A stretch of 64,000 nucleotides of DNA from Streptomyces montanisoli (lineage in GTDB: Bacteria; Actinomycetota; Actinomycetes; Streptomycetales; Streptomycetaceae): assembly GCF_017813245.1 (NCBI RefSeq), contig NZ_JAGIQL010000013.1:1-64000 (forward strand), written 5' to 3'. Of this stretch, positions 1 to 64,000 are shown one piece after another (the first letter of the stretch is position 1; each line of letters begins with the position of its first letter). The notes below the pieces were generated by a model. That model was not told where the DNA came from. It saw only the letters and a list, made by a program, of their open reading frames with translations, and searched no databases. Both the position numbers and the translations under genes were made by a program.

Positions 1-27
1 GGGGAGCTGAGCGGCCGCGACCGCGCG

Positions 28-56
28 GACGGCGTCCCCCCGGGCGGGGCGCCGTC
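28..56 (-). terminator. Hairpin at the 3' end of the GH6 gene
   Basis: A GACGGCG arm (28-34) pairs with CGCCGTC (50-56), with C-rich and G-rich tracts continuing inside the loop. It overlaps the stop codon of the minus-strand GH6 gene. There is no T-tract, which is usual for Streptomyces terminators. Confidence 0.45.
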
Positions 57-1080
57 AGCTCTTCGCGCGGCGGGCGAGCCCGAGGGCGTACTCGGGCCAC
101 CAGCTGCCCGCCGCCGGCCCGCCGCGGCACGTGCCGTCGGAGTCGCCCGGGCGCTTGATCCACAGGTAGGCGTCGAGCAGCGGATCGCCTGTGCTGGTGC
201 TCGGCGCCCTGCCGAGCGCGCGGCCCGGCGGGTTGCACCACGCCTCGTCGCCGCGGCCTCCCGGCAAGGGGCCCGCGCCGTTGCGGCTGGTGTCCATCAC
301 GAAGTGCGCGCCGCCGAGCGCGCCTGAGATGGCGGCGCCGTAGCGCTTGACCGCGTCGTCGCGCTGGAAGTTCGACACGTTGAGGGAGAAGCCGTCGGCC
401 CGCGCGACGCCCGCGCGCTTCAGCGCGTCCGCCATGCGCCCCGTGTCGGCGACCCAGGCGGGGTTGCCGGCGTCGAGGTAGACCTTGGTGTGCGGCTGCT
501 GCTTGAGGCGTGTGACCGCGGCGGACAGCAGCGTGTAGCGCTCCTGCTGGAGCTCGGGCGGGGTGCAGCCGTCAGCCAGGTGCGGCAGGGCGTCGGGCTC
601 CAGGACGACGAGGGCGGGCGCGTCGCCGATGGCACTCGCGAAGGCGTTGATCCAGCTCTGGTACGCCTGTGCGTCGGCGGCGCCGCCCGCCGAGTACTTG
701 CCGCAGTCGCGGTGCGGGATGTTGTACGCGACGAGCAGCACGGTCCGCCCGGTGGGGGCGGCCGACCGCACGGCGTGCCGGATCTCAGGGCCCGGATCGT
801 CGCCCGCGGGCCAGTCGGCGACCGGCCGCCGGGAGATGCGCTGGAGCAGCTTCGCGTCGGCCGACCGCCCCTCGGCCTGCCACTTCTTCACCTGCCGTGC
901 GGCGTCGCTGTCGGGGTCGACCCAGTAGGGGGACGCGGCGTACGGGGCGGACTCGCCGCCCACGACGGACGCGTGGCCGTCCCCGTCCCCGCCGGCCGAG
1001 CAGGCAGCGGCGGCGGGGCACAGGGCCAGCGCGAGGGAGACGGGGAGGGCTGCGAGGCGGGGGTGAGGGCGGCCGGGCAT
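55..1080 (-). CDS. Secreted glycoside hydrolase family 6 (cellulase/cellobiohydrolase-like) lipoprotein
   Basis: Probable beta-1,4-glucanase of family GH6, acting outside the cell on cellulose or cello-oligosaccharides. The 341-residue product begins with a hydrophobic signal ending in AAAC around residue 27, which reads as a lipobox, so it is likely membrane-anchored. GH6 landmarks follow in order: YNIPHRDCG with the presumed catalytic acid D125, VLEPDAL (D163), YLDAGNPAW, FVMDTSRNG, WCNPPGRALG and WIKRPGDSDGTC. No cellulose-binding module is present, so this is a bare catalytic domain of roughly usual size. I chose the ATG at 1078-1080. An open frame runs upstream to 1194, but its N-terminus lacks signal-peptide character. 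It is divergent from the MarR gene. I found no CebR-type operator. Cellobiohydrolase versus endoglucanase cannot be decided here. Confidence 0.85.
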   Translation of the reverse strand: MPGRPHPRLAALPVSLALALCPAAAACSAGGDGDGHASVVGGESAPYAASPYWVDPDSDAARQVKKWQAEGRSADAKLLQRISRRPVADWPAGDDPGPEIRHAVRSAAPTGRTVLLVAYNIPHRDCGKYSAGGAADAQAYQSWINAFASAIGDAPALVVLEPDALPHLADGCTPPELQQERYTLLSAAVTRLKQQPHTKVYLDAGNPAWVADTGRMADALKRAGVARADGFSLNVSNFQRDDAVKRYGAAISGALGGAHFVMDTSRNGAGPLPGGRGDEAWCNPPGRALGRAPSTSTGDPLLDAYLWIKRPGDSDGTCRGGPAAGSWWPEYALGLARRAKS

Positions 1081-1214
1081 GGGGCATATCGTGACATGCG
1101 ACGCATTACGCACGTGTGTGCGCCACGCGCGGAACGTGGCCGGGTGGCAGCCGGGCAGTGACCGGGGAAGATGCCGGGGGCGCGGGCATATCATCCCTCG
1201 GTAGGGTCGGGGGC

Positions 1215-1754
1215 GTGCCGAAGCCGTTGAGCCTGCCCTTCGACCCCATCGCCCGCGCCGACGACCTCTGGAAACAGCGCTGGGGCCCCGTCCCCTCGAT
1301 GGTCGCCATCACGTCCATCATGCGCGCGCAGCAGATCCTCCTCGCCGAGGTCGACTCCGTCGTCAAGCCGTACGGGCTCACGTTCGCGCGCTACGAGGCG
1401 CTGGTCCTGCTGACCTTCTCCAAGGCCGGCGAGCTGCCCATGTCCAAGATCGGCGAGCGGCTGATGGTCCATCCCACGTCCGTCACCAACACCGTCGACC
1501 GCCTCGTCAGGGCCGGATTCGTCGACAAGCGCCCCAATCCGAACGACGGCCGCGGCACCCTCGCCTCGATCACCGAGGAGGGCCGCAAGGTGGTGGAGGC
1601 CGCCACGCGCGACCTGATGGCCATGGACTTCGGGCTCGGCGCGTACGACGCCGAGGAGTGCGGCGAGATCTTCGCGATGCTGCGCCCACTGCGCCTGTCC
1701 GCCCAGGACTTCGAGGAGCGCCGGCCGCCCGAGCGGCGCGGCGGCGAGTGGTGA
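1215..1754 (+). CDS. MarR-family transcriptional regulator
   Basis: A 179-residue winged-helix regulator. The MarR core is clear: an N-terminal dimerisation helix (IMRAQQILLAEVDSVV), then LTFARYEALVLLTF, the HTH segment SKIGERLMVHPTSVTNTVDRL, and the wing RPNPNDGRGTLASITEEG. The DGR(G) wing motif is typical. The start is taken as GTG 1215, which gives VPKPLSLPFDP, rather than the upstream ATG at 1116, whose 33 residues look like non-coding sequence. The DUF3817 gene follows after 43 bp and icmA after that, so it may control branched-chain acyl-CoA metabolism, but the only evidence for that is position. The ligand is unknown. Confidence 0.88.
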   Translation: MPKPLSLPFDPIARADDLWKQRWGPVPSMVAITSIMRAQQILLAEVDSVVKPYGLTFARYEALVLLTFSKAGELPMSKIGERLMVHPTSVTNTVDRLVRAGFVDKRPNPNDGRGTLASITEEGRKVVEAATRDLMAMDFGLGAYDAEECGEIFAMLRPLRLSAQDFEERRPPERRGGEW

Positions 1755-1797
1755 CCCGCGCGAAGATCGCCCGTATCGTGCCACTACGCTCTTGCGT

Positions 1798-2136
1798 ATG
1801 AAACGAAGTGTGCTGACCCGTTATCGGGTGATGGCGTACGTCACAGGCGTGCTCCTCATCGTGCTGACACTGGGGGTCATCGCCAAGTACGTGCTCGACA
1901 TCAACGGAGCGGCGGGCTTCGTCGAGGTCGTGGGCATCGCGCACGGCTGGCTCTACATCGTGTACCTGATCTTCGCCTTCGACCTGGGCTCCAAGGCCAA
2001 GTTCCCCGTGATGCGGCAGCTGTGGGTCCTGCTCGCGGGGACGCTGCCCACGGCGGCCTTCTTCGTCGAGCGCCGGGTCTCCCGCGAGCTCGAGGCCAAG
2101 GTCGTCGACCCGGCGCCCGCCACCGCCAAGGCCTGA
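1798..2136 (+). CDS. DUF3817 small integral membrane protein
   Basis: About 112 residues with three hydrophobic segments: VMAYVTGVLLIVLTLGVI, then HGWLYIVYLIFAFDLG, then WVLLAGTLPTAAFFVE. A charged C-terminal tail rich in Ala/Pro follows. The spacing and the central HGWLY..YL..A.DL pattern match DUF3817, a family found widely in actinobacteria and of unknown function. The start could be ATG 1798 or the in-frame TTG 1792; I prefer ATG. It sits between a MarR gene and icmA in the same direction. No catalytic residues are apparent. Confidence 0.85.
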   Translation: MKRSVLTRYRVMAYVTGVLLIVLTLGVIAKYVLDINGAAGFVEVVGIAHGWLYIVYLIFAFDLGSKAKFPVMRQLWVLLAGTLPTAAFFVERRVSRELEAKVVDPAPATAKA

Positions 2137-2190
2137 CCGACGGCGCACGGCACCGCCGCGTGACGATGTCCGCGGCGGTTTGCCATCGAC

Positions 2191-2214
2191 ATTTACTTTG
2201 ACGTCCTAGTAAAT
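2191..2214. promoter_or_regulatory. Palindromic operator candidate directly upstream of icmA
   Basis: A 24-bp dyad centred on GACGTC (2200-2205). The outer arms ATTTACT (2191-2197) and AGTAAAT (2208-2214) are perfect complements, and 20 of 24 positions pair. Only 2198/2207 and 2199/2206 fail. It ends 8 bp before the icmA ATG at 2223, where a bound repressor would block transcription or initiation. It is strikingly AT-rich for this genome. Confidence 0.65.
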
Positions 2215-2222
2215 TCGGGTGC

Positions 2223-3923
2223 ATGGACGCTGACGCGATCGACGAGGGCCGCACCCGCTGGCAGGCCCGGTACGACAAGGCCCGCAAGCGCGACGCGGAC
2301 TTCTCGACCCTCTCGGGCGACGAGGTCGCTCCCGTGTACGGACCGCGGCCGGGGGACACGTACGAGGGATTCGAGCGGATCGGCTGGCCGGGGGAGTACC
2401 CGTTCACCCGGGGCCTCTACCCGACCGGGTACCGGGGCCGCACATGGACCATCCGCCAGTTCGCCGGGTTCGGCAACGCACGCCAGACCAACGAGCGCTA
2501 CAAGACCATCCTCGCCAACGGCGGCGGCGGCCTCTCCGTCGCCTTCGACATGCCGACGCTGATGGGCCGCGACTCCGACGACCCGCGCTCGCTCGGCGAG
2601 GTCGGGCACTGCGGCGTCGCCATCGACTCGGCCGCCGACATGGAGGTCCTCTTCGACGGCATCACCCTCGGCGACGTGACGACGTCCATGACGATCAGCG
2701 GCCCCGCCGTGCCCGTGTTCTGCATGTACCTCGTCGCCGCGGAACGCCAGGGCGTCGACCCGGGCGTGCTCAACGGCACGCTCCAGACCGACATCTTCAA
2801 GGAGTACATCGCCCAGAAGGAGTGGCTCTTCCAGCCCGAGCCGCACCTGCGCCTCATCGGCGACCTGATGGAGCACTGCGCGACCGCGATCCCCGCGTAC
2901 AAGCCGTTGTCGGTCTCCGGCTACCACATCCGCGAGGCGGGCGCGACGGCCGCGCAGGAGCTCGCGTACACGCTGGCCGACGGGTTCGGCTACGTGGAGC
3001 TCGGCATCGCGCGAGGCCTCGACGTCGACGTCTTCGCGCCCGGCCTCTCGTTCTTCTTCGACGCGCACGTGGACTTCTTCGAGGAGATCGCCAAGTTCCG
3101 CGCGGCCCGCAGGATCTGGGCCCGCTGGATGCGGGACGTGTACGGCGCCACCACGGACAAGGCCCAGTGGCTGCGGTTCCACACCCAGACCGCGGGCGTC
3201 TCGCTCACCGCGCAGCAGCCGTACAACAACGTCGTGCGCACCGCCGTGGAGGCGCTCGCCGCGGTGCTCGGCGGCACCAACTCGCTGCACACCAACGCGC
3301 TCGACGAGACGCTCGCACTCCCCAGCGAGCAGGCCGCCGAGATCGCGCTGCGCACGCAGCAGGTGCTGATGGAGGAGACGGGGGTGGGCAACGTCGCCGA
3401 CCCGCTGGGCGGCTCCTGGTACATCGAGCAGCTCACCGACCGGATCGAGGCGGACGCCGAGAAGATCTTCGAGCAGATCACGGAGCGCGGCAGGCGCGCC
3501 CATCCCGACGGCAAGCACCCGGTCGGCCCGATCACCTCCGGCATCCTGCGCGGCATCGAGGACGGCTGGTTCACCGGCGAGATCGCCGAGTCCGCGTTCC
3601 GCTACCAGAGCGCCCTGGAGAAGGGCGACAAGAAGGTCGTCGGCGTCAACGTCAACACCGGGTCCGTCACGGGCGACCTGGAGATCCTGCGCGTCAGCCA
3701 CGAGGTGGAGCGCGACCAGGCGGCGACGCTCGCCGCGCGCAAGGAGGCGCGCGACGACACGAAGGTCACCGCGGCGCTGGACGCGATGCTGGCCGCCGCA
3801 CGCGACGGGTCGAGCATGATCCCGCCGATGCTGGACGCGGTACGCGCGGAGGCCACCCTCGGCGAGATCTGCGGCGCGCTGCGCGACGAATGGGGCACGT
3901 ACACGGAGCCGCCCGGCTTCTGA
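2223..3923 (+). CDS. icmA: Isobutyryl-CoA mutase large subunit
   Basis: Adenosylcobalamin-dependent mutase subunit that interconverts isobutyryl-CoA and n-butyryl-CoA, linking valine breakdown with butyryl/methylmalonyl-CoA pools used for polyketides. The 566-residue length matches the known Streptomyces IcmA and lacks the C-terminal B12 domain of full methylmalonyl-CoA mutase. Two residues identify the substrate: Phe80 (RQFAGFG) and Gln198 (EYIAQKEW) stand where methylmalonyl-CoA mutase has Tyr and Arg. The TIM-barrel motifs [20 protein letters not shown] and [10 protein letters not shown] are intact. The B12-binding small subunit IcmB is not in this window, so assembly needs a distant gene. 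It is preceded by a strong palindrome and convergent with a TetR gene. Confidence 0.93.
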
Positions 3924-3946
3924 GGACGCGGGTCACGGCGGCCGCC

Positions 3947-4669
3947 CTAGGAGCCGGCGTCGGCCGCCCTCGGCTCCTGTGGGCCCTGGGCCGGGGCCGG
4001 GGCCGTGGGCCTGGCCGTGGCCGCCGCGCCGGCCGGGGCGCGCTGGGCCGTCAGGCCCGTCAGCACGAGCTGCGTGAGGCGGCGGGCCCAGTCGCCGTCC
4101 ACCGGCTCCGCGCTGACCAGCGTCCTGTGCACCACCGCGCCCGCGACCACGTCGAAGATCAGGTCGGTGTCGCGGGCCGCGGCCGCCGGGTCCGGCGGCG
4201 GCGGGATCTCACCGCGTTCCTGGGCGCGCTCGCGGCCCGCCACCACCAGGTGCTTCTGCCGGTCCACGATCGCCGTGCGGATGCGCCGCCGCAGCGCGTC
4301 GTCGCGGGTGGCCTCGGCGATCACCGCCATCAGCGCCGTCTTCGCCTCGGGCCGTTCGAGCAGCGCGCCGAACTGGCGCACCACCGACTCGACGTCCGCC
4401 GGCAGGCTGCCGAGGTCCGGCAGCCGCAGCTCGTCGAAGAGGACCGCCACCGCGTCGACCACCAGCTCGTTGCGGCTCGGCCACCGCCGGTACAGCGTCG
4501 TCTTTGCCACGCCCGCGCGCGCCGCCACGTCCCCCATCGTCAGCTTCGACCAGCCGAGTTCGACGAGCGCCTGCCGGGTGGCCGCCAGGATGGCCGCGTC
4601 GGCCTCGGGGCTGCGGGGGCGGCCGGTGCGCCCCTGGTGCATACCTTCGGGGCCGGTACGGGTAGGCAT
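3947..4669 (-). CDS. TetR-family transcriptional regulator
   Basis: A 240-residue repressor-type protein. The N-terminal HTH is clear: ILAATRQALVELGWSKLTMG, then DVAARAGVAKTTLYRRWPSR and NELVVDAVA. The C-terminal domain resembles the TetR_C_11/16 groups. The last 35 residues are Ala/Pro-rich and probably disordered. The ATG at 4667-4669 is used; a second ATG at 4640-4642 would remove nine residues. A perfect 17-bp palindrome lies at 4746-4762 between this gene and the divergent thioredoxin-TPR gene, so autoregulation is likely. The ligand is unknown. It is convergent with icmA with a 23-bp gap. Confidence 0.88.
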   Translation of the reverse strand: MPTRTGPEGMHQGRTGRPRSPEADAAILAATRQALVELGWSKLTMGDVAARAGVAKTTLYRRWPSRNELVVDAVAVLFDELRLPDLGSLPADVESVVRQFGALLERPEAKTALMAVIAEATRDDALRRRIRTAIVDRQKHLVVAGRERAQERGEIPPPPDPAAAARDTDLIFDVVAGAVVHRTLVSAEPVDGDWARRLTQLVLTGLTAQRAPAGAAATARPTAPAPAQGPQEPRAADAGS

Positions 4670-4745
4670 GGCGGCGACCCTACCGGCCGGGCGCTGTGAG
4701 ACAGGTCATGCGGTGATCCGCCCCGAACGCCGGCCGGTACAGTTA

Positions 4746-4762
4746 CGCTACGAGTCGTAGCG
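4746..4762. promoter_or_regulatory. Perfect palindromic TetR-type operator
   Basis: CGCTACGA-G-TCGTAGCG is a perfect 8-bp inverted repeat around one central base. It lies 77 bp upstream of the tetR start and 162 bp upstream of the thioredoxin-TPR gene. Length and symmetry are those of TetR-family sites, and the adjacent TetR protein is the natural ligand. Confidence 0.7.
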
Positions 4763-4803
4763 AAAGACCTCTCGGCGAGGTCGGAGCGACAGCCACAGGC
4801 GCC

Positions 4804-4872
4804 TGGTGGGGACCCGGCGCCGCAAGCCGGGCGCACGGGGCGCCACGGGGGCGTCCCGTGCGCCGCCCACCA
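4804..4872 (+). ncRNA. Structured 5' leader of the thioredoxin-TPR gene
   Basis: Three helices can be drawn by eye. An outer stem pairs TGGTGGG (4804-4810) with CCCACCA (4866-4872). One inner stem pairs CCCGGC (4813-4818) with GCCGGG (4826-4831). Another pairs GGCGCACGGG (4830-4839) with CCCGTGCGCC (4855-4864). The inner stems share two bases, so they may compete. It matches no riboswitch class I recognise. It may be an attenuator or simply GC-rich chance pairing. Confidence 0.35.
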
Positions 4873-4924
4873 CGGGGAAGCGGCACGTTTCCGAAACCGC
4901 GCGCGGAAGGGGGAGGATGTACCC

Positions 4925-5899
4925 ATGCAGCCTAGGAACATGTCCATGAGCGGCGTCGTCGACCTCGCCGCGGTGAAGGCGGCCGGCGAGGCCAAGACGA
5001 AGGCGGAGCAGGCACGCGCCGAGACCGCCCGCCAGGGCGGTGCGGGCGCGGTGCCGGCGTCCAGCCTGGTGATCGACGTCGACGAGGCGGGCTTCGAGAG
5101 CGATGTCCTGCAGCGCTCCACCGAGGTGCCCGTCGTCATCGACTTCTGGGCGGAGTGGTGCGAGCCGTGCAAGCAGCTCAGCCCCGTGCTCGAACGGCTG
5201 GCCCTCGAGTACAACGGCCGCATCGTGCTGGCCAAGATCGACGTGGACGCCAACCAGGCGCTGATGCAGCAGTTCGGCATCCAGGGCATCCCGGCCGTGT
5301 TCGCGGTGGTCGCGGGTCAGGCGCTGCCGCTGTTCCAGGGGGCGGCCCCGGAGGCGCAGATCCGTCAGACGCTCGACCAGCTCGTCCAGGTCGGCGAGGA
5401 GCGCTTCGGGCTCACGGGCATCGCCGTGGAGGCGGGCGGCGAGGGCGCGGAGCAGCAGGAGGCGCCCGCGCCGCCGCCAGGACCGCACGACGCCCTGCTC
5501 GAAGCCGCCGTGCAGGCGCTCGACGAGGGCGACTTCGCGGGCGCCGTCCAGGCGTACCGCAACGTGCTGTCGGACGACCCGGTCAACACCGAGGCGAAAC
5601 TGGGCCTCGCGCAGGCCGAGCTGCTGGGGCGCGTCGGCGGGCTCGACCCCCAGCAGGCCCGCAAGGACGCGGCCGACAGCCCCGCGGACGTCGACGCGCA
5701 GCTGGCCGTGGCCGACCTGGACCTCGCGGGCGGCCATGTCGAGGACGCCTTCTCCCGCCTGGTCGAGACGGTGCGCGGCACGGCGGGCGACGACCGGGAG
5801 AAGGCCCGGCTGCGTCTGCTCGAACTGTTCGAGGTCATCGGCGGCGACGACCCGAGGGTGGCCGCCTCGCGCGCGGCGCTCGCGCGCGTCCTGTTCTGA
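4925..5899 (+). CDS. Thioredoxin-domain TPR protein (YbbN/CnoX-like)
   Basis: Cytoplasmic 324-residue protein with an N-terminal helical tail (1-45), a thioredoxin fold (about 50-160) and a C-terminal all-helical TPR-like region (about 190-320). The redox motif is WCEPC (residues 78-82), with the cis-proline segment QGIPAVFAV. In E. coli the same architecture (CnoX/YbbN) acts as a chaperone-linked redox holdase. Many such proteins lack CxxC, but this one keeps both cysteines, so disulfide chemistry is possible. ATG 4925 follows a GGAAGGGGGAGG ribosome site; ATGs at 4940 and 4946 are alternatives. It stands alone between a TetR operator with leader and a strong terminator. Confidence 0.85.
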   Translation: MQPRNMSMSGVVDLAAVKAAGEAKTKAEQARAETARQGGAGAVPASSLVIDVDEAGFESDVLQRSTEVPVVIDFWAEWCEPCKQLSPVLERLALEYNGRIVLAKIDVDANQALMQQFGIQGIPAVFAVVAGQALPLFQGAAPEAQIRQTLDQLVQVGEERFGLTGIAVEAGGEGAEQQEAPAPPPGPHDALLEAAVQALDEGDFAGAVQAYRNVLSDDPVNTEAKLGLAQAELLGRVGGLDPQQARKDAADSPADVDAQLAVADLDLAGGHVEDAFSRLVETVRGTAGDDREKARLRLLELFEVIGGDDPRVAASRAALARVLF

Positions 5900-5939
5900 C
5901 GAATTCCGAAAGGACCTGACGGGCCGTCGGGAATTGGGC

Positions 5940-5983
5940 GGGCCCGGATGCAGCGCGGAACGCACCGCGCTGCATCCGGGCCC
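5940..5983. terminator. Strong 19-bp stem terminator
   Basis: A perfect 19-bp inverted repeat (5940-5958 with 5965-5983) encloses a 6-nt loop AACGCA, starting 40 bp after the thioredoxin-TPR stop codon. It isolates that gene from the long leader that follows. Confidence 0.85.
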
Positions 5984-6178
5984 GTCGCGCGTTTTCGGAT
6001 GCCGGAGTTCCGTGTGAGGCGCACGGGAGTGCTGTGACCGGTGATTTGATGGAGCTGTGGGACGGATGTGACGATCCGGTGTGGCCGGGAGAGTGGGCGT
6101 CCGCGACCCGGTGCGGATTTGGCGACAAGGCGATGACGGGTTCATTGCTTTACCAAGACTTGACCTATGCCATCTTTG

Positions 6179-6191
6179 TTACTCGCAGTAA
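6179..6191. promoter_or_regulatory. TTACT-CGC-AGTAA inverted repeat
   Basis: Perfect 5-bp arms around a 3-nt spacer, 500 bp before the DUF6230 start. It shares the TTACT/AGTAA half-site with the dyad at 6306-6323 and with the icmA upstream palindrome. Confidence 0.5.
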
Positions 6192-6305
6192 ATCACCCTC
6201 TCCCTTCTGCCCGGTTTTCCGCATCGATCGTCCTACTTGTTCCAACCACCGGTAACACCCTGTGTGCCGGTCCGGCGCCCCTCGGTTGCCACCGGGTCGC
6301 CCGGC

Positions 6306-6323
6306 CGTTACTGACTAGTAACG
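6306..6323. promoter_or_regulatory. CGTTACT-gact-AGTAACG inverted repeat
   Basis: Perfect 7-bp arms around a 4-nt spacer. It is the second TTACT/AGTAA dyad in the same intergenic region and the better operator candidate of the two because of its longer arms. Confidence 0.55.
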
Positions 6324-6678
6324 AAGGCCCTTGTGTCCCGGCCGCGAATGGACCACCATCGTCGACGCTCGGTCCAATACCGCACCAGCACGGCAACCAG
6401 TCGCGTCACGTCGGTCCTGGGTCCCCACCGGGTGGGTCGGCGGGTCCAGTGAACCGCCGGCTCGGACAGGGGGGTTCCCGCCCAACAGGCGGGGCCTGTC
6501 CGAAGGTTGCGCCACGGCGCGATCAGTGGTTGTCGCTCGGGGGTGATCGACCGGTGGTTCGGGCGCGGTTCGCGCACGGCGAAGCGGGCGCTCTCCTTCC
6601 GAGGACGTAGCACTTCTCCCCATCCCATGGCGGGCCCACGTCCGCGTGGCGATGTACGTCCGAGAAGGAGGAAATCGC

Positions 6679-7329
6679 ATGGAGTCCCCAGTACGTGGTG
6701 GGACCAGATGGAAGCGCTTCGCGGTGGTCATGGTGCCGAGCGTGGCCGCGACGGCCGCGATAGGCGTCGCCCTGTCGCAGGGGGCGCTCGCCGCGTCCTT
6801 CAGCGTGTCGGGGCAGAACTTCAAGGTGAAGGCGAGCAAGCTCGTCGGCTACGGCTTCACCCAGTACGGAAACGTCGACTACGGCGTCAAGGACAACAAC
6901 GGGAAGAGGACCGCGCATCCCGTCGCGGTCAACGGCTTCACGCGCGCGAGCATCACCGACCTGTGCCAGTCGGTGGTCACGCCGGTACCAGGCATCGGTG
7001 ACGTCACTCTCCTGCTCACCGCGGGTAACAAGGGTACGGATGTCAAGGCCAAGAATCTCTACATCGACCTTGATGACCTGAGCACGACGAACGCCACGTT
7101 CACCGACATCAACATCGGTGTGGCGCAGGGCGCGACGAATGACGGCAAGCACGCAGGTGTCGCTCCGGGTGACCAGGACCCGAAAAAGAGCGGGGGGTTC
7201 GCCCAGGACGCGAGCAAGGCCGTGCTGACGGGTGTTCAGCAGCAGGCGTGGGCCACCACGGCGGGCACCTTCAAGCTCGCCGACCTCGGCCTGACGCTCA
7301 AGAGGGGCAACAACCCCTGTTACCACTAG
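6679..7329 (+). CDS. DUF6230 family secreted protein
   Basis: A 216-residue exported protein of a Streptomyces family that databases sometimes label cholesterol esterase without proof. A signal sequence spans about residues 9-36 (RWKRFAVVMVPSVAATAAIG, cleavage near ALA-AS). The mature part is Gly/Asn/Thr-rich and probably beta-structured. It has two cysteines in mid- and C-terminal positions and no Ser-His-Asp lipase motif that I can see. ATG 6679 has a near-perfect GAAGGAGGA ribosome site (6664-6672). It is the first gene of a three-gene operon with a DUF6114 membrane protein and a Ser/Lys-rich secreted protein. The function is unknown; a surface or lipid-associated role is inference. Confidence 0.8.
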   Translation: MESPVRGGTRWKRFAVVMVPSVAATAAIGVALSQGALAASFSVSGQNFKVKASKLVGYGFTQYGNVDYGVKDNNGKRTAHPVAVNGFTRASITDLCQSVVTPVPGIGDVTLLLTAGNKGTDVKAKNLYIDLDDLSTTNATFTDINIGVAQGATNDGKHAGVAPGDQDPKKSGGFAQDASKAVLTGVQQQAWATTAGTFKLADLGLTLKRGNNPCYH

Positions 7330-7454
7330 GCACTCGCCGGCGGGCGGGGGCAACGTGCCGCAGGGCATTCACCCGCGGTCGCGCACCTCGCCCGCCACCA
7401 CCTCAAACTCATGGCATTCCGCACGGTAATGCCGGTTCCAGGGAGCTGTTTTCC

Positions 7455-8045
7455 ATGAGCGCCGAGACCGCGGACACCCTCGTGCCCCAGGAGCGTGACG
7501 GCGGGTTCAGGTACTGGCGGCTGAGGTTCCGCGCCTGGCGCGGGCACCGGCCGTTCTGGGCCGGGCTGATCACGCTCGTCAGCGGACTGCCGATCGGATA
7601 CTTCCCGTACGCCCACCTTCACCTCGGCAACCTCACCCTCGCGATGTCCACGACGGCCGGCGCCGGATCGCTGATCATCGGCGTCCTGCTGGTGACGCTC
7701 GGCCTGACGATGTGGTTCCACTCCATCGTCCGGGTGTTCGCCGGCATCGCCGCGATCCTCCTCGCCCTGGTCTCGATCCCGGTGTCCAACCTGGGCGGCT
7801 TCTTCGTCGGATTCCTCCTCGCCCTCATCGGCGGCGCGCTCTCCGTGTCCTGGGTGCCCGAGAAGGCGAAGAGGCGGACCGCCGAGGACGAGGCCGCACC
7901 GGAGTCCGCCGGGATCGCCGAAGCCGCGGACACCGCAGACACGGACGCCGACCCGCTGCTGCCGGGCCCGCGCGCGGGGGTGGAAGCGGATGTGACGGAC
8001 ACGCGCACGGACTGGTTCAAGGGCGGGAGGCACAGTGCGGGCTGA
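7455..8045 (+). CDS. DUF6114 family integral membrane protein
   Basis: 196 residues. A charged N-terminal 30 residues precede four hydrophobic helices (about 37-58, 66-93, 97-112, 114-135), then a soluble Glu/Ala/Asp-rich tail from about 140. The helix pattern and the FRAWRGHRPFWAG entry fit DUF6114, which commonly sits next to DUF6230 in Streptomyces. Its last 11 bp overlap the start of the next gene, so translation is likely coupled. It could be a membrane partner or export partner for its secreted neighbours. No transporter or enzyme motif is visible. Confidence 0.8.
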   Translation: MSAETADTLVPQERDGGFRYWRLRFRAWRGHRPFWAGLITLVSGLPIGYFPYAHLHLGNLTLAMSTTAGAGSLIIGVLLVTLGLTMWFHSIVRVFAGIAAILLALVSIPVSNLGGFFVGFLLALIGGALSVSWVPEKAKRRTAEDEAAPESAGIAEAADTADTDADPLLPGPRAGVEADVTDTRTDWFKGGRHSAG

Positions 8046-9540
8046 CGACGACACGCGGCCGGTGCCCGGTTCCGCCGCGGATGTCGACCTCACGCGAGCG
8101 AGAGCCCGGCACGCGGCGCCGAGGAAGTCGCTGCTGACCAAGATCCACATACCCGCCGGCAAGGCCATGGCCCTCGCGGCGATGCCCACGGCCGTGTTCG
8201 TCGGCATGAGCCTTACGCCGAAGCTCGCCATGGCGGACGACAGCAAGGCGGCCCCGTCCACCTCGGGTGCCTGTGTGACCCGGTCGGACGAGCCCAGCGC
8301 CTCGGACTCGCCGTCGCCCTCCGCCTCGCCTTCCGACTCGCCGTCCGCGTCGGCGAGCCCGTCGTCCAGTGACGGCACGTCGTCCAAGGGCGGCAAGGAC
8401 AGCGGCAAGAGCGGCAGCGGCAAGGCTTCCGACGGCGGCAAGGCCTCCGGCGGCGGCTCGTCGGACCCGCAGCCGTCGGCGACATCCTCGGCGTCCCCCA
8501 CGCCCACGCCCGACCCCAGCACGTCGTCACCGTCGTCGCACAGCGGCAGCGGGGGCGGCGGCCTGCTCGGCGGGCTCGGCTCCGCGCTCGGCGGCCTGCT
8601 CGGCGTGCACAGCGACTCCTCGTCGCCGTCCCCGAGCGCGACGCCGTCCCACGACACCACGCCGAGCCCGTCCGCCTCGCACTCAGCGACGTCCTCCAAG
8701 GACAGCAAGGGCGACGGCGGCTCGTCCAAGGACACCTCGTCCAAGGACACCTCGGGCAAGGCCGGCGACGCGCTGGGCAAGACGGTGAAGGGCACACTCG
8801 GCGGGCTCTCCAAGGCCGCGAAGGACGCGGGAAAGTCCGCGTCGTCGTCGAAGTCGCCTTCCGCGTCGGGCTCGTCGGACAGCGGCAAGAAGGACGGCAA
8901 GGACGGCAAGGGCGACGGCTCGTCCGAGAGCGCCACCCAGTCGAAGGAACAGGCGATCAGGGACCTGCTGACGCACAAGGGCGTCAAGTTCAGCGACGCC
9001 ACGGCCGACACCAAGAGCGCGGACACCAAGGCCGGCAGCGGCTCCTGCGACGAGGGGCCCTGCGACCTGCTCCCGATCCTCAAGCCGCCCACGCAGGACG
9101 CCAACGCGCCCACCATGGCCGCCGACCCCTGGCACCTCCAGAGCAGCAATCTCAGCCTCAAGGGCCTGTGCTACCGGGGGCTCGTGGACATCAAGACCGC
9201 TTCAGGAGCGACGAAGCGGGTCATGAAGTTCACGGCGGACTCGATCGGCATCAAGGACCTGCACCAGACGGTCGACAACCGTGACGGCCATGGCAACATC
9301 GTGCGGCACACGGAGATCAAGACGAAGCCCGGTACCACCTCGACCATCGACGGCCCCGTGACCATGTACACGGAGAAGCTGTCGGGCAACCTGCTCGGCC
9401 TGCTGCCGATCACGTTCAGCCCGGACTTCCCGCCGCCGATCCAGATCCCGTCGGTGTTCTTCACCAACGCGAAGGTCGACCAGGCGGGCCAGTTCGGCGG
9501 CACGCTGAAGATGCAGGGCCTGCACAACTTCATCGACTAG
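8035..9540 (+). CDS. Secreted protein with a long Ser/Lys/Pro/Gly-rich linker and conserved C-terminal domain
   Basis: 501 residues. The N-terminal 42 residues are charged and cytoplasmic. A signal-like hydrophobic stretch (about 46-66) ends in LAMA-DD. Residues 75-300 are almost entirely Ser, Lys, Pro, Gly, Asp and Ala, with repeats such as SSKDTSSKDTSGK, and read as a disordered wall-spanning stalk. Residues 335-501 form an ordered domain (DPWHLQSSNLSLKGLCYRGL onward, ending KMQGLHNFID) with scattered cysteines. That domain is reminiscent of DUF6230, though I cannot prove homology by eye. The GTG start lies inside the DUF6114 gene. The function is not recognised. Confidence 0.75.
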   Translation: MRADDDTRPVPGSAADVDLTRARARHAAPRKSLLTKIHIPAGKAMALAAMPTAVFVGMSLTPKLAMADDSKAAPSTSGACVTRSDEPSASDSPSPSASPSDSPSASASPSSSDGTSSKGGKDSGKSGSGKASDGGKASGGGSSDPQPSATSSASPTPTPDPSTSSPSSHSGSGGGGLLGGLGSALGGLLGVHSDSSSPSPSATPSHDTTPSPSASHSATSSKDSKGDGGSSKDTSSKDTSGKAGDALGKTVKGTLGGLSKAAKDAGKSASSSKSPSASGSSDSGKKDGKDGKGDGSSESATQSKEQAIRDLLTHKGVKFSDATADTKSADTKAGSGSCDEGPCDLLPILKPPTQDANAPTMAADPWHLQSSNLSLKGLCYRGLVDIKTASGATKRVMKFTADSIGIKDLHQTVDNRDGHGNIVRHTEIKTKPGTTSTIDGPVTMYTEKLSGNLLGLLPITFSPDFPPPIQIPSVFFTNAKVDQAGQFGGTLKMQGLHNFID

Positions 9541-9560
9541 CCCGACCCGCACACGCGCGT

Positions 9561-9603
9561 GAGCGGGCCCGCCGTCCCCTCCCCGGGGGCGGCGGGCCGC
9601 TCT
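9561..9603. terminator. Bidirectional terminator between convergent genes
   Basis: GAGCGG/CCGCTC and CCCGCCG/CGGCGGG arms with CCCC/GGGG form a long stem with single-base bulges. It lies between the surface-operon stop and the MFS stop. Confidence 0.7.
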
Positions 9604-9647
9604 CACGTAGGCGTGCCCGGGCCCGCGGGACCCGGGTACGGGATGCG

Positions 9648-11006
9648 TCACTCCAGGATCACGTCCGAGGTCTCCGGTGCCCAGACGACCGAGACCAGCG
9701 CGCCCAGGACGAGGAACGCGGTGAGCGCCGTCATCGAGGTGGAGAAGCCCAGGTGGTCGATGCTCATCGGCAGCAGGAACGTGCCCGCCGCCGAACCGAC
9801 CCGGCTGACGCCGTTCAGCAGGCCGACGCCCGAGCTGCGCAGGGCCGTCGAGAACAGCTCCGGCGGGTAGACCTGGTCGAGGTTGGACGCGGCCGACATC
9901 GTAAATGTAAAGACCAGGAACAGCACGAACAGCACCACGGAGGGGCCGCCGGGCCACAGGCCCAGCGGGCCGAGCGCCAGTGCCATCACCACGAAGGAGG
10001 CGATCACGAAGCCGCGGCGGGAGAAGCGCGCCGTGAACCAGAGCCCCGCGATGCTGCCGAGCAGCAGGAAGACGTTGAGCAGCCCGTCGCCGAGGAAGCC
10101 CTCCTTGAGGTGGAACTTCGCCATGACGACGGGCAGGAACGTGTAGATCGCGAAGTACGGGATGACCTGGCAGTTGTAGTACAGGACGCCGAACGCGGTC
10201 TTGCGCCACTGGTCCGCGTCGAACAGCCGCCGGTACGAGCCCGCGGGCCGCTCGCCCGCCTCCTGCGCGGCGCCCGCGCGCGCCCCGGCCGCGATCGACT
10301 CGAAGTCGACGTGCTCGCCGATGTAGCGCGCCACGACGGCGCGCGCCTCGTCGAGGCGGCCCTTGCTCACCAGCCAGCGCGGCGACTCGGGCGTGCCGAT
10401 CCGCAGCAGCAGGACGACGGCCGCCGGCACGGCGCCGCTCGCCAGCAGCCAGCGCCAGCTGTCGCCGCCGTACCCGATCAGCCAGTTGCCGAAGAAGTAC
10501 GAGCAGATGTAGCCGACCGTCCACATCGCGGTGAGCGACGCGAGGAGGAACCCGCGCTGGCGGCGGGGGCAGAACTCGGCGACGAGTGTCGGGCCGATGG
10601 CGTAGTCCGCGCCGATGCCGATGCCGATCAGGATGCGCAGCACGAACAGCGGGCCGGCGCCCTGGACCCAGAACTGGGCGACCGAGGCGAGGGTGATCAG
10701 CAGGAAGTTCAGCATGTAGAGCTGCTGGCGGCCGATGCGGTCGGCGAGTGCGCCGAGCGAGATGCTGCCGATGAAGATGCCGATGAGGGCCGAGGCGCCG
10801 AGCAGCCCCTCCCAGACGGAGCCGAGGTGCATCTGCGGGGTGATCAGGGTGAGCGCGATCCCGATGACGCCGAGTTGGTACCCGTCGGAGAAGTTCGCGC
10901 CGAACGTCAGCGCGGTGATCTTGACGTGGAATCTGTTCAGCGGCGCGTCGTCGAAGGAGACCCTTCCGTCCTTCGTGGCCTGCGTCGTCAGGTCGTGATC
11001 AGGCAT
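9648..11006 (-). CDS. MFS transporter (metabolite:H+ symporter type)
   Basis: 452 residues with 12 predicted membrane helices. The MFS A-like motif GALADRIGRQQLY follows helix 2. PESPRWLVSKGRLDEA follows helix 6, as in sugar and aromatic-acid symporters. The large loop 6-7 holds the DADQWRKTAFG segment. The substrate is probably a small organic or aromatic acid, inferred from the divergent aromatic lyase gene. ATG 11006 is used; ATG 11024 is an alternative. A short AT-rich codon run (VFTFTM, near 9899-9914) is atypical for the genome. The gene shares an intergenic palindrome with its divergent neighbour. Confidence 0.82.
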   Translation of the reverse strand: MPDHDLTTQATKDGRVSFDDAPLNRFHVKITALTFGANFSDGYQLGVIGIALTLITPQMHLGSVWEGLLGASALIGIFIGSISLGALADRIGRQQLYMLNFLLITLASVAQFWVQGAGPLFVLRILIGIGIGADYAIGPTLVAEFCPRRQRGFLLASLTAMWTVGYICSYFFGNWLIGYGGDSWRWLLASGAVPAAVVLLLRIGTPESPRWLVSKGRLDEARAVVARYIGEHVDFESIAAGARAGAAQEAGERPAGSYRRLFDADQWRKTAFGVLYYNCQVIPYFAIYTFLPVVMAKFHLKEGFLGDGLLNVFLLLGSIAGLWFTARFSRRGFVIASFVVMALALGPLGLWPGGPSVVLFVLFLVFTFTMSAASNLDQVYPPELFSTALRSSGVGLLNGVSRVGSAAGTFLLPMSIDHLGFSTSMTALTAFLVLGALVSVVWAPETSDVILE

Positions 11007-11088
11007 CGTTCCACTTGGTCCCATCCGCGGGGGAGCCCGAAGGGCCCGCCCTCTTGCCAAGGTACTGAATAACAAGTTTCATGGAGCC

Positions 11089-11102
11089 TCATTCATGAAT
11101 GA
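11089..11102. promoter_or_regulatory. Palindrome shared by the MFS and lyase genes
   Basis: TCATTCATGAATGA is a perfect 14-bp palindrome lying 25 bp before the lyase ATG and 83 bp before the MFS start. No regulator gene adjoins it. Confidence 0.55.
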
Positions 11103-11126
11103 ATAGCTGTCAAGGAGGTGAACGGC

Positions 11127-12575
11127 ATGGATCCTGACCATGTCCGAGTCGACGGGCGCGGACTGCGGTGCGAGGAGATCGCCGCGGTCGCCAGGCGCGG
11201 CGCGTCGGTCAGCCTCGACGAGAAGGCGCTGGACCGCGCGCTCGCGGCCTACCGTGTGGCGCGGGACAGCGAGACCAAGCGCGCCGTCTACGGACGCACC
11301 ACGGGCGTCGGTGCCAACCGCCACGAGGTCGTCGACCCCGAGGCCGCCGACCAGCACGGACTGCGCCTGCTGCGCAGCCACGCGGGCACTTCGGGACCCC
11401 GCGCCCCGGAGGCCACCGTAAAGGCAACCCTGCTCATCCGCCTCAACCAGCTCGCCGCCGCGGGCAGCGGCGTCCACCCCAGGCTGCTCGAAGCGCTCGC
11501 CGCCGCGCTGCGCGAGGGCGCGGTCCCCGCGCCGCACGCGCGCGGCTCCATCGGCACCGGAGACCTGGGCGCGCTCGCCGAGATCGCGCTGACGCTCGCG
11601 GGCGAGCGGCCGTGGGGGAGCGGGCACCTCGACCCCGTGCCGATCAGCCCCGGCGACGCGCTGGCCTTCATCTCGAGCAACGCCGCGACCCTCGCCACGT
11701 CCGTGCTCGCCTGGTCCGACCTGCACCGCCTGCTGCGCGCCAGCCATGTGGTGGCCGCGCTCTCCTACGTCGCGCTGAACGGCTCGCCCGAGGCCTTCGC
11801 CACGCGCGTGCACGCGCAGCGCCCCCACCCGGGGTCCGTGCACTGCGCGGCCGAGATGCGGCGGCTGCTGTGGGGCGAGGACGAGCCGGCCGAGGGCGCG
11901 AGGCTCCAGGACCCCTTCGGGCTGCGCGCCTTCCCGCAGGTGCAGGGCCCCGCGCTGGAGGCGGCCGACGCGCTCAGGGCAATCCTGGAGATCGACGTCA
12001 ACGCCGCGGCCGAGAACCCGTTCATCGACGTGGAGAGCGGCCGGGTCTACCACCACGGCCACTTCGCGACCTCGCACCTCGCGCTCGGCCTCGACCGGCT
12101 GCGTGCCGCCCTGCACCACGTCGCCGAGCTGTCGAGCGCCCGCCTGAGCGACCTGGTGGAGCCCGACCTGACCGGCCTGCCGCCGTTCCTCGCGGACGGC
12201 CCGTCCGGCAGCTCGGGGATCATGATCCTCGAGTACGTCTCGCACGACGCGCTCAGCAGGCTGCGGCACGCGGCGTCCCCTGTGACGCTCGGCACCGCGA
12301 TCATCTCCCGCGGCCTGGAGGACCACGCGAGCTTCGCCTCGCAGGCCGCGCACAGCACGGCCGAGGCGGTCAGCGCCTACCGCACCGTCCTCGCCTGCGA
12401 ACTGGTCGGCGTGGTCAGGGCGCTCTCCCTCAGGCCGGTGCCGCTGCCGGACACGCCCGTGGCCGAGGCGCTGCGCCGCGGTTCCCAGGCGCTCCCGCTG
12501 GTGCGCGAGGACCACCCGCTGACGGCGGAGATCGCCGCCGCGGAGAACATCGTCCCGCTCCTCGCCGACCTGTGA
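11127..12575 (+). CDS. Aromatic amino acid ammonia-lyase (HAL/PAL) homologue with an altered cofactor motif
   Basis: 482 residues with the HAL/PAL fold throughout. YGRTTGVG (55-62) matches the catalytic-Tyr motif, DPFGLRAFPQVQG matches the HAL QPQVMG region, and ENPFID and LEDHASFASQAA are recognisable. The cofactor segment reads GSIGTGDLGALA (140-151) where active lyases have G-S-V-G-A-S-G-D-L. One residue is missing, and the Ala-Ser-Gly triad that cyclises to MIO is reduced to Thr-Gly. Canonical MIO chemistry is therefore doubtful. It may be a different enzyme or a non-catalytic homologue. ATG 11127 follows AAGGAGGTG at ideal spacing. It is divergent from an MFS transporter that may move its substrate or product. 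Confidence 0.8.
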   Translation: MDPDHVRVDGRGLRCEEIAAVARRGASVSLDEKALDRALAAYRVARDSETKRAVYGRTTGVGANRHEVVDPEAADQHGLRLLRSHAGTSGPRAPEATVKATLLIRLNQLAAAGSGVHPRLLEALAAALREGAVPAPHARGSIGTGDLGALAEIALTLAGERPWGSGHLDPVPISPGDALAFISSNAATLATSVLAWSDLHRLLRASHVVAALSYVALNGSPEAFATRVHAQRPHPGSVHCAAEMRRLLWGEDEPAEGARLQDPFGLRAFPQVQGPALEAADALRAILEIDVNAAAENPFIDVESGRVYHHGHFATSHLALGLDRLRAALHHVAELSSARLSDLVEPDLTGLPPFLADGPSGSSGIMILEYVSHDALSRLRHAASPVTLGTAIISRGLEDHASFASQAAHSTAEAVSAYRTVLACELVGVVRALSLRPVPLPDTPVAEALRRGSQALPLVREDHPLTAEIAAAENIVPLLADL

Positions 12576-12624
12576 CCCACCCGCGAGGCCGTGGGCGCGC
12601 GCCCCGCGAGGCCCGCACACGGCC

Positions 12625-12676
12625 GCGGGCCGCACCGTGCCCGTACCCGCCGGGGTACGAGCGCGGTGCGGCCCGC
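12625..12676. terminator. Bidirectional terminator between the lyase gene and pyk
   Basis: GCGGGCCGCACCG (12625-12637) pairs perfectly with CGGTGCGGCCCGC (12664-12676). A second small stem, GTACCC/GGGTAC, sits inside. It is placed between convergent stop codons. Confidence 0.8.
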
Positions 12677-12699
12677 GGTGCGGCCGTCTCCGCCGCCGG

Positions 12700-14127
12700 T
12701 CAGCTCTGCGCGCCGCCGAGGTGGTGCACCCTGACCATGTTGGTGGTGCCGGGGACGCCGGGGGGCGAGCCGGCCGTGATGACCATGGTGTCGCCCTCGC
12801 CGAAGCGCTGGAGCTTCGACAGCTCCACGTCCACCAGGTCGACCATCTCGTCCGTGGTGCCCACCCACGGCACGACGAACGACTCGACACCCCAGCTCAG
12901 GGCCAGCTGGTTGCGCGTGGACTCGTCGGTCGTGAACGCCAGGATCGGCTGGCAGGCGCGGTAGCGGGACAGCCGGCGCGCGGTGTCGCCCGACTGCGTG
13001 AAGGCGACCAGCGCCTTGCCGTCGAGGAAGTCGGCGATCTCGGAGGCCGCACGGGCGACGGAACCGCCCTGGGTGCGCGGCTTGCGCCCCTCGACCAGCG
13101 GTTCGAGGCCCTTGGAGAGCAGCTCCGTGTCGGCGGCCGTGACGATCTTCGACATCGTCTTGACCGTCTCGACGGGGTAGGCGCCCACCGACGACTCGGC
13201 CGACAGCATGACCGCGTCCGCGCCGTCCAGGATCGCGTTGGCGACGTCGGACGCCTCGGCGCGCGTCGGGCGGGAGTTGGTGATCATCGACTCCATCATC
13301 TGGGTCGCCACGATCACCGGCTTGGCGTTGCGGCGGCACAGCTCGATCAGCCGCTTCTGCACCATCGGGACCTTTTCGAGCGGATACTCGACGGCCAGGT
13401 CGCCGCGGGCGACCATGACGCTGTCGAACGCCGCGACGACGGCCTCCATGTTGGCGACGGCCTGCGGCTTCTCGACCTTCGCGATGACCGGGACCCGGCG
13501 CCCGACCTCGTCCATGACCTTGTGGACGTCCACGATGTCCTGCGCGTCCCGCACGAAGGAGAGCGCGACCATGTCACACCCCATGCGCAGGCCGAACCGC
13601 AGGTCCTCGATGTCCTTCTCGGACAGCGCGGGCACGTTGACCGCCGCGCCGGGCAGGTTGATGCCCTTGTGGTCCGAGATGACGCCGCCCTCGATGACCA
13701 TGGTCCGCACCTGCGGGCCCGAGACCTCGACGACCCGCAGCTCGACGTTGCCGTCGTTGATCAGGATCGGGTCGCCCTTGGCGACGTCGCCCGGCAGCCC
13801 CTTGTAGGTGGTGCCGCAGATGGACTTGTCGCCCGCGACATCCTCGGCGGTGATGGTGAACTCGTCACCGCGCACCAGCTCGACGGGGCCCTCGGCGAAG
13901 GTCTCCAGGCGGATCTTGGGCCCCTGGAGGTCGACCATCACGCCCACAGCGCGGCCGGTGTCGGCCGCCGCCTGACGGACGCGGTCGTAACGGCCCTGGT
14001 GCTCCTCGTGGCTTCCGTGGCTCATGTTGAGGCGGGCCACGTTCATGCCGGCCTCGATGAGAGCCTTCAGCTGCTCGTAGGAATCAACGGCGGGGCCCAG
14101 TGTGCAGACGATTTTGGAACGGCGCAT
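12700..14127 (-). CDS. pyk: Pyruvate kinase
   Basis: Converts phosphoenolpyruvate and ADP to pyruvate and ATP, the last step of glycolysis, in the cytoplasm. The 475-residue length is typical of the bacterial type. Family motifs are complete: KIVCTLGPA at the N-terminus, NMSHGSHEEH, DLQGPKIR, VIAKVEKPQA with the catalytic Lys, MVARGDLAVEYP, and VIVATQMMESM followed by TRAEASDVANAI. The C-terminal regulatory domain includes AFTQSGDTARRLSRYR. ATG 14127 gives the standard MRRSKIV start. It is transcribed in the same direction as pta-ackA, 74 bp downstream of ackA, so co-transcription is possible. Confidence 0.96.
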   Translation of the reverse strand: MRRSKIVCTLGPAVDSYEQLKALIEAGMNVARLNMSHGSHEEHQGRYDRVRQAAADTGRAVGVMVDLQGPKIRLETFAEGPVELVRGDEFTITAEDVAGDKSICGTTYKGLPGDVAKGDPILINDGNVELRVVEVSGPQVRTMVIEGGVISDHKGINLPGAAVNVPALSEKDIEDLRFGLRMGCDMVALSFVRDAQDIVDVHKVMDEVGRRVPVIAKVEKPQAVANMEAVVAAFDSVMVARGDLAVEYPLEKVPMVQKRLIELCRRNAKPVIVATQMMESMITNSRPTRAEASDVANAILDGADAVMLSAESSVGAYPVETVKTMSKIVTAADTELLSKGLEPLVEGRKPRTQGGSVARAASEIADFLDGKALVAFTQSGDTARRLSRYRACQPILAFTTDESTRNQLALSWGVESFVVPWVGTTDEMVDLVDVELSKLQRFGEGDTMVITAGSPPGVPGTTNMVRVHHLGGAQS

Positions 14128-14201
14128 GAGGCTGATCCTATCGGTTTGTTTCTACGCGGAATATTCCGACTGGCGGAAAGTACAAATGGGCGGCGCCCCG
14201 C

Positions 14202-15491
14202 TCAGGCGTGCCCTTCTACAGCGCTCTGGCGACCACTTTCGCGACCGCCTTCGCGACGGCTTTCGTGGGCGCCTTCGCTACCGCTTTCGCCGGCGCCGGC
14301 GAGCGCGAAGGTCTGCTGTGCGATCTCCAGCTCCTCGTCGGTCGGAATCACGGCCACCGCGACCCGGGCCCCATCCGGCGAGACGAGCCGGGGCCCGCCG
14401 CCGCGCACGGCGTTGCGTGACGGGTCCACCGCGAGCCCCAGGCCGTCGAGGCCCGCCACGGCAGCCTCCCGCACCTCCGCCGCGTTCTCGCCGACCCCCG
14501 CCGTGAAGACCACCGCGTCCACCCGGCCGAGCACCGCCAGATAGGCGCCGATGTACTTGCGCAGCCGGTGGGTGTAGATGTCGAACGCGAGGCGCGCCTC
14601 GTCGTCGCCCTCGTCGATCCTGCGGCGGATCTCGCGCATGTCGTTGTCCCCGCAGAGGCCGACGAGCCCGCTCTTCTTGTTCAGGAGTTCATCGATGGCG
14701 TCGACCTCCATCCCGGCCACCCGCGCCAGATGGAACACCACGGCCGGGTCGATGTCCCCTGACCGCGTGCCCATCACGAGCCCTTCGAGGGGCGTGAGGC
14801 CCATCGACGTGTCCACGCACCGGCCACCCGCGACGGCCGAGGCCGACGCGCCGTTGCCCAGGTGCAGCACGATCACGTTGGTGTCCTCGTACGGGCGGCC
14901 GAGCAGTTCGGCCGCCTTGCGCGACACGTACGCGTGCGACGTGCCGTGGAAGCCGTAGCGCCTGACCCTGTGCTCGTCGGCCGTCGCCCTGTCGATCGCG
15001 TACCGGGCCGCGTACTCGGGCATGGTCGTGTGGAACGCGGTGTCGAAGACGGCCACCTGCGGCAGGTCGGGGCGCAGCTCGCGCGCCTGGCGGATGCCCA
15101 GCAGATTCGCCGGGTTGTGCAGCGGCGCCACGGGCACGAGCCGTTCGATCTCGGCGATCACCTTGTCGTCGATCAGCGTCGGCTCGGTGAACCGCAGGCC
15201 GCCGTGGACCACCCGGTGGCCGATCGCCACCAGCTCGGGGGAGTCGAGGCCGAGGCCGTCCCGCGCCAGCTCGGCGGCGGCCGCGCGGAGCGCCGCGCTG
15301 TGGTCGTCGATCCGCTCCGTGTGCTCCCTGCGGGCGCCGTGGGACGGGGAGTGCGCGATGCGGGAGGTGGACTCGCCGATCCGCTCGACGAGGCCCGTGG
15401 CGAGGCGCTCGCCCCCGTTCATGTCGAGCAGCTGGTACTTCACCGACGAGGAGCCGGAGTTGAGGACCAGGACGCGGGCGGGGGTGCTCAT
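14202..15491 (-). CDS. ackA: Acetate kinase
   Basis: Interconverts acetyl phosphate and acetate with ADP/ATP; with Pta it forms the acetate/acetyl-CoA pathway. 429 residues. Motifs present are VLVLNSGSSSVKYQLL, HRVVHGGLRF, FDTAFHTTMP, RYGFHGTSH, VLHLGNGAS, DTSMGLTPLEGL and FTAGVGENA. The start overlaps the pta stop by 4 bp (15488-15491) and has an AGGAGG site inside pta, so expression is coupled. The last 30-odd residues are a Glu/Ser/Arg/Gly-rich tail beyond the usual C-terminus, encoded partly by degenerate 12-bp repeats (14234-14293). The core enzyme looks intact. Confidence 0.96.
   Translation of the reverse strand: MSTPARVLVLNSGSSSVKYQLLDMNGGERLATGLVERIGESTSRIAHSPSHGARREHTERIDDHSAALRAAAAELARDGLGLDSPELVAIGHRVVHGGLRFTEPTLIDDKVIAEIERLVPVAPLHNPANLLGIRQARELRPDLPQVAVFDTAFHTTMPEYAARYAIDRATADEHRVRRYGFHGTSHAYVSRKAAELLGRPYEDTNVIVLHLGNGASASAVAGGRCVDTSMGLTPLEGLVMGTRSGDIDPAVVFHLARVAGMEVDAIDELLNKKSGLVGLCGDNDMREIRRRIDEGDDEARLAFDIYTHRLRKYIGAYLAVLGRVDAVVFTAGVGENAAEVREAAVAGLDGLGLAVDPSRNAVRGGGPRLVSPDGARVAVAVIPTDEELEIAQQTFALAGAGESGSEGAHESRREGGRESGRQSAVEGHA
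14234..14293. repeat. Degenerate 12-bp tandem repeat encoding the AckA tail
   Basis: Five consecutive 12-bp units resembling CGCTTTCGCGAC, which vary between TTTCG and CTTCG at the core, lie at the 3' end of ackA. The period is a multiple of three, so copy-number change would keep the frame. Confidence 0.65.
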
Positions 15492-17662
15492 GCTGATGTT
15501 TCCTCCTGTGCTGCCGTGGCCGCCTGTGCCGGCGGGGGTGTCTGCGCTGTCTGCGCTGCCTGTGCCTGGATCGCGGTGATCGCGACGGTGTTGACGATGT
15601 CCTGGACGAGTGCCCCGCGCGACAGGTCGTTCACCGGCTTGCGCAGACCCTGCAGCACCGGGCCGACGGCGACCGCGCCCGCGGAGCGCTGCACGGCCTT
15701 GTAGGTGTTGTTGCCGGTGTTCAGGTCGGGGAAGATCAGCACCGTCGCCCGGCCGGCCACCTCGGAGTCCGGCAGCTTCGTCGCGGCGACCGACGGCTCG
15801 ACCGCCGCGTCGTACTGGATGGGGCCCTCGATGAGCAGTTCCGGGTGCGAGGCCCTGACCAGGCGCGTCGCCTCCCTGACCTTGTCGACGTCCGCCCCGG
15901 AGCCGGACGTGCCCGTCGAGTACGACAGCATCGCGACGCGCGGCTCGACGCCGAAGCGCGCCGCCGTCGCCGACGCCTGGACGGCGATGTCCGCGAGCTG
16001 CTCCGCGTCCGGGTCGGGGTTGACCGCGCAGTCCCCGTAGACGAGCACCTTGTCGGCCAGGCACATGAAGAACACCGACGACACGATGGCGGCCGGAGGG
16101 CGCGCGGCGCCGTCGCCCTCTTTCTCGCCGCGCGCGGCGCCCGTGCTCTTGATGATCTCGAACGCGGGGCGGATGGTCGCGGCCGTGGAGTGCACCGAGC
16201 CCGAGACCATGCCGTCCGCGAGGCCCGCGTCCACCATCAGCGTGCCGAAGTAGTTGACGTCGGCCACCACGTCGTACGCCAGCTCCACCGTCGCGCCGCG
16301 GTGCGCCCGCAGCTGCGCGTACCGCTCGGCGAAGCCCTGCCGCAGCTCGGAGGCCGCGGGGTCGATCAGCTGCGCGTCGCCCAGGTCGGCGCCGAGGTCC
16401 GCGGCCTTCTTGCGGATGGCGTCCGGGTCGCCGAGCAGCGTCAGGTCGCACACGTCCCTGCGCAGCAGCACGTCCGCGGCGCGCAGCACCCGCTCCTCCG
16501 TGCCCTCGGGCAGCACGACGCGGCGGCGCAGCGAGCGGGCCTGCTCCAGCAGGTCGTGCTCGAACATCATGGGCGTGACGCGCCCGCCGCGCGCCACCGA
16601 GAGCCGCTCGACGAGGCCGGCCGTGTCCACGTACCGCTCGAACAGGCCGAGCGCCGTCTCCGCCTTGCGCGGCGTCGCCGCGTTGAGCTTGCCCTCCAGG
16701 GCGAACAGTCGCGCCGCCGTCGGGAAGGACCCCTCCGCCACCGAGATCACCGGCGTGCCGGGAGCGAGCCGCTCGGCCAGCTTCAGGATCGACCCGGCGG
16801 GCCGCTCACCCATCGTGAGGACGAGCCCCGCGATCGACGGCGTGGACGCGGAGTGCGCGGCCAGCGCGCCGACCACGAGATCGGCGCGGTCGCCCGGGGT
16901 GATCACCATGCAGCCGGGGGTCAGGGCGCTCAGCAGGTTCGGCAGCATCGCGCCGCCGAAGACGAAACCGAGCGCGTCACGCGCGAGGCCGGAGTCGTCG
17001 CCGAGCAGGACCGTCCCGCCCAGTGCCCTGGTGACCTGGGCGACGGTCGGCGCGGCGAGCGCCGGGTGGTCGGGCAGCACGTAGCACGGCGCGGGCACCT
17101 GGGCGCGCAGGCCCTCGGCGATGGCGTCGCGGTCGTCGGCCGCGACCCGGTTGACCACCAGGCCCATCACGTCGCAGCCGAGCGCCTCGTAGGCACGGAA
17201 CGCGTTGCGCGCCTCGGCGCGCACGGACTCGGCGCCCTGGCCCTTGCCGCCCACCACCGCCATGACGGACGCCCCGCACTCGTTCGCGAGGCGCGCGTTG
17301 AGCGCCAGCTCGTCCGGCAGCTGCGTGGCCGCGAAGTCCGTGCCGAGCACGAGGACCACGTCGTAGTCGCGCGCCACCCGGTGGAACGACTCGACGAGGC
17401 GGGACACCAGCTCGTCCGTGCCGCGCTCGGCCTGCAGCGCCGAGGCCGTGCCGTAGTCGAGCCCGTAGACCGTGTCAGGGTCCTGGGTGAGCCGGTAACG
17501 CGCCCTGAGCAGCTCGAACATCCGGTCAGGGCGGTCGTGGACCAGCGGCCTGAACACCCCCACCCGATCCACCTGCCGGGTCAGCAGCTCCATGACCCCC
17601 AGCTCGACCACCTGCCTGCCGTCACCGCGGTCGATCCCGGTCACGTACACGCCGCGCGCCAC
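15488..17662 (-). CDS. pta: Phosphate acetyltransferase
   Basis: Interconverts acetyl-CoA and acetyl phosphate. The 724-residue long form has an N-terminal BioD-like P-loop domain (1-about 230), a DRTGG-type middle domain (about 230-350) and a C-terminal PTA domain (about 390-715). The C-terminal part is well conserved (SYSTGTSGSGADVDKVREAT, FPDLNTGNNTYKAVQRSAGA). The N-terminal P-loop is degenerate: GIDRGDGRQ in place of a GxxxxGK[ST] loop. GTG 17662 is preferred over the ATG at 17686 because GGGGAG sits just before it and it yields VYVTGID, typical of the family. It is the first gene of pta-ackA. Confidence 0.95.
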   Translation of the reverse strand: MARGVYVTGIDRGDGRQVVELGVMELLTRQVDRVGVFRPLVHDRPDRMFELLRARYRLTQDPDTVYGLDYGTASALQAERGTDELVSRLVESFHRVARDYDVVLVLGTDFAATQLPDELALNARLANECGASVMAVVGGKGQGAESVRAEARNAFRAYEALGCDVMGLVVNRVAADDRDAIAEGLRAQVPAPCYVLPDHPALAAPTVAQVTRALGGTVLLGDDSGLARDALGFVFGGAMLPNLLSALTPGCMVITPGDRADLVVGALAAHSASTPSIAGLVLTMGERPAGSILKLAERLAPGTPVISVAEGSFPTAARLFALEGKLNAATPRKAETALGLFERYVDTAGLVERLSVARGGRVTPMMFEHDLLEQARSLRRRVVLPEGTEERVLRAADVLLRRDVCDLTLLGDPDAIRKKAADLGADLGDAQLIDPAASELRQGFAERYAQLRAHRGATVELAYDVVADVNYFGTLMVDAGLADGMVSGSVHSTAATIRPAFEIIKSTGAARGEKEGDGAARPPAAIVSSVFFMCLADKVLVYGDCAVNPDPDAEQLADIAVQASATAARFGVEPRVAMLSYSTGTSGSGADVDKVREATRLVRASHPELLIEGPIQYDAAVEPSVAATKLPDSEVAGRATVLIFPDLNTGNNTYKAVQRSAGAVAVGPVLQGLRKPVNDLSRGALVQDIVNTVAITAIQAQAAQTAQTPPPAQAATAAQEETSA

Positions 17663-17714
17663 GCCTGCTCCCCTCGTCCCGTCCACTCGCCCGGTTGTCT
17701 TCGGGCATGCCCCC

Positions 17715-17744
17715 TTGACAGTAACCCGATCAGATGCTTAGAGC
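17715..17744 (+). promoter_or_regulatory. Probable housekeeping promoter for pfkA
   Basis: A consensus -35 TTGACA (17715-17720) is followed after 17-18 nt by TTAGAGC (17738-17744). It lies about 160 bp before the pfkA ATG in the divergent pta/pfkA gap. Confidence 0.55.
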
Positions 17745-17901
17745 GGGTGGGACGGGCGCCGCGCGCTGGAGACGGGCGCCGTGCGCGAAGGGGGACGCCC
17801 GTGCGGTCGGGTGCGCGTGCGCTGGCCCCGCCGTGGCAGGATCGAGGCAGGCGGCCACCGTCCAGGCCGACACGGAGCAGGAGCAGGAGACGACAGCGAC
17901 G

Positions 17902-18927
17902 ATGCGCATCGGAATTCTCACAGCGGGCGGCGACTGCCCGGGTCTGAACGCCGTGATCCGGTCGGTCGTGCACCGCGCCATGGCCGAGCACGGGGACGAG
18001 GTCATCGGCTTCGAGGACGGATTCAAGGGGCTGCTCGACGGCCACTACCGGCCGCTCGACCTCAACGCGGTCAGCGGCATCCTCGCCCGCGGCGGCACCA
18101 TCCTCGGCTCCGCCAGGCTGGAGCGCGGGCGCCTGCGCGAGGCCGCCGAGAACTGCCGGGAGCTCGCCACCCGCTACGGCATCGACGTCCTCATCCCGAT
18201 CGGCGGCGAGGGCACCCTGACGGCGGCCAGGCTGTTGTCGGACGCGGGCATGCCCGTCGTCGGCGTGCCGAAGACCATCGACAACGACATCCACTCCACG
18301 GACCGCACCTTCGGCTTCGACACCGCCGTCGGCGTCGCCACCGAGGCCATAGACCGCCTGAAGACCACCGCCGAGTCGCACCAGCGCGTGATGGTCGTCG
18401 AGGTGATGGGACGGCACGCCGGCTGGATCGCCCTGGAGTCCGGCATGGCGGGCGGCGCGCACGGCATCTGCCTGCCCGAGCGGCCCTTCGAGGTCGACAA
18501 GCTGGTCAAGATGGTCAGGGAGCGGTTCGAGCGCGGCAAGAAGTTCGCGGTGATCTGCGTGGCCGAGGGCGCGCACCCGGCGGCGGGCAGCATGGACTAC
18601 CGGCGCGGCGAGATCGACCAGTTCGGCCACGAGCGCTTCCTCGGCATCGGCAACCGCCTGGCCGCCGAACTCGAGCGCCGCCTCGGCACCGAGGCGAAGC
18701 CCGTCATCCTGGGCCACGTCCAGCGCGGCGGCACGCCCACCGCCTACGACCGCGTCCTCGCCACCCGTTTCGGCTGGCATGCCGTGCAGGCGGCGCACCG
18801 CGGCGAGTTCGGCAAGATGACCGCGCTGCGCGGCAACGCCGTCGAGATGGTCCCGCTCGCCGAGGCCGTCACGCAGCTCAAGACGGTCCCGGAGTCCCGC
18901 ATGGTCGAGGCCGAGTCCGTCTTCTGA
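17902..18927 (+). CDS. pfkA: ATP-dependent 6-phosphofructokinase
   Basis: Phosphorylates fructose-6-phosphate to fructose-1,6-bisphosphate. 341 residues, the usual length for actinobacterial PfkA. ILTAGGDCPGLNAVIR is the nucleotide-binding start, GGEGTL spans residues 101-106, PKTIDNDI holds the catalytic base, and MGRHAGWIA and LGHVQRGGTPTAYDR are present. Gly104 in the GGEGT loop indicates ATP rather than pyrophosphate as phosphoryl donor. Lys124, shared with PPi enzymes, is normal in the Amycolatopsis/Streptomyces ATP type. An upstream in-frame extension to 17734 is rejected, since MRIGILTAGG is the family start. It is divergent from pta and has a TTGACA promoter upstream. Confidence 0.96.
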   Translation: MRIGILTAGGDCPGLNAVIRSVVHRAMAEHGDEVIGFEDGFKGLLDGHYRPLDLNAVSGILARGGTILGSARLERGRLREAAENCRELATRYGIDVLIPIGGEGTLTAARLLSDAGMPVVGVPKTIDNDIHSTDRTFGFDTAVGVATEAIDRLKTTAESHQRVMVVEVMGRHAGWIALESGMAGGAHGICLPERPFEVDKLVKMVRERFERGKKFAVICVAEGAHPAAGSMDYRRGEIDQFGHERFLGIGNRLAAELERRLGTEAKPVILGHVQRGGTPTAYDRVLATRFGWHAVQAAHRGEFGKMTALRGNAVEMVPLAEAVTQLKTVPESRMVEAESVF

Positions 18928-18950
18928 CCGCCCTCCCGTCCGCGGGCGTC

Positions 18951-19002
18951 AGGCGCGGGCCTCAGGTGCGGGCCTCAGGCGCGGGCCTCGGGGCCGGGCC
19001 TC
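18951..19002. repeat. Four-copy 13-bp tandem repeat between convergent genes
   Basis: Units of AGGCGCGGGCCTC lie at 18951-18963, 18964-18976 (one change), 18977-18989 and 18990-19002 (three changes). The array runs into the stop codon of the response-regulator gene. It may vary in copy number between strains. Confidence 0.8.
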
Positions 19003-19708
19003 AGGTCCGCGCCGGTGACCAGCGGTACTGCAGCTCCGGGCGCCCCACCTGGCCGTAGCGCGGGCTGCGCTCCGCGCGGCGGTCCGTGACCAGGTGCTCC
19101 AGGTAGCGCCGGGCCGTGATCCGCGAGATGCCGACCCGCTCGGCCAGCTCCGCCGCCGTCAGTCCTGACGGCGACGAGCGGAGCGCGGCCGTGACCGCGC
19201 GCAGCGTCGGCGCGCTGAGCCCCTTGGGCAGGGTGGCGGGCTCCGGCGCCCGCAGCGCGCCGAGCGCCGCGTCCACCTCGTCCTGCCCGCCCGCCTCACC
19301 GGCGGCCGTCCGGAAGCGCGCGTACCGCACGAGCCTGTCCCGCAGCGTCCCGAACGCGAACGGCTTCAGCACGTACTGCACGACCCCGAGCGACACGCCC
19401 TCCCTGACGAGCGCGAGGTCGCGCGCCGATGTGACCGCCACGACGTCCGCGTGGTGCCCGCTCGCGCGCAGCGCGCGCAGCAGTTGCAGCCCGTGCCCGT
19501 CCGGCAGGTAGAGGTCGAGCAGGATCAGGTCGACAGGCCGCTGCTCCAGCAGGCGCGCCGCCTGGGCGCGCGTGTGCGCGACGCCGACCACCGTGAACCC
19601 CGGCACGCGCTCCACGTACAGCTGGTGCGCGTCCGCCGCCACCGGATCGTCCTCCACGACGAGCACCCGTACCGGCTCGGCCGCGTGGCCCGCCTCCGCG
19701 CCGCTCAC
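19001..19708 (-). CDS. CitB/DcuR-type response regulator
   Basis: 235-residue DNA-binding response regulator. The receiver domain (14-130) has the acidic pair E19/D20-D21, phospho-acceptor D65 (LILLDLYLPDG), and the conserved Thr/Lys positions in VAVTSARD and VLKPF. The C-terminal HTH (SGLTAAELAERVGISRITARRYLEHL) is the CitB/DpiA type. Its GTG start overlaps the kinase stop by 4 bp (19705-19708), so the two are co-translated. The divergent dctA gene beyond the kinase points to control of C4-dicarboxylate or citrate uptake; this is inferred from context and from the known pairing. Confidence 0.92.
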   Translation of the reverse strand: MSGAEAGHAAEPVRVLVVEDDPVAADAHQLYVERVPGFTVVGVAHTRAQAARLLEQRPVDLILLDLYLPDGHGLQLLRALRASGHHADVVAVTSARDLALVREGVSLGVVQYVLKPFAFGTLRDRLVRYARFRTAAGEAGGQDEVDAALGALRAPEPATLPKGLSAPTLRAVTAALRSSPSGLTAAELAERVGISRITARRYLEHLVTDRRAERSPRYGQVGRPELQYRWSPART

Positions 19709-21384
19709 CGCGCCACCGCCGCCGCCTCGCCGCTCTCCGGCGCCTCGACAACCTCGATGCTCTGCGCCGCGCCCTCCGCGGTCAGCGGCAGCCGCACCGT
19801 GAACTGGGCGCCCCCGTCGCCGCCCGCCGCGACGGTGACGCTGCCGCGCGCCCGGTGCACCGCCTGCCGCACCAGCGCGAGCCCGAGGCCCCTGCCGGGC
19901 CCGTTGGTCGACCAGCCGCGCCGGAAGACCTCCTCCACCGCGCCGGGCACCACCCCGGGGCCGGTGTCCCGCACCCGCAGCAGCAACTCGCCCACCTCCT
20001 CGTCGGCCAGCGCCGTCACCGTCACCCGCGGCGGCCCGGCGGCCGCCTCGCCTTCGGCGGCCGCCGCCTCCACGGCGTTGTCTATGAGATTGCCGAGGAT
20101 CGTCACCAGATCGCGCGTGGAGAGGGCGGCGGGCAGCACCCCGTCGTCCATCCGGCTGTCCGGCGCGAGCAGCAGCTCGACCCCGCGCTCGTTCGCCTGC
20201 GCCGCCTTGCCGAGCAGCAGCGCCGCGAGCACCGGCTCGCCCACGGCACCCACCACCTGGTCCGTCAGCTCCTGCGCCAGCTCCAGCTCCGACGTGGCGA
20301 ACTCCACGGCCTGGTCGACCCGGCCGAGCTCGATCAGCGACACCACCGTGTGCAGCCGGTTCGCCGCCTCGTGGGCCTGCGAGCGCAGCGCCTCCGTGAA
20401 ACGGCGCTCCGAGTCGAGCTCACCGGACAGCGCCTGCAGTTCGGTGCGGTCGCGCAGCGTCACGACCGTACCGCGGCGCTCGCCGCCCACCACCGGGCGG
20501 GTGTTGACGACGACGACCCGCTCGTCCGTGAGGTGCACCTCATCCACCCGGGGCTCGGAGGCCAGCAGCGCCCCCGTCAGCGCGGGAGGCAGCCCGAGCT
20601 CGGCCACCGGCCTGCCCACCGCGGACTCGTCGAGGCCCAGCAGCTCCCTCCCCGCGTCGTTGACCAGGGCGATGCGCCGGCCGCCCTCCAGCATCAGCAG
20701 CCCCTCACGCACCGCGTGCAGCGCGGCCTGGTGGTAGTCGTACATCCGGCTCAGGCCCGTCGCGTCCAGCCCGTGGGTGTGGCGGCGCAGCCGCCTGTTG
20801 ATCACGTACGTGCCGAGCGCGCCGAGCAGCAGCGCCGCGCCCGCGGCCACCGACAGCACCTTGAGCTGCCCCATCACCTGCGTGGATATCCGGTCCACGG
20901 TGATCCCCACACTGACCAGGCCGACGATCCGCCCCCCGTCCCTGATCGGCGTGACCGCGCGCGTGGACGGGCCGAGCGTGCCCGTGTACGTCTCGGTGAA
21001 CGTCCTCCCACGCAGGGCGGGCGCCGTGGTGCCGATGAAGTGCCGGCCTATCTGCTGGGGGTCCGGGTGCGTCCAGCGGATGCCGCGCGGGTCCATGACC
21101 GTGATGAAGTCCACCTTCGTGTCGTGCCGCACGCGCTCCGCGTACGGCTGGAGCTCGGCCGTCGGATCCTTCGTGCGGATCGCGGCACGCACCGACGGTG
21201 AATCGGCCACCGAGCGCGCCGCGATCCGCACCTCGCGCCTGGCGGTCTCCCGCGCCTGCGACCGGTCGTTGACGAACGCGAACACGGCGCACCACGCGAC
21301 GATCACCGCGATGAGCACGGCCTGTACCGCGAAGAGCCGGCCGGCCAGACTGCGCGGCTTGCGCGCCGCGTGGAAGGAGGACAT
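19705..21384 (-). CDS. CitA/DcuS-type sensor histidine kinase
   Basis: 559-residue membrane kinase. TM1 (about 15-38) is followed by an extracytoplasmic PAS-like (CACHE) sensor domain (about 40-175). TM2 (about 178-200) leads to a cytoplasmic PAS domain (about 220-320). A dimerisation segment carries phospho-acceptor H338 (LRSQAHEAANRLH), and the GHKL ATPase follows (NLIDNAVEAA, RDTGPGVV, GRGLGLALV). Periplasmic features such as FITVMDPRGIRWTHPDP and the GTLGPSTRAVTPIRDGG region match citrate/C4-dicarboxylate sensors. ATG 21384 follows GGAGGA. It forms an operon with the CitB-type regulator and is divergent from dctA. Confidence 0.93.
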   Translation of the reverse strand: MSSFHAARKPRSLAGRLFAVQAVLIAVIVAWCAVFAFVNDRSQARETARREVRIAARSVADSPSVRAAIRTKDPTAELQPYAERVRHDTKVDFITVMDPRGIRWTHPDPQQIGRHFIGTTAPALRGRTFTETYTGTLGPSTRAVTPIRDGGRIVGLVSVGITVDRISTQVMGQLKVLSVAAGAALLLGALGTYVINRRLRRHTHGLDATGLSRMYDYHQAALHAVREGLLMLEGGRRIALVNDAGRELLGLDESAVGRPVAELGLPPALTGALLASEPRVDEVHLTDERVVVVNTRPVVGGERRGTVVTLRDRTELQALSGELDSERRFTEALRSQAHEAANRLHTVVSLIELGRVDQAVEFATSELELAQELTDQVVGAVGEPVLAALLLGKAAQANERGVELLLAPDSRMDDGVLPAALSTRDLVTILGNLIDNAVEAAAAEGEAAAGPPRVTVTALADEEVGELLLRVRDTGPGVVPGAVEEVFRRGWSTNGPGRGLGLALVRQAVHRARGSVTVAAGGDGGAQFTVRLPLTAEGAAQSIEVVEAPESGEAAAVAR

Positions 21385-21531
21385 GGGGCAAGTCTCCTCG
21401 TTTCCCCGCCGGAGGCGTCCGCGTTGTCCACAGGCCCTGGCCGGAAATCGTATGAACGAAATGAACACAAGGGTGACCGGGGTCACAGCGCGGTGGATAG
21501 TCACCGGGACCCCGAGTCAAGGAGGACACAG
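21385..21531. promoter_or_regulatory. Divergent control region of the CitA-type kinase and dctA
   Basis: The region holds a GTGACC-GG-GGTCAC dyad (21473-21486) and, just before it, a repeated ATGAAC (in TATGAACGAAATGAAC), which is AT-rich for this genome. These are plausible binding sites for the CitB-type regulator, but no consensus is available here to test them. Confidence 0.45.
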
Positions 21532-22917
21532 GTGGCCGCGAAACGGGACCGCACCCACTATCTGTACATCGCCGTGGTGGTAGCCGTGCTGCTCGGCATT
21601 CTGGTGGGCTTCGTGGCCCCCGGTACCGCAGTACAGCTCAAGCCGATCGGCACCGGCTTCGTCAGCCTCATCACCATGATGATCGCGCCGGTCATCTTCT
21701 GCACGATCGTGCTGGGCATCGGCTCGGTGCGCAAGGCCGCGAAGGTCGGCGCCGTCGGTGGCATGGCCATCGGCTACTTCCTGGTGATGTCGACCGTCGC
21801 CCTGGCCATCGGCCTCGTCGTCGGCAACATCCTGGAGCCCGGCCAGGGCCTGCACCTCACCGAGTCCGTACGGCAGTCGGGCCTCGCGCAGGCCAAGGGC
21901 ACCAGCGACTCGCTGCCCGACTTCCTGCTGAGCATCATCCCGACGACGCTGGTCTCCGCGTTCACCGAGGGCTCCACGCTCCAGGCCCTGCTGATCGCGC
22001 TCCTGGCCGGCTTCGCGCTCCAGGCCATGGGCAAGGCGGGCGAACCGGTACTGCGCGGCATCGAGCACCTGCAGCGGCTGGTGTTCCGCATCCTGGCCAT
22101 GATCATGTGGGCCGCGCCGGTCGGCGCGTTCGGCGCGATGGCCGCGGTGGTGGGACAGACGGGCGTCGACGCGCTCAAGTCCCTCGCCATCATCATGGTC
22201 GGCTTCTACCTGACCTGCGCGATCTTCGTCTTCGTCGTGCTCGGCCTGGTGCTGCGGTTCGCCGCACGCGTCAACATCTTCCTGCTGCTGAAGTACCTGG
22301 CACGCGAGTTCCTGCTGATCCTCTCGACGTCGTCGTCGGAGTCCGCGCTGCCGCGCCTCATCGCGAAGATGGAGCACCTCGGCGTGAGCAAGTCGGTCGC
22401 CGGCATCACCGTGCCGACCGGCTACTCGTTCAACCTCGACGGCACCGCGATCTACCTGACGATGGCGTCGATCTTCATCGCGGAGGCCATGGACAAGCCG
22501 CTCTCCATCGGCCAGCAGATCTCCCTGCTCGCCTTCATGGTCATCGCGTCGAAGGGCGCGGCGGGCGTCACGGGCGCCGGCCTGGCCACCCTCGCGGGCG
22601 GCCTCCAGTCGCACCGCCCCGAACTGGTCGACGGCGTCGGGCTGATCGTCGGTGTCGACCGCTTCATGAGCGAGGCCCGCGCCCTGACCAACTTCGCGGG
22701 CAACGCGGTGGCGACCGTGCTGATCGGCTCATGGACGAAGGAGCTCGACCGGGGCCGCCTCGGCGAAGTACTCGCGGGCCGCGTCCCGTTCGACGAGAGC
22801 ACGCTCATGGACGAGAGCGGTGGCGGCGGCGCGACGGAGGACGCGCCGCCCGCGGGGGCCGACGTACCGGAACAGCGCGGCGGCGACACCGCGCCGCGGA
22901 CCGGTGCGGGGGTCTGA
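21532..22917 (+). CDS. dctA: C4-dicarboxylate:cation symporter
   Basis: Imports succinate, fumarate and malate with protons or sodium (DAACS family). 461 residues, with eight helices and two re-entrant loops expected. Signature motifs are IAPVIFCTIVLGI, LSTSSSESALPRL (serine-rich HP1), GYSFNLDGTAIYLT (TM7) and ASKGAAGVTGAG (HP2). The C-terminal 45 residues are an acidic Gly-rich tail outside the fold. GTG 21532 is preceded by AAGGAGG at good spacing; the upstream frame is rejected. It is divergent from a CitA/CitB-type two-component pair, the usual regulator of such carriers. Confidence 0.95.
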   Translation: MAAKRDRTHYLYIAVVVAVLLGILVGFVAPGTAVQLKPIGTGFVSLITMMIAPVIFCTIVLGIGSVRKAAKVGAVGGMAIGYFLVMSTVALAIGLVVGNILEPGQGLHLTESVRQSGLAQAKGTSDSLPDFLLSIIPTTLVSAFTEGSTLQALLIALLAGFALQAMGKAGEPVLRGIEHLQRLVFRILAMIMWAAPVGAFGAMAAVVGQTGVDALKSLAIIMVGFYLTCAIFVFVVLGLVLRFAARVNIFLLLKYLAREFLLILSTSSSESALPRLIAKMEHLGVSKSVAGITVPTGYSFNLDGTAIYLTMASIFIAEAMDKPLSIGQQISLLAFMVIASKGAAGVTGAGLATLAGGLQSHRPELVDGVGLIVGVDRFMSEARALTNFAGNAVATVLIGSWTKELDRGRLGEVLAGRVPFDESTLMDESGGGGATEDAPPAGADVPEQRGGDTAPRTGAGV

Positions 22918-23005
22918 CCCCGCCGTCGAGCAACGGCACGGGCCGGTTCGCACGTCCGCACGCGGCGGCACGCGCGACCGGCCCGTTCTGGCGGGTCCGG
23001 GCCGG

Positions 23006-23840
23006 TCAGCCGCGCAGCCTGGCCGTCGCGAACTTCATCGTCATGGCGCACGGAACAGGGCCGCCCGCGGGAGCCAGCTCCGCGGCCCCGGCCAGGAACG
23101 CCTCGCGCAGTTCGGCGACGGCTGCCGCGGGCAGCGGGCCCATGTCGTACACCCTGGCCATCGCCTCCCACACCAGCTCCACCGGCCCGCCGAAGTCGAT
23201 GCGGGCCGTCGACCACGTGGGCGGGCCGAATCCCGCCGGGCCGAGGATCTCCGCCAGTCCCTCGGCACTGCGGGTGCGCGGGTCGCCGAGGGAGGGAACG
23301 CGGTGCTCGCCCGGCAGATCGGCCCAGGCCCGGCGCAGGAGGGAGACGAACAGCTCGTACGCCTCACCGCCGGCCGAGCCGCCGCCCATCGCACACCAGC
23401 AGGCCACCGGGCACGAGGACGCGCGCGGCCTCGGCCGCGACCTGCTCGACGTCCGCCATCAGCATCAACGCCAAGTGGGAGACGCACGCGTCGAACGCGC
23501 CGTCCTCGAACGGCAGCCGCTGCGCACGCCCTTCGAGCAGCGCCGCACCGGCGAGCGCCGGCCGCCGCCGTGCGAGGGCCAGCGCCTCCGGTGAGAGGTC
23601 GACACCGGCCAGGTCGGCCGCGTCCCGCGTCCGGGCGAGGACTTCGAGCAGCAGCCCGTCCCCGCAACCGAGTTCGACCACTCGCCGCGCGTCTGCCGTG
23701 AGGTCGGCGACGATCCGGTAGCTGGAGCGCCCGTCGTCCGACCTGCCCGTGCCGAACGTCTCCGACGTCACGGCGGGCCGCTCGGCGTGAAAGGCCCGCA
23801 AAAACGCCTCTTGGGCACGCGCGTCGGCGATGGAAGTCAT
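23006..23840 (-). pseudogene. Class I SAM-dependent methyltransferase, frameshifted
   Basis: Two reading frames together make one methyltransferase. The 5' part (23840 down to about 23390) carries SAM motif I VVELGCGDG, the acidic motif GVDLSPEAL and the post-motif ARVLVPGGLLV. The 3' part resumes in another frame as AMGGGSAGGEAYELF and runs to 23006. The junction is near 23385-23396, where removing one base or adding two restores one frame. Without repair, the product stops at 23364 after 158 residues and lacks the C-terminal substrate region. It may be a true inactivating mutation or a sequencing error. It lies 13 bp downstream of an unknown small gene and was probably its operon partner. 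Confidence 0.75.
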
Positions 23841-23853
23841 TCCCGCACCCTAG

Positions 23854-24204
23854 TCACAGCCGGCGCCGCGCCGCCTCGACGCTGTCGCCGCCGCTGGTGT
23901 TGAACGCGATGGCCGCCTGCGGGGCATGACGGCGAATCAGGTTCACGACCTCCTCGAACAACGGGAGCAAGGCCTCGGCCTTGCGCACCCCGCCGCCGAC
24001 GACCACCACGTCCCACGGACGCGCCGTCAGTGATGTGACGAGGGCAGGCTCGGCGGACTCGTCGAACACGATCAGCGTCATGGCGGCGTCGATCCCGTGC
24101 TCGCCGAACCGGGCCAGCTCCGCGTCGAGGCCCGCGCGCAGAGCTTGCGCGTCCACGCCGGGGATTGCCTGAGGGTCGTAACCGACGACGAGTACGGAAG
24201 GCAT
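23854..24204 (-). CDS. Conserved hypothetical protein
   Basis: 116 residues, unrecognised. It begins with a Rossmann-like strand (SVLVVGYDP). The core WDVVVVGGGVRKAEALLPLF and the ending AAIAFNTSGGDSVEAARRRL suggest an alpha/beta fold with a glycine-rich loop. There is no signal peptide or membrane segment. The gene is 13 bp upstream of the broken methyltransferase on the same strand. An array of GACCGGTCGGT repeats lies 33-63 bp before its start. The function is unknown. Confidence 0.65.
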   Translation of the reverse strand: MPSVLVVGYDPQAIPGVDAQALRAGLDAELARFGEHGIDAAMTLIVFDESAEPALVTSLTARPWDVVVVGGGVRKAEALLPLFEEVVNLIRRHAPQAAIAFNTSGGDSVEAARRRL

Positions 24205-24236
24205 GCGGGCAATCTACCGGGCTCCTTCGCGCGCAC

Positions 24237-24267
24237 GACCGGTCGGTGACCGGTCGGTGACCGGTCC
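24237..24267. repeat. 11-bp tandem repeats containing palindromic GACCGGTC
   Basis: Two full copies of GACCGGTCGGT (24237-24247, 24248-24258) and a partial third (24259-24267) lie upstream of the hypothetical gene. The 11-bp period keeps the palindromes on one face of the helix, as in operator arrays. Confidence 0.6.
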
Positions 24268-24291
24268 ACGGCCCGCCGGCGATCGGCCCGC

Positions 24292-25005
24292 TCAGCGGCG
24301 TGCGAGGCCGTCCAGCACGAGGTCGAGCGTGAAGTCGAAGCGTTCGTGGTCCGTGCCCGCGGTGAGCTCGGCGGCGTGGCGCTTGGTCTGCGGGAACGTG
24401 TCGGGCAGGCCGGAGAGCCGGCTGAGCAGCTCGTCCCGGCTGACGACCCACTCGTTGCCCGGGTCGGTGAGCAGGGAGACCTCGAGCGTGTAGGCGCTGA
24501 CGTACAGCATCAGCGAGTCGATGCCCCAGGCGGCGGCCTGCGGGGCGATGCCTCCCGCGAGCAGGATGGCGAGCATGCCCTCGCCGATGCGCAGCGTGTC
24601 CTCGTTGGTGGGCGCCGCGGCGAGCGCGGCACGCGAGATGCCCGGGTAGCGCAGGTACTGGTCGCGCATCCGGGTGCAGACTCCGGTGATCTGCTCCCGC
24701 CACGCGGCCGGTTCGGGCTCGGGCAGGTCGATCTCGGTGCACAGGCGGCCGATGAGCAGCTCGCCCAGGTCGTCCTTGTTGACGACGTGCGCGTACAGCG
24801 ACGCGGGACCCGTCTCCAGGGCGGCCGCCACCCGGCGCATGGTCAGGGCCTCGTAGCCGTCGCGCGCCACGATGCCGAGCGCCGCGTCGATGATCGCGGC
24901 CACCGTGATCGGCTGCGCCCGCCGCCCTCGCGCCGGCGCCGCGCCCGCGCCGGGGTCGGGCTGGTGGTGACGGGACGCGCGCCGCTGCTGGGGAGTCGGG
25001 GACAT
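24292..25005 (-). CDS. TetR-family regulator of the adjacent MFS pump
   Basis: 237 residues. After a basic, probably flexible N-terminus (1-30), the HTH reads ITVAAIIDAALGIVARDGYE, then ALTMRRVAAALETGPASLYAHVVNKDDL. This matches the TetR subgroup with a TetR_C_1-like domain, common beside efflux genes. The C-terminal domain (about 95-237) is all-helical. ATG 25005 is used. It is divergent from an MFS transporter, with two TetR-type operators at 25047-25081 between them. Repression of both itself and the pump is therefore likely; the inducer is unknown. Confidence 0.9.
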   Translation of the reverse strand: MSPTPQQRRASRHHQPDPGAGAAPARGRRAQPITVAAIIDAALGIVARDGYEALTMRRVAAALETGPASLYAHVVNKDDLGELLIGRLCTEIDLPEPEPAAWREQITGVCTRMRDQYLRYPGISRAALAAAPTNEDTLRIGEGMLAILLAGGIAPQAAAWGIDSLMLYVSAYTLEVSLLTDPGNEWVVSRDELLSRLSGLPDTFPQTKRHAAELTAGTDHERFDFTLDLVLDGLARR

Positions 25006-25046
25006 GCCCAGAGCGTACCCAATCGACGAACCTCGTACTACCGAAA

Positions 25047-25081
25047 GCGAACAGTATTCGCTTGACACGAACAGCGTTCGT
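25047..25081. promoter_or_regulatory. Tandem TetR operators flanking a TTGACA box
   Basis: GCGAACAGTATTCGC (25047-25061) and ACGAACAGCGTTCGT (25067-25081) are two copies of a 15-bp near-palindrome. Their centres are 20 bp apart, two helical turns. TTGACA (25062-25067) lies between and partly under them, so binding would occlude a promoter for the MFS gene. Confidence 0.8.
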
Positions 25082-25089
25082 AACATCGA

Positions 25090-26538
25090 ATGTTGTTCGT
25101 GTCTACCGTTTCGTTCTCCCCGCCCGCGGCGCGCTCCGGCGTGCTGCCGCCGCGCACCGCGTGGCTCGTGCTCGTCGTCGTCTTCCTGGGCGAGATCATG
25201 GATCTCGTCGACACCAGCGTCGCCAACCTCGCCGGGCCGTCCATCCGTGCCGACCTCGGGGGCGGTCCGATGACCCTCCAGTGGGTGCTGTCCGCCTACA
25301 CCGCGGCCTTCGCGCTCGGGCTGGTCGTCTCGGGCCGGCTCGGCGACCTGATCGGCCGCCGCCGGCTGTTCCTGATCGGCATGGCCGGGTTCACCCTCGC
25401 CTCGCTGGCCTGTGGGCTCGCCACGGGCCCCGCGTCCCTGATCGTCGCGCGGCTGCTGCAAGGCCTGTTCGGATCCGTGCTGATCCCGCAGGGCATGGCG
25501 CTGGTGAAGATCGTTTTTCCGCCGGAGCTGCTACGCAAGGCGCTGATGCCGTTCGGCCCGATCATGGGCCTCGCCACGGTCGGCGGGCCGATCCTCGCCG
25601 GCTGGCTGCTCCACCTGGACCTCTTCGGCAGCCAGTGGCGCTCGATCTTCCTGATCAACGTGCCCCTCGGCGCCGCCGCCCTCGTGCTCGGCCGGCGCGT
25701 GCTGCCCAGGCGCGGCGGCGAGGACCCCGGCGCCCGCGTCGACCTGACCGGCGTGGGCCTGCTCACCGCGGGGTCGGCCCTGCTGATCGTCCCGCTCATC
25801 CAGGGACGTGAACTCGGCTGGCCCGCCTGGACGTACGCGATGATGGCGGCATCGGCCGTGCCGCTCGCGCTGTTCGTCGTCTCCGAGCGCCGCAGTAGCC
25901 ACCCGGTCATCGCGCCGTCCCTGTTCCGCAAGCGGAGCTTCGTGGCCGGGCTGCTGATCGTCGGCGGCTTCTACGGCGCGCTGAGCGCGTTCGTCCTCGT
26001 CATCAACCTGCTGCTGCAGCTCGGCATGGGCTGGACGCCGTTGCGCACCGGGCTGACGCTCGTGCCGTGGGCCGTCGGCACCGCCGTCGCTGTCCTGTTC
26101 GGCGGCGGAGCGCTCGCCGGGAGGCTGGGACGCGCCGCCCTGCGGATCGGGCTGTCCGTCGCCGCCGCCGGCCTGCTCGCCCTCTGGTGGTCGGCCGCCC
26201 ACTGGTCCACCGGGATCACCGTCCCGGAGCTGGCGCCCTCGCTGTTCCTGACCGGCTTCGGAGCGGGCCTCGTGTTCGTCCCCCTCTTCGACTTCGTACT
26301 CGGCGACGCCACCGTCGAGGAGGCCGGTACCGGCGCGGGCATGCTGAGCGCGGTCCAGCAGTTCGCCAACGCCATCGGGGTCGCCGCCCTGGGGACCGCG
26401 TTCTTCGCGCGCGTGGGGCACCCGTCCGCGCACTCCTACGTCGCCGCGGCCCAGCTGGTCTTCGCCGTCTGCGCCGGTCTGTACGTCCTGACGCTGCTGC
26501 TCACCGGGCTGCTGCCCAGGCGTGCGCAGCAGGCCTGA
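25090..26538 (+). CDS. MFS multidrug transporter (DHA2, 14-TM type)
   Basis: 482-residue drug:proton antiporter. About 14 helices are predicted. Motif A appears as GRLGDLIGRRRLFLIG, and the DHA2 helix-1 motif appears as GEIMDLVDTSVANLAGPSI. The motif C region GLATVGGPILAGWLL is present. The start is uncertain. ATG 25090 falls only 9 bp after the second operator, so a downstream GTG (25099) or a leaderless start is possible. It is divergent from and presumably repressed by the adjacent TetR protein. The substrate is unknown. Confidence 0.88.
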   Translation: MLFVSTVSFSPPAARSGVLPPRTAWLVLVVVFLGEIMDLVDTSVANLAGPSIRADLGGGPMTLQWVLSAYTAAFALGLVVSGRLGDLIGRRRLFLIGMAGFTLASLACGLATGPASLIVARLLQGLFGSVLIPQGMALVKIVFPPELLRKALMPFGPIMGLATVGGPILAGWLLHLDLFGSQWRSIFLINVPLGAAALVLGRRVLPRRGGEDPGARVDLTGVGLLTAGSALLIVPLIQGRELGWPAWTYAMMAASAVPLALFVVSERRSSHPVIAPSLFRKRSFVAGLLIVGGFYGALSAFVLVINLLLQLGMGWTPLRTGLTLVPWAVGTAVAVLFGGGALAGRLGRAALRIGLSVAAAGLLALWWSAAHWSTGITVPELAPSLFLTGFGAGLVFVPLFDFVLGDATVEEAGTGAGMLSAVQQFANAIGVAALGTAFFARVGHPSAHSYVAAAQLVFAVCAGLYVLTLLLTGLLPRRAQQA

Positions 26539-26569
26539 GGACGAGGACCGGGCCACGGCTCCCCGCTCC

Positions 26570-26600
26570 TTGCCTTGACGTCGGCGTCAACGCATACCGT
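26570..26600 (+). promoter_or_regulatory. MerR-type promoter with dyad in a 19-bp spacer
   Basis: TTGCCT (26570-26575) and TACCGT (26595-26600) are separated by 19 nt. The spacer region contains the dyad TTGACG-TCGG-CGTCAA (26575-26590). Overlong spacing with a central dyad is the hallmark of MerR-activated promoters. It ends 7 bp before the merR ATG, so autoregulation is expected. Confidence 0.6.
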
Positions 26601-26607
26601 CGAGGAC

Positions 26608-27147
26608 ATGCGCATCGGCGAACTGGCGGAGCGGGCCGGGACGACCACCCGGGCCCTGCGGTACTACGAGTCGCGCGGACTGCTGCCCGCGCGGCGCACG
26701 GTCAACGGGCACCGCACGTACGACGAGTCCGACCTGCGGCTGCTCCGGCAGATCAGGACCCTTCAGGACTTCGGGTTCGACCTGGAGGAGACCCGTCCCT
26801 TCGTGGAGTGCCTGCGCGCCGGGCACCCGTCGGGCGACGCGTGCGCCGGGTCGCTCGCCGTCTACCGGCGCAAGCTGGCCGAGCTCGACGCACTGATCGC
26901 GCAGCTCGGCTGCGTGCGCGGCGAGGTGGCGGCCCAGCTGGCGAAGGCGGAGGGCGCGCACACCCGCCACCCCGCGGGGGCCGACAAGGAGGAGGCCGAC
27001 GAGGGGGACCGGACGGGCGCACGGCCGGGCCGCCCCGCCGCCCTGGCGGACGTCGCCGCGCCCGAGCCGCGCTGCGAGCTCACCGACGCGCTTGCCCGGC
27101 ACGACCTGGGCCGCCCCGCGGCCGCCAACCGAAAGGAACGCTCATGA
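26608..27147 (+). CDS. MerR-family regulator linked to thioredoxin
   Basis: 179 residues. The N-terminal MerR HTH is typical (MRIGELAERAGTTTRALRYY, then GLLPARR..NGHRTYDESDLRLL). A dimerisation coiled coil (about 80-118) follows. The C-terminal 60 residues are Ala/Asp/Glu-rich. Cysteines sit at 68, 79 and 102, with one more near the C-terminus. There is no CueR- or ZntR-like metal signature, so thiol or redox sensing is possible but unproven. Its stop overlaps the thioredoxin start by 4 bp (27144-27147), making a two-gene operon under its own dyad promoter. Confidence 0.9.
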   Translation: MRIGELAERAGTTTRALRYYESRGLLPARRTVNGHRTYDESDLRLLRQIRTLQDFGFDLEETRPFVECLRAGHPSGDACAGSLAVYRRKLAELDALIAQLGCVRGEVAAQLAKAEGAHTRHPAGADKEEADEGDRTGARPGRPAALADVAAPEPRCELTDALARHDLGRPAAANRKERS

Positions 27148-27503
27148 TCGAGACCGTCCATGCCGAAGCCGTCGCCCCCGCCGAAGACGTCACCACCGTC
27201 ACGGACGCGGACTTCGACGCCACCGTGCTCGGCGCCGGCCTGCCCGTGCTCGTGGACTTCACGGCCGACTGGTGCGGCCCGTGCCGGCAGATCGCACCCG
27301 TGCTCGACGCCATCGCGAAGGAGGAGGCGGGCCGGCTGCGGATCGTGCGGATCGACGTCGACGCCAACCCCGCCACCGCGATCAGGTACGGCGTCCTGTC
27401 CATGCCGACGCTCATGGTCTTCCGCGGCGGCGAACCGGTGAAGACCATCGTGGGGGCACGCCCCAGGCGCAGGCTCATGGAGGATCTGGCCGACGTGCTC
27501 TGA
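27144..27503 (+). CDS. trxA: Thioredoxin
   Basis: 119-residue cytoplasmic dithiol/disulfide oxidoreductase. The active site is WCGPC (residues 43-47) in FTADWCGPCRQIAPVL. The cis-Pro segment SMPTLMVF and the GARPRRRL end match classical thioredoxins. The first 18 residues are an extra tail. The ATG overlaps the merR stop, and GAAAGGA precedes it. Co-expression with a MerR protein suggests stress-induced supply of reducing power. No thioredoxin reductase is nearby. The symbol is generic, since Streptomyces has several thioredoxins. Confidence 0.92.
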   Translation: MIETVHAEAVAPAEDVTTVTDADFDATVLGAGLPVLVDFTADWCGPCRQIAPVLDAIAKEEAGRLRIVRIDVDANPATAIRYGVLSMPTLMVFRGGEPVKTIVGARPRRRLMEDLADVL

Positions 27504-27551
27504 CGCCGGGCCGGTCTCCGCTCTCCCGAACCGAACGCCATCATCGCGAAA

Positions 27552-27595
27552 AGAGAAACACCCTGTCCGCGAATTGACGGACAGGGTGTTTCTCT
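27552..27595. terminator. Strong 18-bp stem hairpin after trxA / before helR
   Basis: A perfect 18-bp inverted repeat (27552-27569 with 27578-27595) has an 8-nt loop and an A-rich 5' flank, 48 bp after the thioredoxin stop. Most likely it is the merR-trxA terminator. If the helR promoter lies upstream of it, it would act as an attenuator. Confidence 0.8.
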
Positions 27596-27698
27596 GCGTA
27601 TATTGGGGGTTTCCGTGCTCAACGCGCTCAAGCCATGCTCAAAAGCGTGGCGTGCGCGTGGAGTTCGATGTTCATAGGTTACTAGGGCAGGGGTCGAA

Positions 27699-29942
27699 TT
27701 GTCAAACGACGCGTTGCGGGACGAGCAGGAATTCATCTCCCGTCTGTATGCGCGCCTCGACGGCCTCAGGGACGGCGCACAGGGCGCGATGAGCCGCTCC
27801 GTGGCCCAGGTGGGCACCGGCAGGCAGGCCAAGGTGGAGCGCGACGTACGCACACAGGAGCAGGCCGCGCGGCTGTCGCAGCTGAATGCGGTGGAGTCGG
27901 GACTGTGTTTCGGCCGCATAGATTTCCGTGACGGCGCGGAACACCACATCGGCCGTATCGGAATGCGTGAGGACGACGCGGAACGCACCCCTCTGCTGAT
28001 CGACTGGCGTGCCCCCGTCGCCAGGCCCTTTTATCTCGCGACGGGCTATTCGCCGATGGGCCTGAGCCGTCGCAGGCACCTCACCACGCGGGGCCGCGAG
28101 GTCACCGATCTCCACGACGAGATCATGGACCTCGGCGACGCCACGCGCACCGGCTACGAGAACCGCGACGCGGACGAGGTCCTGCTCGCGGCGCTGAACG
28201 CCGCGCGCACCGGCCGCATGACCGACATCGTGCAGACGATCCAGGCCGAGCAGGACCGCATCATCCGCGCGCCCCACCGCGGCGTCCTCGTGGTGGAGGG
28301 CGGGCCCGGCACCGGCAAGACCGCCGTCGCCCTGCACCGCGCCGCCTACCTGCTGTACGCGTACCGCGAGCAGCTCGCGCGCCGCGCCGTCCTCATCGTC
28401 GGCCCCAACCCCGCGTTCCTCGGCTACATCGGCGAGGTGCTGCCGTCGCTGGGCGAGACGGGCGTGCTGCTCGCGACGACCGGCGAGCTGTTCCCCGGCG
28501 TCACCGCCACCGGCACCGACACCCCGGCGGCCGCGGCGGTCAAGGGCGGCACCGCGATGGCGGACGTCCTGGCACGCGCCGTGCGGGACCGCCAGACGGT
28601 GCCCGAGCGCGTCACCGCGATCGAGCACGAGGACCACGGCACGCTCCCGCTCGACCGCGAGAGTGCCGAGGACGCGCGCGCCGCCGCCCGTGCCACCGGA
28701 CTCCCGCACAACCTCGCCCGCCCGCACTTCGCCTTCCGCGTGATCGACGCACTGACGGCCCAGCTCGCCGAGCGGCTCGGCGCCGACCCCTACGGCGGCC
28801 CCAACCTCCTCGGCGCCGACGACATCGCCCAGCTCGGCAAGGAGATCGCCACCAGCCCCGCCGTCCACGCCGCGATCGACGAGCTGTGGCCGCACCTCAC
28901 GCCGCAGCGGCTGCTCGCCGACTTCCTCGCCGACCCGTTGCAGCTGCCCGAGCACGAGCAGGCCCTCGTGCGCCGCAGCGACGGACCCTGGACACCGGCC
29001 GACGTGCCGCTACTCGACGAGGCCGCCGAACTGCTCGGCGAGGACGACAGCGCCGCACGCGCGGCGGCGGAGGCCGCGCGCCAGGAGCAGGTCGCGTACG
29101 CGCAGGGCGTGCTCGACGTGTCCGCCGGGTCGAAGACGTACGAGTTCGAGGACGAGGAGTCCGAGGTGCTCGCCGCGCACGACGTCATCGACGCCGAGCG
29201 GTTCGCGGAGCGCCAGGAGGAGGCCGACACCCGCAGCGCCGCGGAGCGCGCCGCGGCCGACCGCACCTGGGCGTTCGGCCACATCGTCGTCGACGAGGCG
29301 CAGGAGCTCTCCGCGATGGCGTGGCGGCTGCTGATGCGCCGCTGCCCCAGCCGGTCGATGACGCTGGTGGGCGACCCCGCGCAGACCGGCGACGCGGCGG
29401 GCTGCGACTCCTGGCAGCAGATCCTGCGGCCGTACGTGGACGACCGCTGGACGCTGGAGAGGCTGGGCGTCAACTACCGAACGCCGGCCGAGATCATGGA
29501 GGTCGCGGCGGACGTGCGGCGCGCCGAGGAGCCGGACTTCACACCGCCGCGCTCGGTGCGCTCGACCGGCGAGGAGCCGGTCGTCGTGACCGTGGCGCAG
29601 GACGAGCTGGTCACCGCGGCCGTCGAACTCGCCCTCAAACTGCCGGACACCCACAGGGGCGGGGCCGTGTCCCCTGGCAGGCTCGCGGTGATCGCCCCCG
29701 CGACGCTGCTGCCGCGGCTCGCCGCCGCCCTGCCCGGGGCGTCCCACGGCGAGACGCCCGACCTGACGCGGCCGACGGTGCTGCTCACGCCGCGCCAGGC
29801 GAAGGGCCTGGAGTTCGACACGGTCGTCGTGGTCGACCCTGACACCGTGCGCACGGCGTCGCCGCGCGGCACGAACGACCTGTACGTGGCGCTGACGAGG
29901 CCGACACAGCGGCTCGGCGTCGTCCGCACAGGGGCGGCCTGA
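27699..29942 (+). CDS. helR: HelR, helicase-like RNA polymerase recycling ATPase
   Basis: 747-residue SF1-like ATPase of the HelD/HelR group. In Streptomyces, HelR binds RNA polymerase, dislodges bound rifamycin and gives tolerance. The N-terminal coiled-coil arm (about 1-60) is followed by IDWRAPVARPFYLATG, Walker A GGPGTGKT at 201-208, a large variable insertion (about 265-520), Walker B IVVDEAQELSAMAW, VGDPAQTGD, GVNYRTPAEI, and the C-terminal QAKGLEFDTVVVVDP and YVALTRPTQRL motifs. Length and motif set match HelR. The start appears to be TTG 27699 (LSNDALRDEQEF); no better start exists nearby. I could not identify a rifamycin-associated element upstream, but I have no exact consensus to compare. 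Confidence 0.9.
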   Translation: MSNDALRDEQEFISRLYARLDGLRDGAQGAMSRSVAQVGTGRQAKVERDVRTQEQAARLSQLNAVESGLCFGRIDFRDGAEHHIGRIGMREDDAERTPLLIDWRAPVARPFYLATGYSPMGLSRRRHLTTRGREVTDLHDEIMDLGDATRTGYENRDADEVLLAALNAARTGRMTDIVQTIQAEQDRIIRAPHRGVLVVEGGPGTGKTAVALHRAAYLLYAYREQLARRAVLIVGPNPAFLGYIGEVLPSLGETGVLLATTGELFPGVTATGTDTPAAAAVKGGTAMADVLARAVRDRQTVPERVTAIEHEDHGTLPLDRESAEDARAAARATGLPHNLARPHFAFRVIDALTAQLAERLGADPYGGPNLLGADDIAQLGKEIATSPAVHAAIDELWPHLTPQRLLADFLADPLQLPEHEQALVRRSDGPWTPADVPLLDEAAELLGEDDSAARAAAEAARQEQVAYAQGVLDVSAGSKTYEFEDEESEVLAAHDVIDAERFAERQEEADTRSAAERAAADRTWAFGHIVVDEAQELSAMAWRLLMRRCPSRSMTLVGDPAQTGDAAGCDSWQQILRPYVDDRWTLERLGVNYRTPAEIMEVAADVRRAEEPDFTPPRSVRSTGEEPVVVTVAQDELVTAAVELALKLPDTHRGGAVSPGRLAVIAPATLLPRLAAALPGASHGETPDLTRPTVLLTPRQAKGLEFDTVVVVDPDTVRTASPRGTNDLYVALTRPTQRLGVVRTGAA

Positions 29943-30302
29943 GCGCGGGCCGCTGCTCGTGCGGCGGGGAGCACCAGGACCGCGGTCCCGGCCGCCGCGG
30001 AGGCGCTGTTCGCCGAGCACGGGTACCCGCGCGTGGCCATCAGCGGCGTCGCCGAGTCGGCCGGTGCCGCGCAGGGCACGGTGTACACGGCCTTCGGCAG
30101 CAAGCCGGCGGGCGTCGCGGCGTCACGTACCGGGATCGCGGTGGGGCCCGGCGCGGCCGCCCCGAAGGCCGTGGCCCGCGCGGCGGCCGAGGTGCCGGCC
30201 GACCCGCAGTACGCCGAGAACGCCCGCAAGACGGCGGACGAGATGGGCGTGATGCCCGCGCCCGCCGAGGTCGCGGAGACCCTGGCGGCCGCACTGCGCT
30301 GA
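29943..30302 (+). pseudogene. Remnant: TetR HTH fused to a glycosyltransferase-like tail
   Basis: In the same frame as helR, immediately after its stop, the sequence reads as a TetR N-terminus (AAAEALFAEHGYPRVAISG then VAESAGAAQGTVYTAFGSKP). Without a break it becomes ADPQYAENARKTADEMGVMP then APAEVAETLAAAL, which resembles the C-terminal end of a GT1/MGT-type glycosyltransferase. No complete domain is present. A GTG at 30033 could start an 89-residue product. It looks like deletion-fusion debris of two genes. Confidence 0.6.
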
Positions 30303-30334
30303 CCGCCGAAGCGCTCACCACACCGCACCGCACC

Positions 30335-30362
30335 GCGCGCCCGCCGCCGCCGGCGGGCGCGC
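30335..30362 (-). terminator. Terminator of the glg operon
   Basis: GCGCGCCCGCC (30335-30345) pairs perfectly with GGCGGGCGCGC (30352-30362), 8 bp beyond the glgB stop codon. Confidence 0.7.
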
Positions 30363-30369
30363 GCCCGCG

Positions 30370-32847
30370 TCACTCCGGCTTGAACCACACCGTCGACAGC
30401 GGCGGCAGCGTCAGCGGCACGCTCGCCTCGCGGCCCTGCGCCGGCACCGGCTCCACCTTCGCCGGCACGGCGTTGCGCACGCCGCTGCCGCCGAAGCGCT
30501 CCTCGTCCGTGTTGAGGACCTCCGCCCACTCGGCGTACCCGTCCGGCACGCCGAGCCGGTAGCCCTCGCGCACGACCGGCGAGAAGTTCGACACCGCGAG
30601 CAGCGGGGCGCCCGAGCGGCCGTAGCGCAGGAACGCGAACACGTTGTCGTCGGCTGCGCCGCCCTCGACCCACGAGAACCCCTCGGGCTCGGTGTCGCGC
30701 TCCCACAGAGCCGGGGTCTCGCGGTAGACCGCGTTCAGCGTCGCGACCAGGTCGCGCACGCCCTTGTGGTCATCCGCCGCCGTGTACGAGGGGTCCACCA
30801 GCCACCAGTCCGGGCCGTGCCCCTCTGACCACTCGGCCCCCTGCGCGAACTCCTGCCCCATGAACAGCAGTTGCTTGCCGGGGTGGGCCCACATGAAGCC
30901 CAGGTACGCCCGGTGGTCGGCGCGCTGCTGCCACCAGTCGCCCGGCATCTTGGACACCAGCGCGCCCTTGCCGTGCACCACCTCGTCGTGCGAGATCGGC
31001 AGGACGTAGTTCTCGCTGTACGCGTACACCATCGAGAACGTCATCTCGTTGTGGTGGTACTTGCGGTGCACCGGCTCCTTGGCCATGTACTCCAGGGAGT
31101 CGTGCATCCAGCCCATGTTCCACTTCAGCCCGAAGCCGAGTCCGCCGAAGCCGCCGGGGCCCGTGTGGTGCGTGGCGCGCGTGACGCCGTCCCACGCGGT
31201 GGACTCCTCGGCGATCGTGACGACACCGGGGCAGCGGCGGTAGACCGTCGCGTTCATCTCCTGCAGGAAGCGCACCGCGTCGAGGTTCTCCCGGCCGCCG
31301 TACTCGTTGGGCGCCCACTGGCCGTCCTCGCGCGAGTAGTCGAGGTAGAGCATCGACGCGACGGCGTCCACCCGCAGGCCGTCGATGTGGAACTCCTCGC
31401 ACCAGTACACGGCGTTCGCGACGAGGAAGTTGCGCACCTCCGTGCGGCCGTAGTCGAAGGTCAGTGTGCCCCAGTCCGGGTGCTCCGCCCTGCGCGAGTC
31501 ACCCGGCTCGTACAGGGGGCGGCCGTCGAAGTGCGCGAGCGCCCAGTCGTCCTTCGGGAAGTGCGCGGGCACCCAGTCGATGAGCACGCCGATGCCGGCC
31601 CGGTGCAGCGCGTCCACCAGGAAGCGGAAGTCGTCGGGCGAGCCCATGCGCGACGTCGGCGCGTAGAAGCCGGTGACCTGGTAGCCCCACGAGCCGCCGA
31701 ACGGGTGCTCGGCGACCGGCATCAGCTCCACGTGCGTGAAGCCCAGCTCCCGCACGTACGCGGGCAGTTGCTCCGCCAGCTGCCGGTAGGTCAGGCCCGG
31801 CCGCCAGGACGGCAGGTGCAGCTCGTAGACCGAGAACGGCGCCGTGTGCACGGGCCGGTCCGCGCGGTGGGCCAGCCACTCCTCGTCCTGCCACGCGTGG
31901 CGCGAGACCGCAACGATCGACGCCGTCGCGGGCGGCACCTCGGTGGCACGGGCCAGCGGGTCCGCACGCAGCGTGTGGTGGCCCTCGGGCGTGCAGATGT
32001 CGTACTTGTAGACGTCGCCCTCGCCGATCTCCGGCACGAACAGCTCCCACACGCCGCTCGAACCGAGCGAGCGCATCGGCAGCGCGGTGCCGTCCCAGTA
32101 GTTGAACGCCCCGGCGACGCGCACACCGCGAGCGTTGGGCGCCCACACCGTGAACCGCGTCCCCGTCACGCCCCCGTGCTCCATCACCGTCGAGCCGAGC
32201 GCCTTCCACAGCTGCTCGTGGCGGCCCTCCGAGATGAGGTGCAGGTCGAGCTCGCCCAGCGCGGGCAGGAAGCCGTACGGGTCCCGCACCTCCACGACGT
32301 CGTCGCCCTCCGCGTCGCCGTAGCGCACGCGCAGTGTGTACGCCGGCACCTCCGCGAACGGAAGCACGCCGGAGAACAGCCCGTCGCCGTCGTCGTTCAA
32401 CGCCGTGACCGTGCCGTCCGCGACGACGCTCACGGCGCGCGCGTACGGGCGCAGGGCGCGCACCAGCACGCCGCCCTCCACCGGGTGCGCGCCGAGCAGC
32501 CCGTGCGGGTCGTGGTGCTCGCCGCGCAGCAGCCTGCCCCGGTCGCCGTCGTCGAGCGGGGGAGCGGGCGGCGTGCCGGTGGCGCCGCGCCGCGCGGCGC
32601 CGGCCCCGCCCGATGACGAGGACCCGGAGGACCCCGCCGGCCCCGACGGCCCCGCTGACCCCGACGACCCCGCGGCGCTCACGGCCGCGCCGGTGTCGCG
32701 CGGTGGCGTACGGCGCGAGGGAACGGGCCTGCCGGGCGGCTGCGCCGGGGGCTCGCCCATCGGCACGGAACCGGACGCCTTGGCGGGACGGAAACGGGCG
32801 GACACTTCTGGCTCCGACGGAGTGTCGGACGACGGACGGGCGGTCAC
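30370..32847 (-). CDS. glgB: 1,4-alpha-glucan branching enzyme
   Basis: Creates alpha-1,6 branches in linear glucan made by GlgE. 825 residues. The first 100 or so are Ser/Gly/Pro-rich and disordered, longer than in most GlgB. Then come the N1 domain (LLRGEHHDPHGLLGAHP), CBM48 (GTRFTVWAPNARGVRVAGAF), and the GH13 barrel with the nucleophile D494 in GLRVDAVASMLY, the acid/base in VVTIAEEST and the third Asp in ISHDEVVHGK. The C-terminal beta domain ends STVWFKPE. ATG 32847 is the only start that keeps the long tail; an internal start is possible (ATG for MGEPPAQ near 32760). It is the last gene of the GlgE cluster. Confidence 0.96.
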   Translation of the reverse strand: MTARPSSDTPSEPEVSARFRPAKASGSVPMGEPPAQPPGRPVPSRRTPPRDTGAAVSAAGSSGSAGPSGPAGSSGSSSSGGAGAARRGATGTPPAPPLDDGDRGRLLRGEHHDPHGLLGAHPVEGGVLVRALRPYARAVSVVADGTVTALNDDGDGLFSGVLPFAEVPAYTLRVRYGDAEGDDVVEVRDPYGFLPALGELDLHLISEGRHEQLWKALGSTVMEHGGVTGTRFTVWAPNARGVRVAGAFNYWDGTALPMRSLGSSGVWELFVPEIGEGDVYKYDICTPEGHHTLRADPLARATEVPPATASIVAVSRHAWQDEEWLAHRADRPVHTAPFSVYELHLPSWRPGLTYRQLAEQLPAYVRELGFTHVELMPVAEHPFGGSWGYQVTGFYAPTSRMGSPDDFRFLVDALHRAGIGVLIDWVPAHFPKDDWALAHFDGRPLYEPGDSRRAEHPDWGTLTFDYGRTEVRNFLVANAVYWCEEFHIDGLRVDAVASMLYLDYSREDGQWAPNEYGGRENLDAVRFLQEMNATVYRRCPGVVTIAEESTAWDGVTRATHHTGPGGFGGLGFGLKWNMGWMHDSLEYMAKEPVHRKYHHNEMTFSMVYAYSENYVLPISHDEVVHGKGALVSKMPGDWWQQRADHRAYLGFMWAHPGKQLLFMGQEFAQGAEWSEGHGPDWWLVDPSYTAADDHKGVRDLVATLNAVYRETPALWERDTEPEGFSWVEGGAADDNVFAFLRYGRSGAPLLAVSNFSPVVREGYRLGVPDGYAEWAEVLNTDEERFGGSGVRNAVPAKVEPVPAQGREASVPLTLPPLSTVWFKPE

Positions 32848-33014
32848 GGTGCTGCCTCCTCGGCGAGCGTCGGACGTGCGTGGGCTGTCGGGGAACTGCG
32901 CGGACGGGCGTGGCTACGAGTCTGCTGGACGGGCTGACACGGCGCGAGCGGGCAGCGGACGGACGGGTAGGGAGCGCGGCGGGCGGAGGGGTACGAGGGG
33001 TACGGAACGCGCCC

Positions 33015-34457
33015 TCACCGCTCCGCCGCCAGGCGCTCGATCGCCGCCATCGGCACCGGCAGCCAGTCGGGCCTGTGCCGCGCCTCGTACAGCACCTCGT
33101 AGACGGCCTTGTCCGTCTCGTAGGCGCGCAGCAGCTCCGGCTCCGAGCGCGGGTCCGTGCCGGCCGCACGCGCGTACCCCTCGCAGTAGGCGTCCCTGCA
33201 CCGCGCCGCCCAGTCGGCACGCCACGGCTCGCGGGAGCGCGCCGCGTAGTCGAAGGAGCGGAGCATCCCCGCCACATCGCGCACCGGGGGCTGCGGCCTG
33301 CGCCGCTCGGCGAGCGGTCTCGCGGGCTCGCCCTCGAAGTCGATGACGGACCAGCTGCCGTCCGGGCTGCGCAGCGTCTGTCCCAGGTGCAGGTCGCCGT
33401 GGACCCGCTGGGCCGGACGGACGCGCTCCGCCGCGTCGAGGCCGCCGAGCGCCTCGAACGCGGCGCGCAGCCCAGGGGCGTACGGCTGGAGCGCGGGCAC
33501 GGCCTGCGCAGCCGTGTCCAGCCTGCGGCTCATGGCCTCGGCGAGCTGCGCCGTCCTGCCGCCGTCGAGCGTCACCGTCGGCAGCGCGGACGCCAGCGCG
33601 AGGTGCACCTCGGCGGTCGCCCTGCCCAGCTCGGCCGCCTCCGCGACGAACTCCTGCCCGCCGTCGAGCGCGGCGAGCGCCAGCTGCCAGCCGTCCGTCG
33701 AGCCCCGCAGGAACGGCTGGACGACGCCGAGCGTCAGGGGCTCACCGCTGCCCGCGGGGTCCGCCGCCTCGAACCAGGCCACCGGTGCGGGCACCCGCGC
33801 GCACCCCTCGGCCGCGAGCGCCAGAGGGAGTTCCAGGTCGGGATGGGGTCCGGGCACGACACGGCGGAGGATCTTGAGGATGTACGCGTCGCCGTACACC
33901 AGCGACGAGTTGGACTGCTCGGCGCCGAGCAGCCTCGGGGCGAGACCGGCCGGGATCCGCCCCGCGCGCCCGAACCGCAGGGGCCCGACCGCGTCCACGC
34001 TGCGCAGCCTGTCCATGACGACACCGGCGAGATACGGGTCGTGCAGGGCGTCGTAGACCGTGCGTCCCGCGAGCGGCCCCTCGGTGGCGTGGCCGATGAG
34101 CGACGGTTCGAGGTGCGGCGGCAGCGACGTCCGCACGCCGAGCAGCAGCTGGTAGCAGTCGCCCGCCGCCGCGGCACCCACGGGCGGCTGCCCGTCGTGC
34201 TGCTCCACCCGCAGCAGCAGGTGCAGCAGTCCCGGGCCCTCGCCGCCGGACGGCACGGGAGGCAGCAGTTCGGTGACCGCGACCGGCACGAGGCCCGTCA
34301 GCGTGCGGCCCTTGCCGGCGAACCAGCGCTGCCGCGGCAGCCACGCGCGCAGCAGCGGGGCGAGTGAGTCGACCACCGCAGTGGCCGCGGCGGACGGTGC
34401 CCCGCCCCTGGCGGCGGCCTGGCGCCCGGTGCTCCGGGCGGATGCAGCCTTCGGCAT
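33015..34457 (-). CDS. pep2: Maltokinase
   Basis: Phosphorylates maltose with ATP to maltose-1-phosphate, the donor used by GlgE. 480 residues with a eukaryotic-kinase-like fold. The N-terminal cap carries LPRQRWFAGKGR, typical of Mak/Pep2. The catalytic loop HGDLHLGQTL and the metal-binding VIDFEGEPARPLAER are intact, and RDVAGMLRSFDYA follows. In many actinobacteria it is fused to or overlaps TreS; here it is separate, 287 bp downstream, with a strong hairpin between. ATG 34457 gives MPKAASARS, and a purine-rich GGAAAGGA site precedes it. It feeds glgB and GlgE in the same cluster. Confidence 0.94.
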   Translation of the reverse strand: MPKAASARSTGRQAAARGGAPSAAATAVVDSLAPLLRAWLPRQRWFAGKGRTLTGLVPVAVTELLPPVPSGGEGPGLLHLLLRVEQHDGQPPVGAAAAGDCYQLLLGVRTSLPPHLEPSLIGHATEGPLAGRTVYDALHDPYLAGVVMDRLRSVDAVGPLRFGRAGRIPAGLAPRLLGAEQSNSSLVYGDAYILKILRRVVPGPHPDLELPLALAAEGCARVPAPVAWFEAADPAGSGEPLTLGVVQPFLRGSTDGWQLALAALDGGQEFVAEAAELGRATAEVHLALASALPTVTLDGGRTAQLAEAMSRRLDTAAQAVPALQPYAPGLRAAFEALGGLDAAERVRPAQRVHGDLHLGQTLRSPDGSWSVIDFEGEPARPLAERRRPQPPVRDVAGMLRSFDYAARSREPWRADWAARCRDAYCEGYARAAGTDPRSEPELLRAYETDKAVYEVLYEARHRPDWLPVPMAAIERLAAER

Positions 34458-34630
34458 GGCAGCGCGTCCTTTCCCCGGGTACACACAGGATGCGCCGAGT
34501 GTCCCGGATTGCGGCGGTTGCTGTCCGGCTGTTCGGAATGTGTCGGGTGAGGATGGTCCGTACGGAGTCGAGGACCGTGACGGAGGATCCCTGCGCGGCC
34601 CGATTCCCTCGAACCGGCCGTCGGTGAGAG

Positions 34631-34670
34631 TGCCCCGTGCGGGGCGGCGGAAACCGCCCCGCACGGGGCA
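34631..34670 (-). terminator. Perfect 17-bp hairpin between treS and pep2
   Basis: Arms 34631-34647 and 34654-34670 are fully complementary with a CGGAAA loop, 75 bp after the treS stop. It is strong enough to terminate or attenuate, so pep2-glgB may have a lower level or a separate promoter within 34458-34630. Confidence 0.75.
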
Positions 34671-34744
34671 CCGGGTCCCCCAGCCTCCGGCCGGGAGGTG
34701 CCCCCAGCACCGGGCCCGGTACGCCCTGCGCCGGCCCCGCCGTC

Positions 34745-36627
<1,883 letters not shown>

Positions 36628-36631
<4 letters not shown>

Positions 36632-38622
36632 GATGTGGGTGACCCTCCGGTAGGCGGGGACGGTCGCAGGACGACGATGTGCGCGGGCGTGACGCCCGGC
36701 TCCAGGCGCACATAGTTGGCCCTGCCCCAGTGGTAGGTGTCGCCGGTGAGCTCGTCGCGCACCGGGACGGTCTCGTGCCACTCCAGGCCGAGCCGCGGCA
36801 TGTCCAACGAGACCGTGGCTTCCTGGGTGTGGTGCGGGTCGAGGTTCACGACCACCAGAACGATGTTCGAACCCGACCGCTTGCTGTACGCCAGCACGGA
36901 GTCGTTGTCGGCGTGGTGGAAGTGGATGTCCCGCAGCTGCTGGAGCGCGGGATGCCTGCGCCGCAGCCGGTTGAGCGTGGTGATCAGCGGTGCGATCGTG
37001 CGGCCCTCACGCTCGGCCGCCTCCCAGTCCCTGGGCCTGAGCTGGTACTTCTCGGAATCCAGGTACTCCTCGCTGCCCGGGCGCACCGCGGTGGCCTCGC
37101 ACAGCTCGAACCCCGCGTACACGCCCCAGGACGGTGACATCGTCGCCGCGAGCACCGCCCGCGCCTCGAACGCGGGCCTGCCGCCCTCCTGGAGGTAGGC
37201 GTGCAGGATGTCCGGCGTGTTGACGAAGAAGTTCGGGCGCATGACGGAGGCGGACTCGCCCGAGAGCTCGGTGAGGTACTCCGTCAGTTCCTGCTTCGAA
37301 TTGCGCCAGGTGAAGTAGGTGTACGACTGCTGGAAGCCGATCGCGGCCAGCGCCCGCATCATCGCGGGACGCGTGAACGCCTCGGCCAGGAAGATGACGT
37401 CCGGGTCGGTGCGGTTGACGGTCGCGATCACCTTCTCCCAGAAGACCACCGGCTTGGTGTGCGGGTTGTCCACTCGAAAGACGCGTACCCCGTGGGACAT
37501 CCAGTACCGCAGGATCCGCACCGTTTCCCTGACGAGGCCCCGCATGTCCTTGTCGAACGCGATCGGGTAGATGTCCTGGTATTTCTTCGGCGGGTTCTCC
37601 GCGTACGCGATCGTCCCGTCCGGCCTGTGGTGGAACCAGTCGGGTTTCCTGCTGACCCACGGGTGGTCGGGCGAGCACTGGAGGGCGAAGTCGAGCGCGA
37701 CCTCCATCCGCAGGTCGCGCGCGGTACGCACGAAGCGGTCGAAGTCGTCGATCGTGCCGAGGTCGGGGTGGACCGCGTCGTGGCCGCCGGCCTCGGAGCC
37801 GATCGCCCACGGCACGCCCACATCGCCGGGCCCCGCCGACAGGGAGTTGTTCGGGCCCTTGCGGAACGTCGTGCCGATCGGGTGGATCGGCGGCAGGTAC
37901 ACCACGTCGAAACCCATCGCGGCGATCGCCGGCAGCCGCTCGGCGGCCGTCGCGAACGTCCCGCTCACCGCCGGCTCGCCCGGCCTGACCACCGCGCCCT
38001 CCGAGCGCGGGAACATCTCGTACCAGGACCCGTACAGCGCCCGCCTGCGCTCCACCCTGAGCGGCATCGGACGCGAGGCGGAGACCAGCTCGCGCAGCGG
38101 ATGGGCGGTGAGCGCCTCGTCCACCTCGGGGGTGAGCGCGGCCGCGAGACGGGCCGCCGGGGGACGCGACGCGTCGCGCAGCGCGTCCACCGCCGCGAGC
38201 ACGAACTCGCGGCCCTCACGTTTCGGCACGCCCTCGGCGGCCCGCTCGTGCAGCGCCGCGCCCTCGGCGAGCACCAGGTCGGTGTCGATGCCGGCCGGGA
38301 TCTTGATGCCCGCGGTGTGCCGCCAGGTGGTGACGGGGTCGCTCCACGCCTCGACCGTGTACGTCCAGTCGCCCTCCTCCGTGGGGGTGACGTCGGCGCC
38401 CCACCGGTCGGTGCCGGGCGCCAGCTCGCGCATCGGGGTGAAGGGCCCGGGGCGCCCTGACGGGTCGGTGAGCACGACGTTGGCGGCGACCGCGTCGTGT
38501 CCCTCGCGGAAGACGGTCGCGGCGACCTGGAAGGTCTCACCGCTCACCGCCTTCGCCGGGCGTCTTCCGCAGTCGACGAGGGGGGCGACGTCCAGGACGG
38601 GGATGCGACCGATCAGTTTCAC
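36628..38622 (-). CDS. glgE: Maltosyltransferase GlgE (alpha-1,4-glucan:maltose-1-P maltosyltransferase)
   Basis: Extends linear alpha-1,4-glucan with maltosyl units from maltose-1-phosphate. 664 residues, GH13_3. The N-terminal beta domain (about 1-110) and helical insertion (about 115-190) precede the barrel. [19 protein letters not shown] is diagnostic. The nucleophile is D385 ([13 protein letters not shown]) and the acid/base E414 (FLAEAFTRP), spaced 29 residues apart as in S. coelicolor GlgE. The third acid is in [12 protein letters not shown] 38622 ([12 protein letters not shown]) with AGGTGA upstream is chosen over the ATG at 38706. It is the first gene of the minus-strand cluster and is divergent from glgP. 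Confidence 0.96.
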
Positions 38623-39193
38623 CGAATCACCTGGGGGCTGGGCTGGCGTGACGAGCAGGACAAGTGGTGCGAGTCGAGCAGGACAGGCGGGGTGCGGAAC
38701 GGGCAAGTATCCGCGAATCAGATTTTGTACTGGTTTTGCTGTTCTTTTTAGCTGCTTGATCGACCGGGGGCACGGCGTGACCAGGGCCGTCCGCGCCCGC
38801 GTTCACCCGAACGGCACTCGCGAGCGTGCGTACGGGGGAGCCTTCCATGCGAACGGGGCCCCCAATCCGGTGCCGCGTTAACTCCCCGCATCGGAATGGT
38901 TACCCAATCCTGTACCGCCGCGCCGCCGTGCGCGAGTCCGCCTCGTACCCGCCTCGCACCCGCATCGAACCCGCCTCGAACCCGCGGGGCCGGTACCGCC
39001 GTACGGGCATATGCACCGGCGCGACGCGGCGGGGTGGGCGCGTGGGCGTCGCACGAACCGCGCGCAAACCGCCGCGACGCGCGCGTATGCGCCGTGGTTG
39101 CGGGGGCAGGGGACGGCTAACGTCTCACCACGTCGGGACGCCCTGTGCGGTGCGTCCCCTCCGATACGTACGTCCCTTGCGAAGGTGGAGCAC
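38623..39193. promoter_or_regulatory. Divergent control region between glgE and glgP
   Basis: 571 bp without a credible gene. An AT-rich block at 38710-38760, with a run of five T, probably carries the glgE promoter. Four 11-bp tandem units (38939-38982) lie on the glgP side. The rest is GC-rich and otherwise unremarkable. Confidence 0.5.
38939..38982. repeat. Four-copy 11-bp tandem repeat
   Basis: Consecutive units CGCCTCGTACC, CGCCTCGCACC, CGCATCGAACC and CGCCTCGAACC lie 212-255 bp before the glgP start. The period of one helical turn resembles an activator or repressor array, but simple slippage is equally possible. Confidence 0.65.
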
Positions 39194-41944
39194 GTGAAGG
39201 CAATCCGTCGGTTCACCGTCCGCCCGGTACTTCCCGAGCCCCTCGGCCCCCTCAGCGATCTGGCCCGCAACCTGCGCTGGTCCTGGCACACGCCGACCCG
39301 CGAGCTGTTCGAGGCGATCGATCCCGAGGGCTGGCAGGCCGCGGGAGCCGACCCGGTCAGACTGCTCGGCACCGTGTCGGCGGCGCGCCTCGCCGAGCTG
39401 GCCGGCGACCGGGCGTTCCTCGACAGGCTGACGTCCGTCACCGCGGACCTGGACGCCTACCTGCACGGCGAGCGCTGGTACCAGCAGCGGGACACCGGGC
39501 AGGGCGACGGGCACGCCGACGGGCACGCCGACGTCGAGCAGGGCGCGGCAGGCGCCGGCGAGCTGCCCGCCGCCATCGCCTACTTCTCGCCCGAGTTCGG
39601 CATCACCGCAGCCCTGCCGCAGTACTCGGGCGGCCTCGGCATCCTCGCCGGCGACCACCTCAAGGCGGCGAGCGACCTCGGGGTGCCGCTGATCGGCGTC
39701 GGCCTGCTCTACCGGCACGGCTACTTCCGCCAGTCCCTCTCCAGGGACGGCTGGCAGCAGGAGCAGTACCCGGTGCTCGACCCGCACGAACTCCCCCTCA
39801 CCCAGCTGCGCGAGAGCGACGGCACCCCCGCCCATGTGGAGCTCGCGCTGCCCGGCGGCCGCGCGCTGCGCGCCAGGATCTGGCAGGCGCAGGTGGGCAG
39901 GGTGCCGCTGCTGATGCTCGACTCGGACGTCGAGGAGAACGGCCACACGGAACGCGAGGTCACCGACCGGCTCTACGGCGGCGGCAGCGAGCACCGGCTG
40001 CTGCAGGAGATGCTGCTCGGCATCGGCGGGGTGCGCGCCGTGCGCACGTACTGCCGGCTCACCGGGCATCCGGCGCCCGAGGTGTTCCACACCAACGAGG
40101 GGCACGCGGGCTTCCTCGGCCTTGAGCGCATCAGGGAGCTCGCGGCCGACGGCACCGGCTTCGAGGCCGCGCTGGAGGCCGTGCGCGCGGGCACCGTCTT
40201 CACCACGCACACCCCCGTCCCCGCAGGCATCGACCGGTTCGACCGCGCGCTCGTCGCGCACCACTTCGGCGCCGACGGCGAACTGCCGGGCGTCGAGGCG
40301 GAACGGGTGCTCGGCCTCGGCACGGAGACCTACCAGGGCGGCGACCCGCAGGTGTTCAACATGGCCGTGATGGGGCTGCGCCTCGCCGGGCGGGCCAACG
40401 GGGTCTCCACCCTGCACGGGCAGGTCAGCAGGGAGATGTTCGCCGGGCTGTGGCCCGGGTTCGACGCCGAGGAGGTGCCGATCACGTCCGTCACGAACGG
40501 CGTGCACGCGCTGACCTGGGTGGCCCCCGAGGTCGTGGCGCTCGGCGCCCGCCAGATCGGCGAGGCGCGGGCCGAGCAGGCGCTCACCGTCGGCGGGCCC
40601 GGCCGCTGGGAGTCGGTCGCGGACATCCCCGACGCGGACGTCTGGCAGGTCAGGCGCACCCTGCGCGCGCGGCTCGTTGACGAGGTGCGCGAGCGGCTGC
40701 GGGCCTCGTGGCGGCAGCGCGGCGCGGCGGCCGCGGAACTCGGCTGGATCGACGGGGTACTCGACCCCGACGTGCTCACCATCGGCTTCGCGCGCCGCGT
40801 CCCGTCGTACAAGCGACTGACGCTCATGCTGCGCGACCCGGCGCGGCTGACCAGGCTGCTGCTCGACGAGGAGCGGCCGGTGCAGATCGTCGTCGCGGGC
40901 AAGGCCCACCCGGCGGACGACGGCGGCAAGCGGCTCATCCAGGAGCTGGTGCACTTCGCGGACGATCCCCGCGTACGGCACCGGATCGTGTTCCTGCCCG
41001 ACTACGGCATGGGCATGGCGCAGAAGCTCTACCCGGGCTGCGACGTGTGGCTGAACAACCCGCTCAGGCCGCTGGAGGCATGCGGCACCAGCGGGATGAA
41101 GGCCGCGCTCAACGGGTGCCTCAACCTGTCCGTCCTGGACGGCTGGTGGGACGAGTGGTACGAGCCGGACTTCGGCTGGGCCATCCCGACCGCGGACGGG
41201 TCGGCCGCCGCCGACGAGAACCGCCGCGACGACCTCGAGGCGAACGCGCTCTACGAGCTGATCGAGAACCGCGTGGCACCGCGCTTCTACGACCGCGGCC
41301 TCCGGGGCGGCGGTGGAGGCCGTGGCGGGCGGGCCGCGGCGGCGGAGGGCGGCGACGGGCTGCCGGGCCGCTGGATCGAGATGGTGCGCCGCACGCTGGT
41401 CACGCTGGGACCGAAGGTACTGGCGGGCCGCATGGTGCGCGAGTACGTGGAGCGGCTGTACGCGCCCGCGGCGCACGCGCACCGCGCGCTCGGCACGAAG
41501 GCGGCCGCGGACCTCGCGGCGTGGAAGTACCGGGTGCGCACCCTGTGGCCGCACGTGTCGGTCGACCACGTCGAGACCGTCTCGGCGGGCACCGGCGCCA
41601 GTTGCGGGACCGCCCAGCTGGGCTCCGCGCTCGCCCTGCGGGTCGGCGTGGCACTCGGCGAGCTGCGGCCCGAGGACGTCGAGGTGCAGGCCGTGGCCGG
41701 ACGGGTCGACTCCGACGACGCCATCGCCGACGCGCAGACCTTCCCGCTCAAGCCGTCCGGCGGTCCCGACGCCGAGGGGCGCTGGGTCTACGAGGGGCCG
41801 CTCTCCCTGGACCGCACGGGCCCGTACGGGTACACGGTGCGCGTGCTGCCCTCGCACGTGCTGCTGGCCAATGGCGCGGACCTCGGCCTCGTCGCGCTGC
41901 CCACGGAGGCGGCGGGGGAGCACGCGGGGGTGCTGATGCGGTAG
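39194..41944 (+). CDS. glgP: Alpha-glucan (glycogen) phosphorylase
   Basis: Phosphorolyses alpha-1,4-glucan ends to glucose-1-phosphate, or works in reverse. 916 residues with the N-terminal DUF3417 domain typical of actinobacterial GlgP (LARNLRWSWHTPTRELF). ELPAAIAYFSPEFGIT, LPQYSGGLGILAGDHLKAAS, HTNEGHAGFL, FTTHTPVPAGIDRF and the PLP site EACGTSGMKAALNG are all present. GTG 39194 gives VKAIRRFTV, and GGTGGAG precedes it closely. An open frame upstream to 39011 is rejected. A Gly-rich insert near residues 700-715 and a C-terminal beta domain complete it. It is followed by a terminator. Confidence 0.95.
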   Translation: MKAIRRFTVRPVLPEPLGPLSDLARNLRWSWHTPTRELFEAIDPEGWQAAGADPVRLLGTVSAARLAELAGDRAFLDRLTSVTADLDAYLHGERWYQQRDTGQGDGHADGHADVEQGAAGAGELPAAIAYFSPEFGITAALPQYSGGLGILAGDHLKAASDLGVPLIGVGLLYRHGYFRQSLSRDGWQQEQYPVLDPHELPLTQLRESDGTPAHVELALPGGRALRARIWQAQVGRVPLLMLDSDVEENGHTEREVTDRLYGGGSEHRLLQEMLLGIGGVRAVRTYCRLTGHPAPEVFHTNEGHAGFLGLERIRELAADGTGFEAALEAVRAGTVFTTHTPVPAGIDRFDRALVAHHFGADGELPGVEAERVLGLGTETYQGGDPQVFNMAVMGLRLAGRANGVSTLHGQVSREMFAGLWPGFDAEEVPITSVTNGVHALTWVAPEVVALGARQIGEARAEQALTVGGPGRWESVADIPDADVWQVRRTLRARLVDEVRERLRASWRQRGAAAAELGWIDGVLDPDVLTIGFARRVPSYKRLTLMLRDPARLTRLLLDEERPVQIVVAGKAHPADDGGKRLIQELVHFADDPRVRHRIVFLPDYGMGMAQKLYPGCDVWLNNPLRPLEACGTSGMKAALNGCLNLSVLDGWWDEWYEPDFGWAIPTADGSAAADENRRDDLEANALYELIENRVAPRFYDRGLRGGGGGRGGRAAAAEGGDGLPGRWIEMVRRTLVTLGPKVLAGRMVREYVERLYAPAAHAHRALGTKAAADLAAWKYRVRTLWPHVSVDHVETVSAGTGASCGTAQLGSALALRVGVALGELRPEDVEVQAVAGRVDSDDAIADAQTFPLKPSGGPDAEGRWVYEGPLSLDRTGPYGYTVRVLPSHVLLANGADLGLVALPTEAAGEHAGVLMR

Positions 41945-41966
41945 GCCGCCGCGTGCGGCTCGTACG

Positions 41967-42002
41967 CAGCGCCCCGTGGTCCCTGCGGACCGCGGGGCGC
42001 TG
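41967..42002 (+). terminator. glgP terminator
   Basis: Arms 41967-41982 and 41987-42002 form a 16-bp stem with one G-T pair and a CTGC loop, 22 bp after the glgP stop. Confidence 0.85.
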
Positions 42003-42020
42003 CCGCGTGCCGAACCAGTA

Positions 42021-42061
42021 AAGGTACAGACCTTGACGGCCGTCGTGCGGCGCTCTACCTT
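42021..42061 (+). promoter_or_regulatory. Promoter and operator-like dyad of the lyase-family gene
   Basis: A TTGACG -35 box (42033-42038) is followed after exactly 17 nt by TACCTT (42056-42061). AAGGT-ACAG-ACCTT (42021-42034) overlaps the -35 box. Its GGT..AGACC core resembles DasR-type sites upstream of Streptomyces extracellular hydrolases, but flanking matches are poor. Confidence 0.55.
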
Positions 42062-42163
42062 CCTGCCATCACGTTCACAACTCCGCCTGGCATTCATGTC
42101 GATGAACAATCGGCAGCGACCCGGGCGGCGTTGGGACACCCTCCACCGGAAGGCACCCCCCAC

Positions 42164-43423
42164 ATGCGTCCCGGAAAGACCTCACGACTCGTCACGGTCG
42201 CCACAGCGCTCGCGGGCACGACCGCGGCCCTCTGCATGGCACCCGCGTCGGCCACGCCGGCCGGCCACGCCACCCACCGAGCCACGCACCGCCCCGCCGC
42301 CGCGCCGGCGGTGGCCGCGTCGCCCACCGCCTTCACTCACCCGGGTGTCAACCTCGACACCGCCCAACTCGACTTCGTACGCGCCAAGGTCCGGGCGGGC
42401 GCACAGCCCTGGAAGTCCGCCTACGACCAGATGACGGCGAGCAAGTACGCCGACCTGGACCGCACGCCGAAGCCGCGCGCCGACGTCGAGTGCGGTTCGT
42501 ACTCGCACCCCAACAACGGCTGCACCGACGAGCGGCAGGACGCGATAGCCGCGTACACCGACGCCCTCACCTGGTACATCACCCGTGACGACCGGTACGC
42601 CCGGAAGTCCATCGAACTCATGGACGCCTGGTCGGCCACCATCCAGGAGCACACCGACTCCAACGCGCCCCTCCAGACGGGGTGGGCGGGCGCCTCCTGG
42701 CCCAAGGCCGCCGAGATCATCAAGCACGTGTACGGGAACTGGCCGAACGAGGGCCGGTTCGACACCATGCTGCGCGACGTCTACCTGCCGACCGTCATCA
42801 AGGGCTCCAACTCCAACGGCAACTGGGAGCTGACGATGATGGAGGCGGCGGTGTCCATCTCCGTCTACCTCGACGACAAGGCGGACTACGACACGGCGAT
42901 CTCCAAGTACCTGACGCGCACCGCCGCCTACGTCTACCTGCCCTCGGACGGCAGCCTGCCCAAGACGGTGCCGAGCCAGCACCTCGACACCCGCGCCAAG
43001 ATCGTGGACTACTGGCAGGGGCAGTCGACCTTCAACGCGTCCCTGACCGGCGTGACGCAGGAGACCTGCCGCGACTTCACCCACACCGGCTACGGCATCT
43101 CCAACATCGGGCACGTCTACGAGACGGCGCGCCTCCAGGGGCAGGACCTCTACCCGCAGGTCGGCGAGCGGCTGCGGCAGGCGCTCGGCTTCCAGTCGCG
43201 TCTGGAGACCGGGGCCATGCCCCAGCCGTCCACGCTGTGCCCGGGCAAGTCGATCAAGCTCGGCCTCGGGCCGATCACCGAGGTCGGCTTCAACGCGCTG
43301 CACACGCGCAAGGGCATCGCGATGACCAGCACCCAGGCGCTGACCGAGCGTCAGCGGCCCGCGGGGACGAACGACCTGTTCGTCGCCTGGGAGACCCTCA
43401 CCAACGCGGAGAACCCCAACTAG
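42164..43423 (+). CDS. Secreted alginate-lyase-family protein
   Basis: 419 residues with a signal peptide (about 1-31, SRLVTVATALAGTTAALC, cleavage near ASA-TP). The mature part fits the helical-barrel alginate lyase superfamily (PF05426/PL5-like). HPGVNLDTAQLDFVRAKVRA, PWKSAYDQM and SNGNWELTMMEAAVSISV cover the family core, and a Tyr/His-bearing TGYGISNIGHVYETARLQGQ segment resembles lyase active-site helices. It probably cleaves an acidic polysaccharide outside the cell; the substrate is not established. ATG 42164 is used. It has its own TTGACG promoter and stands alone after the glgP terminator. Confidence 0.82.
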   Translation: MRPGKTSRLVTVATALAGTTAALCMAPASATPAGHATHRATHRPAAAPAVAASPTAFTHPGVNLDTAQLDFVRAKVRAGAQPWKSAYDQMTASKYADLDRTPKPRADVECGSYSHPNNGCTDERQDAIAAYTDALTWYITRDDRYARKSIELMDAWSATIQEHTDSNAPLQTGWAGASWPKAAEIIKHVYGNWPNEGRFDTMLRDVYLPTVIKGSNSNGNWELTMMEAAVSISVYLDDKADYDTAISKYLTRTAAYVYLPSDGSLPKTVPSQHLDTRAKIVDYWQGQSTFNASLTGVTQETCRDFTHTGYGISNIGHVYETARLQGQDLYPQVGERLRQALGFQSRLETGAMPQPSTLCPGKSIKLGLGPITEVGFNALHTRKGIAMTSTQALTERQRPAGTNDLFVAWETLTNAENPN

Positions 43424-43447
43424 GCGGCGGGGGCGGGCAACGGCGCG

Positions 43448-44365
43448 TCAGGCCGACAGGCCGAGCGCGAGGGGCTCGCGGCGCGAGTCCGCCACCAGGC
43501 GCAGGCACTCCACCGGGTCGTCCCGCACCGGGCGCCTGACGATCTCCGCGCCCATGGCGCCGATCGTGTCGAGGCGGTGGTGGTAGAGGCCGAGCAGGAC
43601 CCGCACGAGCGGCCGGAACTCGACGGGGACCTCGCCGACGACCCGGCCCGCCTCGAGCAGAGTGGCCCTGGCCCTGTCCGCGGTGGCGAGCACCAGCGCG
43701 CGCACACCGCGGGTGGGGCGGCCGCGCTCCAGGTCGGAGCGGCTCACGCCGTGCTGCTCCAGGTCGGTCAGCGGCAGCGCGAGCCGGCCCTCCGCGATGT
43801 CCTCGGTCAGGTCGGTGAGCAGGTCGGTGCGCTGGCAGGCGTCGGCGACCAGCCGGCAGGAGGCGGCGAACGCGTCGTCGGGCACGAGGTGCGGGGTGAG
43901 GCCGGTGCTGAGCATGATGCCCGGCCAGGTCAGGGTGTCGATGTAGTGCTGGTAGTCCGCCTCGTCGGCGAAGCCGGGGAACTCCAGGTCGATCCGCGTG
44001 CCCGCGAGGTAGCTGTCGAACCACTTCCTCGGCAGGGCCGCGGCCTCGGCCGAGTGCACGAAGGCCCGCAGCAGCGGATGGTGCGAGTCGCCCGTGTCGA
44101 GCGCCCGCGTGACGTGCCCGGTCCACGCGTCGAGCTGCCGGAGCCGCTCGCCCGGGGTGCCCGTGTCGCACACGTCGTCCGTGAAGCCGAGCATCGACGC
44201 GCCCGTCAGCGCGTGCGGCAGGAAGCCGCCTGGCGACTGGACGCGCACGACGCCGTAGAGCGCGGGCTCGCGGCGGCGCAGGTAGCGCGCGGCGGTGGTG
44301 TAGTCGGCGCGCAGGCCGGCGGGCCGCACCCCGGCGAGATCCAGACAACGTCGCCACGAACGCAC
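43448..44365 (-). CDS. Phytoene/squalene synthase family protein
   Basis: 305 residues resembling head-to-head prenyl synthases (PF00494). YTTAARYLRRREPALYGVV is the family N-terminus. The first aspartate motif is DDVCD (63-67) and the second is DLTEDIAEGR followed by LALPLTDL. Both metal-binding motifs are present, so it may be active. No hopanoid or carotenoid partner genes adjoin, and the true substrate is unknown. GTG 44365 with AGGGAG upstream is preferred over GTG 44407, which would add a 14-residue unrelated tail. It is convergent with the alginate-lyase-family gene, and the MFS gene lies upstream. Confidence 0.8.
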   Translation of the reverse strand: MRSWRRCLDLAGVRPAGLRADYTTAARYLRRREPALYGVVRVQSPGGFLPHALTGASMLGFTDDVCDTGTPGERLRQLDAWTGHVTRALDTGDSHHPLLRAFVHSAEAAALPRKWFDSYLAGTRIDLEFPGFADEADYQHYIDTLTWPGIMLSTGLTPHLVPDDAFAASCRLVADACQRTDLLTDLTEDIAEGRLALPLTDLEQHGVSRSDLERGRPTRGVRALVLATADRARATLLEAGRVVGEVPVEFRPLVRVLLGLYHHRLDTIGAMGAEIVRRPVRDDPVECLRLVADSRREPLALGLSA

Positions 44366-44510
44366 GGACAGGCTCCCTGGGAAGTGAGGGCGGGACACGC
44401 GGGACACGGTGGGACACGTGCCGGCTCCAGCGTAGCCAGCGCGGGGGCCCGGCCCGTGCCGGGCCCCGCGCGTCTTCGGCGCCGGAGGGCCGGCCGCCGG
44501 GCGTCAGGCG

Positions 44511-45941
44511 TCAGGCGCTCCTGGCCGGTTCGCGCCTCGCGGCCGCGGCGGCCGCCTCCTCGTGCGCCGTGCCCCCGTGGCGGCCGGGGCGCGTGAGGGC
44601 GAACACGAGCGCCGCGCCCACCACCGCACATCCACCCGCCACCGCGTAACCGGCGTCGAGCCCCGAGGCGACGGACGCACGCGAACCCGTGACGCCGTCC
44701 CCGGCCACCGACGAGAAGACGGTACCGAGCACCGCGACCCCGATCGCCAGGCCGAGCTGCCGCGCCATGTTCAGCGCGCCCCCGGCCATCCCCGCGCGTT
44801 CCGGCGGCACCGCGCCCATCACCGCCGACGACAGCGGAGGCAGCGCGAGCCCCGCGCCGAGGCCGATGCACAGCATGCCGGGTATCAGCACGCCCGCCGT
44901 GGCCGAGGCGTCGAGCCGGGCCTCCAGGAACGAGCCCGCGGCGATGAACAGCAGACCCAACGTCACCGAATGGCGCGGCCGCACCCCATGCCCCAACCGC
45001 CCCATCACCAGCGGCACCACGAAGGACACCGCGCTCATCGGCATGATCACGAGCCCCGTGGACACCGGGCCCAGACCGAGCCTGCCCTGCATCCACAGCG
45101 ACGCGTACGGGAACATCGCCCACGCCCCGATCGACAGCAGCGCCGCCCCGCTCACGAACCCCACGAACGCGCGGTTTCTGAACAGCGAGAGGTCGAGCAT
45201 CGGCGCCGCGGTACGGCGTTCGACGACGAGGAAGGCCGCGAGCGACAGCGCGGCGAGCACCAGGGGACCCCAGACCTCCCAGTCGCCCCAGGACCTTTCG
45301 GCGCTGCGGATCAGCCCGAACGTGACGGCCGCTGCCATCAGGGTGAAGGCGGCCATGCCGGGCAGGTCGAGCGCGCGTGAGCGGCCGCCGTGGTCGGGGG
45401 CGATGGAGCGCCAGGTGATCGCCACGGCCACGACGGCCACGGGCACGTTGACCGCGAAGATCCACTGCCAGCCCAGGTGCTGCGTCAGCAGCCCGCCGAG
45501 TATCGGTCCCGCGGCGGCGGCCGCCCCGTTGACCGCGCCCCACACCCCGAACGCGACACCGCGGTCCCTGCCGCGGTAGGTGGTGCTGAGCAGGGCGATG
45601 GTGGTGGCGAACATCGCCGCCGCGCCGACGCCCTGCACGGCCCGGCCGGCGATCAGGACCGCTGTCGAGGGAGCGAGCGCACACGACAGCGAGGCCAGCG
45701 CGAAGATCGTCAGTCCTGCGACGCAGACCCGGCGGTGGCCGAGACGGTCGGCGACGGTCCCCGCCCCCAGCAGCAGCGCGGCGAGCGTCAGGGCGTAGAT
45801 GTCGACGACCCACTGCAGGCCGCTGAACGACGTCCCGAGGTCCTTCGCCATGGCGGGCAGGGCGACGTTCACGATGGTGACGTCGATCAGGAGCATGAAC
45901 GCGCCGAGGCTCACCGCGACGAGCGGCCACCACTTACGCAT
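44511..45941 (-). CDS. MFS drug transporter (DHA2 family)
   Basis: 476-residue proton-driven exporter with about 14 helices. SLGAFMLLIDVTIVNVALPA is the DHA2 first helix, GAGTVADRLGHRRV is motif A, and AAAAGPILGGLL is motif C. The C-terminus is an Ala/Glu/Arg tail. ATG 45941 (MRKWWPLV) is used. No adjacent regulator controls it obviously. It differs from the pump at 25-26 kb in sequence and lacks its TetR operators. The substrate is unknown. Confidence 0.88.
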   Translation of the reverse strand: MRKWWPLVAVSLGAFMLLIDVTIVNVALPAMAKDLGTSFSGLQWVVDIYALTLAALLLGAGTVADRLGHRRVCVAGLTIFALASLSCALAPSTAVLIAGRAVQGVGAAAMFATTIALLSTTYRGRDRGVAFGVWGAVNGAAAAAGPILGGLLTQHLGWQWIFAVNVPVAVVAVAITWRSIAPDHGGRSRALDLPGMAAFTLMAAAVTFGLIRSAERSWGDWEVWGPLVLAALSLAAFLVVERRTAAPMLDLSLFRNRAFVGFVSGAALLSIGAWAMFPYASLWMQGRLGLGPVSTGLVIMPMSAVSFVVPLVMGRLGHGVRPRHSVTLGLLFIAAGSFLEARLDASATAGVLIPGMLCIGLGAGLALPPLSSAVMGAVPPERAGMAGGALNMARQLGLAIGVAVLGTVFSSVAGDGVTGSRASVASGLDAGYAVAGGCAVVGAALVFALTRPGRHGGTAHEEAAAAAARREPARSA

Positions 45942-46185
45942 CGCGCACCCCCGGACGTGTGCCGGATTCCACGCGGACGGTTCTGCCGCGCAACATGGTG
46001 CGCGGGCCACGGCTCATCTCCACCGTCGTTCCCCTTCGTGATACAGCGTTCTCGACGCGCATCACTGTGCCGGGGCGCCGCCGGATGCCACAGCCAGAAC
46101 GCCTCTGGCGGCGGAAACCGACGCGCAGGCCTCCGGTCCGGGCGGAAACCCGTCACCCGGGTAGCCGGCGGACGGTGCTTTACGA

Positions 46186-48072
46186 CTACGCCAGGCTGTC
46201 GCGCCAGGCGCGGTGCAGGTCGGCGAAGCGGCCGGTGCCGGCGATCAGTTCGGCCGGCGCGCCGTCCTCCACGATGCGCCCGTGCTCCATCACCAGGACC
46301 CGGTCGGCGATCTCGACCGTCGACAACCGGTGCGCGATCACCACGGCCGTCCGCCCACGCAGCACCGTGTCCATCGCGCGCTGCACCGCCCGCTCGCCCG
46401 GCACGTCGAGCGAACTCGTCGCCTCGTCGAGGATCAGCACCGCCGGATCGGCGAGGAGGGCACGCGCGAACGCGACCAGCTGGCGCTGGCCCGCGGAGAT
46501 CCGGCCGCCGCGCTTGCGGACGTCCGTGTCGTACCCGTCGGGCAGCCCCTCGATGAAGTTGTGCGCCCCGATCTCCTTGGCCGCCCGCTCGATCTGCTCG
46601 CGGGTCGCGTCGGGGCGGCCGATCGCGATGTTCTCCGCGACCGTCCCCGAGAACAGGAACGCCTCCTGCGTCACCATCACCACGCCGCGCCGCAACTCGG
46701 GCGTGTCCAGGTCGCGAAGGTCGACGCCGTCGAGCAGGACGCGGCCCGCCGTCGGGTCGTAGAACCGCGCGAGCAGCTTCGCCAGCGTGGACTTGCCCGC
46801 CCCCGTGGAGCCGACGACCGCGACCGTCTGGCCCGCGGGCAGGGTCAGCGTGAACCTGGGCAGCACCTCGCCGCCCGTGCGGTACCCGAAGCCGACGCCC
46901 TCGAAGACGACCTCGCGGCCGGGCAGGGCGCCGTCGCGTACGGGCAGCGCGCGCGGCCGCTCCGCCTCGGGGACGCTCGGCACCTGCGCCAGGAGCCCCG
47001 CGATCTTCTCCAGCGAGGCCGACGCCGACTGGTAGGCGTTGAGGAACATGCCGAGGCGGTCGATCGGGTCGTAGAGACGCCGCAGGTACAGCACGGCGGC
47101 CGCCAGCACGCCCAGCTCCAGCGTGCCGTCCGCGACGCGGTACGCGCCCCACAGCACCATGCCGGCGACGGCGGTGTTCGCGACGAAGCGCGAACCGACC
47201 ACATAGCGGGCCATCTCGATCAGCGCGTCGCCGTTGCTGCGCTCGTGGCGCCCGTTCAGCACGCCGAGCTCGGCGTCGTTGACGGACTCGCGACGGAACG
47301 CCCTGACCGGCCGGATGCCGTTCAGCGTCTCCGCGAACTTCACGATGACCGCCGCGATCGCGGTCGAGCGGCGGCCGAACACCCGCTCCGCACGGCGCTG
47401 GTAGAGCCGCACCAGCAGGTACAGCGGGACGAACGACGCCACGGCGACGCCGCCGATGCCGAAGTCCAGGTAGAGCAGCATGCAGGAGATGTAGACGAAC
47501 GACACGACGACGCTGACCAGCTCCTGAAGGCCCTCGTCGAGCAGCTCGCGCAGCGACTCCACGTCCGTGGTGGACCGTGAGATCAGCCGGCCCGACGTGT
47601 ACCGCTCGTGGAAGTCGACGCTCAGGGCCTGCGCGTGGCGGAAGATCCTGCCCCGCAGGTCGAACAGGACGGCCTGGCTCACGCGCGTCGACGACTTGAT
47701 GAAGGACTGCTGGAACCAGCCGGACAGCAGCGCGCACAGCCCGTACCCGGCACCGACCGCGATCAGCGCGCCGTGCTCGCCGTGGCGAAGGTCGGGCACC
47801 GCGCGGTCGATGGCGTACGCGACGAGCAGCGGACCGGTCTGCGCCGCCGCCTGCTGGAGCAGCAGCATGACGACCGTCAGCGTGACGCCCCGGCGCTCGG
47901 GGCCGAGGAGGGAGCGCAGCAGCGTGCGCGTCGCCCCGGGCGGAGAGGGCAGCGCGTCCCGGTCGAACGGGTCGTCGGCGGGGGCGGCCGCGGCGGCCAG
48001 GGCGGCCGCGTCCTCGGCGGCCGCCTCGGACCCGCCGCCCGGGGTGGGCCCCGTGGTCGTCGGCGTGCTCAT
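46186..48072 (-). CDS. ABC exporter half-transporter (heterodimer partner 2)
   Basis: 628 residues: a flexible Ala/Asp-rich N-tail (1-45), a six-helix type I exporter membrane domain (about 55-340) and a nucleotide-binding domain (about 385-620). Walker A is GSTGAGKST, Walker B is AVLILDEATSSLD with the catalytic Glu, and the H-loop is VIAHRLST. The signature is ISAGQRQ instead of LSGGQ. Its start overlaps the partner stop by 4 bp (48069-48072). Paired with the upstream protein, it forms a heterodimer with one canonical and one degenerate ATP site, as in BmrCD or TM287/288. The substrate is unknown, perhaps drugs or lipids. Confidence 0.93.
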   Translation of the reverse strand: MSTPTTTGPTPGGGSEAAAEDAAALAAAAAPADDPFDRDALPSPPGATRTLLRSLLGPERRGVTLTVVMLLLQQAAAQTGPLLVAYAIDRAVPDLRHGEHGALIAVGAGYGLCALLSGWFQQSFIKSSTRVSQAVLFDLRGRIFRHAQALSVDFHERYTSGRLISRSTTDVESLRELLDEGLQELVSVVVSFVYISCMLLYLDFGIGGVAVASFVPLYLLVRLYQRRAERVFGRRSTAIAAVIVKFAETLNGIRPVRAFRRESVNDAELGVLNGRHERSNGDALIEMARYVVGSRFVANTAVAGMVLWGAYRVADGTLELGVLAAAVLYLRRLYDPIDRLGMFLNAYQSASASLEKIAGLLAQVPSVPEAERPRALPVRDGALPGREVVFEGVGFGYRTGGEVLPRFTLTLPAGQTVAVVGSTGAGKSTLAKLLARFYDPTAGRVLLDGVDLRDLDTPELRRGVVMVTQEAFLFSGTVAENIAIGRPDATREQIERAAKEIGAHNFIEGLPDGYDTDVRKRGGRISAGQRQLVAFARALLADPAVLILDEATSSLDVPGERAVQRAMDTVLRGRTAVVIAHRLSTVEIADRVLVMEHGRIVEDGAPAELIAGTGRFADLHRAWRDSLA

Positions 48073-49997
48073 CGGGCCTCCTCCTCTGCGCGCTGCTGCT
48101 GCCCGCCACCCACTCCGGCGCGTGCCGGTTCCGCGGCTGCCGGCGGCTGAGCGGCGGCAAGCGGCTCGACGGTGGCGGCTTGCCCGCCGTGTTCCTCGCC
48201 CGACATCAGCCAGGCGTATTCCGCGTTCTCGCGCAGCAACTGCTGGTGCGTGCCGACCGCGGCGACCCGGCCGTGCGAGATCAGCGCGACCCGGTCGGCC
48301 AGCAGGACCGTCGACGGGCGGTGGGCCACCACCAGCGCCGTCGTCTCCCGCAGGACGCGGCGCAACGCGGCCTCCACCAGCGCCTCGGTATGGACGTCGA
48401 GCGCGGAGAGCGGGTCGTCGAGCACCAGGAAGCGCGGCCTGCCCACCACCGCCCTGGCCAGCGCGAGCCGCTGGCGCTGGCCACCCGACAGGCTCAGCCC
48501 CTGCTCGCCGACCTGGGTGTCCGTCGAGCGCGGCAGCTCGCGTACGAAGCCCGCCTGCGCCACGTCGAGCGCGCGGTCCAGATCCCCGTCGCCGGCCTCG
48601 CCGCCGACGCCCATCAGCACGTTCTCCCCGGCGCTCGCCGAGAACAGCGTCGGTTCCTCGAAGGCGACCGACACCAGTTCGCGCAGGCGTGCGCGCGGCA
48701 TCAGCGTGATGTCCTCGCCGTCCAGCGTGATGCGGCCCGACGTCGCCTCGTGCAGGCGCGGCACCAGTGCCGTCAGCGTCGTCTTGCCCGAACCCGTCGC
48801 CCCGACCAGCGCCATCGTCTCGCCCGGGGCCACGTGCAGGTCGATACGGGACAGCACGGCCGGCGCGTCAGGACCCGCGTCCGGGTAGCGGAAGGACACG
48901 CCCTCGAAGCGCAGGCCCCCCTCGGCCGACGCGGCCGCGCACCCCGCCGCGGCCGGCTCCGCGGTGTTCGTCTCCTCCGCGGTGTCCTCCTCCGTGGTGT
49001 CCGTCTCCTCCCGCGCGTCCATCGGCTCGAAGAACCGCTCGGCCGCGGTCGCCGCCTCCTGGCTCATGGCGAGCATGAAACCGATCGACTCGACCGGCCA
49101 GCGCAGCGCGAGCGCCGTGGAGAGGAACGCGACGAGCGTGCCCGCCGACAGGCCGCCGTCCGCCACCCGCAACGTGCCGAACACCAGCGCCGCGCCGATC
49201 GCCAGCTCGGGGATGGTCGTGATGAGGGACCAGATGCCGGCCAGCAGGCGGCCCTTCTCCAACTCGGTGCCCCGCAGCTTCGCCGCGAGAGCGCGGAAGG
49301 CCTGCGTCTGGCTGCGGTGGCGCCCGAACCCCTTGACGATCCGGATGCCGAGCACGCCCTCCTCGACCACCGTCGTCAGATCGCCGACCTGGTCCTGCGC
49401 GCGCCGCGCCACCAGCGCGTACCGCGACTCGAAGACCGAGCAGAGGATCACCAGCGGTACCGCGGGCGCGAGCAGCAGGAGCCCGAGCGCCCAGTCCTGC
49501 AGCAGCAGGATCACGCAACCCGTCACGATCGTCACGCCGTTGACCAGCAGGAACATCAGCGGGAAGGAGAGGAACTGGCGCAGCAGCATCAGATCCGTCG
49601 TGCCGCGCGAGAGCAACTGGCCCGACGGCCACCGGTCGTGGAAGGCGACCGGCAGGCGCTGCAGGTGGCGGTAGAGGTCGGCGCGCATCGACGCCTCGAT
49701 CCCGGCGAGCGGGCGGGCCACCAGCCATCTGCGCAGGCCGAACAGGCCTGCCTCGGCGGCGCCGAGGAGCAGCAGGATCAGCGCGCCCCGCCAGACGCCG
49801 CCGGTGTCGCGGTGCGCGATCGGCCCGTCCACCATCCACTTCAGCACCAGGGGGAAGACCAGTCCGAGGCAGGACGCCACGATGGCGATCACAGCGGCCA
49901 GGGACATGCGCAGCCGCACCGGGCGCAGGTACGGCCACAGCCGCAGCAGTGTCCGCACGGCCGGTGGTCTTCCCGTTGCTTCTCGGTTCTCGGACAT
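48069..49997 (-). CDS. ABC exporter half-transporter (heterodimer partner 1)
   Basis: 642 residues: a type I exporter membrane domain (about 30-320), an acidic Glu/Thr-rich linker (about 340-365, EETDTTEEDTAEETNT) and an ATPase domain (about 370-600). Walker A is GATGSGKTT, and the signature LSLSGGQRQR is canonical. Walker B is FLVLDDPLSALD, with Asp replacing the catalytic Glu, so this subunit supplies the degenerate site. The C-terminal 40 residues are Ala/Gln/Pro-rich. ATG 49997 is chosen over GTG/ATG options further upstream. It forms an operon with the gene at 46186-48072 and is divergent from a second ABC system. Confidence 0.93.
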   Translation of the reverse strand: MSENREATGRPPAVRTLLRLWPYLRPVRLRMSLAAVIAIVASCLGLVFPLVLKWMVDGPIAHRDTGGVWRGALILLLLGAAEAGLFGLRRWLVARPLAGIEASMRADLYRHLQRLPVAFHDRWPSGQLLSRGTTDLMLLRQFLSFPLMFLLVNGVTIVTGCVILLLQDWALGLLLLAPAVPLVILCSVFESRYALVARRAQDQVGDLTTVVEEGVLGIRIVKGFGRHRSQTQAFRALAAKLRGTELEKGRLLAGIWSLITTIPELAIGAALVFGTLRVADGGLSAGTLVAFLSTALALRWPVESIGFMLAMSQEAATAAERFFEPMDAREETDTTEEDTAEETNTAEPAAAGCAAASAEGGLRFEGVSFRYPDAGPDAPAVLSRIDLHVAPGETMALVGATGSGKTTLTALVPRLHEATSGRITLDGEDITLMPRARLRELVSVAFEEPTLFSASAGENVLMGVGGEAGDGDLDRALDVAQAGFVRELPRSTDTQVGEQGLSLSGGQRQRLALARAVVGRPRFLVLDDPLSALDVHTEALVEAALRRVLRETTALVVAHRPSTVLLADRVALISHGRVAAVGTHQQLLRENAEYAWLMSGEEHGGQAATVEPLAAAQPPAAAEPARAGVGGGQQQRAEEEAR

Positions 49998-50162
49998 CCA
50001 ACTGAGCCTACGGGGAGGCACTGACATCGTTCACCGGCTTTTCCGGCCGCTGCCCGGCCGCCCGGAGCGGACCGGTGGATGCCGCATCAACCGATCGGAC
50101 GATGCCGGTTCGAGCGCGTTGGCGGATACCCGGCGCGGGCCGCCGGCGGCATGGTTTCAGGT

Positions 50163-51152
50163 ATGGCGATCATCGAAGTGCGAGACCTGCGCAAGGCGTA
50201 CGGGGGCAGGCCCGTGGTGGACGGGGTGTCCTTCACCGTGGAGGAGGGGGAGGTCTTCGGCATCCTCGGCCCGAACGGCGCGGGCAAGACGACCACCGTC
50301 GAGTGCGTGGAGGGGCTGCGCGTACCGGACAGCGGCGTGATCAGGGTCGCGGGCCTGGATCCGGTCGCCGACCACGAGCGGGTCACCCACCTGCTGGGCG
50401 CGCAGCTCCAGGAGAGCGAGCTACAGCCCAAGCTCACCGTGCGGGAGGCCCTGGAGCTGTACTCCGCGCTGTACCCCCGCCCTGTCGACTGGCGGCCGCT
50501 CGCGTCCCGCCTCGGTCTCGACGCCAAGCTGACCACACGCTTCGCGAAGCTGTCCGGCGGCCAGAAACAGCGCCTGTTCATCGCGCTCGCCCTGATCGGT
50601 GGCCCGCGCGTCGTCGTCCTCGACGAGCTGACGACCGGCCTCGACCCGCGTGCCCGCCGCGACACGTGGCAGCTGATCGAGGAGATACGGGACTCCGGCG
50701 TCACGGTGCTGCTCGTCACGCACTTCATGGAGGAGGCCCAGCGGCTGTGCGACCGCGTCGCCGTCATCGACGAGGGCCGGCTCGCCGCGCTCGACACGCC
50801 GTCCGGCCTGATCGCCAGGTCGAGCGCGTCCACCGTCATCTCCTTCACCCCCTCGCGGCCGCTGGCGGAGCCGGAGCTGTACGCGCTGCCCGACGTCATG
50901 TCCGTCGCCGCGCCCGGCGGCCGGGTCGTGATCCACGGCAGCGACGACACGGTCAACGCCGTCATCACGCTCCTCGCCCGCCACCGCGTCACGGCCCGCC
51001 AGCTGCGGGTCACCGAGGCGTCCCTCGACGACGCGTTCCTCGACATCACGGCCGGCCAGGACCGCACCGCTCCGGCCCAGGACCGCACCGCGCAGGCCCA
51101 GGACGCGGCCCGCCGGCCGAACGCTCCCCACACCCCGGAAGAGAGAGTGTGA
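50163..51152 (+). CDS. ABC transporter ATP-binding protein (DrrA type)
   Basis: 329 residues with a single nucleotide-binding domain: Walker A GPNGAGKTT, signature KLSGGQKQR, Walker B VVVLDELTTGLD and H-loop VTHFMEEAQ. The C-terminal 90 residues form the DrrA-like extension and end in an Asp/Gln/Arg-rich repeat (QDRTAPAQDRTAQAQD). It powers the permease encoded 2 bp downstream and probably exports a drug or lipid. ATG 50163 (MAIIEVRDL) is preferred over ATG 50151. A NarL-type two-component pair follows the permease, suggesting inducible expression. Confidence 0.93.
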   Translation: MAIIEVRDLRKAYGGRPVVDGVSFTVEEGEVFGILGPNGAGKTTTVECVEGLRVPDSGVIRVAGLDPVADHERVTHLLGAQLQESELQPKLTVREALELYSALYPRPVDWRPLASRLGLDAKLTTRFAKLSGGQKQRLFIALALIGGPRVVVLDELTTGLDPRARRDTWQLIEEIRDSGVTVLLVTHFMEEAQRLCDRVAVIDEGRLAALDTPSGLIARSSASTVISFTPSRPLAEPELYALPDVMSVAAPGGRVVIHGSDDTVNAVITLLARHRVTARQLRVTEASLDDAFLDITAGQDRTAPAQDRTAQAQDAARRPNAPHTPEERV

Positions 51153-51154
51153 CC

Positions 51155-51934
51155 ATGTCCGCCACCGCCACCGCGTCCGCCGGGCGCAGGCCGTCCCCGG
51201 CCGCCGCCGTCCTGCGGACCGAGGCCCGTCTCCTCTACCTGCGCGAGCCGTCCATCGCGCTGTCGGTCCTGCTGTTGCCCACGGTCCTCCTGGTGATCCT
51301 CGGCCTCATCCCCGGCTTCCGGGAGGCGGACGCCGGCCTCGGCGGGCGCCGCGTCATCGACCTGTACGTGCCGGTCGCCGTGCTGCTCGCGCTGACCATG
51401 GCCGGGATGCAGGCCATGCCGCCGATCCTCACCGGCTACCGGGAGCGCGGGATCCTGCGCCGCATGTCGACCACGCCGGTCCGGCCGTCCGCGATGCTCG
51501 TCTCCCAGCTGGTGCTGCTGGGCGGAGGCGCCCTGTTCTCGGCGCTGCTCGCGGTCGCGGTCGGCCGGATCGCGTTCGGCGTGGCACTGCCCGGCCGGCC
51601 CGGCGGATACCTCCTCGCGCTGGTCCTCGCCGCCGCGAGCGCCATATCGCTCGGCCTGCTGATCTCGGCGGTCGCCCGGCACGAGAAGGCCGCGCAGGCG
51701 CTGGGCGCTGTCACCCTGTTCCCCTCGATGTTCACCGCGGGCGTCTGGCTGCCCGTCCAGACCATGCCGCACCTGCTGCGCACGATCGTCGAGTACACGC
51801 CGCTCGGCGCCGCGTCACAGACCCTCGACCAGGCCGCGCGCGGCGCGTTCCCCGGCCTCGTCCACCTGGGAGTGACCGCGCTGTGGACGATTGCGCTGAC
51901 GGCGGCCGCGGCCCGCTGGTTCCGATGGCAGTGA
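51155..51934 (+). CDS. ABC-2 type permease (DrrB type)
   Basis: 259 residues with six predicted helices after a 20-residue cytoplasmic start. The ABC-2 pattern is clear: LSVLLLPTVLLVILGLIPGF first helix, YRERGILRRMSTTPVRPS coupling segment, SAISLGLLISAVARHEKAAQ, and FPSMFTAGVWLPVQTMP before the last helices. ATG 51155 lies 2 bp after the ATPase stop. It forms the channel of the DrrAB-like exporter. The substrate is unknown. Confidence 0.93.
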   Translation: MSATATASAGRRPSPAAAVLRTEARLLYLREPSIALSVLLLPTVLLVILGLIPGFREADAGLGGRRVIDLYVPVAVLLALTMAGMQAMPPILTGYRERGILRRMSTTPVRPSAMLVSQLVLLGGGALFSALLAVAVGRIAFGVALPGRPGGYLLALVLAAASAISLGLLISAVARHEKAAQALGAVTLFPSMFTAGVWLPVQTMPHLLRTIVEYTPLGAASQTLDQAARGAFPGLVHLGVTALWTIALTAAAARWFRWQ

Positions 51935-52026
51935 CCCGCCAGGAGCGCGCCCGGCCCGCCGCCGCGGTGCTCCTGTCACGGGGCGGGTCCTGGTCAGCCG
52001 TCCCCTGCCTGGGGGAGACTGGCCGG

Positions 52027-53277
52027 ATGAGAGGCCACGCCGCTCTGCACGAGGAGCGCTGGGAGCAGGTCTTCCGCTGGGGTCCGCTGACGCTCTTCGG
52101 GGTCGGGACGGCCGTCTCGGCCGCGGTCGCCCCCGCGCTCATGAGCCGCGGCGACGTGTACGGGGCGGCCGGAGTGGCGCCGGTGGCGCTGGCCTTCGAG
52201 CTGTGGTGGGCGCGGCCCGGGCGGGTGGCCGTGTCCGAGTCGGCCGCCGAGCAGGCCCACTACTGGATCCGCACGGCCCTCGCCTTCGCCCTGACCTGGT
52301 TCAACCCGCTGTACGCGATCTACGCCTACACCGGATACCTGGCCGTCAGCCGCATGCTGCCCCGCCGGATGACCAGGGTGGGTCTCTTCGTCAACGCGGT
52401 GACGATCGCCGGGTCGCAGGCGTCCGGGCTGCCGCCGAGGTCCACCACCGTGTGGATCCTGTTCGGCGCGCTGATCGTGCTGAACAGCGGCATGGCGGCG
52501 ATCTTCTCCGCCCTCGGGGAAAGGGAGGTGGCGAAGGCCAAGCAGAGGACGGACACGATCCGCCAGCTGGAGACGGCCAACACCCGCCTTGAGCTCGCCA
52601 TGCAGGAGAACGCGCAGCTGCACGCGCAACTGCTCGTCCAGGCGCGCGAGGCGGGCGTCGCGGACGAACGGCGCAGGCTGGCCGCGGAGATCCACGACAC
52701 GATCGCCCAGGGGCTCGCCGGGATCATCGCCCAGCTCCAGGCCGTCAGCGCCGCGAGCGACGAGGACGTCGCGCACGCGCACCTGTCGCGGGCGGCCGCG
52801 CTCGCCCGGCACAGCCTGGGGGAGGCGCGCCGGTCCGTGCAGAACCTCAGCCCGCTCGACCTGGAGGACGGCGCGCTGCCCGAGGCGCTGAAGAAGACCG
52901 TGGACACCTGGTCGGACCGTACGGGCGTCGCCGCGCGGTTCACCGTCACCGGCACCGAGGAACAGCTGCACGACGAGGTCGCGGCGACGCTGCTGCGGGT
53001 CGCGCAGGAGGCTCTCGCCAACGCGGACCGGCACGCGGCCGCCGAGCGCGTCGGGGTCACGCTCTCCTACATGGGCGACGAGGTGACGCTCGACGTGCGC
53101 GACGACGGCGCGGGCTTCGACCTCCTCGACGTGCCGGAGCGCACCGGGACGGGAGGGTTCGGCCTCGCGGGCATGCGCGCGCGGGTCGAGCGGATCGCGG
53201 GATCCCTCACCGTCGAGTCGGAGAAGGGAGGGGGTACAGCGGTCTCCGCTCGCGTACCGTTGGTCCACCATGGGTGA
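52027..53277 (+). CDS. NarL-group sensor histidine kinase
   Basis: 416 residues. Five or six membrane helices occupy residues 15-165. A coiled coil (about 165-215) follows, then HisKA_3 with phospho-acceptor H223 (RRRLAAEIHDTIAQGLAGI) and a HATPase_c domain (EALANADRHA, DVRDDGAGFD, GTGGFGLAGMRARV). There is no large extracellular sensor, so it likely senses membrane state or membrane-borne compounds, like kinases that guard antibiotic exporters. ATG 52027 is used. Its end overlaps the regulator start by 8 bp. It follows the DrrAB-like genes by 92 bp. Confidence 0.93.
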   Translation: MRGHAALHEERWEQVFRWGPLTLFGVGTAVSAAVAPALMSRGDVYGAAGVAPVALAFELWWARPGRVAVSESAAEQAHYWIRTALAFALTWFNPLYAIYAYTGYLAVSRMLPRRMTRVGLFVNAVTIAGSQASGLPPRSTTVWILFGALIVLNSGMAAIFSALGEREVAKAKQRTDTIRQLETANTRLELAMQENAQLHAQLLVQAREAGVADERRRLAAEIHDTIAQGLAGIIAQLQAVSAASDEDVAHAHLSRAAALARHSLGEARRSVQNLSPLDLEDGALPEALKKTVDTWSDRTGVAARFTVTGTEEQLHDEVAATLLRVAQEALANADRHAAAERVGVTLSYMGDEVTLDVRDDGAGFDLLDVPERTGTGGFGLAGMRARVERIAGSLTVESEKGGGTAVSARVPLVHHG

Positions 53278-53926
53278 ACAGGCCGAAGAGACCGTGACGC
53301 TCTTGCTCGTCGACGACCATCCCGTCGTGCGCGACGGGCTGCGCGGGATGTTCGAGTCGTCGCCCGGTTTCCGGGTGCTGGGCGAGGCGTCGAACGGCGT
53401 CGACGGCGTCGGGCTGGCTCTGCGGCTCGACCCTGACGTGGTCCTGATGGACCTGCGGATGCCGGGCGGCGACGGGGTCGCCGCCATCGCCGAGCTGGCC
53501 CGCAGAGGCGCGCGTGCGAAGGTCCTCGTCCTCACCACGTACGACACCGACTCCGACACGCTGCCCGCGATCGAGGCGGGCGCGACCGGCTACCTGCTCA
53601 AGGACGCCCCGCGCGAGGAGCTGTTCACGGCGGTGCGGGCCGCGGCCCAGGGCCGCGCCGTCCTGTCGCCCGCCGTCGCCTCCCGCCTGGTCTCCCGGGT
53701 GCGCACGCCGGCGAGCGCGCCCGGGGCCGAGCCGCTGTCGGCACGCGAGCGTGAGGTGCTCGAACTCGTCGCGAAGGGCTCGTCGAACCGCGAGATCGCG
53801 AAAGACCTCTTCATCAGCGAGGCCACGGTCAAGACCCACCTCACCCACCTCTACGCCAAGCTCGGCGTCAGGGACCGCGCGGCGGCGGTGGCCGTCGGCT
53901 ACGACCGGCACATCCTCGGCGCCTGA
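53270..53926 (+). CDS. NarL/LuxR-type response regulator
   Basis: 218 residues. The receiver domain (9-125) has D15/D16, phospho-acceptor D61 (VVLMDLRMPG), the Thr of LVLTTYDTDSD and the Lys of GYLLKDAP. The LuxR HTH (LSAREREVLELVAKGSSNRE, then IAKDLFISEATVKTHLTHLY) is complete. It is the cognate partner of the overlapping kinase and probably activates the upstream ABC exporter operon. It is convergent with glgX, 27 bp apart. Confidence 0.94.
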   Translation: MGEQAEETVTLLLVDDHPVVRDGLRGMFESSPGFRVLGEASNGVDGVGLALRLDPDVVLMDLRMPGGDGVAAIAELARRGARAKVLVLTTYDTDSDTLPAIEAGATGYLLKDAPREELFTAVRAAAQGRAVLSPAVASRLVSRVRTPASAPGAEPLSAREREVLELVAKGSSNREIAKDLFISEATVKTHLTHLYAKLGVRDRAAAVAVGYDRHILGA

Positions 53927-53953
53927 CGGTCCGGCCCGTCAGGGCCGCCCGGC

Positions 53954-56308
<2,355 letters not shown>

Positions 56309-56480
56309 CTGTCGGCCTCCCGCGGCTCGTCGGCCCACGCGGGCGGCGGTGCGCGGCGTCCCCGCGCCGCACCCCTGTCCGCGTGGTCTTCCCCCTGTTC
56401 CTTCCCTCCACAGGACCCACCCTCACGCCCCTCCGGGTCACGGTACGTTTCCCCGGGCCCCCGGCGTCGTTGGGCGGGGC

Positions 56481-57707
56481 GTGAGACAGCTAACGCAGCG
56501 GGCCGCAGCCCGCGCCGCCATCCTGGCACTCGCCTCGGCCGCCCTCCTCGCGGGCCTCACGGGGTGCGACGGCGGGCACACCGACAGTGCGGGCAAGGAC
56601 CAGGCGCCGGGCGCGGCCTCCGCCGACTCGATCCGTGTCACCCCACGCGACGGCGCCAAGGACGTGGGCCGCTTCGACCGCATCCGCGTCACCGTCCCCG
56701 AGGGGCGGCTCGAACGCGTCACCGTCCAGCAGATCGAGGCCGCCGACCCGGTCGACCTGCCCGGCCAGGTCTCGGCCGACGGGCGCAGCTGGACGCCGCT
56801 GCCCGGCGCGCACCCGGCGCTCGCGGCCAAGTACGGCGTCGACGCCGTCACCGTCGACGACAGCGGCAGGCGCGCCGCCCGGCACACCACGTTCACCACC
56901 ACCGTGCCCGCCCACCGCTTCATCGGGTACTTCACGCCGGAGAACCGTGCCACCGTCGGCACCGGCATGATCGTCTCCATCGACTTCAACCGGCGGATCA
57001 AGGACCGGGCGGCCGTGCAGCGCGCCATCTCCGTCACCTCGGACCCGGCGGTCGACATCGCAGGCCACTGGTTCGGCGACCGGCGCCTCGACTTCAGGCC
57101 GCGCTCGTACTGGAAGCCGGGCACCAAGGTCACGCTCGGCCTGCACCTGCGGGACGTCCAGGCGGCGCCCGGCGTGTACGGGACCCAGCAGAAGACGGTC
57201 GCCTTCACGATCGGCCGCTCCCAGGTCTCCACGGTCGACGCGGCGGCGCACACCATGAAGGTGCGCGGCGAGGGCGGCAGGCTGCTCGCCACGCTCCCCG
57301 TCACGACCGGCGCACCGGACAGGACGACGTACAACGGCGAGATGGTCATCTCGCAGATGTACGACGTGACCCGCATGAACGGTTCCACCGTCGGCTTCGG
57401 CGGCGAGTACGACATCAAGGACGTGCCGCACGCGATGCGGCTGACCCGGTCGGGCACGTTCATCCACGGCAACTACTGGGCGTCTGCCGACACGTTCGGA
57501 TCGCGCAACACCAGCCACGGCTGCATCGGCCTGCGGGACGTCAAGGGCGGCAGCTCCTCCACACCCGCGGGGTGGTTCTTCGACAGCTCGCTCATCGGCG
57601 ACGTGGTGAAGGTCGTCAACTCCGACGACCGCACGGTGGCGCCCGACAACGGGCTCAGCGGCTGGAACATGGACTGGGCCGCGTGGCGGAAGGGTTCGGC
57701 CCGGTGA
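56481..57707 (+). CDS. L,D-transpeptidase lipoprotein 1
   Basis: Forms 3-3 cross-links in peptidoglycan or attaches proteins to it, outside the membrane. 408 residues. The signal ends in the lipobox LTGC (about residue 28). Two Ig-like domains (about 45-250) precede the YkuD catalytic domain, with HGNYWA and SHGCIGL carrying the nucleophilic Cys. The pattern RSQVSTVDAAAHTMKV leads into the catalytic domain, as in Ldt Mt2-like enzymes. GTG 56481 is used, though its ribosome site is weak. It is divergent from glgX. It has a close paralogue 180 bp downstream. Confidence 0.93.
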   Translation: MRQLTQRAAARAAILALASAALLAGLTGCDGGHTDSAGKDQAPGAASADSIRVTPRDGAKDVGRFDRIRVTVPEGRLERVTVQQIEAADPVDLPGQVSADGRSWTPLPGAHPALAAKYGVDAVTVDDSGRRAARHTTFTTTVPAHRFIGYFTPENRATVGTGMIVSIDFNRRIKDRAAVQRAISVTSDPAVDIAGHWFGDRRLDFRPRSYWKPGTKVTLGLHLRDVQAAPGVYGTQQKTVAFTIGRSQVSTVDAAAHTMKVRGEGGRLLATLPVTTGAPDRTTYNGEMVISQMYDVTRMNGSTVGFGGEYDIKDVPHAMRLTRSGTFIHGNYWASADTFGSRNTSHGCIGLRDVKGGSSSTPAGWFFDSSLIGDVVKVVNSDDRTVAPDNGLSGWNMDWAAWRKGSAR

Positions 57708-57886
57708 GCGGAGGGAAGACCTCCCCGACGGCGTGACGCCCGGCCGCCCGTGGTTGGGACCGAACGGTGACACTCGTGTGAACGTCGCGCGTCCTTCGGT
57801 GTGATTATCTAACGCCATCGCGTGCGCTGGTCACGCGGGGTTGCGGGCCGTGGCGGTGCCAGGCCGTGCGAGGGGAGACGACCGAC

Positions 57887-59158
57887 GTGAGGCAGCCACT
57901 CATACCGCTGGGACGGCGGACGGGTGAACGGAAGGGGACCGCGCGCCCCCGTGGCAGGGCGGGCACCGGGCTGCTCGCGCTCATCCTGGGCGCGCTGCTG
58001 TTCGCCGTCGCGGCGTGCGGCGGCTCGAGCGGTGGCAAGAGCGACGACGGCAAGGCGCAGGCGGGCAGCACGGCGGCCAAGGCCGCGGACGACGTGTCGC
58101 AGGCCGTCGTCAAGGTCACGCCGGACGACGGCGCCAAGTCGGTGGCCACGACGGGCGCGTTGCGGGTCAGCGTCGCCAAGGGCACGCTGACGTCCGTCAC
58201 CGTGAAGGACGACCAGGGCGCGGCGGTCGACGGCAAGATCTCCGCGGACGGCGCCGGCTGGCAGCCGCTGCAGCACCTCGCGTCCTCCACCGAGTACAAG
58301 GTGCACGTCACGGCGAAGGACGCCAAGGGCCGCGTCTCCGCGAAGGACACCACGTTCGCCACGCTGACCCCGAAGAACACCTTCATCGGCTACTACAAGC
58401 CGGAGAACGGCGCCACGGTCGGCGTCGGCATGCCCGTCTCGCTCAACTTCACGCGCGGCATCACGGACCCGGCCGCCGTGGAGAAGGCGATCACGGTGAC
58501 GGCGGACCCGGCGGTGCCCGTCGAGGGGCACTGGTTCGGCAACGACCGGCTCGACTTCCGTCCGGAGAAGTACTGGACGCCCGGCACGAAGGTGACCGTC
58601 AAGCTGAACCTCGACGGCGTCGAGGGCAGGCCCGGCGTGTACGGCACGCAGTCGAAGACGGTGAAGTTCACCGTCGGCCGCAGCCAGGTCTCCACCGTCG
58701 ACGCGGACGCCCACACCATGAAGGTCGTGCGCGACGGCAAGCAGATCCGCCAGATCCCGATCAGCGCGGGCGGCCCCGGCCACACCACGTGGGAGGGGCA
58801 GATGGTCATCAGCGAGAAGGACCCGGTGACCCGCATGAACAGCCAGACCGTCGGCCTCGGCGGCGAGTACGACATCCCGGACGTGCCGCACGCGATGCGG
58901 CTGACGCAGTCGGGCACGTTCATCCACGGCAACTACTGGGCGTCCACCGGCATCTTCGGCTCGTCCAACACCAGCCATGGCTGCGTCGGCCTGCACGACG
59001 AGCGCGGCGGCGGCGACAACGGCACCCCGGCGGCGTGGTTCTACAACCACTCCCTGATCGGCGACATCGTGGTCGTGAAGAACTCGCACGACAAGACGGT
59101 CGCGCCGGACAACGGCCTCAACGGCTGGAACATGTCCTGGGCGGACTGGAAGAACTGA
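57887..59158 (+). CDS. L,D-transpeptidase lipoprotein 2
   Basis: 423 residues, same architecture as its upstream paralogue: lipobox VAAC (about residue 43), a Gly/Ser/Lys/Ala linker, two Ig-like domains and a YkuD domain with HGNYWA and SHGCVGL. The shared stretches (DVPHAMRLT.SGTFIHGNYW, GWNM.WA.W at the end) show tandem duplication followed by divergence. GTG 57887 follows AGGGGAG by 9 bp. It has a strong terminator after it. It probably makes 3-3 cross-links at a different site or growth stage from paralogue 1, though this is inference. Confidence 0.94.
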   Translation: MRQPLIPLGRRTGERKGTARPRGRAGTGLLALILGALLFAVAACGGSSGGKSDDGKAQAGSTAAKAADDVSQAVVKVTPDDGAKSVATTGALRVSVAKGTLTSVTVKDDQGAAVDGKISADGAGWQPLQHLASSTEYKVHVTAKDAKGRVSAKDTTFATLTPKNTFIGYYKPENGATVGVGMPVSLNFTRGITDPAAVEKAITVTADPAVPVEGHWFGNDRLDFRPEKYWTPGTKVTVKLNLDGVEGRPGVYGTQSKTVKFTVGRSQVSTVDADAHTMKVVRDGKQIRQIPISAGGPGHTTWEGQMVISEKDPVTRMNSQTVGLGGEYDIPDVPHAMRLTQSGTFIHGNYWASTGIFGSSNTSHGCVGLHDERGGGDNGTPAAWFYNHSLIGDIVVVKNSHDKTVAPDNGLNGWNMSWADWKN

Positions 59159-59171
59159 CGCCGAGACACAG

Positions 59172-59206
59172 GGGCCCGGCGCGCTGTGAACCGGCGCGCC
59201 GGGCCC
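59172..59206 (+). terminator. Terminator after L,D-transpeptidase 2
   Basis: A perfect 13-bp stem (59172-59184 with 59194-59206) is extended by GACAC/GTGTC outside. Confidence 0.85.
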
Positions 59207-59236
59207 GGTGTCGTTAGCGGGCGTTAACCTGCCTGC

Positions 59237-60007
59237 ATGGCAACCGTATCCCTCGAAGTGTCCGGCGGCGTCGGTACGATCCGGCTCGACCGCCCCCCGA
59301 TGAACGCGCTCGACGTCTCCATGCAGGACCTGCTCCGCGACCTCGCGCAGGAGGCCGGCGACCGCGACGACGTGCGCGCGGTCATCCTGTACGGCGGCGG
59401 CAAGTCCTTCGCGGCGGGCGCCGACATCAAGGAAATGCGCGACATGGACCACGCGGCGATGGTCGTGCGCTCCCGCGCGCTCCAGGAGGCGTTCACCGCG
59501 GTGGCGCGCATCCCCAAGCCCGTCGTCGCCGCCGTCACCGGCTACGCGCTCGGCGGCGGCTGCGAGCTGACGCTCTGCGCCGACTACCGCATCGCCGCCG
59601 ACGACGCCAAGCTCGGCCAGCCGGAGATCCTGCTCGGCCTCATCCCGGGCGCCGGCGGCACCCAGCGCCTCGCGCGCCTCGTCGGCCCCTCACGGGCGAA
59701 GGACCTCATCTTCACGGGGCGCCAGGTCAAGGCCGAAGAGGCGCTCGCGATCGGGCTCGTCGACCGGGTGGTCCCCGCGGCCGACGTCTACACCGAGGCG
59801 CAGAAGTGGGCCGAGCGGCTGGCGAAGGGCCCCGCGCTCGCCCTTCGCGCGGCGAAGGAGGCGGTGGACGCGGGTCTCGAGACGGACATCGAGTCGGGCC
59901 TCGCGATCGAACGCACCTGGTTCGCCGGACTGTTCGCGACGGAGGACCGGGAGCGCGGCATGCGCTCGTTCGTGGAGGAAGGGCCCGGCAAGGCGCAGTT
60001 CCTCTGA
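59237..60007 (+). CDS. Enoyl-CoA hydratase/isomerase family protein
   Basis: 256 residues, crotonase fold. It presumably hydrates or isomerises an enoyl-CoA in fatty-acid or branched-chain degradation. The oxyanion-hole segment FAAGADIKEM and GYALGGGCELTLCADYRIAA hold the acyl-CoA site. The glutamate of GQPEILLGLIPGAGGTQRL is at the catalytic position. It is a stand-alone hydratase rather than a fused FadB. ATG 59237 is used. No other beta-oxidation gene adjoins, so the exact substrate is open. Confidence 0.93.
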   Translation: MATVSLEVSGGVGTIRLDRPPMNALDVSMQDLLRDLAQEAGDRDDVRAVILYGGGKSFAAGADIKEMRDMDHAAMVVRSRALQEAFTAVARIPKPVVAAVTGYALGGGCELTLCADYRIAADDAKLGQPEILLGLIPGAGGTQRLARLVGPSRAKDLIFTGRQVKAEEALAIGLVDRVVPAADVYTEAQKWAERLAKGPALALRAAKEAVDAGLETDIESGLAIERTWFAGLFATEDRERGMRSFVEEGPGKAQFL

Positions 60008-60056
60008 CTGCCCCCCGACGACGGCTCTCCGAGGGCGCTTTGCGCGCGTCGTTTTC

Positions 60057-60100
60057 CGAGGCCCCGCACCGGCTCGCACCACCTGCCGGGCGGGGCCTCG
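60057..60100 (+). terminator. Terminator after the enoyl-CoA hydratase gene
   Basis: CGAGGCCCCGC (60057-60067) pairs perfectly with GCGGGGCCTCG (60090-60100), 50 bp after the stop. Confidence 0.75.
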
Positions 60101-60292
60101 CCGTCTTAAACGGAACTTAAGCCGATGGCCCGATCGGGTGGTTCCATTGCACGAAACGACGACTAAGCCCAGGTCAGCTGGGATGTCGGGGCTGACAGCC
60201 TGCCTTTGGCATATGCCGATGCAATTGCACGGAATCTCGTATTCCGGGGGTGGAATCCCGCGGAACGCCCCCACGGCGCCCCGCGGACGGCC

Positions 60293-60808
60293 ATGATGGA
60301 GGGCATGGCGAGTCTGGAGAAAGTGGAGCAGCCACGACGGCTCGGCGGCGCGGTCGCCGTGCGGCCGGCGCCCGCCGTCGAGGACGAACACGCGCTCAGG
60401 GCGCTCGACCTGTTCGGCAATCCGGCGGAGGAGGAGGTGCGCCTCGCCTCCCTGCCCGAGTCCGCCGCCGTCGCACGCCGCATCACCCACGCGGTCGTGC
60501 GGCGCCACTGGTCGCTCTCCCCGCAGCTGGCCGAGCACGCCGTGCTGCTCGTCTCCGAACTCGTCGGCAACGCCGTGCAGCACGCGGGTGCCCGGGTGTT
60601 CGGCCTGCGGATGCTGCGCCGCAGAGGGTGGATCAGGATCGAGGTGCGCGATCCCTCGCGCGGCCTGCCCTGCCTGATGCCCGTGCAGCCGATGGACGCG
60701 GGCGGCCGCGGCCTCTTCCTCGTCGACAAGCTGGCCGACCGCTGGGGCGTGGACCTGCTGCCCCGAGGCAAGAGCACCTGGTTCGAGATGCGCCTCCAGG
60801 ACCGCTGA
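60293..60808 (+). CDS. ATP-binding GHKL (RsbW-like) regulatory protein
   Basis: About 171 residues. After a 45-residue N-tail, the HATPase_c_2 fold appears: SLPESAAVARRITHAVV, the N box VLLVSELVGNAVQHAG, RIEVRDPSRGLP in the G1 position, and GGRGLFLVDKLADRWGVD. Streptomyces encodes dozens of such anti-sigma-factor-like kinases, often linked to development or stress. No sigma factor or anti-anti-sigma partner adjoins. The start is ambiguous: ATG 60293, 60296 or 60305, the last giving MASLEKVEQ with GGAGG only 2 nt upstream. Confidence 0.85.
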   Translation: MMEGMASLEKVEQPRRLGGAVAVRPAPAVEDEHALRALDLFGNPAEEEVRLASLPESAAVARRITHAVVRRHWSLSPQLAEHAVLLVSELVGNAVQHAGARVFGLRMLRRRGWIRIEVRDPSRGLPCLMPVQPMDAGGRGLFLVDKLADRWGVDLLPRGKSTWFEMRLQDR

Positions 60809-60939
60809 ACGCGCCGACCCGCCCCCTCCGAACGTGCTGACCCACCCCTCCGAACGTGTGGGCACGGCCCCGCCGAACGGGTGAGGCCGGGCCGATAATC
60901 TGGGCGCGTCAACGACCCGACCAGAATGGGGCTGAAGCA

Positions 60940-61155
60940 GTGGCGGACATCGACGAGACGCGCAAGGCGTTCGACAGGTTCGACGCGAACGGCGACGGAT
61001 TCATCACCGCGGCGGAGTACAAGAGCCTCATGGCGCAGCTCGGCGACCACCACGTCACCGAGTCCATCGCCCAGACGGTCATCAACGCCCACGACGCCAA
61101 CGGCGACGGGCTGCTCAGCTTCGAGGAGTTCCTCGCCTCACGCAAGGACGGCTGA
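60940..61155 (+). CDS. Small EF-hand calcium-binding protein
   Basis: 71 residues made almost wholly of two EF-hands. Loop 1 is DANGDGFITAAE (about 16-27) and loop 2 is DANGDGLLSFEE (about 52-63). Both have Asp-x-Asn/Asp-Gly ligands and a terminal Glu, so both should bind Ca2+. The protein is soluble and cytoplasmic, calmodulin-like. GTG 60940 (VADIDETRKAF) is chosen; longer frames upstream are not protein-like. Streptomyces has several such proteins linked by others to aerial growth; the target here is unknown. Confidence 0.92.
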   Translation: MADIDETRKAFDRFDANGDGFITAAEYKSLMAQLGDHHVTESIAQTVINAHDANGDGLLSFEEFLASRKDG

Positions 61156-61266
61156 CCTCGACCGCATCCGGCGCCCGGCGCCGGCGCGCGCCACCGCGCC
61201 GGATGCCGGTCCGCCGGATGGCGTGCTCGCGCTGCGCCACGGACCGGGCGCGGAGATGATCGGCCG

Positions 61267-62244
61267 GTGAGCCTTCCGGGACCCTCAGCAGACGCGGCCC
61301 TGCCCGACGAGCGCCGGGGCGCCACCCGTACGGCGTGGCTCGCCGCACCCGGCATCGTGGCAGCGGCGCTCATCGCCCTGCTCGGCGTCGCGGCCGCCAC
61401 CCACGGCACGGGCGAACTGCCCGTCCACGCGGCCGGCACGACGACGCTGCTGCGCGCGATCGTCTTCGCCGCGCTCGCCGTCCACCTCGGCGAACTCGCC
61501 GGCGCGCGCTTCGCACGCGCCCCCTCACGCGCGGACCGGCCGCGGCCCGCGCCGCGCCCCCTGTCCGCCGTCGCCTCGCTGGCGGGCGCCGGCGCCTGTG
61601 CGGGCCAACTCCTGCTGCTGTGCGGCGTCAGCGGCCTGAACGCCGCATCCGCGTACAGCACCGTCCAGGGGCGGCTCCTGCTCGTCATGGCCAACGGCTT
61701 CCTGCTCGCGGCCGGATGCGCCGCCCTCGGCCGCCCCGGCTGGGCGCTCGCACCGCTCGCCGCCGTCGTCGGCGCCGAGGCCCTGCGCGCCCACCCCGAG
61801 CAGTCGACGCCCCTCATCGGCGCGGCCCTCACCGTCGTGCACCTCACCGCCGCCTCCCTGTGGACGGGCGGCCTGTTCCACGTCCTGCGCGTCCTGTGCG
61901 GCGCACGCGGCGACCGCCCGTACGCGAACGCCGTCCTGTCCCGCTACGCCAGGCGGGCCGGCTGGCTTCCGGTCGCGCTCGCCGCGACGGGCACCGCGTC
62001 CGCGCTGCGCAAGATGCCGTTCGACGTGGCACTCACCAGCGCGTACGGGAGGGTACTGCTGGTCAAACTGGCGCTCGTGGGCGCCGCGAGCGCCCTCGCG
62101 CTCGGCGCGCGCCGGCGGCTGCGGCGCACCGGCACGGCCGGCCGGGAGGCGTATCTGGAGGTCACCGTCCTCGCCGTCGTCGTCCTCGTCTCCGCCGTCC
62201 TGACCGTCGTCCCCAACCCGAGCTGGCACGCTCTCGCGCGTTGA
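61267..62244 (+). CDS. CopD-domain integral membrane protein
   Basis: 325 residues with eight or so hydrophobic helices. The C-terminal half carries the CopD pattern: LTVVHLTAASLWTGGLFHVL, SRYARRAGWLPVALAATGTA, SAYGRVLLVKLALVGAAS and the final VTVLAVVVLVSAVLTVVP. His and Trp residues in the HLTAASLWTGG helix are the usual metal-site candidates. A copper-related role is inferred from the family. No CopC or YcnI gene is visible here. GTG 61267 is used. It lies 111 bp after the EF-hand gene. Confidence 0.85.
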   Translation: MSLPGPSADAALPDERRGATRTAWLAAPGIVAAALIALLGVAAATHGTGELPVHAAGTTTLLRAIVFAALAVHLGELAGARFARAPSRADRPRPAPRPLSAVASLAGAGACAGQLLLLCGVSGLNAASAYSTVQGRLLLVMANGFLLAAGCAALGRPGWALAPLAAVVGAEALRAHPEQSTPLIGAALTVVHLTAASLWTGGLFHVLRVLCGARGDRPYANAVLSRYARRAGWLPVALAATGTASALRKMPFDVALTSAYGRVLLVKLALVGAASALALGARRRLRRTGTAGREAYLEVTVLAVVVLVSAVLTVVPNPSWHALAR

Positions 62245-62404
62245 TAGCACAACAGTCGCGCATGTCACACCCCTCACGCCCGACTTTGTCGTCGCTTTGC
62301 CCGCGTCCGGGAACTGCCGGGCGGCCGGCCACGTCCAACGTGATGTCGGAGTTTGTGGCAACACGTTTCGTGACAACACGCGTGGTGTGAGCGGGAGCTG
62401 AGGT

Positions 62405-63406
62405 ATGGGCGTGGGTATAGGCCGCCGCAGGAGCAGCATCGGAATGGCGCTGCTGACCGGTGCCGTCCTGGTCGGAGTGAGCGCGTGCGGAGGCAACGCG
62501 GACGCGAAGACCTCGGCCTCCGACAACAAGGCGGGGTCGGCGAGCAGCGCGAAGGCGTCGCCCGACGCGAAGCCGAGCCCGTCGAAGCCGACGGCGCCGC
62601 CGATGCTGCTCGACACGATCGTCCCGCGCGGCGGCACGGTGGGCGTGGCGCAGCCGATCTCGGTCGTCTTCAGCAACCCCGTCGCGAAGTCCGCGCGGGC
62701 CGACGTGGAGAAGCACCTCAAGATCACCACGTCCAAGGCGATCACCGGGGCGTGGCACTGGTTCAGCGACACGCGCGTCGACTTCAGGCCCGAGAACTAC
62801 TGGCCGAGCGGCACGAAGGTCAGCCTCAACGCCGACATGACGGGCGTGAAGAACGGCAACGGCCGCGTCGGCGTCCACGGCTACCAGCACTCCTTCACGA
62901 TCGGCGACGACGTGGAGGCCAAGGTGTCGGTCAAGGGCCACACGATGACCGTCACGAAGAACGGCGCGAAGGTCCGCACGCTGGCCATCGACGCGGGCAA
63001 CCCGAAGTTCCCGACGTGGGACGGCACCATGGCCGTGATCGACAAGGCCAAGAAGGTCCACATGACCTCGTGCAGCGTCGGCATCAGCTGCACGAAGGGG
63101 TCGCCGAACTACTACGACATCACCCTGCCGTGGGACGTGCACCTCACGACGTCCGGCACGTACATCCACTACTCGACCGGCGACCCGAACCCGGGACACG
63201 GCTACGGCTCGCACGGCTGCGTCCACCTGTCGATGGCCGACGCGAAGTGGTTCTACAACTACGTCAAGGCGGGCGACCCGGTCACCGTCACCGGTTCGCC
63301 GCGCGGCAAGGCCAAGGGCGACAACGGCTACGCCGACTACAACCTGTCATGGTCGGACTGGCTGAGCGAGAGCGGCGCCGGGCAGATCACGACCACCGTC
63401 GGCTGA
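62405..63406 (+). CDS. L,D-transpeptidase lipoprotein 3
   Basis: 333 residues. Lipobox VSAC is at about residue 28, followed by a Ser/Lys/Pro/Ala linker (35-65), one Ig-like domain (about 68-165) and a YkuD domain with GHGYGSHGCVHL carrying the catalytic Cys. It is shorter than the two paralogues upstream because it has only one Ig domain, and its catalytic loop differs (YIHYSTGDPNPGHGYGSHGC rather than HGNYWA). ATG 62405 is used. It is convergent with a DedA gene across a terminator. Different cross-linking specificity is plausible. Confidence 0.93.
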   Translation: MGVGIGRRRSSIGMALLTGAVLVGVSACGGNADAKTSASDNKAGSASSAKASPDAKPSPSKPTAPPMLLDTIVPRGGTVGVAQPISVVFSNPVAKSARADVEKHLKITTSKAITGAWHWFSDTRVDFRPENYWPSGTKVSLNADMTGVKNGNGRVGVHGYQHSFTIGDDVEAKVSVKGHTMTVTKNGAKVRTLAIDAGNPKFPTWDGTMAVIDKAKKVHMTSCSVGISCTKGSPNYYDITLPWDVHLTTSGTYIHYSTGDPNPGHGYGSHGCVHLSMADAKWFYNYVKAGDPVTVTGSPRGKAKGDNGYADYNLSWSDWLSESGAGQITTTVG

Positions 63407-63420
63407 CCTCCGGTCACCTG

Positions 63421-63455
63421 CGCCCCGGGCGCGGCCGCGCGTACGGCCCGGGGCG
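63421..63455. terminator. Terminator between L,D-transpeptidase 3 and the DedA gene
   Basis: CGCCCCGGGC (63421-63430) pairs with GCCCGGGGCG (63446-63455) between convergent stop codons. Confidence 0.7.
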
Positions 63456-63472
63456 GCGGGACGCGGGCCCGT

Positions 63473-64000
63473 TCAGTCGCCGGTCCCCGTGTCCTCCTGG
63501 CGCGCGTGCCTGCGGCGGCGCAGGTGGCGGAAGACCATGAAGGCGATCACGGCGACGGCCACCGCGGCGAGCACCAGCTCGTAGCGCTGGATCTGCGGGT
63601 AGAGCGTGTCCAGGTGCCGGCCCGCGAAGTAGCCCACCGTGGACCACGTGCCCACCCACAGCGCCGCGCCGAGCGCGTTGAACGCCAGGAAGCGCGGCCA
63701 CGGCATCAGCGTCATGCCGGCGATGATCCCGTTGGCCTGGCGCAGGCCGTCCACGAAGCGCGCGATGGTGACGATCTTGCCGCCGTGCCGCTTGAAGAAG
63801 TCCTCGGCCTTGCGCACCCGTGCCGGTGTCAGCAGCACGTACTTCCCGTAGCGGTCGACGAGCCGGTGTCCGCCGAAGCGCCCGATGGCGTAGCCGACGT
63901 TGTCCCCGAGCACCGCGGCGATTACCGCGACGGCGATCACGACCGCCATGTCGAGACGACCCGCGCCCGCGTACACGGACGCCGCGATGAGGATCGTCTC
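63473..64000 (-). CDS. DedA family membrane protein, 5' end beyond the window
   Basis: Partial. The visible 175 residues begin within the N-terminal region (ETILIAASVYAGAGRLDM), and the true start lies past 64000. DedA hallmarks are GDNVGYAIGRFGGHR, the arginine motif FVDGLRQANGIIAGMTLMPW.RF, and FNALGAALWVGTWSTVGYFAG. The C-terminus is basic (RHLRRRRHARQED). The family comprises lipid scramblase/transporter-like proteins needed for membrane homeostasis, including undecaprenyl-phosphate recycling for some members. The role of this member is not established. Confidence 0.93.
   Translation of the reverse strand, partial: ETILIAASVYAGAGRLDMAVVIAVAVIAAVLGDNVGYAIGRFGGHRLVDRYGKYVLLTPARVRKAEDFFKRHGGKIVTIARFVDGLRQANGIIAGMTLMPWPRFLAFNALGAALWVGTWSTVGYFAGRHLDTLYPQIQRYELVLAAVAVAVIAFMVFRHLRRRRHARQEDTGTGD

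Follow-up and report, generated by a model that had tools for sequence, protein, structure and literature searches.

Introduction

Mce-type importers of actinobacteria bring sterols and fatty acids to the membrane. Secreted cholesterol esterases of Streptomyces have reportedly been purified or studied by Xiang (2006 and 2007, by their titles), and the che1 RNA is said to have been described by Weinberg et al. in 2017. One gene that follows che1 has been assigned to cholesterol metabolism.

Here we analyzed a 64,000-nucleotide stretch of Streptomyces montanisoli DNA (hereafter the window) that carries three genes, p1, p2 and p3, behind a long leader. The p1 and p2 proteins score far above the curated cut-offs of the Pfam families DUF6230 and DUF6114, but nothing in the printed Pfam entries links these families as parts of a system, and p3 matches neither of them. 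The initial annotation held that both families have no assigned function. This is correct for the Pfam entries, but it overlooks the published actinomycete cholesterol esterases, as known from their titles, and the che1 RNA. The esterases of Xiang are secreted by Streptomyces, as p1 is predicted to be, whereas their identity with p1 is putative and p1 has no classical esterase motif. The work proposed below for p1-p2-p3 would resemble that of the Mce-type importers; in a comparison by families only, p1-p2-p3 showed no Pfam match to an Mce, YrbE or ATPase family. The 91 positions of the che1 family, RF02935, include neither the paired palindromes nor the conserved ribosome-site hairpin found in this leader.

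Results

Organization of the locus

The genes and domains of the locus are as follows.

3947..4669, minus strand: TetR-type regulator (PF16859 and PF00440), syntenic, a candidate regulator only
6679..7329, plus strand: p1, DUF6230 protein with a signal-like start (PF19741)
7455..8045, plus strand: p2, DUF6114 membrane protein (PF19609)
8035..9540, plus strand: p3, with a signal-like segment, a Ser/Gly/Lys-rich stalk and a C-terminal all-beta domain
9088..9537, plus strand: C-terminal domain of p3, judged homologous to the p1 domain by profile comparison with shuffles

The p1 gene starts at the ATG at 6679, with GGAGG ahead of the start, and encodes 216 amino acids up to the stop at 7329. A hydropathy scan of p1 showed a single strong hydrophobic segment, at the N-terminus, and the protein matched the full PF19741 profile at 179 bits (Pfam gathering cut-off 27.5). 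Relatives of p1 bear the label cholesterol esterase, and p1 would be located at the cell surface. The p2 protein (196 amino acids) matched PF19609 at 114 bits (gathering cut-off 27.9). The four helices ascribed to it earlier are visible by eye, while a simple hydropathy scan gave only two peaks.

The p3 gene has a GTG start and encodes 501 amino acids. Its first 11 nt overlap the end of p2, and all 79 related loci have an in-frame start codon for p3 no later than the stop of p2. No Pfam or NCBIfam match to p3 was obtained up to E = 1. The low-complexity stalk covers residues 67-363 (26% Ser, 9% Lys), so that its length is 297 residues and not the roughly 225 first proposed. Inspection by eye of the p3 C-terminus, which ends in the beta domain, found neither an LPXTG sorting signal nor a hydrophobic tail. 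In the genus of the window, p3 seems to carry a cleavable signal and not to be wall-anchored. The set of a secreted, a membrane and a stalked secreted protein, with p3 overlapping p2, was itself recovered as annotated.

Conservation of p1, p2 and p3 as a module

Of 80 named loci, 79 have the order trx-p1-p2-p3, and the remaining one is truncated at the end of its contig. In a class sample of 148 genomes, p1 (DUF6230) was present in 28; DUF6114 above the cut-off (27 genomes) and p3 (23 genomes) were found solely among these 28. Co-occurrence, which the initial annotation had named as a test, was thus nearly strict, in a fixed order, and p1, p2 and p3 constitute one conserved module by these computations. 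Within the genus, p1 was found in 25 of the 25 genomes of one sample. Two facts count against the explanation favored below: DUF6230 occurs without p3 in 5 of the 28 genomes, and the p1 paralogue in the window's own genome also has no p3. Plasmid records yielded five p1 relatives and no p3.

The p1 and p2 genes alternate in arrays. The last gene of such arrays had been considered as a stalked DUF6230 protein; when the frames were read, they gave ordinary p1 proteins in long GC-rich frames. A TetR gene adjoins trx in 78 of the 80 loci, the other two loci starting close to trx; three loci from a different family have it too.

A single open frame covers p2 and p3 in 12 loci, and 11 of these frames encode an extra hydrophobic segment between the two domains. 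These fusions occur in other genera. Since p2 and p3 are naturally fused, p2 appears to be the membrane partner.

Relationship between p1 and the C-terminal domain of p3

Profiles of p1 (107 rows) and of the p3 domain (62 rows) were aligned with hhalign, giving a score of 33.8 and a probability of 65.5 over 137 columns from end to end. None of 200 column shuffles reached this score (best 18.9), and reversed profiles scored 15.1 and 13.0. The probability, just 65-70%, counts against the favored explanation, as does the short, weak match obtained when the alignments were shallow. The two domains have no open frames in common, and the p3 domain did not exceed the DUF6230 cut-off, nor did it match any other Pfam family up to E = 1. 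Strand order is identical in the two domains. Of 138 aligned residues, 83% have the same strand state in both, a value equaled by none of 149 circular shifts, although the best shift (0.812) came near to the observed 0.833. Judged by profile comparison only, the C-terminal domain of p3 is a distant homologue of p1.

The AlphaFold models of the p1 mature domain (pLDDT 86.5) and of the last 150 residues of p3 (pLDDT 93.5) are both confident and nearly all strand. The p1 model consists of long strands, its helices being one of four residues and two of three. Foldseek against the PDB gave no match, the lowest E values being 0.019 (p1) and 0.053 (p3 domain). VIA-align, in which folds missed by Foldseek cannot appear, gave best Z values of 2.9 and 2.5, respectively, and a PDB sequence search found no match. 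Some weak likeness to secretins, to an SMP domain and to an Lpt protein was seen, which is no evidence of kinship. The predicted models suggest that p1 and the p3 domain share a fold without a match in solved structures; a common fold had been suspected from the outset, and the homologous profiles and the same strand order in alignment and models speak for it.

Links to lipids and sterols

A cholesterol-oxidase-like gene adjoins p1, always divergently, in 16 of the 31 genomes holding both in one other family (chance about 0.07). These neighbors score 482-586 bits, below the NCBI cholesterol oxidase cut-off of 850; they were seen in that one family only and are absent at the window locus. The oxidase aside, 20 flanking frames from 9 loci were housekeeping-type genes, and no further recurring lipid gene was found among them.

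SCO5420 is the putative p1 orthologue. In one transcriptome comparison, this "cholesterol esterase" (the activity is assumed there) was up almost 37-fold on Tween (PMC7494193). This induction and the oxidase adjacency lend circumstantial support to the initial suggestion of a lipid cargo. In S. scabiei, where orthology to p1 is putative, extracellular proteins labeled cholesterol esterase were reported in suberin medium. Other findings count against a lipid role. A secretome study found that production of an S. scabiei cholesterol esterase was not specific to suberin, which is a lipid polymer (PMC4098958). Proteins with this label, again of putative orthology, increase on xylose and on xylobiose as well, and did so in an experiment on nitrogen. 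In S. albulus, a DUF6230 gene, likewise of putative orthology, was picked as a moderate promoter, with FPKM of 200-400 at all five time points and not strong induction (PMC12835213).

Is p1 an esterase?

Among 107 p1 domains, GxSxG was found in 10, against 19 expected from shuffles, and no His was conserved at the level of at least 70%. Conserved columns held Asp (89%) and Ser (88, 82 and 82%), and Ser and Asp were invariant in 45 close domains. We found in p1 neither the nucleophile motif of alpha/beta hydrolases with a conserved Ser, His and Asp nor, in its model, their alternating helices and strands. A classical esterase was therefore ruled out by motif, missing His and predicted fold. The doubt cast earlier on the cholesterol-esterase label for want of a catalytic motif proved justified in that no classical triad is conserved in the p1 domains, and the search for a conventional esterase fold ended with a model that does not resemble an alpha/beta hydrolase.

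It is worth noting that the label might nevertheless be true if p1 were a non-classical esterase. The conserved Asp and Ser include some possible catalytic residues, a cholesterol-oxidase-like gene lies next to p1 in another family, proteome and transcriptome papers use the label repeatedly, and the S. scabiei proteins so labeled are extracellular in suberin medium. Secreted Streptomyces cholesterol esterases are reportedly the subject of the two Xiang titles. The link of Xiang's purified enzyme to DUF6230 is, however, putative, and the rarity of GxSxG, the lack of a His at 70% or more and the predicted fold all speak against p1 being an esterase. We consider this alternative unlikely, though it should be kept in mind. 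Because no classical triad is conserved, we lean to the view that p1 binds lipid and hands it on rather than cutting esters.

Architecture of the leader

The following elements were found upstream of p1.

5900..6678, plus strand: leader of the p1-p2-p3 genes, with block conservation from about 6140 and no conserved frame
6179..6191, unstranded: operator-like palindrome TTACT-N3-AGTAA, once in the 7.2-Mb genome in a scan with spacers of 2-3 bases only
6307..6322, unstranded: operator-like palindrome GTTACT-N4-AGTAAC, of which GTTACT-N-AC-N-AGTAAC occurs once without mismatch in the genome
6463..6552, plus strand: che1 RNA (Rfam RF02935), 91.2 bits (gathering 54.1)
6591..6671, plus strand: hairpin whose 3' arm holds the p1 ribosome-binding site, with conserved arms and a variable tip

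Counted from the stop of the thioredoxin gene, the leader comprises 779 bp without an accepted gene; the initial annotation was right that this DNA is gene-free and put its length at about 700 bp. From about 6140 to the start codon, 81 aligned sequences showed block conservation, with many columns at 90% or more. A 147-aa frame crosses the leader (6167-6610), and all 80 loci have a stretch similar to this region, the DNA being conserved. In an S. clavuligerus study, a 145-residue protein is predicted in the region with che1 (PMC11678152). We rejected a small protein here: among 72 loci with the anchor motif (8 more have no exact anchor), the frame is open over at least 120 aa in only 27, against 39 and 10 for the other frames. 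Since the same frame is open so rarely and another more often, the conservation of the leader does not look coding.

Of 80 related loci, 72 have TTACT-N3-AGTAA, always upstream of p1 and at no other place in the locus, and 53 have TTACT-N4-AGTAA. Fifty loci have both, and in 48 of these the sites lie 129 bp apart. No regulator binding the palindromes was found, and the neighboring TetR protein is a guess. A long inverted repeat lies behind the thioredoxin gene (5930-5992); miRNA-like Rfam matches to it were sub-threshold and were discarded, as only the repeat stands behind them.

The che1 segment is a full-length member of RF02935 above the gathering cut-off, and nothing else in Rfam reached its threshold in the window. 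All 11 genomes of the genus in the class sample have che1 upstream of the DUF6230 domain, at a distance of 256-315 bp (reckoned from printed coordinates). It was detected in none of 137 genomes of other genera under strict filters, by which weak matches are lost, and in none of 12 further loci over the threshold, including the window genome's own paralogue and the same-genus locus L178.

The ribosome-site hairpin folds better than shuffles (z = -2.6). Of its 21 pairs, none changed on both sides; the pairing therefore rests on conservation, complementarity and folding energy rather than on covariation. Rows of the hairpin alignment were chosen by the exact GAAGGAGGAAA...ATG motif, so that identity there is partly by construction. 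Seventy-one loci passed, 61 remained after removal of near-identical sequences, and 52 were aligned with the window; the other 9 of the 80 loci, excluded because they lack the exact motif, all still keep GGAGATGTACGTCCGAGAAGGAGGA. An unselected 81-row alignment gave the same leader blocks, although a few leader ends are misplaced in it, the shortest leaders being 122-239 nt. The leader is thus built of palindromes, che1 and the ribosome-site hairpin, which bears out its early description as dyad-rich, and it would serve as an expression switch.

Discussion

We propose, with a probability of roughly 0.4, that p1, p2 and p3 form one cell-surface module that handles acyl or sterol esters as lipid carbon sources. 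A lipid or sterol role is suggested by the evidence on Tween and the oxidase-like neighbors. The secreted, nearly all-beta domain of p1 would meet lipid outside the membrane, and p2 would be the membrane partner. On its long flexible stalk, p3 bears another, divergent version of the p1 domain at the far end, which might thereby work within the cell wall or outside it; in other genera, the p3 version is physically joined to p2. The paired operator-like palindromes, followed by the che1 leader, may control expression, and the last hairpin of the leader would hide the p1 ribosome-binding site until opened. A more specific version would make this an actinobacterial uptake system for lipid or sterol esters not described before, in which the two beta-domain copies, one free and one on a stalk spanning the wall, relay or cut lipid for the DUF6114 partner and a che1-type switch opens translation on lipid carbon; we regard it as rather doubtful.

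The module could also be structural or adhesive, p1 and p3 being held in the envelope by p2 for the surface properties of the hyphae and the lipid link being incidental. The long stalk, the p2-p3 fusions, the want of a classical catalytic set and the presence of p1 throughout the sampled genus would fit such a role, as would the steady expression of the S. albulus gene (PMC12835213). It leaves the Tween induction and the oxidase adjacency without explanation, however, and seems improbable to us. A role of p2 in nothing but the export or maturation of the p1 and p3 domains, with a cargo of no lipid role, agrees with DUF6114 above the cut-off in 27 of 28 p1 genomes and with the alternating arrays, but is very improbable, as p1 and p3 have Sec-like N-terminal segments of their own and the p2-p3 fusions point to a permanent partner and not a passing exporter.

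No function is assigned to the families of p1 and p2, and the p3 family has no name, yet p1 is in each of the 25 genomes sampled from the genus. The analysis brings together four loose ends, namely the two DUF families, a secreted domain without known relatives outside this module, the che1 RNA, whose function is unassigned, and an enzyme label open to doubt.

Organization and conservation of the module

The module lies on contig 35 of the 7.2-Mb genome, with the following features.

4925-5899, thioredoxin-TPR gene (trx), upstream of the leader
5900-6678, leader
6463-6552, forward strand, che1 RNA (Rfam RF02935) within the leader
6679-7329, p1, DUF6230 gene
7455-8045, p2, DUF6114 membrane protein gene
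8035-9540, p3, stalked secreted protein gene without a family

A scan of named genome contigs yielded 568 confirmed relatives. Among the best 80 of these, 78 Streptomyces and 2 Actinacidiphila records, the order trx-p1-p2-p3 was found in 79; the remaining locus ends with its contig just behind p1. An in-frame start codon of p3 at or before the p2 stop was present in 79 of 79 of these loci. In a sample of 148 genomes of the class, DUF6230 occurred in 28, and the 27 genomes with DUF6114 above the cut-off and the 23 with the p3 domain (searched with a 16-row profile) all fell within those 28. The sole DUF6230 genome lacking an above-cut-off DUF6114, G123, carries a partial match; DUF6114 alone was seen below the cut-off in three further genomes. 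The five DUF6230 genomes without p3 (G068, G083, G091, G123 and G167) have the lowest DUF6230 scores of the 28, below 90 bits. The co-occurrence of the three genes, which the initial annotation had named as a check on its proposed surface system, was borne out, nearly strictly.

Second DUF6230 copies without p3 exist in several genomes, including that of the window, where a DUF6230-DUF6114 pair lies behind a TetR-type gene on contig 368 (L037:6997-8444). Alternating DUF6230/DUF6114 arrays were observed at loci L148, L150, L151, L168 and L169, the first three with three p1 and two p2 genes each. A phylum sample of 198 genomes had DUF6230 in 14; among these matches, five are weak (about 40 bits) and belong to one family outside the class (G286, G314, G356, G376 and G386). 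Methylmalonyl-CoA mutase and thioredoxin-TPR genes adjoin p1 in other families as well (L146, L172, L174 and L175), and the TetR gene is also kept in three of these four loci.

The proteins and the joining of p2 to p3

A hydropathy scan showed a single strong hydrophobic segment at the N-terminus of p1. The start of p3 is conserved and signal-like, with an A-x-A-D-type site at its end in the printed examples. With Kyte-Doolittle values of 1.46 in the window and 1.38-1.75 across 79 loci, its hydrophobic stretch is weak and would suit a signal that is cleaved off better than a permanent anchor. A stalk rich in Ser, Gly, Ala, Asp and Lys follows, and then the C-terminal domain. This is the architecture initially annotated, with a different length: we counted 297 stalk residues, not about 225.

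We surveyed 35 fetched regions and the genome's own paralogue for fusions; one 1-kb region was of no use. DUF6114 and the p3 domain share one open frame in 12 loci, 11 in other genera (L146, L147, L149, L153, L155, L156, L158, L160, L161, L163 and L165) and one, a second-copy locus, in the same genus (L178). In five loci (L157, L172, L174, L175 and L176) p3 is separate from p2. Eleven of the 12 fusions have an extra hydrophobic segment between their two domains; L147 has none at the threshold. In the seven fusions printed, the stalk behind that segment is of low complexity and mostly either acidic, Pro-rich or Ser-rich. Because of these 12 fusions, p2 and p3 appear to act together, and the fusion topology would place the p3 domain outside the membrane.

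A probable common fold of the p1 and p3 domains

Shallow profiles (45 and 49 close sequences) of the p1 domain and the p3 C-terminal domain gave a short and weak match. Deep profiles of 107 (p1) and 62 (p3) diverse rows, built by iterated search across the fetched loci, were aligned end to end by hhalign with a score of 33.8 (probability 65.5, 137 columns). The scores of 100 column shuffles of either profile did not exceed 18.9, and reversed profiles gave 15.1 and 13.0. The two row sets had no open frame in common.

Confident AlphaFold models of the p1 domain (pLDDT 86.5, pTM 0.82) and the p3 C-terminal domain (pLDDT 93.5, pTM 0.85) show the same succession of very long strands, of 23, 17, 9, 9, 13 ... 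26 residues in p1 and 23, 15, 7, 8, 19 ... 18 in p3. When the models were compared through the sequence alignment, the strand state matched at 83% of the 138 positions, against a mean of 61% and a maximum of 81% for 149 circular shifts. The suggestion that the two proteins may share a fold is supported. Since no credible solved-structure relative was found for either model (Foldseek best E 0.019, best Z 2.9), the fold may be new.

The leader

The leader had been described as non-coding and rich in dyads, and both points are supported. The 779 bases between trx and p1 contain no accepted gene and do not look coding. This reading is opposed to that of one study, which predicts a small protein in the che1 region (PMC11678152). 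The Rfam match to che1 scores 91.2 bits. In the literature che1 is described as an RNA common in Streptomyces but without a known function (PMC11678152), and it is entered ahead of SLIV_11405 under the heading of cholesterol metabolism (PMC8079986). Of the 148 genomes sampled across the class, 11 have che1, namely all 11 members of the genus; in each, the printed coordinates put it 256-315 bp ahead of the DUF6230 domain.

To che1 we add a pair of palindromes with the half-site TTACT. Among the best 80 of the 568 relatives, the one with spacer 3 occurs in 72 loci and the one with spacer 4 in 53; both occur in 50, 129 bp apart in 48 of them, and neither was found elsewhere in these loci. A third palindrome, TTACCAA-AAC-TTGGTAA in the 81-row consensus, lies upstream of the pair (6150-6166), its right arm degraded in the window. 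Directly behind the thioredoxin gene, an inverted repeat with arms of about 20 bp (5930-5992) is probably its terminator; microRNA matches in Rfam at this position are spurious products of the repeat.

Downstream of che1 and the palindromes, two conserved segments, CTCTCCTTCCCGAGGACGTAGCACTTCTCC and GGAGATGTACGTCCGAGAAGGAGG (consensus), are predicted to form the arms of a long hairpin in which the ribosome-binding site is buried. In the window, CTCTCCTTCCCGAGGACGTAGCACTTCTCC is one C short and GGAGATGTACGTCCGAGAAGGAGG reads GGCGATG. The tip varies in sequence but folds on itself in each of the eight sequences examined, that of the window and those of seven other loci (z -2.1 to -4.9). The arms hardly vary and so offer almost no covariation to test; for this reason we only infer that the hairpin is a switch.

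Function

Two papers by Xiang and colleagues reportedly concern secreted Streptomyces cholesterol esterases, which may be DUF6230 proteins. We take SCO5420 to be the S. coelicolor orthologue of p1. This gene, which bears the label cholesterol esterase, was induced almost 37-fold on Tween (PMC7494193). Other reports pull elsewhere or against the Tween result: a so-labelled S. scabiei protein was not specifically produced with suberin (PMC4098958), though in another study it was the most abundant extracellular protein of the lipid class listed there (PMC5158115); a DUF6230 gene of S. albulus was steadily expressed (PMC12835213); so-labelled proteins rose on xylose and xylobiose (PMC12772271); and a so-labelled S. 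venezuelae gene for which no S. coelicolor homologue is listed rose in a nitrogen experiment (PMC3087709).

The initial annotation saw no catalytic motif behind the label, and conservation analysis of p1 found no classical triad. The most conserved polar residues are two Cys (98 and 99%), followed by Asp (89%) and Ser (88, 82 and 82%); His stays below 70% at every position, and shuffled sequences contain GxSxG more often than the real ones.

The neighbourhood provides an independent clue to function. In 100 genomes of another family of the class, DUF6230 occurred in 44 and a cholesterol-oxidase-like protein (482-586 bits) in 63, with our own lower limit set at 480 bits; the NCBI cut-off is 850, three weaker matches (314-428 bits) were set aside, and the profile also finds faint matches in six of 14 control genomes. 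The two genes adjoin in 16 of the 31 genomes with both, always divergently, about 0.07 being expected by chance, with domain-to-domain gaps of 408-521 bp. For one such neighbour, the best PDB matches are solved cholesterol oxidases (84 bits). At L149, L153, L160 and L163, loci of another family, the gene divergent from p1 encodes a cholesterol-oxidase-like GMC oxidoreductase.

In the full-text literature, most subscription papers aside, we did not find the three genes described as one system, and the passages found on DUF6230, DUF6114, SCO5420-5422 and che1 do not state what the module does. The anatomy of the three-gene module and its leader is well supported. The best-supported function is a lipid or sterol role, which rests on one expression result, the neighbourhood and a putative enzyme label.
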